DNA of 64,000 nt. Source: Lepidurus packardi. Its lineage: Eukaryota; Arthropoda; Branchiopoda; Notostraca; Triopsidae. The stretch covers positions 3,890,375 through 3,954,374 of the forward strand of contig JAKZAN010000002.1 of assembly GCA_023053545.1 (NCBI GenBank). Reading direction: 5' to 3'. This document shows positions 1 through 64,000 of the stretch, piece by piece. Each line of letters begins with the position of its first letter. Position 1 is the first letter of the stretch. The notes under the pieces are model-generated. The model was not told the origin of the DNA. It saw nothing but the letters and a program-made list of their open reading frames with translations, and ran no database searches. The position numbers and the translations under genes were made by a program.

Positions 1-342
1 TTTTTCAATTATTTATGCATTAACTTTTGTAGTTTTTTATTTAAAATTATTTGTTATTATTATTATTTACAATGTATATAACAGCGCGGGCTCATCATTA
101 TTTAATAAATAATATTATTTGTCATTGTTAATAGTATTAAAAATATGAAGAAAAAGAATTGTGTTTATGTGTTAAAATATGTGAATTGCGTCAACGATTT
201 ATATAATCATATATTATTAAAGATTTACATATCGTCATTAATAATAATAGTAGTACTTTTGGTAGTATGAGTAGGATGATTAGTATTAATACTATTTTTT
301 TGTTTATTTTTTATGGATGAATTTGTTGGTCAGGTCATTTAC
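1..342. other. AT-rich stretch without a recognisable gene
   Basis: Very AT-rich with many stops in all frames. If the exon at 537-343 belongs to a third glucuronyltransferase copy, its second exon is not found here at the short-intron spacing seen in the two complete copies, so this would be intron or decayed sequence. Confidence 0.5.
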
Positions 343-537
343 CAGGTCAGGTTTTCCGTCTTGGATGGGCTGGTTGATTCCTATTTGCTCTTGGGATACT
401 GGTATTACTATGGAAGATCGTGTTCGGGCATCGGTAACAATTTTGACACTTAGAAGCAAAGCAAGACATGTTGCTAAGAACAAAACTACTCGGGCAGCTT
501 GATGGATTCTATTGTAGCGGTTTGGAAGATCAAGCAT
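343..537 (-). CDS. Possible first exon of a third B4GAT1-like gene (partial)
   Basis: On the minus strand an ATG at 537 opens 65 codons that end at a possible GT donor (342-341) in phase 0. Residues about 15-32 form a hydrophobic span after a basic segment, as in a type II Golgi membrane protein. The two complete glucuronyltransferase genes beside it have first exons of 66 and 71 codons, also with an N-terminal membrane span and also ending in phase 0. Orientation and spacing fit a third head-to-tail member. The sequence itself is not clearly similar to theirs, and no catalytic exon follows within the window, so it could be a decayed copy, a gene running off the left edge, or a chance frame. 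Confidence 0.35.
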
Positions 538-1077
538 TGTTGACAAATACCTGAAAGCGATACTCGCTATGATGACGTCCACGTAACGAGCACTACTGTA
601 TGTGCAACTTGCTGGTGTGAACACACAACACAAAGTATTAGATCCGGCAGCCACCTTGTTATACTTTCACAGGCATACAGGCAGTGCCGAGCGTTCCTTT
701 CAGCCAAGGGAAATTATAGCAAATGCTTCCTATTTTCCAATTATGTCATTTTCGTTTTAACGGAATACGAACCGGATAGCTCAACAAGAGTTCCTACGAC
801 TCTAATATGTGATTGACGTCTACAGCTGACGTTGTAGAGAGAACTTGATTAAAATCCAGACCTTTTGATAGAGGTAACTAATTACAGCTGAACAGGGTGA
901 CACAAATTTATTCCGATTTCCGGATAATTTTCAAGTTTGTGCTGCTCTCATTTTCGTTACGTAGGACAAAAGGAAAAAAAGTATACATGCTTTGTATAAT
1001 TCAAGTTGGGTTTCCAAAATTTTGAGCAATCACAACTAGTACCTACATGGGTATTACACACTTGAACTGAACAAGGC

Positions 1078-1155
1078 TTTTGCAAAACCACTAACAAACA
1101 GCTGTGCCATCTGTTGCTGTTTCGCATCAATAAGCTAAGGTGTATGAGAGCCTTA
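1078..1155 (+). repeat. Dispersed direct repeat, copy 1
   Basis: About 75 bp matching 2464-2543 at roughly three quarters of positions by eye. Shared blocks include ACTAACAAACAG, TGCCATCTGT, ATCAATAAGCT and GAGCCTTAA. No coding frame is shared. It may be a piece of a mobile element or part of a local duplication. Confidence 0.65.
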
Positions 1156-2463
1156 AGAGTGATTTATGTGAATTTTAAAATGTCAAAATTTTGCGTGAAA
1201 TTGAGAGTGAAATCGACTCTATATGTATTGTTAACCACCCTCCCCCCCCCAAAAAAAAAGAAAAAAAGAGACAACATGACTCAACAAGTGATGGGTCATC
1301 AAAAAACTGCACATATTTGGACATGTCATAAATTCGTATAATTGAGATTCCAAGCGATACATGCAATAGATGTAATCATTCTGTTGTTGATTGCAGATAG
1401 TTATTTGAATATCCGTTATTAGAAATTGGCGACGCACTCACACATAAGTTGTATTCGGCAAGTAGAGTATCAAGATAAGCAAGTTTGACGGATAGCAAAA
1501 TAGAAAAGTGGTCCAGTACTTGGACCCGCAATTTGAAACTAATCGCACTTTGAAAAGATTGTAGATTATCGCTTCTGCTAACTGAACATGCGGGATATGT
1601 GTTACTTATGTGTTAAAGCGAAACTTCATAGAAACATTGTGAACCGATGTTGTACACCTTTTTTTTGTCTCCTTTCACACATCCGGAACAAGGATACCTT
1701 ATGGCTAACAAGAGGGAGCACGCTAATTGCGTGCTATCCAAAATCCGGCATTTTCGTATTCATGTAATGCCACGAGCCGTTCCAACCCAACGGCATATGT
1801 AACTCTTAGCTGAGGTCTAGTTTTCCTCGTTTGTTTTTCGTTCGCGTGCACAGTAATCCGTCTCTTTAACTGTCTCACACTTCTACTCGACATTGAAATA
1901 TTAACCTTGTACTCGTGTAAACTACATACTGCCAACTCATTTTGCCAGCGATAATCTACTGTAACTTATTAACCAATCATTATTTTGCCACCTTGTAACT
2001 GGAAACAAGTTTTCACATGAAGAAGGGAAGTTAGACTAATCCGTACGAACTAGCGGACGCAAGTTTACTTTGTTTAGTTTAGTGAAGTATTTGTTTTAAA
2101 GAAGTTTGTTCTATTGAAGTTTGGGAGCTTTTCGAGGTCTACAACAATTGTATAGTGTGTCATGTTTAACTTATAATTAACGCAAAGTGCGAAAACTATC
2201 AGTTTCCTTGATTAGGATTTTAAAGTAATTTTTCATAACTTCATTACCCAGAAGCTAGCCAGGACTGGAGCCTTGCTCCGTGTACAATATGATTTTACGG
2301 AAAACGTTTGGAGAAAGGAGTTTTCGAGAAATCTTGTTCCGAATGTTCGATGACTTGATTTGGGACATTTTGCTGCTACAGCAAACTGTGATGACAAGTT
2401 GCACTTTTCGGAATCAAAACAAGCCGGCGATTGGCTATGTTTCTTTATTTACTTCCTTACGTA

Positions 2464-2543
2464 ATGCATTCGCAAAACAGTAACAAACAAGAGTGCCATC
2501 TGTGACTGATTCAGATCAATAAGCTGAGGTATACGGGAGCCTT
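2464..2543 (+). repeat. Dispersed direct repeat, copy 2
   Basis: Second copy of the repeat at 1078-1155, same orientation, about 1.4 kb away. It lies just beyond the 3' end of the minus-strand glucuronyltransferase gene, so it may be within that gene's 3' untranslated region. Confidence 0.65.
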
Positions 2544-2689
2544 AACGTTACAGAATCTCGTAACTAGTTTACCTAGTAAAGTTTGGAAGTAATGTAATTA
2601 ACTATCTTGAAAAATGCAATTCATTTCAATTATAGCGAAGAAGTTATTATTTTGATTGAATTTGTAATGTTCAGTAGTCATGTATCAAC

Positions 2690-4399
2690 TTAGATCCAAG
2701 TTTTACATTTGCGCCAACTTGTGGGATATCGTTGGAACAGTTCTTGGATAAATTCTTTCAGCAGCAAGTGATTTTGGTACATTTCCGTAAATTTGCTAGG
2801 ACTTTCCCTTAATTCGTTCATTGTCTTCAAGCCACGATGCACGGCAAAGGCGTTATTTAAGATGGCGAACGAGTAACCCGATATGTGCAACTCACAAATC
2901 TATAATTCGCCATAGAAAAAAATCTTATTTAAGCTAACGATAGCTACAACCTATTAAGTGTTAAGAAATAATATTACCTTTAGAGTATTTTTAAAAAATA
3001 TGATAAAATTGTGGATAAAGTGAATTTTTTTATTTTTACTTGACTAATTCGATCGCCGCCATATTGCTGGAACCGCTCGTCATAAAAGGGCACGTTATTA
3101 GGGCTGATGTAGTACGGCTCCCACTTATCTTGCCAGAGAACTTCTTCAGAAACGTGAAGATGGCTCGCCCACGGATAGTCTAGCCAATTTTGCTGTTTGG
3201 CAGCCTGATTTACCATGTCAGTATGAAACCATTTAACATAAAGTACTGTCAATGATTTATTTATATACTTGGCAAGGCCAGCAATCTTCCTCGTGATATG
3301 ATCTGGCCTTATTTCCTGCAATCGTCTCTAGCAATTTATTTTTCGTGGCAGGTAGAGCTAAACCCCGCCTCATTTCGAATACTGGCACGACGTAAACGGT
3401 TGGATACGACGGAATCCGATTCCGCAGCGTTTCTGCAATGAATTTGACGAAATGACGCCGAAGTCCGTTGGAAGTCACGAAATCTACGTCGATGACCATG
3501 ACGTATTCCGTTATAACAGCTTCGCGTGCCACGTTGCGTAAGAGGTTGATAGGATAGGGGACTTGTAACGCAAAGTGGTTGTAAGTTTCCGCCAGATTGA
3601 GCCGAGGTCCCCCCTTGTCAGGGTCGTTGGGCTGGAAGTACTTACAAGGCAGGAGTTCTGCGTGCACTTTATCGGTGACTATGGAGATATTCGAAGGAAA
3701 TACGAGGTGAAAAGAGACGAAGCGACGGATCACTGCAAAACAGTGCCGTAAACTAACGATTTCCTGGAGCGGCTGCATTAGGTTATCATCCACATGGAAT
3801 ACGGTTATCGATATTGGGCCCTGGGAACCGGTTTTTTCGTTTCAGACGTTGTTATTGGAGACCTTTTCAAACACACGAGCACTTTTACCTGCCATCGATG
3901 TGTCAAAGCAATGAGATCTCGAAGGCTGGCAAGCGAGCATTGAACAGCCAGAGTTACGTCCGCATAACTTGTGTTGTTACCGACGTCGTAGTAACGAACG
4001 TACCCTTCAGCCTTTAGTACATTGCTAGCGACTCGGTAATGACCAGTCATATCCCAATAACTGTGATGTTGAATCACCTTTATGGCGGATCGCATTTCAG
4101 CCAACCCGTCGAAATCCTGGGCAAGTTTTTGTAAAAAATAAATACAAATAAAAAAATACATATCGGGAAGAGGTTTCAAAACTTACGTCTTTTAGCTCCG
4201 CCTCTCGTAATGGTTGACACGGGTCTGAGACATAATTATAGAAATCCTGCTTAGCGGTAATAGGGGGGTATTGTTGTTGAAGGGGATAAGCTGATAAGAT
4301 GAAGAATCCCAATCCAATCAGAAAAATGCCGCTGCTTAGTGCTGCATTTCTAGGCCGCATAACCGTAACAAAAAGGCGTCTTAGTTTAACAACGACCAT
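2690..4399 (-). CDS. Beta-1,4-glucuronyltransferase 1-like protein, copy A (455 aa)
   Basis: Glycosyltransferase family 49 enzyme of the B4GAT1 type. In animals B4GAT1 adds glucuronic acid to xylose on O-mannosyl glycans, priming extension by LARGE; it is a Golgi type II membrane protein. Exons, read 5' to 3': 4399-4187, 4116-3889, 3820-3269, 3204-3040, 2899-2690. All four introns (64-140 bp) are phase 0 with GT-AG ends. A membrane span covers residues about 23-40. The metal-binding DxD is DVD at 258-260 in VMVIDVDFV. Later family blocks are [44 protein letters not shown] and LNNAFAVHRG. The last 45 residues diverge from the paralogue at 7082-5361, and the usual RNR-containing C-terminal block is not recognisable. 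Exon structure matches that paralogue, so the pair arose by tandem duplication. An orthologous role is inferred. Confidence 0.88.
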
Positions 4400-5360
4400 A
4401 TCTTATGAAACTCCGGCTTAAGTCGATAACAAGAAAAGCACTTGAATGGCGCCAAAACTCGGCGTCTTTTATCCGCATCACTTACGTACAACCGAAATGA
4501 ACTGTATACTTTTCCAGCTCAAACGGAACAAAACTGCCATGTTGTATTTGCCTCCCACGTTCCACTTCCCCTGTTCTTACGTTTTTAATTACTGTAGGCG
4601 AGTCGACCAGACGTTTAATCCCATTCAGTAATTTACGGTCTGAATAATAAAGTATACAGTACCCTCCACCCCAACGAAACTTATCGTCCAAACTACTTAG
4701 CATTTCTATTACCTTTCGTTGTCGCACTCTTTTCCGTTTCCCCTTTTTGCTATCTAAAGAAATATGTACATCTTATTAAATTTCACTGTTGCCGCCATTT
4801 TGGATTTCGTTCTGACGCCTTTAGTAAACTTCCTTTCATTGTTGAAAGCTTTTCCATGTTCTTTCGCTGTCTTACTGAAATAGCGAAGTTTTACAAAACT
4901 TGATCCAAAGATTTTGCGGTTTGTTTCGAAAATAATAATAATAAGGTCAATTACTTTGGCGTGGATTCCTTGCGGATCAAATTCGCCTAAAATTGTAGGA
5001 CTATAATGAAGTTTCTACAGTTTAAGTTTTTAAATTTATATTCTGGCGTTATAATTTGGTGTTTTCAATCCCTGTATAAGAATCGCTTCAGACTGTGCAT
5101 GAATTCCAAGTATTTTCTGTTATTTTTACGGTTTATTACACAGCTGTTTCTGGGCTATTACACCACTGGCATATAGAACGTCTGTATTCTCGCCGGCAGG
5201 TGTATGTATAACAACCCAGGTTAATTCCGATAATAGTAAACGTCTTCAAATGACTTTCAAGAGCAGTTTTGACTAGCTCGGGCCATTTTGTGTATGGATA
5301 TGTGTGTGACGTTGCTCTGTTTTAGTTGGTCTTTTTCCAACGAAAGCCAGTTCTCGGCAC
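4400..5360. other. Intergenic region between the two glucuronyltransferase genes
   Basis: About 960 bp holding the promoter of the 4399-2690 gene and the 3' end of the 7082-5361 gene. TTTATT at 5132-5137 reads AATAAA on the minus strand, about 225 bp past the upstream gene's stop, and is a candidate poly(A) signal. I see no other feature. Confidence 0.5.
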
Positions 5361-7082
5361 TCAGTAACACCGGCGCGAGGAATCCGCGTACTTTTCCTTC
5401 AAGTCTTGTTTGAATTGACGATACAAGATGCGATTCCTTTCCAAATCTGCGTCTTTGTATGCATGGAAACCTGCTGAGCGCTTAAAACCTTGATGGACGA
5501 GGAAAGCGTCGTTTAAGACGGCAAACTTGTAGCCAGCCACGTGTACTTCGCAAAGCTGAAAAAGAGAAGATAAGTACACAATCAAAGAAAACTTTTGTTA
5601 TTGGTTTTATATGGAAATTCTTATTACCTGGCTAATGCGGTTAAAGCCGTATTGTTGAAACCGCTCGTCATAAAACGGGACGTCATTGCGGCTAATGTAA
5701 AAGGGCTCCCACGGATCTTTCCAGAGGACTTCAAACAAAACGCGTAACTTGTTCGCCCACGGCTCTTTCTGCCAAGCTGGGTAATCAGTTTGCGACTGGA
5801 AAAGTGAATAAAAACTTGTGAGTAGGCGCATTAGCCTTGGCATTAATATCACGGAATTGTTTGCTCCCAGCCAATTCTTAACAAAAGTAGGACAAAAACA
5901 AGGGAGGTGGGTTGGGGGGTTTGAACCCACTCAAAAATCTTCGTGGATCGTTAAAGGATTTACTTGGCACTTCCAACATAATTCTGCGTAGAAAGGTCGC
6001 GCATCTTGCTTCGCAATTTGGGCTAGTAGCTCGTTTTTATTGGCGGGTACGTGCTGACCTTGCCGCATCTCAAACGCGGGTATGACGTAAACCGTCTGCT
6101 GATCGCTACTGCCATCAAATAACTTGTTCTGGCGGGCGAAATGCAAAAACTTCAGGCGAAGTTGTAGCGAAGGTAGCATATCAATATCTAGCACTAACAC
6201 GTAGGTCGTAAAAACGGCTTTACGAGCTTCGTTACGCAAGAGGTTGTTAGGATAGGGCAGTTTCAGAGCGTAATTGCTCACTTGAGTTGCGTTTGACCGC
6301 TGAGTATGCGAGTTGGGATCTTCAAAGTGCGAACAAGGCAACAAACTTGGAGGATGGATGCTGTTCACCGTTAAGGACGAGGAAGTTAAGGGGTAAATGA
6401 GATGGAAGGACACGAACTGCCGCACTAAAGGATGGCAGTACCGCAAGCTGATGATTTCTTGGAGTGATTGGCTCAGATCTGATCCTGTGGGAAACACAGC
6501 CACGGATATAGGACCCTGCAAGGAAAGAAAACTTGATAAGGTTTTTTTTTTCTTTATAATGTATTATCATTGTGCAGTACAAGTTGTATACCTTCCAACG
6601 ATGAGATAAGGCTATGAGATGGTAAAGTTTAGCTAAGGAGCACTGAGAAACGAGAGTTATATCCTCAAAAGGCTTGCTGGACAGGTACCGGGGGATGAAA
6701 CGAGAGTATTGTGTGGCAGAAGCCACGAATTTGGCTATCTTGTAATGGCCAGACGTGTCCAAGACGCTTTGTTTGAGTAGCACGTCCATTGCAGAGATCA
6801 TTTCATTGGTCCAATCATCTTCCTGTGGATAGTTATATAAGCGTTAACTTATTCAAACGCTTCAAAAGTTGGCGTAAAGATTACTTGCTCTGGATCCGTG
6901 TCTTCTAAGGGCATGTTGGAAAGGCTTTTTTCATAGTTTTCGGCTGCTGTAAGTAATTGAAGTTGACGGGGTTTGCTTATGTGTCGGCTTTCCAGCTTGT
7001 TGAGCATAATCAGATGAATTATCTGCAGGACCAGTAGCAACGTGACCAATAATGTTATGATTTTCCTCCACAGCGACGCCAT
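5361..7082 (-). CDS. Beta-1,4-glucuronyltransferase 1-like protein, copy B (447 aa)
   Basis: Second family-49 glycosyltransferase of the B4GAT1 type, and the more typical of the two. Exons, 5' to 3': 7082-6885, 6822-6592, 6515-5964, 5795-5628, 5555-5361. All introns (62-168 bp) are phase 0, at the same protein positions as in the copy at 4399-2690; exon 3 is exactly 552 nt in both. A membrane span lies at residues about 8-27. The metal-binding DxD is DID at 253-255 in [11 protein letters not shown]. Conserved blocks are [68 protein letters not shown] and [11 protein letters not shown], ending in SSRRCY like vertebrate B4GAT1 C-termini. It probably works with a LARGE-type enzyme on O-mannosyl glycans. 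Product and fold are well supported; exact acceptor specificity is inferred. Confidence 0.92.
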
Positions 7083-7760
7083 TCTTCATAGTTTTAGGTC
7101 ATTGCTACTTAAGTTAGTATACCATTTTCTATTAAGACGTCTAGAGTCTTAGAACTATTCCACAGATTCATTCAATCTGATCCGAATCGAATGCAAGTCA
7201 CTGACGATTGAAATGAAACTCCCCAAGTTCATCGCAACGTTTGTATACTTTTAGACTAGAAACTTAGATATACATAGAAGATTAGAACTTAAAATATAAT
7301 TTCAGATACATACTATTATTGGATGCGAATTTAATTATTAACACCGTCTCTCGTCCTCGTTTGTCGTTTTGTAGTTTGTAGTTACAACTTTGTTTACCCT
7401 TCATGCAAATTAAATATAAGAACGCCGAAGACAGCGACATCACGTGGTGACTAAAATAACTATTCAATAGCGCGAGGATGAGGAATAAGGGAATTAGGAT
7501 TAGGGAAAATTGAACCAGAACGACAATATAAGTTAAGAAACTGTCTAGTAGACTACCTTAAAGATACTAGACTAATAGAAGTGGTGTAATTTTTTGTTTG
7601 TTTACCAATCATAAGACCAATAGAAAGTTACTTTCAGAATAATAATAATCTTTATAAAAAAAAATCAGAAATATTAAATTGTCAGAAATAGTCAATAATG
7701 TGCCCGTTAGATGTCACAGTTTTGACTAAAAACAGTCCAACAACAACATAAGGGAATAAA
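7083..7760. other. Intergenic region, upstream of copy B
   Basis: AT-rich sequence holding the presumed promoter of the minus-strand glucuronyltransferase gene that starts at 7082. I see no gene and no clear repeat up to the foldback element that begins near 7766. Confidence 0.5.
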
Positions 7761-7765
7761 AGTGG

Positions 7766-8560
7766 CTCGTAGACACAAGAACGACTCGACAATAGAAGCC
7801 TTTTCCAGCGACGGTTCAATTGTGCGTTGTGCCGTCACAATTGTTTACATGTTCGTCGCTGGAACAGAACTGTGCGGCACAATGTTTGCGTTTCTCAGAC
7901 ATTTGTTGTTGTGTGCCAGCAAAAGCGCTGGAACAACTGGACGCACAGTCCAAGGCCCAGTCGCTGGAACAAGATTGCGCGGCACAAAAAGCACGCACAA
8001 AAACGCTGGAACAGCTTGTTCCTTGCACAATCGTGGCACAGCACAATTGAACCGTCGCTGGAAAAGGCTTTAGGACTACGCTGTACCGGACGAAAGGACT
8101 ACGGACCCCGACTTAAGAACTGCAAGTACCTACTTAAGGGCTGCGCCCCGGCAGAAGGACTTCGGTTCCATAATCTTTGTAGGGACAAATAGCATTTCGA
8201 GTTCTCACTGGTTAAGCGCCAACGAGATTTAAAGACCCCGGCTTAAGGATTACGAACCACGACGTAAGGACTATGAACCACGACTTAAGGACAACAAAAG
8301 CCTTACCTAGACCGAACCAAGTCCTGACCTTACTTACCCTAGTTCTAACCAAACTAACCTAACATAGCCTTTAAGTCGGGGTTTGTAATCCTTAAGTCGG
8401 GGCTTGTAGTCTTTAAGTCGGGGATCATAAACCTTAAGTCGGGAGTCTTTTAATCTCTTTGGGGCTTAACCAATGAGAAGAGACTTTTTGAACACGAAAT
8501 GCTATTGGTCCATTGAAAGATTTATGGAGCCAAAGTCCTTTTGTCGGGGTCGGTAGTCCT
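7766..8560. mobile_element. Foldback element with AAGGACTA/TTAAGTCGGGG arms
   Basis: Left-arm sequence between about 8070 and 8300 carries repeated CGACTTAAGGACTA-type units. The right side, about 8360-8560, carries their reverse complements, CCTTAAGTCGGGG-type units. Between them is a short core with AACCTAA-like repeats (about 8320-8375). The left edge, near 7766 (ACACAAGAACGACTCGACAA), matches the edge of the element at 22971-23290, so both belong to one family. A smaller inverted-repeat element sits inside the left arm at 7798-8068. No transposase is present, so it is non-autonomous. Confidence 0.7.
7798..8068. mobile_element. MITE-like element with about 28-bp terminal inverted repeats
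   Basis: The ends are reverse complements: the left begins GCCTTTTCCAGCGACGGTTC and the right ends in the complement of that block, with similarity continuing further in (CAATTGTGC and beyond). Length is 271 bp. The interior repeats CGCTGGAACA several times. No transposase frame is present. Several overlapping open frames exist here only because the repeated motif lacks stops. It lies within a larger foldback element. Confidence 0.8.
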
Positions 8561-8618
8561 ATTTTCGAGTCTTCCTTATGTCACATTGCCATAAGAAAAG
8601 CCTGTCTTCAACAAGAAA

Positions 8619-8755
8619 AGGAAGAAGAAGACGGAATAAGAAACGAATAAAAATCAAACCATTTTGAATTAAGGTTAAGTTTAATATATTGCGAGGACGA
8701 GGCATAAGAAGACAAATAAAGTATTTTGAATAAGGGTTAAGTTTAAAATATTGCC
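8619..8755 (+). repeat. Short tandem duplication (about 65-70 bp units)
   Basis: Two adjacent, imperfect copies (about 8619-8690 and 8691-8755). Each contains an AAGAAGAC-like start, TTTTGAATWAGGGTTAAG-like middle and TATTGC end. It lies just beyond the 3' end of the minus-strand GH18-like gene and may be in its untranslated region. Confidence 0.5.
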
Positions 8756-8947
8756 CAGAGTTAGTGTATTGACAGATTGAGAACATCAGAAGTAGCCCAC
8801 ATTTGCACACGTGCTGAAAAAGATTTTGGGAGCTTTGGATAGAGCTTAAAGAATAGCAAAGTTTGGACAACGGTTTAAAGCTAGAAAATTATTCTGGCCC
8901 CGTAAAAAGCGAAATACTGAGTCTAGAATTCAAGACTCTAGAGCCTA

Positions 8948-11900
8948 TTAGTAGCGTCTTCTTTTTTTTTCAGACCTAGCACGGACTCGAAAGGAAACTG
9001 TGCTCGGTGCATTGATGTCCTCTTTGGTTAACGTAGGACTTTCGATAGCAGGTGGTGGTGGAAATACTGAGAGACTGGGAACCCATAGCCACTTGGCTGT
9101 TGTTGTCTCCGTTCCTGTTGCTAACCCTTGTCCTCCGTTTTGCAGTTGGCTTCCAGGAAGTGTTGGACCTGCGGTGGTGCTGGGAGTGACATTGGTACTG
9201 GTATCGGTGTTGGTATTGGTCCCACTACTCGAAAGCGATGGTCGGATAGGTTTTTTAAGCCCGGTTAATTTAACATTTGTTAACGATGTTCTAATAGGTC
9301 TCTTTGCGAATGAAACTCTCTTTGGTTTCTGGGTGCCTAAATGAAATTATTTGTATTTCATGTCATAAACATTTAGACAGATGTAGCATACTTTGACTTG
9401 TACTTGGAGTTCTTATCATAAGTCCTCGAATTTTGTCACGTCTTGCTTGTTTCTCCTTCCTGATGGCATCTTGAACCGCAGGATTGACAGCCTCGGGCTT
9501 CTTTACGTTTGGAACCGGATTGATTGGCTGGTTTAGCGTTGGTATCAGACTGGTATCTTTGGAGTTGTCTGTCTGCCGTTTGATCTTCAATGACTGTTTT
9601 GTCAATACAGTATCCCGTCGTTTGAGCCTACAAATATATTCTTCATAAATATTACTCAAGCTTAGGTCTTCCTCATAGGGGCTTAAGTCGTACTGGTACC
9701 CTTCGTTGTCTATAACTCCGAATGGTTCTTCAGGATTTCGTTTTCTACGTTGGGTTGGTACTCGATTTTCATTCTTGGTCGCAGGTACCGGATTTGGTTT
9801 AGGTGCAGGTACTGGATTTGGTTTAGATAGATGTACCGGATTTTTATTCTTGGCCACAGATACCGTAGTTTGAGTTTTGGGCATAGGTAGCGGAGTTTGA
9901 GTTTTGGGCGTAAGTACCGAATTTGGTTTAGGTGCAGGTACTGTTTTAGGTGGTGGAGACTTTGTGTGAGATGCATTCAGTTTGCGAGGTGTACCTTTAC
10001 TTTTCTTTGAATTGTTCCTTAAGTTGGTCGCTTTTTTAGCTGGTTTGCCGATAGCATGAACCTCCCTTCGTTTTCGGTCTAATCCTGTAAGAACGAAAGT
10101 AACTTTAACGGGTTATGTTGTCTTCAGCTGACACTCACTTGGAGTGCTAGCTACTGTAGTTGGGCTTGGTGCAGTAGTCGTAGTAGTAGTAGTGACAACT
10201 ACAGTAGTTTGCGCAATTGTACTTGGTGTTGCAGTAGTTTGCTGAGTTGTAGTTGCTTGAGTTGTAGTTGGTTGAGTTGTAGTGGTGCTCTGTGCAGCAA
10301 CAGCTTTAGCTTTTGCCTTCTGGACTCTTTTCCTGCCTAATGGGCGAAGAAGAATCATTGTAATAGGTTAATGTTAAAACCAAAGTATTCTGGTTTACGA
10401 TTAATACGACGTCTTTGAACTCGTGTTCGAGGAGGGGGTTTCCTCTGCTTAGCCTTGACGGAAGTAGCATTAGGTAGTTGAAGTTGTTCGCTTATGGCAT
10501 TTAAAGCATTTGCCGTATTCTCCTTGGCTTGTTGAGCTTTGGTACGCCGTCTCTTGGGCTTCAGATCAGTCGTTTCGCGTCTGACCCTCCTGTTGATTTG
10601 CACGGGTTTTTTAACTTGTTGGCTTTCACCTGAAACATAAAAGTCCATCGTTTTATACCCCCAATAAATTAAAACACTTTGAATGTTACTTGGGTTCAAA
10701 TTGCGTCTTAGTTCAAAGCGATTGGGTGGTATCTGCTGTTTTCGTGGTACTTCAATTTTAGTTCTTGGATGTAGAGGGGAAGGGTCAAATCTGTGAGGTA
10801 ATGGACCACTATTGCTTGATTGTGGTCGCACGGCATTATTAGGTCTATTTATATGTCCTCTTGTGCTTCGAGCGTGTCTTTTACCTAAAAGGCATATTAT
10901 TAAGCTGAAACCTAAAACGTAAGTTAATGCTTTCATTGGCACCTGTAAGAGGTTTTCGTAATGGGTGTACTAACGAGTCAACCTTTCTCGACCTTGCCAA
11001 ATCTTGCTCAAACTCTGGAGAAATATTTCCTAGTTCTGGTTCTTCTTGCACTTGTGCTTCTGGTACTTTTGGTAATTCTGGTACTACTACATATGGTTCT
11101 CCTGGTACTTCTGGTATTTGATTTGGAACTTGGTCTTTTTTGTCAGGTTTTCTCGGTCCGAGCGCAGATTTCGATTTCCAAACTTTAGTTCGGCGTCCTT
11201 TGTTCTTGAAATTGTCCTTTCGGCCCCTGGATTGCCTGTTTCTTAGCAATACTTCATCAACTAGTTGATCCTCTAAAAAAAAAATTAACAAGCCTGTATT
11301 TAATGTTGGAATAAAGCCTTACTTCGACTGAGATGCCCTTTTTCTCGTTCCAACACTTCTGGTTGGGATGCTTTGACATCAGAATACACATACCGTCGGA
11401 TACGCCGATGCGGTATCACCTTAGACGGGGGAGCAGGCTTGTTTGGTTGGGGTTTGGGTTGGAGTTGCATAGGTCTGGGGTTAAACCCTTTTCTTGGCTG
11501 TGGCTGGATGAGTTTGCCGGTTTGAGGATTGCCAGAATCTTGTGGCCGAGTGAAGACCCTTCGCCGGACTCGCGCTTGGGCTAGACAAAGAATATAACAA
11601 AATGTGTGTGAAATCAGATATTAATCATATATTCACCATGCCCTACCTGCAGGAGAGCTAAAGAAGTTTTTTAGCTGTGGTGATCTTGAGGTACCCGGGC
11701 CCGGCTTGGGTGCAACTTTATTCGGTCCAGCAGGGATTGGTTTCGTGCCAGTACCTAGCTCAGTCTTGCCTTTTGGGGTTCCAGGCTTTGGAACGGTAGG
11801 AACCTTCTCTTTGGCTCGGGCTTGTCTCTCTCCTGATTTGTTACCGCGTCTTTTCGACTGTGATTTCGGTGACTGTCGTTTGGTCCTGGGCGATGCAAGT

Positions 11901-14587
11901 CTGGATTGATCTTTGCGTAATAAATAAGTCAAAAATGGTCACAATATTTAGTATATTCAATACAGTACAAGACGTATTTCTCGAAGGTATTACTTTGATC
12001 GAGATCGACTTCGTCATCCCCTACAGTAATAGGCAAATTAGACTCACCTAGTACAGCGTTTGGCTCCGAGTCGTCGAATTCAAGACTTCTTCTGTAACGC
12101 CGGAATGCTACCATGCGTAGTACAGAAGATTTAGGTCAATATCGAGCGGTACATTGTGCATTTTACCTGTAGGGCGTATAGCCGGATGAACTGCCCATAG
12201 AGGACGTGCACCACCACATCTTGGCTTGGGCTCGTCATTATCTGAAGTACCAGGAGCTCTGTTGCGTGGCTGCACTTTCACCTGTGAGCGTTTAGTCTTT
12301 GAGTTGGTAGATGTCTCTGCCCTGGACGCCCGTTTTTCTGAGCCAGACTCGGTTTGTTGTTTTGGGGACTTTGTTGTTTTTGAATCCGACGCCTGCCGTC
12401 TAACTCTCTTGTCGTGGTCTTCTTCTGAAGCAAAAGTCTCACGTACATATCTGTCAAGTATTATTTGGTAAATGTTACTTAATTCGAAATGGTCGGCGTT
12501 GTGACCCGGGTCGCTTGCGAAGTCTGTCTTGTCACTCTCAAGGAATGGCTGCCCAGACTTCCGGTTAACCACTGGAGGTTTGACTGAAGGGATTAGTGGA
12601 ACAGCCACAGGAACTTGGCCACAGTCAGACATGATTGGCTCTTCTAGTTCTTCGTACAAGACACTTCTTCTGTTACGCGTTCCTCTACGGATGGATGAGG
12701 ATTTGGGGGAAAAATTCTTTTTGTTTGAGCCTCTTCTTGACGGTAATTCGTCAAAGCTACGAAGCACTGCAGTAGGAACTATTGCTTGATCAGATGGCGC
12801 TGTCTCAGTTGTCCCTTGGTTTGAGCTACGCGGCGCTGTCGTTAGAAGGTCAGGAAGATCCTGACTCAAGATGGGTATTGGAGTACTTATCTCCACTTGC
12901 GGGAAAATAGGTGCAGGATAGTCTAGTTTCGTAAGAAACAAGATTGTACCAACTTTGATGGGCTCATCCTGCACATCTCTTAAGCCAGGAGGTATATTTG
13001 GCGACGTTAGGTTCTTGTCCGTACCGGAACTTTCATCGGTTGGTAGGATATCCGCGTCTGGTACCGGCAAAAGGATAGCGGAGCGCAATTCTGCCTCACT
13101 GGAAGACTTCTGGCGCTGCTTTCTGGAACCTTTGTTTAACCGTCTATAATGTCTGTGCGGATCCTTCTGGTAGTCGACCACTTCAACGTACGGCCGCCTA
13201 GACCGTGCTAAATTTCCACGATCGTTGAATTTATGTAAGTCTGTGTTCCTCTTGGGCCAGGTCAGTATTTGATCCTCACGCTTTTGTCGTTTCCCACGAC
13301 TTTCCGTGTCGTCATTGAGCCAGCGGAAGGTATTAAGATCTGGCATGGCTTCCATGTTCAGCTTCAGTCGGATTTTCGTCTTTTCGCCTTCTTTGTTCAA
13401 GGCAGGCAGTTTCAGAGACTCTCGTACGATCTTCATGACAGGCCAGGTACCTTCCCCACATACATTTGTGGCGTCGTCCAGGTCAGCGTCCATGACAGCG
13501 ATTCCTCCGACCCGCGCGCTAACTTTCTGGATGAGCTTGGGAATGCCTTTGACGCTAGCGAAAGCTATCACTTGTTGATTGTCTGCAGAGCGGATAGTGG
13601 AAAATACGGCGCTGGGTTTGATAAAATTAGTTGGGGAGGATTGCCAACCTGGTGTGAGAAGCGTTTTGCAGATCTTGGGCCGGGAAACTCCGCCCAGGGC
13701 GAGCACGTAACGTCCCGTAGGGGAATCTTGCCGCCACGAAGTACCACCGATCTTCATTCCGACGCTAAGTTGAGCGCTTGTAAATCCTGTCTTCAACCAA
13801 GGCTCTATTTTGGCCAAAACTTGCCGTTCTTCCAACTCGGGAGTGATGGAAGGTTTGGCCGAGGGGAGTACATGGACGTGGTCGATCTTGAGCGCGGCCA
13901 GGGCAGCAGTCGGACCAAAATAGTCTTTAACAGTGAGACTAGTGATCAGTTGGAATGGAGCGAAAATGGGTTGGAAAGCAGAGAAGAGTTGGGTCAAGAC
14001 TTTAGTGGCATTTTGAGACGGCTCTGGCTCGTAGGCCAAATCAATACCGTCCGTGTGGACCGCAACAAGCAGTCGAGCTAACTGAGTGGCGACCTGGGTG
14101 TAAACGTCCGGTTTCTGGAGCATCGTTTGCACGTTCAGGGAATCGATGCCCAGAATCAATTGCAGGTCAGGATTGACAATCTTCAGCGCGACCAGTTTCG
14201 CCAAACGAGGCGTATTGATGTCAATACGAGGGCCGTTGGATTCCTGCACGATCGTTTGGACTGCGTTAACCACGACCCTGGTGCAGAGAAAAGGATCCAA
14301 GTCATCGATATCTGAAAAGGAAGGAAATACATCTAGAATAGTTACAATCCCAAGAAAAATTCGACGATTTTTTTTTCAATTTTTAATGTTGATTTTTTAG
14401 ATTTATGATGTGATTTGATCAGAACGCCCAATTTTTTTTTTTTGTGTTTTGGTAAGTTTTGATTTTTTTAGGCTTCCTTACTTTGGGCGGGTCCGAAGTA
14501 ACACGTTAAATTAGGGACAGAGACTACGACACGTACCCACGTCATCATCACCAATAAAACTATCGGGAACAATTGAAATTGCCCCAT
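8948..14587 (-). CDS. Secreted GH18 chitinase-like protein with long, multiply cleavable basic tail (about 1,627 aa)
   Basis: No recognised named gene. Exons, 5' to 3': 14587-14482, 14311-12167, 12107-12048, 12020-11994 (27 nt), 11910-11647, 11580-11323, 11272-10943, 10884-10690, 10629-10399, 10336-10139, 10084-9404, 9336-8948. All 11 introns (57-170 bp) are phase 1 with GT-AG ends. Residues 1-23 are a signal peptide. Residues about 24-335 follow the GH18 plan: LTCYFG, then IDDLDPFLCT, DGIDLAYE at 123-130, VGMKIGGTSW, ICKTLLTPGW, and a C-terminal VMDADLDD-CGEG block. In the catalytic DxxDxDxE motif the third Asp is Ala128 while Glu130 remains, so hydrolysis is probably lost; sugar binding may persist. 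The tail has R-x-[KR]-R sites after residues 584, 674, 757, 930, 1146 and 1387, a Thr-rich mucin-like exon, PVPAPKPN-type repeats and two LSNIY motifs (646-650, 1414-1418). Where the last exon ends is uncertain. Confidence 0.8.
9765..9950 (-). repeat. Coding repeat encoding PVPAPKPN-like units
   Basis: Within the second-last exon of the GH18-like gene, units of about 8-9 codons repeat imperfectly, giving peptides such as TVPAPKPNS, PLPMPKTQT, PVHLSKPN and PVPAPKPN. The Pro-Lys-Asn rich repeats suggest an extended, possibly matrix- or polyanion-binding stretch; that role is inference. Confidence 0.7.
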
Positions 14588-15237
14588 TTTGGGGATTTTG
14601 AACTTTTTAATTAAGCAAGTTGGAACTTTTTCGGCGCAAAAAAAATTTCTTCTCAAGCTAGCGAGCAGAAATGAGGGTCGAGATGCCCTTGAGGCCCTTT
14701 TGTACCATAAAATTTGCTCGGGTTCGCAAATTAAGACGGCGGCTCTTAGACACGTCTGGAGCATTGCATATCGTCCGAAACCAATTCGCTTGGAGATGTC
14801 AAAAACACATCTGACCTTTCAAAAGCTACAGTGTAGGCAGAAATTTCTTTCCCAATTGCTTACACTTGGTAAGTACGTTTTCCTAAGTTTATAACTTCCA
14901 CGAATGGGAGAATCTGTTGATTCTCATTTTTCTGTTGAATATGTTGATAATTTTCTTATTTATTTTTAGCCTGCCACATGTGTTTGGGTTATTTTCTACG
15001 TTTCTTGTAAAACTTTTAAGCCTCTGCAATCTTATCGACGCTAGGGAAGTTTCCCTAATCTGCAAACGGCTCGATAAGATAAACAGTGAAAAGTCGAGGG
15101 GATATGAGACGAGCTGAATAGTCAATAGGTCTGGTCTCATTTGAGTCTCATTTGCATTCAGACTTCGTGAAAAGTGCTTGGAAAGAACAGTCTTAAAAGC
15201 CAAGACAGAGAAAGAGAGAAAGATCGAGGCGGGAAAA
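14588..15237. promoter_or_regulatory. Shared divergent promoter region
   Basis: The GH18-like gene starts at 14587 on the minus strand and the phosphonate transaminase at 15238 on the plus strand, leaving 650 bp for both promoters and 5' untranslated regions. I see no convincing TATA box for either gene. Co-regulation is possible but not shown. Confidence 0.4.
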
Positions 15238-17618
15238 ATGAGTTCGGTCCTAGAATCTCGAGGTATAATTTTTTTTTTCTCCGACGTCAAATCCGATAGA
15301 GGGACTTTTAACTTAACTGTGACTCGAAATTGGCCCTGTTTTTTGGCCAATTTTATTCAGTTTTTTTATTACTTTTTCTTTTCATCCATTTTGCTTTCAC
15401 AGGAGTCCAGAAAAAGTTGTTCACGCCAGGTCCTTTGCTATGCAGTGACACCGTCAAAGGAGCAATGTTGCGTGACTTGGGATCACGTGACGTGGAATGT
15501 GTGCAAGCCGTCGAGTTTGTCCGCTCCAAGTTGCTGGAAATCGCAGGTAATCTATATTTCCCCGACTCTCTCTATATTTCTTGGCATATGTTAATGTACG
15601 AGCTACCTGCACGTACTTCCCTCTGCTATATGTTACCTACCCAGTTTTCAGGTCAAACTTATTTTCTGCCAAGACCCCCCTCTTGCCATTTAATTGCCCT
15701 CTTGTATGGTTAGGCGTGGATGCCGCGGAGTTTACGGCTATTCCAGTGCAAGGTAGTGGCACGTACGCAGTCGAAGCCACGATACAAACTGTCACGTCTA
15801 GAGCTACGGGACAAAAAGTACTATAAAATAGATATAAATAAAACTTTTTTCTGTAAAAGCCAAGTTTTTAACTCCGTTTCAAACTCCTTAAAATCCTATA
15901 AAAAGGTTTTGGTCCTGGCTAACGGAGCCTATGGTAAACGCATGCAAAGCATATGTGAGATTGCAGGCATTGAGAACGAGATGATGACCTTTCCGGAATA
16001 CTCTTACGTTCAATTGGCTCAGGTTAGTGGTTATCTTCAAGGTTCCTTTTCTTTTCTTTTTGCAAAACTTCACCAAAGTTGTTGAGAAAGAAAAGAGGAA
16101 GATGAGGAAGATAAAGAAGTTTCTACGCTTAATGACCAAGATCCTTATCAAAAAGGTGGAAGAAACGCTGCAGAGACATCAAGCGCTGGGAAATAAACTG
16201 AGTGCGGTCGCGGTAGTGCACCACGAGACGACTAGTGGGATTGTGAATGATATCGAAGGCATTGGAAGATTAATTCATCGCTACCAGCCCCAAGCGTTCT
16301 TTATTGTGGATGCCATGAGTAGCTTTGGAGCAGTGCCTATCAATATGCAAGAAGCTCGCATTGATTTCTTGGCGTTTTCCTCCAATAAGTGCTTGCAAGG
16401 CGTTCCGGGTTTGGGCTTCGTTATCTGCCGCCGAGAGGATTTGCTGGCTTGCAAAGGTAAAGCTGACTTGAAAGCAAAAATAAGAATAAAAAGCCGACAA
16501 TTTAGTTCCGCTTTATTCAATTCTGATTTCCATTTCTTTCTTTTTTTTTGTTTGCTGCGTTTCCTACTTAATTTGATTCAGTTCTTAATGTGTTTTAGTT
16601 CACCTTAACTCAGTTTATAGTCTTTTATTCCATTTATTCCAGTTAGTTTTTCCTTACTTTATTGATTTGAAATTTATTTCAATGTTATTTTATTTTATTT
16701 TACATTTGTAGGGAATTGTCGAGTTTCGAGTCCGATCTGGTTGAGCAATTCCAAGATTGCCAGTAATTTCTTGTTGTACTTTAGTTCGTTTTAATTCAGT
16801 TTATATTATTTTATTGTATTTATTACGCGTTGTTTAATTTTCTTCCGATGTTGAAATCTCAATCAAATCTTTTGAGATCTTTCGATCTCTCCTATTTGAT
16901 TTCATCTGATTTTGTTTTATTTTCTAGGGAATAGTCGAGTTTTGACTCTCGATTTGGTTCAGCAATTCCAACTCTTGGATGAAACTGGACAATTCCGGTT
17001 CACGCCCCCAACGCATGTTTTATTGGCCATGCAGCAAGCTATAAGGGAACTCGAAGACGAAGGAGGGATTGCTAGTCGTGCCAAACGGTGAAAAAAACGA
17101 CGACAGATTAGAAAACGATATTAACTAATTATGACTTTTTGTGAGGAAGGTGAAGCTTGATTGTTAATCAACGTTTTTTATTTACATATTTAAAAATGGT
17201 AGTTATAAAGCCAATTATGCGGTTGTGCAATCCGGGATGAAGGTGCTCGGCTTCAAAGAATTATTGCCGGATGGCTTACCCGAAAAGGGTTACATTATTA
17301 CCTCTTTCCATTATCCCGCGCATCCTAAATTCAATTTCGACGAGTTTTATCAAAGGTTGAGCGAAAAAGGTAATCTATATCTTGGAGCTAAGAGATTGAG
17401 ACAAAGGGAATCAGAGAGAGTGAAGAGTATTTTCAAATTTATTATTTAATTCTCATCCAACTTTCACAGGCCAATTGATATACCAGGGAAAAGTGACTTC
17501 TGTGGATAGCTTCCGAATTGGCAATATTGGACATTTGTTCCCAAAGGACATGGAAACTTTAGTGGATTTCATTCGTCAAGTCCTGGATGACATGCAAGTT
17601 ACGCTTTCTCGATCTTAA
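15238..17618 (+). CDS. 2-aminoethylphosphonate--pyruvate transaminase (393 aa)
   Basis: PLP-dependent class V aminotransferase that, in its family, converts 2-aminoethylphosphonate plus pyruvate to phosphonoacetaldehyde plus alanine. Exons: 15238-15262, 15403-15546, 15714-15817, 15906-16022, 16141-16456, 16928-17087, 17203-17369, 17470-17618; phases join throughout. The short first exon gives MSSVLESR and runs into [19 protein letters not shown], the family N-terminus. Further family blocks are [38 protein letters not shown] (cofactor Asp187), [11 protein letters not shown] (cofactor Lys213), [10 protein letters not shown] and [10 protein letters not shown]. Length is slightly above the bacterial norm (about 370). 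No organelle leader is evident. The exon 5 acceptor ([10 protein letters not shown]) is the least certain junction. It is a full spliced nuclear gene, not bacterial contamination. The intron before exon 6 carries a decayed copy of that exon's start. AATAAA at 17666 is the likely poly(A) signal. Confidence 0.93.
16593..16978 (+). repeat. Intragenic tandem duplication in the transaminase gene
   Basis: Two adjacent, diverged units (about 16593-16778 and 16779-16978). Each begins with a TTTAGTTC...CAGTTTATA stretch, continues through T-rich sequence, and ends with TAGGGAATNGTCGAGTTT followed by a GANTTGGTT-AGCAATTCCAA-like block. The second unit includes the real start of exon 6; the first holds a broken copy. 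Confidence 0.75.
16712..16762 (+). pseudogene. Decayed duplicate of transaminase exon 6 start
   Basis: After an intact-looking TAG acceptor, GGAATTGTCGAGTTT and the following bases match the beginning of the true exon at 16928, but a one-base loss shifts the frame and the match stops after about 50 bp. It cannot encode the conserved [13 protein letters not shown]-type block, so it is an exon relic within the intron. Confidence 0.75.
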
Positions 17619-17665
17619 GAGCCAACTTTTGATCTCTAGTTTTTTCCACATCCTTCGCCAAGGGG

Positions 17666-17671
17666 AATAAA
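17666..17671 (+). terminator. Poly(A) signal of the transaminase gene
   Basis: AATAAA 48 bp after the TAA stop, at the usual position for cleavage shortly downstream. Confidence 0.65.
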
Positions 17672-17942
17672 AGATGTACGATAAAAGCCAAAGACATACT
17701 TCGTCCATTTGTATAGAGACTTGACTTTTGTTAGGATTTTCTGGGGGAAAAAGTGAACGGATAACTTCAACTGAGAGGCTCAGTACAGCTTTGGTTAGCG
17801 AGAATGAGAGTTTATGTAGTTAAAAGGTGTTCCTAAAAGTTCTCGAATGGCTCCAAGTTCAGGCAGCTCCAGCTATGAACCTGGTACTGAAATGGATTCT
17901 GCATCGCCACATATGCGTCTTTTCTATGTTTCTATCATTTAG

Positions 17943-18536
17943 TGCTGATTGAATAGAACTTTCCTGTGCAACATAAAAGCTCTCGACGATTCTCGTCGGT
18001 CAGGCGGGGGCTCATAGTGTTACTCCGGCCTGCCGCGGCTATGCGCAACGAGGCAATAATGAATACTAAGCAGTAACCAATGGGAAGACTATGCTGAATC
18101 CCGGGATTCGCAGTACAAGCCGGCTTCGTATTACTTAGCTTCATCGCTCCTTTTTGTGGACGCAATAGAGTGGTGGTTGCAAGGTTTAGGGGGTAAAATC
18201 TTGGCTCCTAAGGATGTTCACTTAATCTTCGTTGAGATTTTGCTGGCTGAATAGAACTTCCCTGTGCAACATAAAAGTCCTCGGCAATTCTCATCGGATC
18301 AGGCGGGAGCTCATAGCCTTACTCCGGCCTCTCACGGCAATGCGCAACGAGGCAATAATGAATATTAAGCGTTAACCAATGGGACGGATACCCTATTCCC
18401 GCGATTCGCATTGCAAGTCCAGCTTAGCCTTACTTAACTCCATCGCTCTTCTTTGTGGACGCAGTAGGGTTGTGGTTGCGCTATTTACGGTGAAATCTTG
18501 ACTCCTAAAGGATGTTCACTTAATCTTCGTTGAGGT
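17943..18536 (+). repeat. Tandem repeat, two units of about 298 bp
   Basis: Unit 1 is 17943-18240 and unit 2 is 18241-18536. Shared landmarks are TGAATAGAACTT, CTGTGCAACATAAAAG, TTACTCCGGCCT, ATGCGCAACGAGGCAATAAT, GAATCCCGNGATTCGCA-like, and GGATGTTCACTTAATCTTCG. Units differ by scattered substitutions. No coding frame is kept in both, and I recognise no RNA gene. A weakly similar stretch may lie near 53290-53350. Confidence 0.85.
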
Positions 18537-21500
18537 TAAAGACGGGGGGTAAACACTCCCCCGTGGTGACCTGAAATTGCCTCTATTATACCGACTTGTA
18601 GTATGGTTTGTTGTCAACAGGCCTGATTGGCGAGTTTTGTAAGACGGTCTCGGATTGCTAATCGGTTGCCGGTTGCGGGTTGCGGTTTGCGACCGCAGAG
18701 CACCCATGTCGCGACAAGTTGTTATGAACCATCGTAACCTTCGCAAGTCGCTAAATAGGTTGATTTGCAACCATTTGACTCGGGTGACTCTGCATAATTC
18801 AAATTTTGAGTGCAAAACCTCCATGGAAAACTGAAATGTTCAATTTATTAGTGACCTTTCCCACCTTTATGGGTGTAATTTCTCATAAACCACCTTTTTG
18901 TGTGCAGTTTTCAGGACAGGCATTAGAACATAGGCGTGGTTTTTAACACCCAGGGCCCCTAACTCGTTCCAGTACTATAGGGTGTCGCTGAAAAGCTTTA
19001 TTGATGGTGTCCCAGTTATACTCTTAGACTCGTTTTCTATAGAAATCCGGGGGCGAAGATTAATTGAGCGGAAGGTCCGAAATGCGCTGTAGCTATAAAT
19101 CTAAGGATTTTCTATTGGGAACTTTTTGGCCTTTTGCCTTCACAAAAATTTCTAAATGCTGTGCGGTTATCAGTTGGAAGCTAAGAACCTTGTTTTGTGG
19201 AGGTATATTTGTGGCTACTTAGAGCTTAAAGGTTTCAATACTGCTTCACATTGATGGCACATTTTAGAACCTTTCGGGCTTTTCTTTTTTTGAGACTTTT
19301 TGCAGTTTGGCTTATTGTACAATTGATGATTCGAAATGCCATAGTGTCTAAGCCCCTAGAGAACTTCAAAAGCCAAAGTTTCCCCAGATGACAGTTTTAC
19401 CTGACCGCGGCAGCTTCCCACAATTTCCATCTTGACAAAGTGAATTACTAACGGGCAGAAGAGTGAAAAGAAAGACAAAATAGAACAAAAAATTGACCGG
19501 AAAGGAAAGGGAAAAGGTGTGAACCCACGTTGAACTCGTACAGGGTTTTTGGAAAGTCGCATTAACCATGATGACAACCGTAACTTGAGGTTCTGAAACC
19601 TGCAGGGGTGCCAAAATGTCCATTTTGTCACGCTTCTGCTGCTGAGCTTCAATTATGCTCACCATCCTTCGCCTGTTCCTACTTCTTTTTTTCCATAAGC
19701 CAAAGGTAGCTATTACGCTGTCCAGCTTGTAATCCATCATACATATGTCTCTTGGTCTTTTATCCTTGTAGTCTTATCCTTATCCCTTATCCTGACTAAC
19801 GTCCTTTTCGTTTCCCCTCCTTTGCATGGAACAGTGTAAGCATAATAGCGACAGAGACATGATTATCTAATGTCCCTCATTCCTTATTACCTTGTCAATA
19901 TGTCCATACGACGTCGAGTTCATGTCCGGTCCAGGTCACACAAGTCATTGTTGGACCATACAGGCGACGATGTTCGAAAGGAATCTATAAGTGCGACGAT
20001 GGGAAGTTTTGCTACCATATACCAATCATTTACCGTACCTTTTGCCCTGTAGCATAGCGTAGTGTACCTATACCTTGTCAGTTTACCTTCGTGACAAGAA
20101 AAGATGGGGAAAAAGGCGAAGGAAGAGGAAAAGAACCTTAAATAGTTGGTACCGTCCTATCGGACTTGGGCTATTCAGAAGCAATACTATTAGAGCCTTA
20201 CACTATGGGGGGAATCTATTGTAGTGAAACATAGCTGTCGCATAGAAAATGGACAAAAGTTTTTTTTTTTTATTTTTCTATACTATACAAGGGTATAGTA
20301 TAGAAAAATTGGTCTTTGGGGTAGCTATTGAAGATCAGTACTGATCCTTTACCTTTTTTCCTTCCTGCAAAACCTGCAAAAGATCAGGTCAAGGATCATC
20401 ATCTTGCTTCGGCCAGTATACGGGTAGTATTGGGAAATTTCTCTATATATAGGCGAATTATTTAGAACCTCGTTTATACCTTGTTGCTTTTCCTGACAAA
20501 TTCCGCATTCCATAAAAGGTACTTATATACATTTGGTGGACAATGCGTTCGCACAGCTATTGTTACTCCCGTTATATTTATCTCTTTCTCCCTATATATA
20601 ACTCTTGGACCCATATTGTTCCTTTTGGGTAAAAGAGGCCAAAAACAGTTTCTGTGACACCTTTTGATCGTATACACAATACACAGCAGGCGTTTGCAAA
20701 GAAGCCAGTCCAATGCGACTGCCTGTCTGTAGCGCAATACATGTATAATGAAGCGCGAACCAAAAGCCTTGCAAGTTTCGTTCGTTGGTGAGGAGCGGTT
20801 TGCAGTGCAGTACATGTAAATGTCCAGAAGCCCAAATGTCAAGTCTTTTGGGTACAAATTAACGTCTTTGCAAAGCTGTAAAGGTTCGAGGTATACCAGG
20901 TTTAATTATGCAAATCATTTAAAAGTGGGGAAACTTTCTGCACCGGTTGGCTTCCAGGACGCACAGAAAACGCTAGAACTTGTGCTAGTTATATACTGGC
21001 ATCGTATATACATATATATGTATTTAATCTGGCTTGGCGAGGCGCAAAAGGCTTCAAGTAAGGACGTAAGAAAGGGGATTACGAGGAACATCAAAGTCCA
21101 ATCTTTTTATAGACTTTTGAGATTTTTTTTTTATTTTAAGCCTCCTTTTCAACCCCCTTTATAAAATCTAGGCCGGCATAAAAAAGGATTTTAAAACCTG
21201 GTAAGGCAATATGCTGCTAATGCGTCCTGTTTGTAGTTACGACGCCCTTCTATGATGAAGCGGCGGCTGTTGTAAGCTCGTAATATCACATCAAGAAACT
21301 TTTTTTGGGGGGGAGCAAGTTTCTTCTTTTACTTTTCATATTTTGTTGTTGCATTAGAGATGAAGAATGAGAATTAAGGCAAAAAGGATAACTTGGCGTT
21401 TGTGGGACTTTGGGATCATTTCCCCAGACGGATTAAGCCAAACTGGTGGCGCTGTAGTCGTTTGTTATTGTCTGTCTGCTTCCCCTGGCTCCCACTCTAG

Positions 21501-22660
21501 TGCGTCATCATCTGCTTCTTATTAAATTTAGTTAACTTTAATTATTCTTGAGGATGGTAGGACGGCTAGAGAAAGCAAACCGCTGTGCTGTGGCGCGAGC
21601 GAGAGCCAGAGAGAGAGAAAGAAGTGGGACAGGGAGCAAGTGGGTGGCAACGCCGGAAGCTGCCCTTATTTCTTTTTTCCCAAAAGCGATAAAGCAACAG
21701 GTCGCATGAATAGTCTTTTCTTAAGGTATAAAACAGCTCAGGCGCAAAGATTTATAGCCAGGCAGAGGAAACTTAAGAAGCCAATTGTGTAATAGTTTTC
21801 GAGCCCTTTGAGTTGTCCCGATATTCCGTTACTTGAAGAATAAAAATGAGTCGACCGAGTGTTATTCTCTCGGGGGTAATTCCAGTTTTTCAATCATTTC
21901 TTCGCGCTCATGCACCAGACGGCATGCGGTCACAAAAACTTGCTAGTGGTACGTGCGCCAGGTGCAAAATGCTCGTCTTTCAAGTTTTTCTTCAAAGATA
22001 AGCGATTAATAGTGAGGTCCCAAAAAAATACGCGAGGGATAAGACCGCTTTTTCGGTGGCAAAAAGAGGGTTATTAAGGTAAATTGCGGGGATTTGTACA
22101 TGGTCATGGTGGCCTGAAAGTACGTGGGTATCTAGACTAGTTAGGTAAAAGTTGCGATGAGTTATAGAAAGGTAGTTTATACTTACTTGGGCTCGGTTTC
22201 ATGATACCGAGAAGCAGAAGAAATATAAACTCATATATATGTATAATATAGTTTGAGGAGAGAGTGAGAAAAAGAAATAAGAGAGAGAGAGAAAAGAGGA
22301 TAAGGATTTTTGGTAGTTAATAACATAAAGTAACATGACTTAATTACAGGGCTGAAGGAAGTATTAAATTCCCTTTTTTGGGACGAGTTAAGGCCGTAAC
22401 AAGCGTAACATGAGACCCCTTTTTCTATTAAATCCCACTAATTTGACGATATAATTGGGGGCTTTAAAAAAAACTTCATGAAAAATTTATGTTGGGTGCT
22501 TGGCCAACGCTTCTTTTTTGTGGTTTTCTTTCGTGGCATATGGAACCCCGCAAAGAAATCCTCCAAGTCTTCTTTTTGGATTAAGACGACAAAATCTCAC
22601 CAACATCATGTGTTGAGATTTTCTTAAGTCAACAGATTCACTTTAATTCAAGTGTCCTTG
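18537..22660. other. Intergenic region without supported genes
   Basis: AT-rich, with only short unconserved open frames. It contains the perfect hairpin at 20273-20308 and purine-rich stretches near 21590-21650 and 22255-22300. Confidence 0.5.
20273..20308. repeat. Perfect 16-bp hairpin
   Basis: TTTTTCTATACTATAC and its exact reverse complement are separated by AAGG. A preceding run of T makes it look like a cruciform-prone simple repeat, not a known RNA. Confidence 0.85.
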
Positions 22661-22667
22661 ATTCGCT

Positions 22668-22738
22668 ATTCGCGGGTTATGAGCATGCAAATTTTGCGAC
22701 TGGTCCAGCCGTTGACGTTACGGACGTGTCATGGCTAC
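22668..22738 (-). repeat. Dispersed GACGTCA/GCATGC family, copy 1
   Basis: Read on the minus strand it carries CATGACACGTCCGTAACGTC, then TTTGCATGC and TCATAAC, the same order as seven other copies in this window. See the copy at 42845 for the family description. Confidence 0.65.
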
Positions 22739-22970
22739 TTTTATTCTTCTATTACGCATACAGAGCACAGTTCACACTCTCAGTACTGCGATACGCCAAT
22801 CAGAGTATGTGTTTCGTGTTTTTTTTTACTCTTGCTCTCAAAGTTGTCCAAAATTGTAGGTTATCCTCTTTGCTTTTAGTTTACTCCCGTAGTTTATCAA
22901 GCAAACAAAGCAAAGATCTTAAGCACCGTGCCGTGGATACGTCTGTCATGTCATCAAACAAACCGGCAAC

Positions 22971-23290
22971 GCGACACAAGGACGACCCGACAAAAGGACT
23001 ACCGAGACTGCAAACCCCAACTTAAGGACTAGGTTAGGTAAGGTTAGGGCTAGGTTAAGTTAAGACTAGCTTAGGTTAGGTTAGCTTAGGACTACGTTAG
23101 GTTAGGTTAAGTTAGGACTAGGTTAGGTTATAGGACTAGTTTAGGTTAGGTTAGGTTTGGTTAAGTTGGGATTACATAAGCTAGGTTAAGTTAGGTTAGG
23201 TCACGTAAGTTAGGACTAGGTTAGGTTAGAGTTTTGTAGTCCGTAAGTCGCATGCACCGTAATATGTTCGTCGAGTCGCCCTTGTGTCGA
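22971..23290. mobile_element. Foldback element with a (TTAGG)-like core
   Basis: The left arm (CGACACAAGGACGACCCGAC and about 40 bp inward) is matched by the reverse complement at the right end (TCGAGTCGCCCTTGTGTCG near 23271-23289). Between them, 23029-23230 is almost entirely degenerate GGTTAGGTTAG with ACTAGG and TTAAG variants, resembling arthropod telomere sequence. The element shares end and arm motifs with the one at 7766-8560. No coding sequence. Confidence 0.75.
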
Positions 23291-26200
23291 TGTCCCATAA
23301 AACCAGGGTATTCTATTTTCGAATTTCCTTTTTTCAATAGCTTAATTACTGTTTCAAGCACGATGTTGATGGGAAAGAAGGTATTCCTAGACACTAGGTA
23401 TGTTGCTGTACTTTTTAAGACATTTAATTGCTGCTTTTTGGGTGGGTATTGCTCTTCAAGAAAATGAAGAAAAGGGACATATATCACGGTACCACGAAGC
23501 AGCTTCTGGAACGAAATAGGTTCTTAGGATGCACCCTATTACCGGCTTAGTATTATTTAGTTGTGGTTGCTTTTCAACCATATGGGCTGGTGTCGCCTCG
23601 TTACCAAGCCTGACTGGCACTCTTGAGTGTTCCTCTCCGCCACTTGACACATCGGGCACGTTAGTCACGTAGCTAATTGAGTTTCATTTTACTTTTCTTT
23701 AAAAAGGCCTACTACAATCTTGATAAGGCCATATAGGCCATAAGAGAAAGCAAGGTCTTTTTTGTCATATTATTATTGTCAGCTTTTGTAGCTCCTTAAA
23801 CACAACCTTGAAAAACATTCGGAGGAAAATCCTGAAAAAAACTTTTTCCTCCCCTCTCCCCAAAAAACCAGTTTCAAATTTGGCGCTTAATTACCCCACA
23901 AACAATTTAATTTTCCGGCTGCTGCTGTTGCGGTCGTTGGAATAATAATCATAACCAAGAAGAAGAAGGTTGGGTTTATATCTCTCTACTCTCTACGTTC
24001 TCTTATGACTTTCATTTTTATTCTTTCCTTTAACTCCTGGATATATAATATTTTTTATTTGCCCCATGAGGGATCATTAGTGGTTTAGTGGGTGCATATC
24101 GTAAAAACCGTTTGCCTAAAGCGGGCTTCAGGTGCTTTGTTTCTTTTCGCCAAAAAACTGAGAAGAGCCTTTTTTTCCGACCAAAAAGCATCTTATAGGG
24201 GGGTCAAGGGGATTGGCAAGTTTTTGCTACAGAAATGGATGTTGGGGACCCAAAAAGATCCCCAAGAGCAATTTAACAGGCACGTGTGAAGACTTTGAAA
24301 GAAGCAAAGCCCTGGCTACTGTATGCGAAAACCTCTTTTGTTCTATTTGACCGACTGGGTCAAGTAGAACAAAAGCCGCGAAAAGGAAAATGTTTCGCTA
24401 GATTGGGTTTGTGTTTATCGTAATTGGCTTTCCGATAAAGGCCCTTCTGTGTTTTCTGTTCTCTGTATGCCATCTCCGAAATACAATATGGAAAACTTGG
24501 ATGTCAAAAGCTGTCAACGATCAAGTTGGTATTCAACTTATCAACGATCCACGAAGGCCAAATAACTTTGGTGTATATGCTCGATTGGCTTTCCTGACAA
24601 ATTTCTGTTCCGACAAGTAGAAAGGAGTTTTTGGAATCTTTTGAACCAAAAGGGTTTTTGCTCGGCGGTTGACTGCGTTCGATGTTCAAATCTTCTATAG
24701 GTTAAAGTAGCTGTATATATAGAAACTTTTCAAAGCTATCTTGGCGGCTTTTGTAGACCTGTCCATCAATGGTGAAACTGGAAAACCTGAGAAGCTGACA
24801 ACTTTGCTTTGTAGGAGCCCCCATTCTGGTGACAAACTGGAACAGGTTTGCACTGATGAAATGGACGTTTAAAGGAGCTGAAATGTGGGAGGTTTGGTTG
24901 AAATGATGGCCTCCAACATCAAAAAGGAAGAATCTAAATGGCCGCCGGAAGTTTGAAACCGTGTTTTGCGCCCTTACAATGGCACAGAAGTTTCCGGGTA
25001 CATTGTAAAAAGCGCCGCAACTTGCACTCTAAGGGCAATAGAAGTATTCACTGTTGAAAAGCCGCAGGAAGAGAAGGGTGGGCCCAGCTTATTTAGGCAC
25101 TATTTAGCCATTCAAATATTCAAAATGGGAATACAGAGAAGGCGAGTTTGGGGGAGGATAACCTTTACTTCTAGTTTAAGGGCGGGAAATGAAGGTGGAA
25201 ATGGAAGCTCAAACCTGGTGCCTTGACTTTAGGCAAAAATCAAGAAACATTGTCAGAAAAAGAAGAGGGAACAAAAGTACTTAGCTTCTCTTAGACTCCC
25301 ACCCGTTTGCCCGGGTGCTATGTGTACCGAAAGTGCTATTAGAGCCGGCATGTCAAATTAAGTGCTCGAATAATTTGTCCGTAAGGTAAAAAATGTTTTG
25401 TTCTTAGACGTGCAAAGTGGAGCTTTTTATTAGCACCTATATCTTTCTCTCGTGGCTGTGTTGTTTATTTTCACTTACTTTTGCTTACGTTTGCGCTAAG
25501 CTTTGCATCCGTTTGCCACAGATATTGGCGAATTCGAGTCACAATGCTAATTAGCAGAAAGTGCAAACGCCGCTAGTACTGTACTATACTGTACTGTACG
25601 CAAGAGTATAGAATGTCCGCAAGCGGATGTACAAAAGGGACACGATTAAAGTATTCAGCTAGTAGTTATCCTTTTAGCTCTTCCAAGAATTAAAGTTGTT
25701 TTGTCTATCTGTATTTTATTATTATTTTATATGGGGTTGTTGTGGAGGTTTTTTGTTAGTAAGACCCTTCGCAACAATACTGGCCCCCATCATGGAACGG
25801 CAGGCCAAAAAAAAAGGGTTGGCTATATTTAGTGCTTGTAAGAAGCCATGTCATCCGATAGTTACAAAGGTTGTGTATAACTAAGGGTTGTGCTTGTCAA
25901 GCCCGGGACTAATTAGAGCTCATGGGAGAGCACGCGGAGTTTGAAGCCCAAAACCAAAGAGAGCCACATCTCTCACATGAAAAGATGAGGCACAAGCTCT
26001 TTTGTCTACCATAAGGCTCTATGGCGTTCTCCTCATTCCGTAAATCTAAAGCAGCGAGCCAAAGCTGGCTAATGAGATGCATACTAATCCATTTGGCAAG
26101 CTTAGTTAACCAGCATGCTTGGTTGCAATCCTAAAATTAGACTTCCAAACCAGAATGACATATCAGAGAGAGACGCGTCAGACTGTTATAGCAATATGTT

Positions 26201-26559
26201 TGGGTCTCATTGCATACGCTTAGTTTTTACCCTCCTTAAGGGGATAAAAGGGTAATCGCCATTCAAAAAGAAACACATTTTGTCTAACAAAATAAGGCAA
26301 AAAGTCTAGTTTCCCAATTATATTTTTCTGTCCGCCAGTCTGCCACGCATCGTCGCATGTAAGCAGTAAAAAAGAAAAGAAAATTTTAAATTTTAAAAAT
26401 GTATCTAATTATAAAAAATTGCAATAAAGAGGGGCACGTGGCTTTCGAAAACCATATACATATAATCGAAATAAGATACATATTCATGGTACCAGAGCGC
26501 TTTGTTTACTATATTTACTATCGTAAGCATGCAAGTAAATAGGATACAAAGTAGCAGGC
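23291..26559. other. Intergenic region without supported genes
   Basis: No recognisable gene. It contains the 18-bp-arm hairpin at 24335-24375 and AT-rich unique-looking sequence. Confidence 0.5.
24335..24375. repeat. Short hairpin, 18-bp arms
   Basis: CTTTTGTTCTATTTGACC pairs with GGTCAAGTAGAACAAAAG with one mismatch around a GACTG loop. It could be a small-RNA precursor or a chance inverted repeat. Nothing else identifies it. Confidence 0.6.
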
Positions 26560-26695
26560 GCCGTAAGCTACGCCACGCCACGCCACGACAGTGTACACAT
26601 AGTAAGCCAAGGCGCCGCAAGCCACGCCATGACACTACCGTGTCGTCATAATAAGTTTGTATGCAGTAACTCGTGAACGGCTCAAACAAACAACT
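26560..26695 (+). repeat. Dispersed GACGTCA/GCATGC family, copy 2
   Basis: Contains GGCGCCGTAAGC-CACGCC twice, then CATGACACTACCGTGTCGTCA, TTTGTATGCAGTAACTCGTG and AACGGCTC, in the family order. The doubled front half suggests an internal duplication. Confidence 0.6.
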
Positions 26696-27499
26696 TGGAA
26701 CGAATTACTTAATTCTTAGAATAATGTAGAATCACAAGAATATCTGAATGTATCAAAGCCTTAACACATTTGTTTGGGTGGCTACTACTCTTTTAAAATC
26801 CAAAAACTATCAGTAATAACAAGTCTAGAAGACTGCTTCGTTATACAGTAAACCAACTCGCGATCCTTCGTGAATTCTTAATTTTGGGGGAAAAGTAACC
26901 CTCCCTCAAAAAGTGGCTCGTGGATGTCATCTGTTCCTTTCATTTGGGATGAAAATAAGGGGAAAGGGGGGCTTGCCCGGGTTACATTTCAGGTCTAACT
27001 TATTAAAAGTCAAGTTCGTGCCATCGCTCCCAATCAAAGTCTAAATTGCCAGCCCCCCCCAAATGGCGGAAACCTGGTCAAGTAAAAAGGAGGCTTAAAA
27101 GAAAGAGACGACAGAATGCTCGCATATTATCGTTGCGGACTACCTGGCAAAAAGAAAAAGTTAGTCTGATTTTGTAAGAATGGTCCACGGCACAAACGGT
27201 GCGCGAGAGAGAAGCCAAAAAGGCACACGCTTACCGTCTGCTGTTTCAGGCATCTTCTTCTTGACCCTCTCCTATAGTTCCTATAGGCTATCGTCATCCG
27301 AGATCCGAACAGAATGTATCTTGCGGGGGGTTCTGGTTCTAATCTGTTTCACCTTTCCAGTTTATTATCAAGCGGTTCACGCCGGCGTTATCCCTCCTTA
27401 CGCGGGCAAAATTTTGTACTTTTCCATTTTCTTTTAATAAAAAGGGTGAAAAACAAAAAAAGAATAACAAAAAGGGACAGGTCATTTTTCTGATTTTTT

Positions 27500-28040
27500 G
27501 AGCTAATGAACCTAATGAGGTACAACCCCCCTTGCCGGTATTGTGCGCGCCGAGAGACCGTGAAGCGTTGTGTTCGACCCGGTTTCTCCCAACCAAAAAG
27601 CAACGCCGGTTCGGTTCGGAAGCCTCAAAGAACCCCCTTTACGGCTAGCGCTGCGCATGGCAAAGCGTGCGGGCTGCTGAACTACAAAGCCAGTAGCACC
27701 ATCGCTGCAAGCCTCAGTCCTCGCCAACCCTTCGGAGAGGAAAGATACGAAAATCGGTGTGAGGTACAATACGTTTCTTTGTTGAAATAGACATTGCTTA
27801 CTTCAGTAAAAAGTTTTGAGAACATCATGCAAGGTGGATTCGTGTCGTCGTAAGTGAAAATCTGCCAAGTTCTGAAGTTTCTACTTAAAAAAATAAAACT
27901 TTTTTCTTTTACCCGCGAAGGACTTATTCAAGTTTTGAGTGTAAAGTTCTGAAGAGCAGCTCGCAACTGTTGGTGTGTGATCTGTGCATGTGTGTCTGTG
28001 TACTGTTGGATTAATTAAAGGATAAAGCCCGGTTTGCACA
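27500..28040 (+). promoter_or_regulatory. GC-richer stretch before the Cys-rich/FN3 membrane protein gene
   Basis: About 27530-27770 is clearly richer in GC and CG dinucleotides than the surroundings and ends a few hundred bases before the start codon at 28041. It may be promoter or 5' untranslated sequence. No core promoter motif is convincing. Confidence 0.3.
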
Positions 28041-31000
28041 ATGTTCCTCATCTTCACGATGGCATTGAGGTGGTTCGTATTGTGTGTCATGTGGGAAATC
28101 GCATTGGGTGCTGCGACTCAGCCACAGGATTTAGGATCTCCCATTCGAATTGCCCAATGCCGAGCCCAGTGTTTGGATCAGGTAACTTTGCACACACATA
28201 TCCATAAAACTACACAAAAATAAAACTTCTATTACACAAACAACAAAAAAGAATAGAAATAGCTCAAGCAATATAGAAACCGCTAAGTTAGTGTGCCCAC
28301 TCTACGGTACGGGAATTACCCTTTCGTCCCTTCTAGGCTGAACCTTTTTATTTTTACAATTTTATTTTCTACTTTATGAGGCGAAAAGGAAAAGATTCTC
28401 TCATTTTTCTCGCTTGGGTTAGTCTTTGGTGGGCCAGTTGTTGAAGATGGGGTTAAAATAGCCCCATGTTCGCCTCTTTCCGTTTCTTTTTATCTCCAAA
28501 AAGTAAGGTTTTATTCTCTCATCTCCTCTTCTCTCTACTCACGCTCCCGTCTCTGTTATAACCTAAAGCGAAGAAGCAAAGATCCTCATTTTCCTCCCTG
28601 CTTCGCAACACAAGTTTTTCACCTTTTAACTCTTATCGTCAGAGCCCAGCTGAAGAGGGTGGACGGACGCTTTTCTTAAAAAGAAACTAATGTACTGTAA
28701 CTCCATACACCAAGCCATACTAGCTCTTATCTCAGCAGCCTTCACAAGAAAAAAATGAAAATTATAAGTTAAACAGGAAAAATAAGAAAAGTTACAAAAA
28801 TGAGTTAGAAGATAAATTAAAAAATTTAACATAATAATACAAGTTTCATAGAAAAAATAAGAAAATAAGTTTAAAAAATAAAATAACTTAAACGATAAGT
28901 TAAAGTAAAGTTAAAATAATATAGGAAAAGTTACATAGGAAAAGTAAGAAAATGTATTTAAAAAACTAAGTTTAAAATAAATTAAGTTAAAGAAATAATC
29001 GATACAGAAAATAAGTTCAGAAAATGACACAAAAAGAAATAAGAAAAATTCCTCCGAAAATGCATGTCCCAGTGCATTAGCCGACCGTTTTGTTACATAT
29101 GATACATAAAATCCAACTCTAGAGAACATTGCCAAATCTTACTAGTCTTGTAGCATGGCCTTCACACAACCAAAAAAAAAATAGATAAAGAAATAAAATA
29201 AAATTAATCTGCAAGTCGTGGTATCGTGTCGCTTTGGATTAGTGTCAACTTTCAAGCTTAGCCTGAAGTATGAGCAAAGATTTGGAGGGGAAAAGTGTTA
29301 TGGTGTAGGTCGTGCGTGTCGTCGTTCAGTTGTTGGAGCTTCTGAGCGAAAGATTGCTTTCTGTGCGAAAACAAAAGCTAAAACTAAACCTAAAAGTAAA
29401 ATGAGAATTATTAATAAAGTAATAAAAATCGACTCGCACTTCTCATGTCATGATAGATTACATGTTTGCTATTAGTTAATGCGACTAGTTATGTGCGATT
29501 AGAGTTACATGCGAGATGGTTATAAATTTCATGACTTTTTTTTATTTCTTTATTTACTTTTTTATTGTAAGTGACATATTACAAGGAAAAAGAGAATCAG
29601 AGATGAGACACGCGGACGATTTTTTGGATTTTTTATCCATACGTAGATGAATAGAATGAGGATAAAAAGCTATAAAGGATACCATAGATCAAAGTATAAT
29701 AACGTCAGCTTTTGCACCGCTTGAATTTTCCTCTCTCTATTTCCCTTTTGGTGTTGCTGCTCCCCATTGGAGATAGAAGGCTGGCTATATACCATTGCCA
29801 AACCCAGGCAAAGTAGTAGTTCTCCTAACCTAGTCATGCAGAAATACTTGAGCGAGCTAATAAGGCTTGCAAGTTGTCGTTTTGAATCGTCCTTCTCCTC
29901 CCAAAAACCCATTGATAATCATTCACATGTAAAGCCCGCGCGTTTAAATAAGAATTTCTTTAAAAAAAAGTGAAGAGGGAATGAACATGTTTGAGTGCTT
30001 TTTTTTCTTCTTCATCACTCCCAATACAAAACGCTCTCGCTTTTGCTGGCGGCTAATGTAAACGACCAATTTAAGCTAGATTTCGCTCGTCTTTGCCAGG
30101 ACTTGCCAAAGACCCCATACCAAGTTTAATGGGAAAGATTATTACGTTAATACCTTGTCTTTCCCTTTATCTTGGTATTCCAGCAAAATCTGGGAGGATT
30201 ATTAGGCTAAGTAGGGATGGAATGAGGGCTTTTTTGCCCTCTCCCAAACACCAAAAGCAGCTGGCTGCAATGGTGGTAAAAGCGTACAAACCTAAGAGTG
30301 TTTGGCATTTTCTATAAGGATGTTTAAGACGTTCTTAGATACCTTCCTTGGACTTTGGTCATAGTCATAAGGTCATCTCCTATCATAAAAACCCACCCTC
30401 GCACCCGAGATTCCACACCTAATCCATTCGCCTTGCCTGGGCAATCATAAAAGGCGTCTCCCCCTTCTTGTTCGTTCTTCCTTGAAACTTTTAGGGAAAT
30501 TTCTGCATCTTCCCTGGCTTCTTATAGTTCACAAGAAGACGTTCTGCGAAGAGAGGGGTATTCTTGAAAAACCGTTTTGGGGCTTGCTACCTGACAGGTA
30601 GCCTTATCTGGGGTTCATTTCGTGTATTCGTGCCCGGTATACTGTAAGAGCAGAAACGTTACCCGCTACCCACTTATTGTGTGTGTAAAAAGAGTTTCGG
30701 ATCCACTTTTCCTTAAAAGAACCACGTGCACTTAAGCACTAAACTGGGCTACTTGAACCGTTTTGCTTTTTGGTTTAAACCTGGGATGTATGGAAAAAGA
30801 GGGGGGGGGGGGGTTAGGGTGAGGGTGCTGACCTGACCCCATTGGTTCAAAACCATTTTTAGTACCTATGATTCCATGATGGCTCTTGTCCAGGCTCTAC
30901 GCTTCTGCTTTCCATATACAAGTGCCATAACCCCCCTTTGTATTCAAGCAGAACTCGCTATTGCTCCCAAGAACGACCCAAATTCCTTACTTTAAGCTTA

Positions 31001-34000
31001 ATTTAGTTTTTTTAATAGAGCAGCATGCTGTTTCTTTGTGAAATGTTTGTTTCCGCCATGAGCGAAGAAAGTTGTGAAGCTATTAAATTTTTTTTAATGA
31101 AGTAGGGTCATGTGGATTTTGGATGTCACATAATGTTTTCTAAAGTTTCTGTACTGTTTAAAGCATGGGAGTAAAGATAAATTAAAGCATGGGGTAAAGA
31201 TAAATAAACAAGCATTTTAATGCATGGCATATATCATGATAGATATCATGGTGACGTCATGATGCGGGTTTAGTGTCCTTTAGCCTGTAAGAATGTGGGG
31301 GAAAGGACAATTCATTATTGGAACGAAGAATGTGCGCGATAAAATCGCTTGTTAGTAGAAAGACATGGTAATAGATACTCCAACTAATGGTATCAGTGGG
31401 ACAGATAGTGATGAAAGTATGATGAAAAAATTATCATAGGAATCGAAGTGATCCCAGAAGAGCGGGTCGGTATGAATAAAGAAACGTGCAAAAAAAAAAC
31501 TACAAAAAATAATCGTCTTTCTTGTCGCTTGAATAATACATGGGATACACTGTTTTGCTTTATTAATGCTTTACTTTTTTTTCCTTTCGCTATGAGCATG
31601 CGAAGAATGGAAAAAAAGGTAGGAAAATTCGCAGTCACTTTTCGCGCGCTTTGTCCATTGGACGATACACGGCGTAAAAATAACTTGTGTGTTCTTTGTT
31701 GGCAATTTGGCGACAATTTGATTCCTTGTGTTAGCTAGAAATGTCAACGTCCTCAGGTGGGACACTTTTACCTTCTTACCGTTTTTCTTCCGATATTTTC
31801 CAATTTTGTATACTTTTAAAGCATCGATCTGTGAGCACATGGAGTTAGTTTGGGTCAAAGTGAGTCAAACCCGGTCCATACCTTCTTACAGTTTTTCTTC
31901 CACTTTTTTCCTTTTTTTTAAAAAAACAGGGGGGTTAAGTATCGATTTTGAGCACATGGATTGCCCTTTGCGGTCAAAATGAGTCAAAGTTCAGAGGTTC
32001 AGAAGACAAAGTTTTGGATGATAAGAGCGTTAAAGGTCAACAGCCACCGACAATCCCGAGAATTCGCGAATTCTTTTAGCACACATCATTCCAAGGACGC
32101 TGAACGTTAGTGCAAATTTTAAAAAATGTGTTTGGTACTTATACTCTAAACACCAACCCACGAATGTGCAGTATGACTGCCATTTATAGTGCAGCGGCTT
32201 TCCTGGGTGACTGGTTATTATGCAAATTGTAGAGGGTTGCGTGGGTTAACCATCGTTCATAACATCCAAACTGGTCATAGTTCGAATGAAAACACTACAA
32301 TAGCAGCTACTTTTTAATAAATTTATAATTAAAATAACCCACACACTAACTGAACTAGCCCTCTACAATAAGCATTCTAAACAGTCACCAAGGAAAGCTT
32401 CTGCACTACGAATGGCAGTCACAGTGTCATTCGTGGGTTGATGTTTAGAATGTGGTGGGTGGCCTACTTACAAAATACATTTTGGCGACTATTGCCCTTT
32501 ACGATGAACTTTTCATGGAAATTGTGACATGTTACAATTTGCGACATGTTATGATACGTTTATGAAGCGAAACGTTCTATGATTAAGTTGTAAGTTTGCA
32601 TGCAGTTGAATTGCGCCGTTTTGCAAGAAAAGGAGGTGCTTGGGGGTTGCTACTGTGGAAACTTCATTGCACTTGCTTTTGCTGATGCTTTTGCATTCAC
32701 TTGCTTTTGCTGAACAGTAGAGCTTTTTCTATTTTCTTTTTCCATTGGTTGGAAGTGTTTTATTTTTTTTTCACTCCATCGATCCTTGACGTATACATGC
32801 GATGCACACTGCACAGCAGCCATACCAATCGTAAAACCTTTTTTTTTATTTATGATTATTATTTATTTTTTCGCTGAGAGAGCGCCATACAAAAAAAAAG
32901 CAAAGAAAGAGACATTTACGATCCCAATTCCTGCTTATCGATATGCCTGAAAAACGTGAAAAACTGTTGATCAGCAGAAAACGTCAATGTGTCCCTCTTG
33001 CTTGCTTTTGCTCTCCTGGACTTGTTTTTATTATGATCTTTTTCCATTTATTTTTTAATTTGTCGTACTTTTTTATTTCATTTTTTAGTATAATAGCGGG
33101 AGGTCTTTGTGATATGAAAGAACATTGAGAATGTCCTTGTGTCAGTTTTTTTTTCTTATGTAATTACCTAAAGGGAAAGACTAGACAGAAAGGGACCGGT
33201 CTTTTGTGGTCTTATGATGGTAAAAGGGACAAAATGAGAAATGGTTCGTAAAGGCCGTGGTAGAACTCATTTGATTCGGTCCCTCTTGTTCTTACCATTG
33301 TGTGTGCCACGCTAGAAGCTTCTCTCACTCTTTTCCTCTTGCTCTGTCCAATCCCCCCTTTGCCTGCTTTTTCGTGGAAGCGAGAAAAACAAAGCGGGAA
33401 AAGCACAATACGACATTGGTCAAGTGCATGGTTCATAGTAATTTGGGTTTCTGTTCTGTCCGGGGTAACAATAGACGCAGGAGTCTTGCATTTGTATGTA
33501 AGTCCCACTAGAGAGGCATGGCAAATACAGAAAAGTAAAAAAATAGAAAAAAAAACAAGAAAAAAAACGTTCCGGCTTGCTTTGCTGCGTTAGCTCAAGC
33601 TTGCGACAATGAAAAAAGAAACGGAAAGAAAAAAGCGAATTAATAAGATTAACATGGAAACCATGTCTAGTCCAGTGTCGAAAAGGAAGAACAAAAAAGT
33701 TTTTTTTTTTTTGCATTGTCGGGATTCTATTGTCGTCGTAGTGATCATTAGGCAAAGCACATCATCAGGATGTTTCAGAGCAACATTTGAATTTCCTGTC
33801 TGTCCCCTTTTAATATACAGTAATTATGTTTCCTTTATTGTATAGTATAGTATAGTTTAAAAGAATAAACCTTTGTGAAATGGAAACTCCCTTTGAGAGT
33901 CAGAAAGGAAAAGAAATACAAGAGCCAAAGCGAGTTACGGGAAATTATAAGTCACAAACCCTGAAGAAGACAGAGAAAAGACAGTACAGTCGTTTTTTTA

Positions 34001-37000
34001 TTGGGTCACGCTTTTGATGCTGTAATTTATATATAAGCTTAACTTGCACGGTCTCCCTTCTCTCAGATCTTTTTCTCGTTTTTTTATGAAGGCGAGAAAT
34101 AAATAAAAAGTAAAATAGTTATTTCTCTTTCGCCCAAAAGTCGGGGATAACGAGAAGAGGAGCACAGAGGGAAACATCAGGGTCAATTACGTGAATTCAA
34201 ATTGGGCACGGTAGCATAGCCGCGGGACGTTTTCTAGCCAAGCAGAAGTCATTGCGAAGTGGAACAGCTCAAAAACAGAAGGGATAACAGGTCGGAAGGA
34301 TAAAATGACATTGCACGTCAAGCAGATTCTCTTGTGTCGTGTCTTATTGTTGCCAAACTTGTCCCTTGACGGGGTTAGGACCCTTGAACAATGTGTATAA
34401 TTTCGTAAAGTACTGCACTTGCACGAATCCATTTTGTCGCTGAGAAAGGGACAATAGCCACAAAACATAAGAAAATCATAAAATAAACCCACAAAATTAA
34501 GCAACTTTGTTAAGAACATTGGGCAAAAAATCTAGTTTCCAAAGACGTATTGCTTTCGGTCATGCGCGAGTTAGTAATTAAGCTATTCAAGAAAGAAAAG
34601 ATAGTGCGCTGTAAGACACGCCCGTGACGTCATGGCTGAGAATTTCGGATGCGCATAGCTCGAGAACGGCTAATCACCCAAAACTGAAACCAAGTTTGTT
34701 GTTCATAAAAGATTCTAGACTACACACATCGGTCAAAATCTCCACATGCGGCTTTGGTCACTATTCCCCATTTACAAAGACTCGAAACCCAAACTAAATA
34801 GCTTCTTGGGTTCTTTTGTGGTTTCTCTCTGTCCACATCGGCTCCTGTGACTGTCTTTCTGCCTGGCTGTAATTCATGGTTGCATGCGTTGCAACCAAAT
34901 GTATGTACGGTTAGATACGCTACTGGTAATCTTGCGTGAGATGAGAGACATTTACTCGAAAGTCCTACAGGGGGGAAAGGAGGAGGATGAGAGAGAGGCC
35001 GGAGGGGAAGCTGAAGCTGCGAGAACAATAAAAAGGGGAAAATATATAAAGGGGACTTTATTTCCGGTAGCATTCCCGCCCGCACCGCACTGCACGGGTT
35101 TTTGCTCTATTCACCTCCATTATTGCTTGCGCTAGATTGGCATTCCAAGCTTGACTCATTGCAATCTTCGGCCCCATGCTGATCGCCCGGTAGCACCCTG
35201 GGTGGCAGCGGCCCCCTTTTCTCTTTGTACTGCGCGTTGGAATAAAAGCGAAAATGGTTCCAGTCTGGCTTAAATGAACCGTGAAGGCACATTATGAGAT
35301 ACTTAAAGATATCTTCTTGTAAAACTTTGATAGCCTCTCTTCTTCAATGTACTTTTCGGAAGGAACATTTTTCAGAAAATGGTATTAGTTGCGTGCAAGT
35401 GTCGTCGACGCCAAGTGCCGCTCCAGGCGGTGGTTGTGTTGTTAAGGTTGAGCGAAGGAAGATGGCGGCGCCCACGTGGCAAAACAAGCATACGCATTAC
35501 GAGACACATATCTTCTTATAAAGCTTTGATAGCCTTTCCTTCGATATACTTTTCGTAAGGGACATTCTTTCGAAAATGGTACTGTTGCGTCCAAGTGTCG
35601 CTCTAGGCGGGGGTTGTGTTGTTAGGGTGGTTTGAGTGAAGGAAACTGGCGGCGTCAGCGAGGCAAAGTAAGCAAACTATTGTGGAAGGATTCCTGTTCG
35701 CGTCCTAAAATGTTAAGTATGGACGTCATGCGGGGGCCAGGATAGTTAATGAATAGTAACGTCAGTGCAAAAGCTTTCACCTGATAATCGGCACCCATGG
35801 CCGTTGCCCAATTGTTCAGCTTTCACGTCTTGATCTTCACTACAATTTCATCTTGCAAAGGCAGCTCTTTTGGAAAGTTCGAACTGAGCAACTCGAAGTG
35901 GTTCTTTTCACATCATGATCATGATCCCCTATGGGCTTTCTCTGAGTAAGGATGCCTTAATAGACCTATATTATTAGCCTCGTATCAAGAGTCTTCCTTT
36001 CGTATCTTATTACGACACACATGGTCGGGATTCAAATGTCAAGCGTTATTTTAGCTAGAGGTGTCTTAGCATTTATATATTTATATTTCTTGTCGAGATT
36101 GTGATTGTTGGTCCACTTTTTTTCTTGTTATTACTTTGAGAGACTCGTTCTAAATAACTGTCTTTTTTTCTTTTTGCAGTTTGTACCAAACAGGCGCCAG
36201 GCTGCCATGTGTCAGCAGGAACCGGATTGCTTTACGGTAATTTCATGCAATTTTGATCATTATTTAATGAAACATAAATCACTTAAGATGTGAAGGGCGA
36301 GAACTGCCGCTAACTCAACTTTTTATGTTTATTGCTACCCCAAAAAAGAGCAACCAGAAGTGTGGCGTTGAGATTGAGAAACAGAAAGAAGAGTTTGAAG
36401 GGAAAAGAATTAAGTATGGGTTTTGGGGCATCCCATCTCGTCCTTGGCTGACTGCTCATGACCAGCACATTCTATATTCTCTTTTTTCTACCCAAAAGGA
36501 TGATATAAAGCACTATAGAGCCACAATAGAACCTAGAGATAGTCTATCACAACATCTATGAAGCTACCGGGCAAATCGCTGCCTTACCGTCAAATTTCCC
36601 ATATTCATCAAATTTTGTCGTTTTCAGTTCTCAGTCGTTTTAGATTCCGTAATTTCTTTCGCTATTGTGAAAGAAACACGGTTTCTTCGGAGAAAAAAGT
36701 GCAATTTCACATTGCTTTTCATGGAGGGGCCTCCTTTGTCAAAAACGAAACCTATCCTATGAAAAGGCTCCTTTTTTTCTTCTTTTTTTCGCTTTGGACA
36801 TTAGAAAATGTCTCTTGGAGAGCGTTATTGTATCTTTTGCGCTTAATAGAAAAAAAGATCTCTATAGCTTTTCCCCTCTTAGCACACAATGACGACATTC
36901 ACCTGGTCATCGCCTGGGCCAGCCTGGGCTGCATTGAAGCATGTTGGGGACTTTCAGGGTTTTTGGGTGGTAAAGGTGGTGAAATGAGAGATATTTCTTG

Positions 37001-40000
37001 TATTACTGCAGCTAAAGCCAGAAAGCGTATTACATTGAAGGGACTCTTGGCTTTTCAGAGGGTTTGCTACAGAATATCACAACCTCAAGTAATTTGGATT
37101 GTTCAGACACAGGCGTCGCGCGGTAATGGTGAGAGGAAGGTGTTTTTCGACACCATTGTTGCCGAGTCCAACAAAAGCTAGCACTATTGTATGTCATCGC
37201 CGTACCGTGAAATGATGCCATACCACTGAAATTACTCTAGTCAGGACAGGGACAGCTTTTACCACATTCTTAAGACACCTGGAGAATTTTTCGCGTGTTT
37301 CCCAGAGGGATGAAAGTAATTTTGTCTTGTGCATTGTTGCATACTTGCAATGTAACGGAAAGGGCCCTTTTTGACACCATGGAAAACCTTAAACGGAATA
37401 TTATCTTATGGAAAGTTAAATTCAAGGGTAAATGGACCGAAACTCAGGAATTCAAGATGTTAAAATGCGATTTCTTATGTATTTTTAAAATTGTTATTGA
37501 GGTGTTACTGTGTATGATGGCGAAAGATATCTGGCACGAATTTGAGCAGAACCAAAAATTATAACAAAAAAAGAAGAGAAGGAGAAAAAAGAGGAAGCTT
37601 TTACGTGTGGTCGCTAGAGGTGTATTCGCAGTCTGAATATTAATTGACAACGCGTAATTGAAATTTAACCGAGTATGTTTAATTAGAGGGTGATTTTTGG
37701 TGCTTTGATTTATTACAGTGCTGGGAAAATTGTGGACTGCTCCAGGAGAATCCAAGCGTGTGGGGTCGCGTGTGTAATCAGCCCAGCATCTGCGTAAGTT
37801 TTGCAAGCTTATTTATCTATTTATTACTTTACTTATTGTTGAAAATGCATTCCTTGCAGCTATTTATGAAGCGTTTACCTATTGTCGCTGCGGCATGTTA
37901 CGTTGTAAACTGGGGTTGATTTATGCTCTGAGAGCCGCCAAGATGTTCTTTTCTTTTGTCGATGTGGTTTCCGTAGTTTCTTCTTGGCGAAGTAAATTGC
38001 ACAAAATACGTCGAGAAAAGGGAAAGAAAAGAACCGCACAACCGGATGAAAATTCCCTGTACAGCAAGCTATAGTCCTTTCGCACAAACGTTTCTGGTCT
38101 CTGTGGACAGTTATTCTCGGTTAGCTGGGCTCAAAACATATATGTATGGTCTAAAGCCTTCAAGAAGGAGTGTCGTAAATTTGACGTTGCTTGCCCACCA
38201 ATTTGGAATGAAATAGCTGATAAGTGCAGACTACCGAACTTACCGCTTGTGCTTCTCGCCAACCCTCGAGCGTTCAAGAAGAGAAAATGCCCATGCAAAT
38301 GGCTGGTTAAGCGAGAGTACCCTCTTCCCAAACTTCTTATCAATTATCGTTTCCAAAGCAATAGCAAATAGCGCTTAACTCATTCTTTATCAATGGAAAG
38401 AGGTCCCTGTACAAAAAAAATCTATGTAAGCGAAATCTTCACTTTTGTTTTGCATGTCCATCGTCTAAAGGAGAAAAAAACGAGTACAAAATAAAAATAA
38501 ATAAAGAAAGAAAACGGATTAGTTTTTCCCACGTTTCCTTTGGACCTCGTCATCAGCATTCACATGCAAATGACATCTGATCGCAAGTTTTCTTTTCTTT
38601 TTTTTAAGGGCCCTTTTTGCTTTTAGATTATTTGTTTTTTGTTTTCTAGTTTTCTTGTTTATTTTATTTCTCCGCCATTAATGTTGATTTTTTGGAGCCT
38701 TTTTATGGTTCTTATGGGGGCCTGTGGTAGTACTGTAGACTGTATAGTGTTCGCAGCCGTGCCTGTGTGCATAAGGTGTATCTCGATATTTTTCTATTTT
38801 TTTCTGCGAGTGTATATTATATAAATGCATGCATGCGTGTGTGGATGTGTGTGTCTGCTACTTTCGGGATGCTGTACGGCCCCTAGAGCATTAAGGAAAA
38901 GGGGGTAAGGGACCACGGCAAGAAGCCTGAAGGCTAAAGAATCTTGCTTTTCTTTTCTTTTTATGTGCGCGTATATAGCCCCTTTATTCCTTTACGGGAG
39001 AAAAAGAGTGTTGTTGGCAATAAAAAATGAGAAAGGAAAAGGGAGAAAAGGAAATCGAAACTTTGGAGCTGCAACGCTTTCGTTTAAGAAAAAAAGAATT
39101 GGAAAAAAGGAAAAGAAACACATCTAGAAAAAGTTGGCCTCAAACGAACCCCCCGACCACATTTCATTTACATAATTTGACCGGCGGTCCGGCCGTTTGC
39201 ACGGAAATGAGCTTCATTAGAGACAGAGAGGCAGGACCTCGGAGCACACACGGCACACAGACACACTACAATTCCCTGCGTACCCTTTCCTTCGTGGTCC
39301 GAGTACCTTTTTTTCTCAATCATTTGGCGTGTTTAATTGGGTAGTTTTTTAAGTTTCTTAAGATGTTCTTTTGGTGGTTCCCAGAGCTTATGATAGCTGC
39401 TGCTGTTGGGTTTTTAAAGCGAGTAATAAAACAAAGAAAAAAAGTACTTGTGCTTGTATTGTACGGTATACCTTTGAAGCTAGAAAATGCGATATAAAAG
39501 TTGAGAAGATTCTCCAAAGTGGATTTGGTTGGATTCCTGATGTTCGTTCGTTTCTTGTATGTAGAAAATTCTGGGGGGAAAAGGAAAAGAGGAGAGAGAG
39601 AAATAGGGAAAAACGGGACCTTTTTACAATTTTGTTGTATATAAGAGGTTTTACTTCAATATTTGGATTAAGTCTGTCTAGGCAGCGGGTTCGGGTTAAA
39701 TCAACAGGAAAAGTCACGGAGAGTTGAGAGAAGGAGCTTCTTTAGGGCCCTCCAAACAAGCATGCATGACTAGCAAGACCATAATGCTATAAGCTTTGGG
39801 TATCGTATGCAAACAATTCAATTGGCCCGCCCTTTTTCGTACAAGTTTTTTGCTCCTTCCCATAAACGGCAATTGCCACCGAAAAACAGGTTTTTCTCCC
39901 AGAATTGAGTGGAAAATCCAAGAAAAATCTTGTTTCTAAGTAAATGTTCCTTCCTATTAAACTCCAATAGTAGTTAAGCTAATAAAGACAGATTGGGATC

Positions 40001-43000
40001 GGAGAATTGAATCAATGGCTTTCTGACAGTCGTCGTAGTATAAGTTATCAATGTTTTGTTGACTGTTCTAAACTGTTGGTCCATGTCCAACGAATGGCCG
40101 CCTTCACAGTAACCATGCTAAACACAAGCGCCCGTAACCCACGCCGCCAGTGGTCCGTGACGTTATAGTCCTGAGTCAATGTTTGAGTGCGAATAAGTCT
40201 TGAACGCCCAATCAAAAACTAGTTGGAACAAAGTGAAACTTCCTAGAATAGTCCAGACTAACAGTTATTGCAGTTGAAAGGTACAGTACAGTACGCCACC
40301 TGTGTAGAACATATACTACGCAGGTGACGTACAGTATATGCTCTACGCGTAGTCACGAAACAAAGTTTGGAATGCGAATAGCTCTTGAACCGCGAATTAG
40401 AAACTGTTTGGAACAAAGTGTAACTTAGAATACTCCAGACAATTACCATTGCTTATTGCCATCGAAACATTGAAAGGCACGCCATCGGCGTAGACACAGT
40501 ATACGGTTTTGAGTTCGAGTTCCAGTTTCGGGTTCCAATCTTCATCTTCCCAAAGCCTACTTGGAAAGTATTATAAAGTCCTTGAAGAACGAGCCCTTTT
40601 CATTGTTGTGTACACTTGTACCTTCCTTCATTTTCCTTTGCAATTGGGGAATTCATTGTTGGCGACAAACAACGGTCTCTCTGGGAAACGTTGGGGGGAC
40701 TTTTGAATTGGCCATTGTTCCAATGTGCGCGCAAGTTTAAACAGCACAAGTTTACAGAGTAGTGCAGAACGAACGTTCAAAAACAATCCTTCTCGTTCTC
40801 TCTCGGCTTTTTCAGGGTTTTCTTGGAAATTTACCAAAGGAAAGATGGTTGGATGGAAAAAGTTTCAGCCCCACAGACCCGCTCTGGCCTTTAAGAAATG
40901 CTAAGTCGTGCAAGGCATTAAAAAAGGGGAGAAGAAAAGAAAGATTGGGAAGATTTGGATGTTAGCTTGGGAACCATGTTTATTGTGTAGCCGAAATTAA
41001 AGCCTGGTTGACTCCCACTTGGCGCTGTATGTAAAGGACAGTTCACTTTTTTATCCGTGACGGCTTTTCGTCAAGCTTGCCTGGTCTGTTTACACTTGCA
41101 AATCATTTTTCGAGGAATATTAAATCAGCTGGTTTTTTTTTTAATTTTATTTTTTGAACTCTTACAAAGCTTGTAAGAGTTCAAACGTCAGTCTTTCGGA
41201 GTTTATGATCTTAATCTTGGTTCTTTGATTCATTAACTTGTTCCGTGAAGCAAAAATAGCCCATTTCTGAGAGAAATGGTATTACTTGTACTCTGTATTG
41301 CTATGGAATTAACATTGGCTCATAAATCTCTTGTTTCTTCCTTTTGCAGTTTCCTGGCTGCTCGCAAGCTTGCCGTTTTTACGCCGAAGTCGCCGAAGCC
41401 GGTACCCAAAAGGAACCCGTATTGTCAGCGTCTGGAGAGCCGGCCATTCGTTGGACATGGACGAAAAGTTTGATGGGGAGCTTGAGCCGAGGACAATCTA
41501 TTGCCACGTGGCCCCGACCTGCCAACTCAGACCCTAATGAGAAGATCGTTTATGTCGTCATCCAGAAGCAAGTCTCTGGCAAATGGAGGCAAATCACGCA
41601 GGTAAGAAGACCTCACAGTCCTTACACATATAACGCATCCATCTTAACTACTAGCCCTTAAATCTCTGGGAAGATCAACGGAAGATCGCAAGACCCTGAA
41701 AGATCGTATGAGGCACTTTTGGAGGTTCTTTACATTGATGACTAACTGGATGTGAACTCAGAAAACGACATTGAGGATCGGCCCGTGGGACGGCACCCAA
41801 GTTAATTATGCTGAAACAGAGATGGAAAGATCGTCTATTTAGATTCTGGGGTAGTCGTAAAAGCATCGCAGCATCAGCATCGCGCATCTTTTTGCTCGCA
41901 TGTATGACCATATCAGTTGTGTTAGCAAGACAAAGCACTTTTCAGAGGGAAAGGAACCAGCTTCCCAATGACGGCCCGCACCAGATATCAGCATCGCTCT
42001 TCCATTTTTATTATTTTTGTGCTCCTTGTGGTAAGCCTTGTGGAGATCCACAAATCGTTCTTCTATAGAAACTTTTCTTTTTTTTAAAATTAATTGTAAA
42101 GTTGCTCTTGGAACAAGTTGGAACCGCCAACTACCAGGCCTCTATTCTTAAGCAAACACATATTACCAACAATGGTCTCTCAATGCCAAAATAGGCAGGT
42201 GGAATTACCTACGGACTGCCTGCCATATTTTACGTAGCACTCCAACGCTCTGTCTCCTGCAACCTGCAAACCTAGCAATTTACTTGGGTGTTTTTGCTTG
42301 GTTTCTTGCGCTCGGATCCTTTGGAAACAAAACATAAAAATACAATAAAAACAAGAGATGAGAAGAGAAGAAAACATGGTGCGTCCTCTCCACAAGGCAA
42401 GCCACAAGGAGATATTGGTTTTGCCTTACTCTCGATAGAAGAAAAGTTGGTCCCAAGTGGGCTCTTAGAAACCACACATTTAATATTACATAACAGGAGT
42501 TCCAGGAGTTTGTATTTTCGTATCGTTATTTTTCATGGACATTCCCCTTAAGTACAGTACCTCACCAAACAAACAGAAAAAAAACGATAATTAACGATAA
42601 CAATAAATAACGATAACAATTAGCTTGTCGTAGTTAATAGAGCAAAACATCTAGTTTTTAGTGATGTCTCTTTCCATTACGCTGTTAAAGCGTTAAGCTA
42701 TTAAGGAACAATTTCTGAAGTTTTCTTTTCTGAAACTATTTTGAAATAAACAGAACTTTCTGATGGTACAGACGTATCGTTATCCATGGTATCCGAAACC
42801 TTTTTGTACCATTTCAAGCACGGAAAGACACAGTAACCTTGGTAAACAAGCGCTCTAAGCCGCGCCATGGCACGGTCGTACGTCATGACCAAATCTTTGC
42901 ATGCGAATAACTCCTGAACGGTATTTAAAATTTTGACATTTTTTAAGAAACTTTACATGGAAAAAATCGAAATTAAAAAAAACAATCGAAATAATTTTTA

Positions 43001-46000
43001 GAGTAATCTTGGTCTCAAACATTCATCAAGGTTTCAACATGTGAGATATTTTGGTGGCAATTTGCCTTTTTCAAAGTATTTCAGATTTGGAAGTTGTCGA
43101 GTTCCTCGGCGCAGCCAATTCCCGGAGTTAGGCATGATGCGTTGCATGGGTTGCTGTGTCTAATCCGAAGGGGCAGAAAGGGAAGTGAAGGCCTTTTGCC
43201 ACATGATAAACGAGGGTCGCTGCTGGTACGACACATTAGTCCCTCTAGGCTTGTGTAATGAATAGTACGTTGACAGAATAGGCAACGTGGGATAATTACT
43301 CGCGCTTCTCTTACAACCCACCAACATAACGTAACCATGGACGTGTTAGTATGCTAGAAGAAGCTTTGGAAAACTAAAATAATAAAAAAAAATTACAAAA
43401 CGAGTTGGGATGGAGGAGAGCTTTCGGAAAATTCTTTAGAAAGGAAAATCGAAACTTGGTTTGTAGTTGTACCAGCTCTTTTACATGTTCGGCTATATGC
43501 AAGACGAAAAGAGCGGGTATAGATTTTTTTCTATTTACTTTTTGCTTTACCAAAACCTTCACACTCGGTTTAGCAAAAGATTCTCAGTCTGAGAAACATC
43601 CAGACTAATATAACCGGTCTTTTGGCTATGGGTTTCGACTACGTAGTACCTGCAAAGTCTCAGTAAGGTGGTTTTTTGGTGGGGGACATTGTATAAGATC
43701 AAGACCGACGAAGATAGTCCACGTGACTTTTTTTTTTAACGCCTTTTTAGAACGTCTTTTGTTGGAATCCTTGCATGGATTCTTACCTTTGCGGAGACGC
43801 CCCATGTTGCATGCGTTTAGTGTAGCTTTTGATATTATCTCAGGGAAGATCCTCCTTTCGCCCTCTGTCTCTCCCGGCTTGTGTTCGCTAAGTAAAACAA
43901 TCACCTTGTCCCCAACGTTTTTCATTTTCGTTTTCACTGTTTCGCTGTGTAAAGATGTTGTGGTTTGGCTGGTTTATGGGCCTACCGCAAATGTCTTCGT
44001 TTTTCTCCCTCTGGGATCCTCTGGGATACACAACTTTATGCTATATTGTGGGTAGATAAAAAGGATAATAAGAAAAACTCGCCGTTTTGGCTGTCTCTTG
44101 CTTTTTGTTTTTACCTCAAAAATGGAAAAGCTTTTCAATGATTGAAGAACATTTGACGCAATCTCTTTCATTTCCCTGGAGAGTTTTTCCGATCAGAAAT
44201 ATGTTTGCGAATGGCAAAGATGTCAAGGCATTAAATTTTCAGTTCAAATACTCACAGAAAGGAATAAGATTTCATAAATAATAATAAGGTTTAAATAAGA
44301 ATAAGGTTTAGTAAAGTAATAACCATAAATTTGGCTCCAAACCAAACATGTTACCAATATTTGAAAACCGGATTCTCGGAAATGCAGAAAACCGAAACTT
44401 TAAAATGTAATATTAGAAATTCAGAAAATGGAGTCTATTAGTTGGAAAACTGGAACATCCCTAGATGGAAATTAGAAGAATTAACTTAAATTAAAAATAA
44501 ATAAAAATATGAAAAATAATTAAATAATTAAGAATAAATAGGGGTTTTGAAGGGTTGGCGTTGTTCATTATATAAGGCATCGCGATCTGCAAAAACGTAA
44601 GGCATGAAGCCAAACATCACCATCCGCTGTCGAACACACCTGTTTTGCCATGTCATAGAGATCTAGTAAGGCGACGGCATCAACAAGCGAAAGCAAAAAG
44701 TGAGACGAAGAAAAAGCATGTTGTGAAGTAATAAATCTAAGAAAGTAATATAAACGTAGCGCTAAAGCTTGTAGCAGTTGGCCCGGGCTGTCATGAGACA
44801 CAACAGACACGCAATTGCTCCAGACGAAAAGCATGGTAACGTTAACGTTAGTTATCCCTTCTCCGTCCATTTTGGTGCCAAGCTTGTCATCTGACAAAAC
44901 TCCCAAGTCTATAACTTTTCCTGATAAGCACTATATATGCTGTTGCTAGCAGGATCCCCCCAGTCCTTCTTAAGTCAATTTCCTTTGAGCAAATCTTGAA
45001 AAAAAATGGTCTGCGATGCTTTTTGCCTTAACCTAATGAGGCAAAGAGCAGTTAATTCGGTGTCATAATTCATCGCGAAGGGAAAAATAAAATTATATCT
45101 CGTAATTATGTATATGGAGTTTAAATTGGGTTTCTTTACAAGCTCCTTTTAGGTTTTTCTATTATTATTACGTTTATTATGTTTGTTATTATGGTTATTT
45201 GGACAGATTCTGCTGGAAACTATAAAGGTCATATGTGCATGCGAACGACGGATGGGAAGCAGAGCAAGTGCTTGAGGTTTGCCCACTTAGGGCAGATTAC
45301 GAGAAGGTAGTCAGCGATGCGCACACTTTGCGTTCGGCTGGGTGCGTTTTTCGTCCACAAAGGAGGGAAAAAGAGTAGAAAAATTCTGCCAAGTAACGCT
45401 TTACAACGAAACTTCCCATGAATCGCCCTGACAGAGGAAAGCCGCGTCCGTCTTGAAAATTAGGAAACTCCAAAAGGGACTTGTGCATAACATTATCTGC
45501 CAAGATGACTCTAGCTGACCAGCTGTCAAGGAACCATTGGGTTCTGGAGGCTTACTTGACAGTTTTCGAGAATGGTTTGGCCTATTTATGTGGAGACACA
45601 AGAGCTGAGACCCAACTATGAAGTTTAAAAACCGTCGAAAGAAATATAGGGGGAAAATTATATTGAAAAATAGTAGACAGGCTGTAATGATAATTGCTCT
45701 TGACACAAACTACACCTTAGGCCTTTTTTGGGAGTTTTTTTTTATGACACGTTATTCCCAGTTGGAAACCATGACGTGACATTGACGAAGCAGAAGGTGC
45801 GTGATCAAAGATGCCTGCGAACCGGTTAAGAGTTTCGTAGAGGACACTCTCTATTCATAGCCAGTGCGTTTGAGATGCAAGTCCTACGAATCTTCAACGT
45901 TCACCATGACAAGACCTCGCAGTTTTTTCGGGTTTTTTTTCGTTTTTGGGGAGAGGGAACTTTGTTAGCAAAACGCCAAAAGTGTATGGATATAGTTTCA

Positions 46001-48913
46001 GTCAGTGTAAACTGTAGTGTGTTAGTTAGTTTAGGCAGATACAAAAGAGACACCCCAAAGACCAAAGTCCAGTCCGAGATGATGGATAGATGAGAAAATG
46101 TTAGCACCCTTCCAGGAACGTTTCATTAACTGACTTCCAAGACAGTTTAAGACAGCTCAGGTTTGAAGGAAATTGAATCTACTGTATATGGAAAACTCGT
46201 TCCATTTCTATGGATGGAAGTTGCTTTTCAGCTTCGTTTTCGCTTATGTGTCCATCCCTGTTGGTTCGTGTCGCTGTTGACAAGCTTTAACCTTTGCCAG
46301 TCTGTCGGGATGATAATAAATCTTATCAGCGAACGCTTTAGCTGTTCTATGTCCTCTGTTGTGCAAGAAAGGCGAATCAGCGAAAGTTTTAGCCCAACTG
46401 CCTTATTTTCTCTACGGCAGCGGTTCTCAAACTATGGGCCGCGGCGCCCTTGGTACACCGCGGTAGGCTTGCAGGGGCGCCGCGAAAGATTCCAACAATT
46501 GCATAGATGCAACAATTATATAGCCCTATGTTCTAAGGGGCGCCGCGCGAATTGTGTGTTGACACACAAACTCGCTCGTATAGTCTTTACCAAATTCGCT
46601 CCACCATTTTACGTATGTTTTCTACAAAGCGCTTTCCTTACATACATAGAAAACGTGCGTAAAATGGTAGATTTCGCCCATTCTTGCTGCTAGGAAGCCA
46701 ATTTGGTAAAGACTATATGTGGTAGAATAAACAACTTCAATGAAGCAAAAATTTACCATGTAAATGGCGCGACATTTGTGTCACCGATGTAACAAAATGT
46801 CGATGCGAAATGCGTAAGAGTAGGACTGATGTCAATAGACAACCAACGTAGGACGACAGGCATAAAGTGTCCACCGAGCTTATACTAGTGGTTCCCTTTT
46901 TTAAGGAGAGACGAGTTTTATAGTAAGAGAGGGTAGCGAAGGAATCTTGGAAAGAACCAACAACGAACAAGGAGAAAAGAAATTCGAGGTGATAAATGAC
47001 TGGCAAGCTTTGCGAAGCTGTGGGTTGAGTTAGTCAACGACTGTTTCTCAAATCTCGCTAGCTTTCCTGTTCCTGTTAAGATTTTGGTGGTCCTTTCACT
47101 GTCCCCTTGTCACAGGGTTTTTGGATTAGGAAGCGGGCCATCTTTTTTAAAAGGGAAGACATCCAAGGATGTATTTAGAAAAGCGTAGCTCCACACACAT
47201 ATACACACATGACATACCATGAAATGGGCAAGTCATGTCGTAAATTAGTTAGAGGACACCATGCAGCGACATTTTTATTTTTTTGGTTTCTGTCTGTGCA
47301 AGGCTGCGGCTGTATTAGGAGGCGGTGGCGTGCGTCACATATTTAACTTATTATATACGTACCACAAACCATTGCCTTTTATATCTGTAATGTGTTTTTA
47401 CTTTTTCCCCGGTTGGCGGGACAGCAGAAATTATTGTGTATGGGTTAAAGCAGGGAGAAAAACATTCTTGAAACTTTTTTTTGCCCATCTTCTTTCTTCA
47501 TCTTCTGGCGGCCGTTGCCAGGTTTCGGGCCCGGGTCCCGGGGATAGGCTTTTATACTTAACTGAGCCCAAAGCTTCCGCACTGTCAAGTCTAATGTGAC
47601 TGTATATCTGACGTCTTTTTTTCCTAGTTTACTCATTTCTTTGCTTTTTCTACTTTGGCAGACGGCGGAAGAACGATGTGTTTTGTCCTTGGAGACCAAC
47701 TCGGGCGCCTTGCGCGTTTTGGCCGTCAATGGTAAAGGCTTGCTAGCCTTATACCGCCCGGAAATGGAAGACGCCACCGTGACATCACTCGGCGAGTCCA
47801 CCACGATGCCTGCCGCTAGTAATAACCCCTTTCTGAGAGGCGATTCCGTCCAGGAGACTCGGGAATCGGGCCAAGATCTGACTCAGTCGCTAGAAGCTAC
47901 TCCCCAGGTAAGCCATTTTTTTTTTCATTATGAAGTTTTATTTTCTTTGATTTCCACCGCGCTATTCCTTGCTGCTACATTTCTTTTTTTTTTTTAAGTG
48001 TCGAGCTTTCCCGCCCTTTTTTGCTGGATTTGTCTCTTTTTTCTGACTGAATAGCTTTAATGATCGCGCGTTCTTTGTGTTATAGTGGAAACTACGCGAA
48101 GTGTCGCTCATTCACCAGAAAGTGTTGGTCATCGCTGAAATCGCCTGGCCGTCTCAACAAGCCTTGAACGGCGAAGCAGCCGACTACTTAGTGACGTGGG
48201 AAGTCGATGGCGGTGGACTCAAAGGCCACCTGTATACAGATGCGACATCTGTGACGCTTTCTCTGTGGCCTGATACGGTCTATCATATTCAGGTAGAGTT
48301 GGTGACTGGGGCGGATACAGTTCAAATGCGGAGCGCTTCACTGAGCATCGATACCCATAAAGCTCCGGTAGTCACGGCCGAGGAACGCGTGTACCCAGCA
48401 GCGCCTTTGGTTGACCGCATGCAGCCCGAAAGTTCCCGGCGACTCGAGGCCACCGTTGGGGTTGGAGCCGCTGCAGGTGTGTGCTGTTTTCTAATGGTGA
48501 TTGGCGTGGCTATTGGCGTTCGCAGACAGCGGCGTTTACGTCGTTCGACCTCGTTATCCTCCCTCGTTTCAGTCAGTTCAAGCAAACTCGAGTCGTTGGC
48601 AAGACGGGATAGTTTAACGGTGGCCGGAGACGCACCCAGCAACGTGCATTTGATTCAAGTAGTGACGTCCGCCAAGCATGAAACGATGCCTGCGATGAAC
48701 ACGAGTCCTTTATGGGGATTACGACCCAAACCTATTGCCAGTCCACAACAAGTATCAGCCATGTCCCAGACTGGAGCAGGAGCAGCGGTAGTTATAGCAA
48801 AGCCGATGCAAGTTACCTCAACTCAAGCTTGGCCGATGTTGCCTAGGCGATCCGAGCTCATTTTAAGTCCAGCATTGTATAGTCAAAATTCTGGACGCCG
48901 TGATGAAGCGTAG
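28041..48913 (+). CDS. Type I membrane protein with Cys-rich N-terminus and two fibronectin-III-like domains (532 aa)
   Basis: Exons: 28041-28181, 36180-36236, 37719-37793, 41350-41601, 47662-47907, 48086-48913. All five introns (8.0, 1.5, 3.6, 6.1 and 0.18 kb) are phase 0. Residues about 1-25 are a signal peptide. Residues about 38-100 form a Cys-rich region spread over four exons, with CRAQC, CQQEPDC, CWENC, VC, SIC and CSQAC pairs. Residues about 105-215 resemble a fibronectin-III domain (RWTW, IVYVVIQ, LRVLAVNGKG). Residues about 258-350 form a second (WPSQQ, YLVTWEV, TVYHIQVEL). A span at 380-402 is followed by RRQRRLRR and a Ser-rich cytoplasmic tail. A Cys-rich front followed by FN3 domains recalls anosmin-1, but no WAP signature is seen and anosmin is not transmembrane, so I do not name it. 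A receptor or adhesion role is inferred. Additional exons within the long introns are possible. Confidence 0.8.
28800..29045 (+). repeat. A-rich degenerate simple repeat in intron 1
   Basis: Repeating AAGTTAAA, AAAATAAG and GGAAAAGTTA words fill about 240 bp. It is low-complexity DNA with no coding content. Confidence 0.6.
32123..32484. mobile_element. Long-arm foldback MITE in intron 1
   Basis: The arm at about 32123-32250 is matched by the reverse complement at 32334-32484 over more than 120 bp with small gaps. Shared blocks include ATTCTAAACA-CAACCCACGAATG, GTGACTGCCATT, GTGCAG, GCTTTCCT and TTGTAGAGGG. A central spacer of about 80 bp has no coding frame. As intronic RNA it would form a long hairpin. 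Confidence 0.85.
34614..34690 (+). repeat. Dispersed GACGTCA/GCATGC family, copy 3
   Basis: Carries GACACGCCCGTGACGTCATG, GATGCGCATAGCTCGAGAAC and GGCTAATCAC in family order, within intron 1 of the membrane protein gene. Confidence 0.65.
35291..35675 (+). repeat. Tandem duplication of about 200 bp in intron 1
   Basis: Units at about 35291-35495 and 35496-35675 share ATATCTTCTT, CTTTGATAGCCT, TACTTTTCG, ACATT-TTC, GCGTGCAAGTGTCG-like and GGTTGTGTTGTTA. The first contains AAGATGGCGGC, the YY1-type recognition sequence; in the second the equivalent site is changed (AAACTGGCGGC). Confidence 0.75.
38111..38371 (+). CDS. Possible alternative terminal exon of the membrane protein gene
   Basis: After a possible acceptor (CTCTGTGGACAG), 86 codons are open to a TAG in the same phase 0 as every other exon of this gene, right after the third Cys-rich exon. 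The peptide is basic with four Cys. Joining it would give a short secreted Cys-rich isoform without the FN3 domains or membrane span. An open frame this long can occur by chance, and no homologue is recognised. Confidence 0.2.
   Translation, partial: LFSVSWAQNIYVWSKAFKKECRKFDVACPPIWNEIADKCRLPNLPLVLLANPRAFKKRKCPCKWLVKREYPLPKLLINYRFQSNSK
40120..40215 (+). repeat. Dispersed GACGTCA/GCATGC family, copy 4
   Basis: Carries GCGCCCGTAACCCACGCC, GGTCCGTGACGTTA, AGTGCGAATAAGTCTTGAAC and GCCCAATC, in family order. Confidence 0.65.
40289..40420 (+). repeat. Palindromic stretch plus dispersed family copy 5
   Basis: About 40289-40330 has interleaved palindromes (CCACCTG...CAGGTG, GTACAGTATATGC). It is followed by GTCACGAAACAAAGTTT, AATGCGAATAGCTCTTGAAC and CGCGAATTAG of the dispersed family. 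Sequence after both this copy and the one at 40120 continues with TTGGAACAAAGTG-AACTT and CCAGAC, so the two are direct repeats of each other. Confidence 0.6.
41153..41185. repeat. Perfect 15-bp hairpin
   Basis: TTTGAACTCTTACAA and TTGTAAGAGTTCAAA flank an AGC loop, in intron 3 of the membrane protein gene. Role unknown. Confidence 0.85.
42845..42935 (+). repeat. Dispersed GACGTCA/GCATGC family, copy 6 (best example)
   Basis: Contains GCGCTCTAAGCCGCGCCATG, GGCACGGTCGTACGTCATGA and CTTTGCATGCGAATAACTCC followed by TGAACGGTAT. Across eight copies the order is a GCGCC-GTAACCCACG block, a GACACGTCCGTGACGTCA block, a 10-25 bp spacer, then TTTGCATGCGAATAACTC and TGAACGGCTAATC. It looks like a non-coding mobile element; ends and target duplications are not resolved. 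Confidence 0.7.
46418..46550 (+). mobile_element. hAT-like element fragment
   Basis: CAGCGGTTCTCAAACTATGG followed by GCCGCGGCGCCCTTGG matches the terminal-repeat style of Charlie-type hAT transposons (CAGNGGTTCTCAAAC). No matching opposite end is found before 46740, so this is a truncated or rearranged, non-autonomous copy in intron 4. Confidence 0.6.
46581..46714. repeat. Inverted repeat next to the hAT-like fragment
   Basis: TAGTCTTTACCAAATTCG...CCATTTTACG-ATGTTTTCTA at 46581-46624 is mirrored at 46647-46714, with a small extra insert in the right arm. It may be part of the same mobile element as 46418-46550. Confidence 0.75.
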
Positions 48914-49630
48914 GAGCAAAACAACACATTCATTGATGGAAAAATGGGAATGCAGGGCAAAACTTGGCAAAAGTTGAACTGCTAAGTTAGAATGTATGAG
49001 AGAGGGACAAAGAAGTTTTAAAATTGTATCAGCACATGCCCTGTTTATAAGAAGGAAAGATGTCCTCCTCTTTCGGTGTTTTGTTTCCGCTTTAGCTAAA
49101 GTTTTTGGTCCTTGGGCCAAACACTTGAGTGAAAAAGAAGGAAAAAGACTTGCTGCAGAGCGGAAAACGGGTTAACGTGTAGGAGTTTTTTGTGTACAAG
49201 TTCCTTAGATGGTGTAAACTAGAAGAGAGACAAGGAAAGGGGGTAAAAAAAAGTAAATAACGAAAATGAACCCCCGTCCCCAGTTAAGTTGGAACTTTCT
49301 GGTCTGTTGGATGTCTTTTTTTAGTACCCATTTTTTTACCCACCCTCTGATCCTGATTTGACTTTTTTTTTATATCGGTTAGAGAGCTTAAAACTCCAAC
49401 AATTTGGTTTGAGTTCTTTATCTGTGTATATAATTTTGTACAGTGAAAAGATGTGAGCCAGCATGGCAAAAATTGATTGCACATAAAAGAAAAAAGGCGT
49501 TGTGAAGGTTAAGACTTAAGAACGCTGCCAAGTTTTAATGGATGTTTAAATCTGTGTTGATTGTGTACATTGTAAAAAGTGTAAATAACACCCCCCAAGT
49601 TGCAATTTCCCCCAAATCCCAAGGTGGACA

Positions 49631-49636
49631 AATAAA
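49631..49636 (+). terminator. Poly(A) signal of the membrane protein gene
   Basis: AATAAA about 720 bp beyond the stop at 48913; the intervening sequence would be a 3' untranslated region. No earlier canonical signal is as well placed. Confidence 0.5.
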
Positions 49637-51858
49637 ATGTTCATAATTCGAATATTCGCGCCGTTTTATTCAAACATGTAACGGTTTTTTGGGTCTTGCC
49701 ATTCGCCTTTCAGCGATTCGCTCTCGCCCATTAGCTAAGCGCAACTTCCTGTTGCAGTTTTCTAGTCTCCTATTTTCTTCCCATTTCTGAGTTTTTCTGT
49801 GAATCTGGAAAGTTGTTTTCGAATTCGCGCCATATTCATCACATAACATAGCGTTTTTATTTTGGTTTGTGCCTTTAGCCCCCCAGCAACTCGCTGTCGC
49901 CTGTTAGATAAGCGCAACTTCCTGTTGCGAACGTTTTCGAGGCTCGAATGTTCTGTGTTTTTCAATGTGTGGAAAGTTGGCAGGTGTGATTGTCCTCTCC
50001 ATTTTGAGCAGATATTTAAACGTATATCGTGCACACATTGTGATTCTAGGTAAGCTAAATACCCTTATTTACACCAATCTTGCAGAGAACACATTGTGTG
50101 TCGTGATATTTCGTTCACCACGTTTCCACACGCGACATGAGACGAGTCATAAAAATGAAGTAAAGCGAGCAGCCAGAAGAAGAAAAACTCGTTGCAAGAC
50201 ACGTCCAGGGCTCAAGTCATGCAGGCGTCTCATCGTAAAACATGATTACACGTTCTATTGAGCCCAGACGTCATGTTTCAGTGTCCAAGTAACAAAAAAA
50301 AAATAACTTTGCTCCTTGAAAAACTCCCTTAAGCCTTCCTTTACAAGTCATGTGGGGCAAGGAGACGCAAAAGTGCACAAAAGCCACAGTAGGGACGCTC
50401 AATGTTCGCAGCAAAACAAATTATTGCCCGTTTTGCTCAACAAAAGCTACATGGAGCTTTATCGGACGGACATACTGCCCGATAGTCGAGTTCCCTTAGT
50501 GCTTGTTTCGGTGAGAATAAGCCTTTTCACTCTACTTTTTGTGTTTTCAGCTTTTTAAATTTATTTTAGATGCCTGTTCCTTTGCATTTCTTTGTTGTAA
50601 ACGTTTTGCAAACAAAAAGTGGCCCTTTTCACGTTTTTTCAGCTTCACATGTTGTGTTAACTGTTAAGCAAGGGGCCCAACTTGATCCCAAGCGGACTGG
50701 CCCCTTGTTGTTTGCATAGGTCATGTTGGGTTAAGAAATCAGTCCAGCCAGAGTCTTGGGCCATGCTTTACGGCGCCTTCAAGCCGGTAAAGCTTGGTGC
50801 GTGCTCAACAACCTAACACTCCAAAGTCGTGTAAACTTGGTTAGAGGGGGAAAAGCTTGCTTAAGCACACACAAAACGCCCACCATCTCCTTGAGAACAG
50901 AACAGGACAGACGGACTTTTAGCTATCACGTTTTGTCCCCACTGTCTCTAAATGCTTTCTTCTTCATCTGCAAGCTTTGAATTCTATGGTCCACACCTGG
51001 TGTCCTGCTTAGTTTACGACCACTTATGGAGTTTCTGGAACGAAGCCTTTGGTGAGATGCTGTTTCTCTCTCGAGAGAGTGAGAGCGCTCTCTTTTACGC
51101 CTTTATCAAATTCTTCCTCTTACTAATCCTCTTAAGCAAATGCGAAAGTGAAGGGCCGGGGCCCTAAGGTATTTAAATAGTGTTTAGATGAAGGAAAGAG
51201 ACAAATGAGCTGTTTGCATAGCAAGGCTAAAAGCTTGCTATTTATATCGAAAGTAGCTAAACAAAATATTGCCCTAACGTCCAATGTTAAAAAGTCAAGA
51301 CGTTTTACCCCAAATAGAAAAAGAAAAAAAGAAAAAGTCCAACTTAACGCTCGACACCTTGATTGGTTTGTTTTGGCTAGCTCTAGCTAGCCCGAAATTG
51401 GCGCCTTCAACCAAAACGCTACCGATTTGCCGTCTTTTCTTAGTTGTATACATGGACCAAAGTCTTTGGGCCCAGGGTCCTTTCAGTACCAACACTTTTT
51501 TCCCTACTTTTTTTAAGGCTGTTAGCCTTCCAATCTCTTGGCGTTATTTGACTTTTACATTTTATCCCTTAGCAATAAGCAAATTCCAATGTATCCCCCC
51601 CAAAAAAATAAATCACATAAAGTAGCTCCAAGTTCCGTCGATCCAATTTTGGGCAATACTTACAGAACTTTGGTACATAACTTGCTCCCATTCATAACTT
51701 AGCAGTTCCACGACACGCCTTTTCTGTTTGTATTCTATTTTTTATTTTTTTCTTAGCATCCAAAACTCTTTATTTGTTTATCGAGTTTTAAAGCGCAATA
51801 GTCACCGAAGTAAAACAAGTTTGTATTTAAAAATAGGATTTACTTGAATTTGTGACGT
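49637..51858. other. Intergenic region without supported genes
   Basis: Only short, unconserved open frames. A short duplicated block (CGATTCGCTCTCGCC...TAAGCGCAACTTCCTGTTGC near 49718-49755 and ACTCGCTGTCGCC... near 49888-49928) is visible. Confidence 0.5.
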
Positions 51859-52220
<362 letters not shown>

Positions 52221-54620
52221 AGACTCTTCGCTTTTAAGAGTAATGTGGACGACAAACATCTGTCAAGATCCCATAGAAGGATTCGTTTGGCTATTGCTCT
52301 TTCTAGAGCGAAAGTAAAAAAGTACGAGGAGTCTTAAACTTAGTTATACTTTTATACTGCGCTCATTAACAGGAAGCGATGTCGAGTTTTTTGGTATTTT
52401 CATACCAGGCATAATTCTTTTTGCATCTTAAGTCAAGATTGTTTTAAGCTGGCTTTGCTTTTTGTTCCTCTTCTGACTGGAGCTTCCATCACATGCGCTT
52501 GGCTTTTTCATCCTTGGCTTTTTGGTGCACGAAATCGTCATTTCAACCACCCCGTCGAGGCCTGGAGCGAATCATTTGCATAGTCAAGTGTCACCCCCTG
52601 AGGCATTCTGTTTGGGTCTTTTTTTGTCGCTTCTTCCTTCCGAAATCTTCCTTTTTCTCGGGCAAGTGCGGGCGGGTGTGCTTTCTCTCCGACTTGAAAC
52701 TTTTTTATTTGAGAAGAAGAAGAAAAAAGTCTCCAGCATCCCCAAGCAAGCTCTTTTACTGATTATCAGCTGCGGAAATTTCAAAGCAAATCTGGGAAGG
52801 AAATCTGGGGGCTTTGGCATCGAGGCTCGTTTGCATATGGCAAGTCGTTGCCTGCAGATGACGACCCCACATTTCCATTCTGTATGCAAATGTAAAAAGG
52901 GTGACATTATGTGTCGTCTTCTTCCGCGGGAGCTTTTATCCCTATGAGCCTTGTGCAATACACCCAATGACGTCGATAGTAACCCAATTCCTGATTTACT
53001 CAATACACTATTGCCCCCCCCCCCAAAAAAAAAGGCTGCCAATTGAACTAAATCCAAATCAGAGTTAACATGAAAAGTATCGACTGAAAGCAAAAGTGCG
53101 TATTAAAAGCTGTTACATTTTTTATTAATACGATTGTTTCATTTGCAAAACAGCCCGAAGTAACGGTACGAATCCCGGCTTGACCTTAGGGGAAACGTCG
53201 GAAGCTTCTTATGTTGGTAGGACTACTGCTATGTCACAGAGGGGCTACCGCTATGGCCCCGTAAGATAAAGAGAAAGAGGGAGCAGCGTTACTTTAACCT
53301 GCCATGCCTATAGCTTAATAACGCAATCATGAATAATAACTAGTGAACCGAAAGAACGTTGCTCCTTGGTCAACTTTTCATTGTTGGACAGAGGGGGGGT
53401 GAGAAAGCTAGAACACTACACTGCCATGTGCCAATATCGCAATAAATGGGGTTATAGCAAACAAGTCTGAAGTAGCAAGTTTTGGACAGTAGCCCATGTT
53501 CGCATTTTCCGTTTGCCTTATGTCGAAAGCATGGCGCCATGACACATGGGGGGTCCTTAAGTAGATTTTCTTAACAATCCGAACCGTGTGTGTTATAGTG
53601 TGTGTCTCCCTCCTCTACCAAAGCCATCAGTCAGGCCATCTCCCCGTTTGTGTTGCCCTTTTGCTCCAGTGTATTGCTAACTTCCCTATTTAATGATGCT
53701 TCACTGATAACCGTCTGCTGTCTTTCACTCCTTAAGAACGCTTAATGAACATCCGTTGGAGCCAAAAAGGAAAAGCCTAAAAGGATATCGACTTGGGGTA
53801 GTTCGAAGAGCTGTAGCCCTTTTTCCGTACACATACGTGTACATACACACACAACTCGCCTCATCATCTCGCTTCCACATCTTTCTGAAGTCCCAATGCC
53901 TTGGCGAGCCAGCCCTCTGACTGTGCTTATCACCACACCCATTTATACATCCATCAGTACTCTTAGCCAAAAGAGCTATTTTTTTCTTTTCGGTGCAGAA
54001 ACTCTAGCGGTGCGCCATTATGGGGCCGTAATCTTGGAAATCTGACAGCTTCAAAGCAACAAGACAGAGTGTCTGAGAGAAAGGTCTCTATAGTGAAAGC
54101 TTTCAGTACATTTGCCAGGAACATGATCCATTAGGAAACTTTGTCAATGAAGTTGAAGTTGATAATGAGCTACTACACAATTGGCACGGACTTGCTCTGC
54201 GTGGGACAGAAAAGGGAGAAAGAGAGACAAATCTTGGGTGTGGGGGCTTGCAATGTGAGCTTTTGGCGAGCCGAGACCCGAGAGAAGCTTCATCAAGAAC
54301 AAAAGTTTTCAAGTGTGCTGTGGGCGGGGATGGGTTACGGACGAAACGGATGGATCTGTCTAGCACAGGAGTAACAAAAGAGACCCACTATTGCCCGTCC
54401 CAGCATGAGTAGTATCGGGTGTATTATGAATTTACATAGAGTGGACAAACCCTTGGGCACCCTAGGGTACCTTAGAGTTATCAGGACGTGGCCAACCAAG
54501 TTTTATTAAAGGGCAATAACCACCAAATCATGTTGACATTTTGATGCATGCGTTTTAGTTTAGATTCTAAGATTCACCCATTCCAAGAAAGACTGAACGT
54601 CCGAGTTAGATGATAAGCCC
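52221..54620. other. Intergenic region without supported genes
   Basis: I see no gene, only short open frames with no recognisable domain, homopolymer runs near 53016-53032 and unique-looking sequence. Confidence 0.5.
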
Positions 54621-54624
54621 TTTA

Positions 54625-54700
54625 CGAGTTACTGGCATGCAAACTTTGCGTGATGACGTCACGGACGTGTCATCTTGGCCGAGGCGCTTGATACCATGTT
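54625..54700 (-). repeat. Dispersed GACGTCA/GCATGC family, copy 8
   Basis: On the minus strand it reads GCGCCTCGGCCAAGATGACA, CGTCCGTGACGTCATCACGC and AAAGTTTGCATGCCAGTAAC, in family order. Confidence 0.7.
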
Positions 54701-57700
54701 GCAGTGTTACCATTTGCTCCCATGCACTATTGAAACAGTAAACAACCCATGAATATGATCCGTTGTGACGTCAGAAAGGAAAGTGGTCCTATTTTATTCA
54801 TTTTATGATTTGTAATTTTTTAAATAAAAACGATATTTTCGTGTTTTTTTAACATAACCAAGCAAAGACTGAGGGTGCCCCAGACTTTTAAAAATAGAAC
54901 AAAAAACAAGAACTCATCCAGACAACCTTTCTTTCGCTTTATCTAGAAATTTCTGCAAAATAATGCAATTTTCTAAAAAAAAAAAAAAAATTTAAAAAAA
55001 AATGCAAAACTACTTGAAAAAATCTGGAAAATGTACTTTAAAGAAGTACAGAGTTGAACAAAGGTGAAATAAACTTAAATCAAAAGCTGAAATATGAAAG
55101 CAAAATGGCGAAAGTCTATTGGTTCTGGTGCTACTTGGTATAGTATTACCACGGACAAAAAAGTACAACTCGAAACTCAATTTTTTGCTCTGTTTTTCCA
55201 AGACAAAGGTTATTTTTTGGGTGGCTATTGCCCCGTTAAGGTCCAAAAGGTTTTATCTATTTATTTTTTGTAGTTCCTGTTGTAAAAACTTCGCTGATCT
55301 TGACACTTTTCCCGCACTCACTAGGCACGTATAGAAGAGGAAGACAGATCCTTACATTGCTGGTCTCTTTTCTTGCTCCTTAGCTCAGCTTTTCTCCGCA
55401 GTCATAAAGCACTCGGCGTGAATGACGATGGTGACGGTCCCTGAGGAAATTAGAAACGACTGCTCCTTGTTGGTTGGCCGGATCTTTGCAGGAGATGTGC
55501 GATACGAGAGCAGCAAGGCCGTAATACACTAAAACTTCGGGCTACAAGCCTTTGTTGCCCAGTATTTTCTTACGTCCTTCTCATACCCCCACCAACGTTA
55601 TATAATAACACAGAACAGGCACTCTCCAGCTTGGGTTTAGTGGGTTGCGGGAACCTTGTCCTTGTACTTTTTCCTGCAATTTATTTTTTATTTTTTATTG
55701 AGTCCTCCTAGGTCACTTATTGTTGGTAGCCTTTTCTTCAGGACCCAGGGTGTTCAGGATTTTTTTTAGGGCGGTTGTTGCCACTTGGCTGTTGGCTACA
55801 GCAGGGGGTGGTGGCATTATCTTCATTTAAGGGTGCCTGCTGTTGGTCATTGCATTCTTCACGATTCCCCCAATCTTTTATTTTTCTTCTTGCCTGGTAC
55901 TTATATAATACCGAGTTTGTTGGGTCCAAGACTGTGTGTGTTCGCTTTTATTACTGTTCGTGTCTTTTCACACGACTTGGGATACCAAAGTATAATGCCG
56001 TATGGAGTAGGGTATCTTCTTTCTTTTTTGTCAAGAATAAACAAAATAAGCCCTCCTAGGTGTGATAAAAAGTAGCCTTAATAACAGAAAAGAACGACTA
56101 TAGAGCAAAGCTAACAATGCAGGGTTCTCAATTTTGGTACTCCTTTGTGAGCCCCTGCAACTGTTGGGAAAGGAATTATTTCTTGTAAGTTTGAGCCACA
56201 TGGTCTTGACAACGTGCTCAATAGCTTGCCGTAGTGCCATAGTCAAAGCAAGTACCAACAATGAAACATTACAATATCCACCTATCGGGACTTCCTTGTG
56301 TCCAAACTCTGCATCTAATCTCCTCGAAGCACAAGTAACCACAATGAAAAATTAAAAGCTCCTATATAAGTTTGCACAATGTCCATACAATAGCTCAATC
56401 CCCACAAAAAACCCACCAACAATGAACAATTATGGTATACTGCGATGTCAGAACTGTGGTTGTAATTTCCTTCAAATTGTGACTATTGTTACGTCAGTTG
56501 CGTTGCAGTCGCCTGGATTGCGTAGTTTTGCATCATAAGGGCATTTTTAACATCCCTTTGACTTGCATGAAGAACCCCTTTAACACTTCATTAATGACAC
56601 AAAAGCACTGCTTGTGGAAGTGGTGAACGACTGAGTGCAGAAGGGGTAAGAAGAATAAGCTCGTTTTATTCGTTAAATTACTGGATTACTCCGTTGTATA
56701 AACTCGTAGGGAAAGTCACTTTGCTAAGCTGTTTTTCGGAGTTTCTCTCTTGAGATTTGCCTTTGCTGTATTGATCCAAAGCGAAGAGACTTAGAGAGTT
56801 TCCCCGCGCAGTACAGCACAGTAGTGGCAAAGAGTAATCAAATTAACCTTGGTAGTTACATGTCTTTCCGGAAATCTTGCTTGCCGTCTTTAATGTGACA
56901 ACGAAAAGGGTCCCCCTTTGTGATACAAATGCGGGAAAAGTTGGGCGATCGGAGAACTCGAGCAAAAAAAAACGAAACGCTTATTTCTACCGCCCAGGCT
57001 GCCGGCAAAGGAAGAATGGAGGTGGTCTCTTTGGAAAAAATAAAGTTAAAAGAATAAAGGAGAGCACGTCACTATTTAGTTGCTGGATGTCAGATAGACT
57101 CCTCAATTCCAGCTGGTTTTAATTGACCTGAGTATAAAGCGATGGCGTCATGGACTTTTTAGGGGACTTGGCTAAGTTTTTTGTCCTTGGTTGGTCCAAA
57201 GTGTATTTCTCTACCGGTTCGTTGGGTTATAGCGATGGCGATAGAGACATAGAGCAGAGAGACCTTTAAAGCTTCCATAAAATTCAATGGAAATTGTGGG
57301 CAATTGAAGAGTGAAGAGCTCGCAGAGACAAGAAAAGGAAGCCCGTTGTTGTTGCCATTTTGGTGGCTGGTAACAACTTTGGGGTCTCTCTTCTCTTCCT
57401 CTTCTACTAGGTTATCCAATTTCTTCGGCCAAAATTTCCCAAGATAATAATAATGAAAGGAATCACAGTGGTGGTCTCTCGAGCACTGAACAAGCCAAGG
57501 TCTTGGGGCTCTAAACCGAGCAAGATAACTCAATTGCCAACTATTCCTCAATTGCACTTGCTAGAGTAGAAAGCTGTATAGCTTCGACTCCGCTCGGGAG
57601 TGAGACAATAAAATGCCGAGGACTCGTTCGATATGCTGCTTAAACTGGATACTGCCGTAGTAAAAAGGAGTAAAAAGTGCCAAGAAAATAAAATAAAAAA

Positions 57701-59972
57701 AAGAAAGAGAGACTGAGATTGAAAGACAACCTTTTTATTGGCCCTGCTTTTCGCTATAGAATACCGGTCTTTGCCACCCAAAAATATCTAGACCACATTT
57801 CCACGCTTTAGGATCTGTTTACCGGTACTTTTCACCCAATCCAGAATAGTGGCTCTTTTTTTTATTTTTATTTTATTTTTTGTTATCGGTTTTCCCCTTT
57901 AATTAGGGAAGTTCTCAAGCTTGAAAAGTCGTTAAGCGATATGAAAACACGAACATGAAACGCATCTTGTTCGATGACAACTTCGAAAAGGGTCCCTATT
58001 TTATTTCGGAGCGGTTTCTGTATTTTTTTTTTTTTTTTTTTTTTTTTAAGTTTGAGGGAAAAAATTTATTTTGGGTTTTAACGTTTGAACCATTGTTGAG
58101 ATTGAACTGAAGCAAGATGAAACCGACAGATCGGCTAGGCCTATATATTAGTAATCAGCGAGTCTCATCTTTTTTTGGGCCCCCAAAGCTCGATTTCCTC
58201 GTCGCATTCGTCTTGTGCATAAACCCGTCAAGTCGAGGAAGGAAATGCTGCGTGTTCTGAAGATCGACAGTACACAAAATGAGACAAGTCAACCCCCCAA
58301 ATATCGCTCCCAATGTCTGCAGTGATAAAGATCGAGGGGCCGTAGAGCTGTGGGTTTTTCGAGAACTGGACATCTTCAAAAACCTCCCTTCACTTCAATA
58401 TCTATCGAGTCCCCAAAGAGCGAGTACGTTGAGAGAGGGTTTTTGCCTTTACCTTTTACTTTTTGCCCCCTTTTCACCCTTCACCCCCACTATAACTAAT
58501 GGGCCTAGAAGCTATTTTCAAGGCGCCAAGAGTTGCCATTTCTGAAAGGGGGGTGGGTTTATACGGTTACTGGGATCCTAGGCCATTTGGGTAAAGCAAA
58601 AAAAAAAGTTACCAGACGAGGTTGTATCTCTCTCTCTCGGGGAAAAAAATCTCTAGAAAATGTGACATTGGGCAGACTTCAGGGCAAAATATTGTTTCTT
58701 TTAGTGTGAACCACCATTAATACTTTTCCCTCCCATCTAGGATAGTTCCATACATCCCCTAGGTTTGGAACGATGATGATTATCATGGTCCTCCGCGAAG
58801 GGAAAGTGTTCATTCAGCCCATGTGTTAGCTTAAAAGCAAACATCTGACAGCCGCATCTCCCGCAATTACTTACAGCATCATTTTTCTGTTACGTTCACC
58901 CTTTTTGTATCTGAAACGAGTATTTTGCTTCACAAGTTATACATGTGAAAGGAATGTGATGAGGGTAGTAATGCTTATGTATTTATGTATTGTCTTTTAG
59001 TATTGATGGTGGACCGTAGATCGTGGATCCTCGCCAAAGGCGGGTAGGAAATGGAATAAAAAAACAAAGAAAAAAAGGAATAGGGAGGGCAGGATATACG
59101 CGACATTGTTTATGCGTGTGATTGCTTCCTCGGATGGAAAGAAAACCCCTTATCGGCTACTTGGTTTATGGGAGTCCGTCGCAAATGCTGATGGCCGTGG
59201 AGCTTTGGCAACTTTACTTGGCTTGATACTACTCACACACGTACACATACAGACACACACACACACTGACGTCCTTCGGACCCTGCAGAATTGTCTATCA
59301 CGGCCAAGGCATCATCCAACATCCTCTGTCTACTACAAAAAGCTCTTTAGGGACTTGCAGTTGGAGGCCTTGCTCTGGACAGATTCATAAATCCCACGTT
59401 AAAGTTTAAGCGATTTATTAGACTTGGAGTTCCTTTTCATCCTATTTTTTGTATTTTTATTTTTGGGTACTTGCGACAAAGCAGACAAAGATGGGGACTC
59501 ATAGTGAGAGAAAAATGCTCGTTGCTGCAGCAGTTAAGACGCTTTTATTGCGTTCTGGGATTATGAATATATACGGGCAGGAGAAACTTTGGGTTTACTG
59601 AGAAGTCCTGTAAATTGCAGGCCATGTGTCATTGCACATGTTGGAAAGACAATTAGCAGGGCGAGAAACTGGGAAAGCTATCCTGAAATGCGAGACAACG
59701 AGCCCTGTCCTCGGAGAAAAGGGAAACTTTGAAGAGGAGAGGGTTGGGGTAAAGCTCTTTAAGGCATTTAAACCTCGTTGTTAGTCACATGTCATTTCCA
59801 GCTCAACACAAAAGCCATATCCTGGACATGCTCAAGATATTCCCACCCAACTTCTCTTCGTTTTCCGGTACTATCTCGTTTTGATGAGTATTGCGTATCG
59901 GGTGGACTCAGGACATCCTTCAACTTCACCCTAAACTTATAGGAGGAGGTTTATTCTGAATTATTTGACATA
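54701..59972. other. Intergenic region without supported genes
   Basis: No gene recognised. It includes homopolymer runs (A near 54977-54990; T near 58026-58047) and a short (CA)n stretch near 59235-59265. Confidence 0.5.
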
Positions 59973-60335
59973 CATTACTGTACTATAGTGTAAAAAAATC
60001 TACCCAATGCATACCCAAGAGATCGCTTGTCCAATTATGTTTTCTTGGCTTTTACTGTCCAGCGGGTTTAAACTTCTCTTTCATTCCCTTCTTTCGTGTT
60101 AAAACCAAACCGGACTCCTAAATCGTGTTCAGATTAAAGTCAGAATTTTCTGTTCTACTTATACTCATTTCACTGTTCGAAGGAGTTCGGTTTGGTTTGA
60201 ACACGAAAGAAGGGAATGAAAGAGAAGTCACTGGACAGTAAAAGCCAAAAAAAAAAAATTGGATAAGCGATCTCTAGGGTTGACTTTTTTATTGCATTGG
60301 GTAGATTTTTTTGGACACTATAGTACCGTACAATG
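59973..60335. mobile_element. Long-arm foldback MITE, about 363 bp
   Basis: The left end CATTACTGTACTATAGTG followed by AAAAAAATCTACCC is matched in reverse at the right end (GGGTAGATTTTTTTGG then CACTATAGTACCGTACAATG). Pairing continues through GAGATCGCTTNTCCAAT, TTGGCTTTTACTGTCCAG, CTTCTCTTTCATTCCCTTCT and TTTCGTGTT to near the centre at about 60150. No coding frame. Confidence 0.88.
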
Positions 60336-60760
60336 CCGTCCAAAAAGTTACAGACGTTTCACGTAAGGTCAGCCCGGAATTTGAATTATGAAATGGAATT
60401 ATGAAATGTAAGCAAACAAATTTTGGATCCTAACGGGGACTTTTTTTTGTTCGTTGACTTCGGCTTGATGCTACATCGCTCGGCAGCTTCTTATGTAAAG
60501 GGAAGGATAATGTCTATACGTCGTACAGTACAATCCCGTCCGAAAGAAAAGTTACCGACGTTTCCCGTAAGGTTAGCCCGAACTTGTAGCGTTAGTTGGC
60601 CTGCTTTACTTAGTTCGAAACGACACAAGAATGAATTATGAAATGGAAGGGGAAAATGTTTGGATCTAAACGGGGACTTGTTCGCTGACTCCGGCTTGAT
60701 GATACATCGCTCTGTAACTTCTTTTAGGGAGGGAAAGGAATAGTTTATATGTCGTACTGT
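60326..60760 (+). repeat. Tandem duplication of about 200-bp units
   Basis: Units at about 60326-60525 and 60526-60760 share CCGTCC-AAAAGTTAC-GACGTTTC, CGTAAGGTNAGCCCG, GAATTATGAAATGGAA, GGATC-TAACGGGGACTT and GGCTTGATG-TACATCGCTC. The first begins inside the right end of the foldback element, so that end sequence (CGTACAGTACAATCCCGTCC) is itself repeated. Confidence 0.8.
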
Positions 60761-63700
60761 ATAGCACATCTGTGTTGTTTTTGCCTAAGTAGCGCGAGCT
60801 TATGTTTCCTTAAACGCTGTGTATCTGTGACGGACATCTGGTCGAGTCGCATTTTTGCCATTCCACACAGGGTCGGAGGGAAGTTATCTGGCAAAGCAAC
60901 AAAGGTTTAGCATACATGTTGTAGAGCTGGCTGGCCAAGCCAAAAGAGGGTTAAGAAGCTCTACGGTTGGTTAGTACAACAATGAATCTCGCCTGCTGGT
61001 TTTGCTGTGCGACAAAAGTCGGTCATGTGCGGAGGCGAGGATAACAAGAAGGCTTTCTTGTGTCCGTTTCAAACTTTGTGTATACTTGTATACAATATAC
61101 TGTACCCCAAAGTTCATTTGGGAGACTCGCTCAGAGTTAAATGTACAAAGTGCCAACTGCCAAAGCCCCTTTTTTCATCAAAAGAAAAGGTTCAACCGAG
61201 TGTTTATGTCGCGTTCGATTCGTATATTCAACTCTTTTTCTCCCCCTGCTTTACCCCCCTATCCAACTAACTCCTGCTGGATGGATCATTGTATAGCCAG
61301 TAAACAGAAATGCCATCTAGACTTTAGCCTTTTGGCCACCCTATGAATCCATAAGACATCAACTCGGGTGGAGTGAACGTTACTAGACTGCGTTTTCGAT
61401 CTGAATTTCTTTTGTTCGGATACCTTCTCTCCAACGACCCCTATACGAATCCATACATCCGCGTCTCTATCATCTTTATCATAGCTCAAACCAAATACTG
61501 TTCCCCCTCTTCCTCACACTACTGATAAAAGGAATCTGGAACAATATTGTGTTGACACTAAAGATGAGCAAAAGCGTGGCGAAAGAAGCTTTGGTGGATC
61601 TATTGCGAAGTCGTGTTTCGAATTCCGGAATTCAGATTTCATAAGCCAGATGTGCATATGCGAAAAAACTGTTCGTCTGTTTGCTTTTTTGGCTTCTTTT
61701 TACCCTTTCTTCCCATGAAAGGAAAAGGAAAGCTCTAAAGACTTGTTTGTGCTGATTTGCCGTTTGAATTTTAAGGGAAAACTTGATGGGCTTACGGGGC
61801 CTAAGCTAAAAGAGAGACCAAGATCAGTGTTAGAGATGCCCAGATGATTATCAAGGACCAACCGAGGTTCTTTTAAGAAGACTGTGTATATACCACCTCC
61901 TTGCGATACTAACCCTTTTTCCAGGGCAGAAAGGGGGACGTATATAGTGGAGACATTCCGAAGACTTAATCTTGCAGGATCGGAATGCTTATTTGGCTTG
62001 ACAGAGTCTTGAAGAGAACGGCGGTTGAGACTTTCTTCTGTTTGGCCATCCCGACCAGAAAGGGTTTCTTACTTTTATGGCATAGCTGTAATGCTCGAAA
62101 TTAGAAAATTTCACTTAACACGTATGGGGGTACTCGACCTTCGGGTACCCACGGTACTGCCCACGCTTCCCGTATTGAGTGCTTGGTCTTTTCATGGGGC
62201 AAGGCCGAAACATAATAGAATAAAAAGGAGAAACAAGCCAAGCTCTCTGTTTTGCGATGATTCTGGGGAAGGGAATAAGAACTCCAGCCAAGTGAATTGT
62301 GACTTCTGGGCAGCGACTTTCCATTTGGATTTCTAATAAGCATTGTGTATTTATGCGCATACGAGATGCAAGTGACAGACAAGAGATACACACAAGACAG
62401 ATGGATGACTTCCCATATCTGGGCATCATATCATTTGAAAAGATAACGCTTGAACTGAGCGGGAAAATGCACAACTCTGCCATTGGTGAACTATGGGTCT
62501 ATTTTTCTCGCACTTATTTTTTATACATTTTTTTCTTCTTTTTTTTCAACAAAAAAGTGAAATGTTATTTGTCGTCAGTTTTCTAGACACTGCTTTTGTT
62601 GAAATTGTTTGTCAGAGCATTCAGTCAATAGCAACGGTTTGGTTTTACACATGACTTGACAACTCTGGCTCGGGTCACAAATGAAAATGAACAAAAAAAC
62701 TTAAGTACTTTTTTAAACAAGTCGTCGCGGTCGCAGTGACATTTATTTTTTATTTTATAGTCGAGGGATTATGCATATAAGAAATGTCAATATTAAGACC
62801 CAGTTTTGAGGGGAGATAACTTTTTCTTATGATTTGTTTAGACATTTTGTCCCATCCTTTTTTGTGTCCATGTGTCGACAGCATTTTGTCTCTTTTCACG
62901 GACTAACGCCTTCTGACTGGGAAGCCGATTCATGTTTCTTTTTTTTCTTTTTCCTTTTCTCTTGTCATTTTTCTTTTTTTTTATGTTATTGATTCCATAG
63001 ACATCCGTATATAGGATCTCAATCCGTCGCGTAAGATTGCAGCGTTTGATTAGCATATACAAAGTTCTGTGATGGGAGAATTTTAGATTCCGGATCTGTG
63101 TTCAATTTTAATCCGAAACATCACTTCAGCACTTTCTTTTCTTTTAAGAATCTTTTTTATATTTCTTTTATGTATGAAAGTCGTATATTGAACCAAAAAA
63201 GCATCTGGTTCATATCGTCCACACTGTGACGCTGAGGAGTGCTGATGCCTCAAGTCATTATGGTATATTCATTTGGAGAGGGTTATTATGTAGATCCTTT
63301 TTCTTGGAGGGCGTTAATGACAGGCAAATAACCCCTAAAAATATTTTTAAAAAATTAATAATAACATGTTTGGGGTAAAGGGAAAGAATGTGCGAGCTGG
63401 TAGCTTAATGAGTTGGAGCAAGAGTTCGAGCCTATATGGGTAATGGGCAGAGACGGTTAAGAGGCCATAACTGATTCTCGATGCTTTATACCTCGTATGG
63501 GTCTAATCTAGAAGGATTGTCGGTGTATCCGTGTGTGTAAGGGATGGAAAAAGAACATGGCACATAAGGATCCTTCGTTTGCATCTTGAGGGGGTGAGTT
63601 CGTGGTGGGTATTATGTGTGTGTATTGTACCGGTGCCAGATGCCTCCCCGTCCTTGTCCGGAAAACTCCGGCAGCCAAGAGCCGAGGCAAAACCCCCAAA

Positions 63701-64000
63701 CGGGGTAAACAAGTATGATTTACCTGAATGGGGCTGTGTAGGAGGTAACAAGACTGCGAAACGTTCCACGGGGGCCATGTGCATATGCCTTCTTCAATCA
63801 AAAAAAGCAGATCTTTTGCTTGACAGAACCGAAAGACCAAAGACCACCTGCTTCGAACGTTATAGCTCTTTTACCTTTCTTTCCTTCTTTCCCCGAGGTT
63901 GAGATTGCCAACCAAGACAAGAAATATTGTCATGCACAAGTATCATTGACGGTTCCTTAAGCTAATTTGTTGGTTATTTTTAAGATCTTCAAGACTTCTG
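60761..64000. other. Intergenic region to the right edge without supported genes
   Basis: AT-rich with short unconserved frames. A tRNA-like scrap near 63398-63432 is too compact to be a gene. Nothing else is recognised. Confidence 0.5.

Follow-up and report, generated by a model that had tools for sequence, protein, structure and literature searches.

A degenerate GH18 domain fused to a long basic tail with an excess of convertase-type sites

A single gene on the minus strand, running from 14587 to 8948 of the window (the whole 64,000-nt stretch of DNA that was analysed), joins a degenerate GH18-derived head to a very long basic tail, and head and tail constitute one real gene. As judged from the sequence, chances are about even that its product is a convertase-processed, exon-modular secreted precursor, composed of charged disordered segments and a chitinase-derived, non-enzymatic head.

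Gene organization

The spliced model consists of 11 exons and encodes 1,618 residues (Table 1). On the minus strand the start codon lies at 14587 and the stop codon at 8948, exactly at the coordinates of the original prediction, which were thereby confirmed. Its 12 exons and 1,627 residues were not reproduced; placing one more micro-exon inside intron 3 (137 nt) would leave an intron of 27 nt, too short as judged from the sequence. All ten introns are GT-AG and in phase 1, so that the addition, removal or skipping of an exon would leave the reading frame intact. The frame also stays open if exon 3 uses a later donor (1,636 aa) or if intron 7 is retained (1,638 aa).

With translation from an in-frame ATG further upstream, at 14764, the protein would be 59 residues longer and the hydrophobic stretch would lie buried in the chain. 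The start at 14587 appears preferable, since the signal-peptide-like stretch at residues 1-24 (MGQFQLFPIVLLVMMTWVRVVVSV, judged by eye) then comes first, instead of being preceded by 59 residues, and since the start context CCCAAAATGGGG is stronger than that of 14764 by the usual Kozak rule, the yardstick for comparing the two; the start is not certain. The protein is probably secreted, with a putative signal peptide, judged by eye, that the ATG at 14764 makes less certain. A bacterial promoter scan of the region upstream of the gene is uninformative for a eukaryote.

Table 1. Positions of exons and other features of the gene within the window
Feature	Position	Strand	Evidence
Exon 1 (residues 1-36, with its last codon split): start codon, signal-peptide-like stretch and first GH18 strand	14482..14587	-	donor AAA|GTAAGG
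Exon 2: remainder of GH18-like head (to about residue 372) and first 378 tail residues	12167..14311	-	gene model; PF00704 30.3 bits
GH18-like domain in exon 2 (residues 37-372), degenerate	13302..14309	-	profile, PDB match, motif alignment
RGKRQKR, first convertase-type sites, directly after head (residues 374-380)	13278..13298	-	site count
RNRR (residues 581-584), then acidic block	12666..12677	-	site count, charge windows
RVRR (residues 671-674)	12396..12407	-	site count
Exon 3: short cassette, opens AFRRYRR; later donor at 11993 would extend exon to 11994	12048..12107	-	gene model
RYRR at exon 3 start (residues 754-757)	12088..12099	-	site count; coordinates from gene model
Exon 4: RTKR at exon residues 9-12, then basic Pro/Lys-rich cassette	11647..11910	-	gene model, site count
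Exon 5: opens AQARVRRR; second site RIRR	11323..11580	-	gene model, site count
Exon 6: without RX[KR]R; acidic Pro/Val/Glu block	10943..11272	-	gene model, site count, charge windows
Exon 7: opens GKRHARS, without RX[KR]R; following intron 7 retainable in frame	10690..10884	-	gene model
Exon 8: RVRR at exon residues 15-18	10399..10629	-	gene model, site count
Exon 9: opens RRKR, then Thr-rich stretch	10139..10336	-	gene model, site count
Exon 10: opens RLDRKRRE; further RRKR and RLKR bound acidic segment with LSNIY	9404..10084	-	gene model, site count
Degenerate 24-nt tandem repeat in exon 10	9781-9941	-	repeat scan
Acidic segment (residues 1379-1414) and bounding RRKR and RLKR sites	9618..9749	-	charge windows; coordinates from gene model
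Exon 11: last coding exon, without RX[KR]R, ends EKKRRRY and stop	8948..9336	-	gene model

With a training set of 1,975 codons, mainly from GH18 genes, the synonymous-codon test supported coding for the head (z 7.7) and did not support it for the tail (z -2.3); the shifted and antisense frames of the tail gave z values of 1.3 to 7.2, all above the true frame, yet contain 29-78 stops. This codon use, together with the failure to find a homologue of the tail in Pfam, in PDB (searched with its first 411 residues) and in its own genome, would fit a degenerate GH18 gene of which the predicted tail exons are non-coding or come from another gene, the tail being no functional protein. Against such a reading, about 1,240 codons are free of stops in consistent phase over the ten tail-bearing exons, and within exon 2 a single open frame runs through the head and on into 378 residues of the tail. 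The spliced open chain across the tail scored 2120, and none of 300 dinucleotide shuffles came near this score (any chain in 24, the best at 493); a chain was given by none of 28 control stretches of the window. A non-functional tail is regarded as highly improbable.

Loss of GH18 signature residues from the head

The head (residues 24-372) matched Pfam PF00704 over residues 27-270, with 30.3 bits narrowly passing the cut-off of 29.6 (E 4.3e-7). The best PDB match was OfChtIV (E 9.5e-8); chitotriosidase was matched at E 5.6e-7 and IDGF-2 weakly at E 0.046. A GH18-derived head behind a signal-peptide-like stretch, as originally proposed, is supported, the fold being assigned from sequence profiles. 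The head was not among the 66 rows of an exon-wise genome scan with PF00704, and gave no match in NCBIfam, a bacterial and archaeal library. Searched against its own genome, it gave seven rows besides itself (best 9.6e-6), all in or beside GH18 matches of that exon-wise scan.

The catalytic motif DxxDxDxE is replaced in the head by DGIDLAYE; in the alignment the catalytic Glu is kept and the neighbouring Asp is changed to Ala, converting DxDxE into DxAxE. Also absent are GGW, the region of which is deleted in the alignment, MxYD, and the beta-8 tryptophan, as a Met of the head aligns to the Trp of MVWDI. The motif DxxDxDxE was present in all three aligned genome paralogues (L001-L003), a control that is partly built in because their frames were chosen by a looser form of this motif. 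Four signatures of insect GH18 proteins, KXXXXXGGW, FDGXDLDWEYP, MXYDXXG and GXXXWXXDXD, are listed in one report (PMC3097210). None of the four was found in the head, compared with three in L001 and L002 and two in L003, which is cut by a stop; L001 and L002 fail the strict form of GXXXWXXDXD yet keep the aligned Trp.

In GH18 proteins GGW, MxYD and the beta-8 Trp belong to the residues that hold the sugar, most of which are gone from the head, and chitolectins retain sugar-stacking aromatics such as the beta-8 Trp. With GGW, DxDxE, MxYD and the beta-8 Trp lost, the head is very unlikely to be an active chitinase and is probably not an ordinary chitin lectin. Of the "lectin-like" head suggested before, the GH18 origin stands and the lectin part is weakened.

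Composition and charge of the tail

The tail, counted from residue 373, consists of 1,246 residues, by which the 1,290 given originally are corrected. It is rich in Pro (11.7%), Arg (10.4%), Lys (9.1%), Thr (8.7%) and Ser (8.4%), with S+T of 17% against K+R of 19.5%, contains three Cys, and carries a net charge of +130. The charge is blocky, the window variance being 1.6-2.3 times that of shuffled sequences, a level reached by 0 of 2000 shuffles at each of four widths. By its low hydropathy and net charge the tail falls on the disordered side of the charge-hydropathy line, and this composition suggests intrinsic disorder.

The prediction of a very long basic tail devoid of recognised domains was borne out, as three overlapping pieces spanning the tail gave nothing above the Pfam cut-off and no chitin-binding family. 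The first 411 tail residues gave no match in PDB. A second copy of the tail was not found in its own genome, with residues 373-1212 and 1263-1618 as queries (the Thr-rich residues 1213-1262 left out) and the best candidates scored; the second row of one of the tail searches (6.4e-7) falls within the same gene, on exon 3 and the closing part of exon 2. Viral contigs gave no match, and of 50 stretches in genome contigs that fitted a pattern none was confirmed by tblastn; these collections, of viruses and prokaryotes, have little bearing on arthropods. Among the matches listed from the open-licence literature, represented by titles and abstract openings, none described a cleavable basic tail attached to an inactive GH18 head, which is not proof of absence. 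Within the tail, the best-matching pair of segments, from the last part of exon 2 and the latter half of exon 10 and with LSNIY in common, was equalled by 2 of 200 shuffles after 76 pairs had been tried, and no repeat is claimed. Short degenerate tandem repeats occur in exons 6, 9 and 10.

Convertase-type sites in the tail

The motif RX[KR]R occurs 14 times in the protein, never in the head, against a mean of 2.6 after shuffling, and 14 was reached by none of 5000 shuffles. Under local shuffling in windows of 12, 20 and 30 residues, 4.1-5.5 sites were expected and 14 were reached in 2, 3 and 0 of 3000 trials, respectively. For [KR]R the observed number was likewise reached in only 18, 6 and 4 of 3000 local shuffles, and no enrichment was detected for [KR]K pairs (23 against 25-26 under local shuffling). 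The excess of sites therefore goes beyond both overall and local composition and is specific to pairs ending in Arg. The abundance of basic cleavage-type sites noted at first was in this way substantiated, actual cleavage at RX[KR]R being a candidate event suggested by the motif. Eight matches to proprotein-convertase P domains were found in the assembly at E <= 0.001, two of them, on contig C44, perhaps bacterial.

The sites are concentrated near exon starts. RX[KR]R lies within the first 12 residues in five of nine tail exons (rotation mean 0.84; fraction reaching it 0.0012) and [KR]R in seven of nine (rotation fraction 0.0023), values to be read with the fact that the pattern was spotted before testing and that four window widths and two patterns were tried. 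Exons 6, 7 and 11 carry no RX[KR]R. Furin disfavours P, R, Y and V in the position following the cut, and 5 of the 14 candidate sites have one of these residues there.

One alternative is an uncut matrix or glue protein, in which the whole tail would serve as a long cationic disordered polymer binding acidic glycans or proteins, with the basic pairs as by-products of charge. The charge of +130, the charge blocks and the absent codon bias fit such a loosely constrained disordered chain, as do three long stretches of 176, 216 and 200 residues without internal RX[KR]R. This explanation is nevertheless considered unlikely, because local shuffles, in which the clustering of charge is preserved, yield fewer RX[KR]R and [KR]R than observed but not fewer [KR]K, and because the sites gather at exon starts.

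A precursor of antimicrobial or signalling peptides is less probable still. The released pieces would be the active products, and the head would direct or carry them, with the surface of a fungus or parasite as one conceivable target. This agrees with a multi-site basic chain that is rich in Pro, Arg and Lys and would yield several strongly basic pieces, 56-109 residues in length. The pieces are, however, not clear repeats of one another by the pair search described above, PRP occurs only once, and the residues by which such a head would normally hold sugar are gone. The amidation-type motif G[KR][KR] was found four times against 1.9 expected, a number reached by 315 of 3000 shuffles, and an amidated-peptide precursor was rejected on the ground that this motif is not enriched.

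Proposed model of processing

For the convertase-processed secreted precursor, the following course may be proposed. The single-copy precursor would enter the secretory pathway, and the head, a GH18 domain minus its catalytic and main sugar-holding residues, would remain folded and serve as a non-enzymatic scaffold, a role that has also been suggested for insect IDGFs. In the tail, phase-1 (1-1) exons, several with a furin-type site at their beginning, would together encode a charge-segregated disordered chain. Convertases of the secretory pathway could divide this chain into as many as 15 pieces, most of them basic and a few of them acidic. The pieces may become part of an extracellular matrix, for example cuticle or peritrophic matrix, or form a coat on it. 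Such a matrix role is suggested by analogy, any tie of this protein to cuticle being an indirect one.

An extended form of this model is advanced tentatively, as a rather doubtful possibility. The protein might be a modular polyprotein with an inactivated chitinase fold at the head of a row of interchangeable 1-1 phase exons, many beginning with a convertase site of their own, so that splicing and evolution would choose among oppositely charged disordered segments, released by furin to build a matrix by charge-driven assembly.

The model bears on the mode of action of inactive chitinase-like proteins. If it is true, a head stripped of sugar-holding residues and joined to a tail of exon-encoded cleavable segments would argue for a scaffolding role in place of sugar binding, and the gene would offer a clear case of architecture matching protein processing, with the cut site near the exon boundary and introns in a phase that permits exon shuffling.

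Comparison with known systems

Multi-segment precursors processed by convertases include neuropeptide, antimicrobial and matrix kinds. The protein resembles them in its signal-peptide-like start and its many RX[KR]R sites, and differs in that no repeated or amidated product peptide was found, in several long pieces, and in the folded GH18 head. OfChtIV and chitotriosidase, the nearest sequence matches of the head, are active chitinases, whereas the head is devoid of the GH18 signature motifs.

IDGFs consist of the GH18 domain alone, in contrast to the 1,246-residue tail of this protein. In one report (PMC1945033), IDGFs are described as GH18-derived, catalytically inactive and without a C-terminal chitin-binding domain, those of Drosophila having Gln at the position of the catalytic Glu. 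On this description, the head resembles the IDGFs (group V chitinase-like proteins) in being a GH18-derived domain that is inactive as judged from its motifs and has no C-terminal chitin-binding domain, but the group V change from Glu to Gln is not seen in it, as it keeps the Glu and has Ala in place of the adjacent Asp. For the Idgfs of Drosophila, a structural, non-enzymatic part in the cuticle matrix has been proposed (PMC4738247).

The closing comparison is with the group VI chitinases (Cht6), in which the chitin-binding domain is of a kind that has six Cys. As outlined in PMC9933517, insect Cht6 combines a catalytic domain with either one or two chitin-binding domains and ends in a long C-terminal region rich in S/T. 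Within that outline, the N-terminal GH18 domain and the long low-complexity C-terminal region are shared; in the present protein neither a chitin-binding domain nor an S/T-rich tail was found, the tail being rich in K, R and P with its three Cys, and the motifs of the head indicate inactivity. Since GH18 proteins with long tails have been described, as in Cht6, the original remark that no described protein has this shape needs qualifying; Cht6 differs by its catalytic domain, its chitin-binding domain and a tail rich in S/T rather than K/R.

Gene model and coding potential

On the minus strand, the gene was read through 11 exons into a product of 1,618 residues, and its ten introns were all GT-AG, 50-170 nt in length and in phase 1. 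The start is uncertain, since use of an in-frame ATG at 14764 would lengthen the N terminus by 59 residues. An alternative usable donor of exon 3 would add 18 residues, and retention of intron 7, which stays in frame, 20 residues. As a chance test, spliced open chains were sought between the end of exon 2 and the stop, and the highest-scoring one was taken. The real chain scored 2120, with 2,760 coding bases and 8 introns against nine in the gene model over that stretch, the missing one probably being intron 7. Any chain was found in 24 of 300 dinucleotide shuffles (top score 493) and in none of 28 control stretches of the window, both sets being begun in a single frame and the controls being unscreened for genes.

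Synonymous codon use, judged with a small training set of mostly GH18 genes, was gene-like for the head (z 7.7) and not for the tail (z -2.3), of which the shifted and antisense frames outscored the coding frame (z 1.3 to 7.2) despite 29 to 78 stops. Because that training set is small and GH18-dominated, we read the tail result as relaxed constraint rather than as non-coding sequence; it still counts as opposing evidence. For the contrast between head and tail, relaxed constraint and recent origin of the tail are both possibilities.

Features of the gene and its surroundings (window coordinates)
Feature	Position	Strand	Remark
GH18-derived gene	14587-8948	minus	stop at 8948
Head, codon-use segment	13302-14309	minus	
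Tail, codon-use segment	8948-13301	minus	
275-nt element	7796-8070		perfect inverted ends of 30 nt
Crowded short direct and inverted repeats	8086-8522		CTTAAG/GTCGGGG units; immediately downstream of gene
Class-V aminotransferase stretch (PF00266)	ORF 16027-16608	plus	E 6.8e-19; flanks gene on one side
Glyco_transf_49 (dystroglycan-type glycosyltransferase) stretches	3257-3793, 5931-6521	minus	other flank, at 3.2-6.5 kb of the window
270-aa open frame	48101-48913	plus	fibronectin type III match below threshold (19.5 vs 25 bits)

Degeneration of the GH18 head

The head (residues 24-372) narrowly passed the Pfam GH18 cut-off (30.3 against 29.6 bits, E 4.3e-7), and the nearest solved structures in a PDB sequence search were OfChtIV (9.5e-8) and next chitotriosidase. 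Aligned with three paralogous GH18 genes, out of eight loci fetched from this genome, the head lacked the GGW strand end and MTYD, carried DGIDLAYE in place of DGLDLDWE, and had Met for the beta-8 Trp; the paralogue frames were picked by a loose DG.D..E motif, so that only the other motifs serve as independent control. Four signatures identify insect chitinases and chitinase-like proteins, as stated in an excerpt of PMC3097210. None of the four was detected in the head; two paralogues carried three each, and the third, which a stop truncates, carried two. Because the GH18 motifs and all four signatures are gone, the head is, as judged from sequence, very unlikely to be an enzyme. Known chitolectins have sugar-stacking residues, and residues of this type were absent from the head in the sequence alignment. 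Elsewhere in the genome, a GH18 gene cluster with the active-type motif was located at C4:2963402-2979580 (C numbers denote contigs); in paralogues L001 and L002 of this cluster the C-terminal ends are Thr-rich, and a TAG lies within one match.

Composition and candidate cleavage sites of the tail

The tail begins at residue 373 and runs for 1,246 residues; Pro, Arg, Lys, Thr and Ser are abundant, the net charge is +130, Cys occurs 3 times and hydropathy is low. No Pfam family reached cut-off for the tail, a PDB search with residues 373-783 gave no match, and queries of residues 373-1212 and 1263-1618 detected no second copy in the same genome. For windows 10-50 residues wide, the variance of charge was 1.6 to 2.3 times that of shuffled tails, a level reached by none of 2000 shuffles. 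Residues 619-682 (exon 2) and 1378-1440 (exon 10) were weakly similar around LSNIY, after which come basic sites, possibly the leftover of a duplicated cassette.

The furin/convertase-type motif RX[KR]R occurred 14 times in the tail, against a shuffle mean of 2.6 (14 reached in 0 of 5000), and nowhere in the head. Local shuffles confined to windows of 12, 20 and 30 residues, which retain most charge clustering, gave means of 5.5, 4.8 and 4.1, and 14 was reached in 2, 3 and 0 of 3000. Under the same shuffling, [KR]R was enriched (46 against 31-34; 18, 6 and 4 of 3000), and [KR][KR] in total more weakly (69 against 56-60; 158, 100 and 28 of 3000), whereas [KR]K showed no excess (23 against 25-26). 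Convertase sites would predict such a contrast between raised [KR]R and flat [KR]K; simple basic clustering would not. Were all 14 sites cut, 15 pieces would result, ranging in length from 3 to 216 residues; 12 would be net basic, and three, at residues 585-674, 758-782 and 1379-1418, net acidic.

Within the first 12 residues of exons 3-11, RX[KR]R was found in 5 of the 9 (rotation mean 0.84, fraction 0.0012) and [KR]R in 7 of the 9 (rotation mean 2.3, fraction 0.0023), values that are indicative, as the pattern was noticed before testing and several widths were tried. The share of K+R was 34% in the first 12 exon residues, against 21% overall and 23% at exon ends. Because the exon-start Arg codons are mixed (AGA 9, CGA 6, AGG 4, CGG 3, CGT 1, CGC 1), purine-rich splicing enhancers do not obviously account for all of this pattern, but they may play a part.

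Genome setting

The assembly comprises 108.6 Mb in 344 contigs, the window lying at C2:3890375-3954374. TTAGG arrays gave 79 exact 30-nt matches, mostly on C86. Many COX1-like pieces on large contigs (C1, C2, C4, C5, C6, C21, C38), interrupted mainly by TGA, are likely mitochondrial insertions, and these pieces and the TTAGG arrays would suit an arthropod source; C43, C52 and C214, with COX1-family frames free of stops, may be bacterial contigs. Among the 10 of 112 listed window ORFs scanned for neighbouring domains, the two Glyco_transf_49 stretches are probably adjacent paralogues. The 275-nt element has at least 8 near-full-length genome copies, itself included, at 96-100% identity (40 of 49 candidates scored). 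Its halves also occur in the genome as pairs about 3 kb apart, as if internal deletion of a longer DNA transposon had given rise to the element.

Proposed function and known systems

In the reading with the most support, to which we give about an even chance, the gene encodes a secreted precursor, in which the inactive GH18 head would be the scaffold and convertases would cut the exon-modular tail into charge-segregated disordered segments, probably serving an extracellular matrix. Convertase P domains were found in the assembly. Imaginal disc growth factors (IDGFs), inactive chitinase relatives, are proposed in PMC4738247 to have a structural role in the cuticle matrix of flies, and for IDGF2 a shift from sugar to protein binding is suggested in part of PMC1945033. 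Long tails on GH18 proteins are already known from Cht6, a group VI insect chitinase, described in an excerpt of PMC9933517 as having a long S/T-rich tail and chitin-binding domains. Unlike Cht6, the present gene carries no binding module, and combines an apparently dead head with a basic tail and candidate cleavage sites at exon starts.
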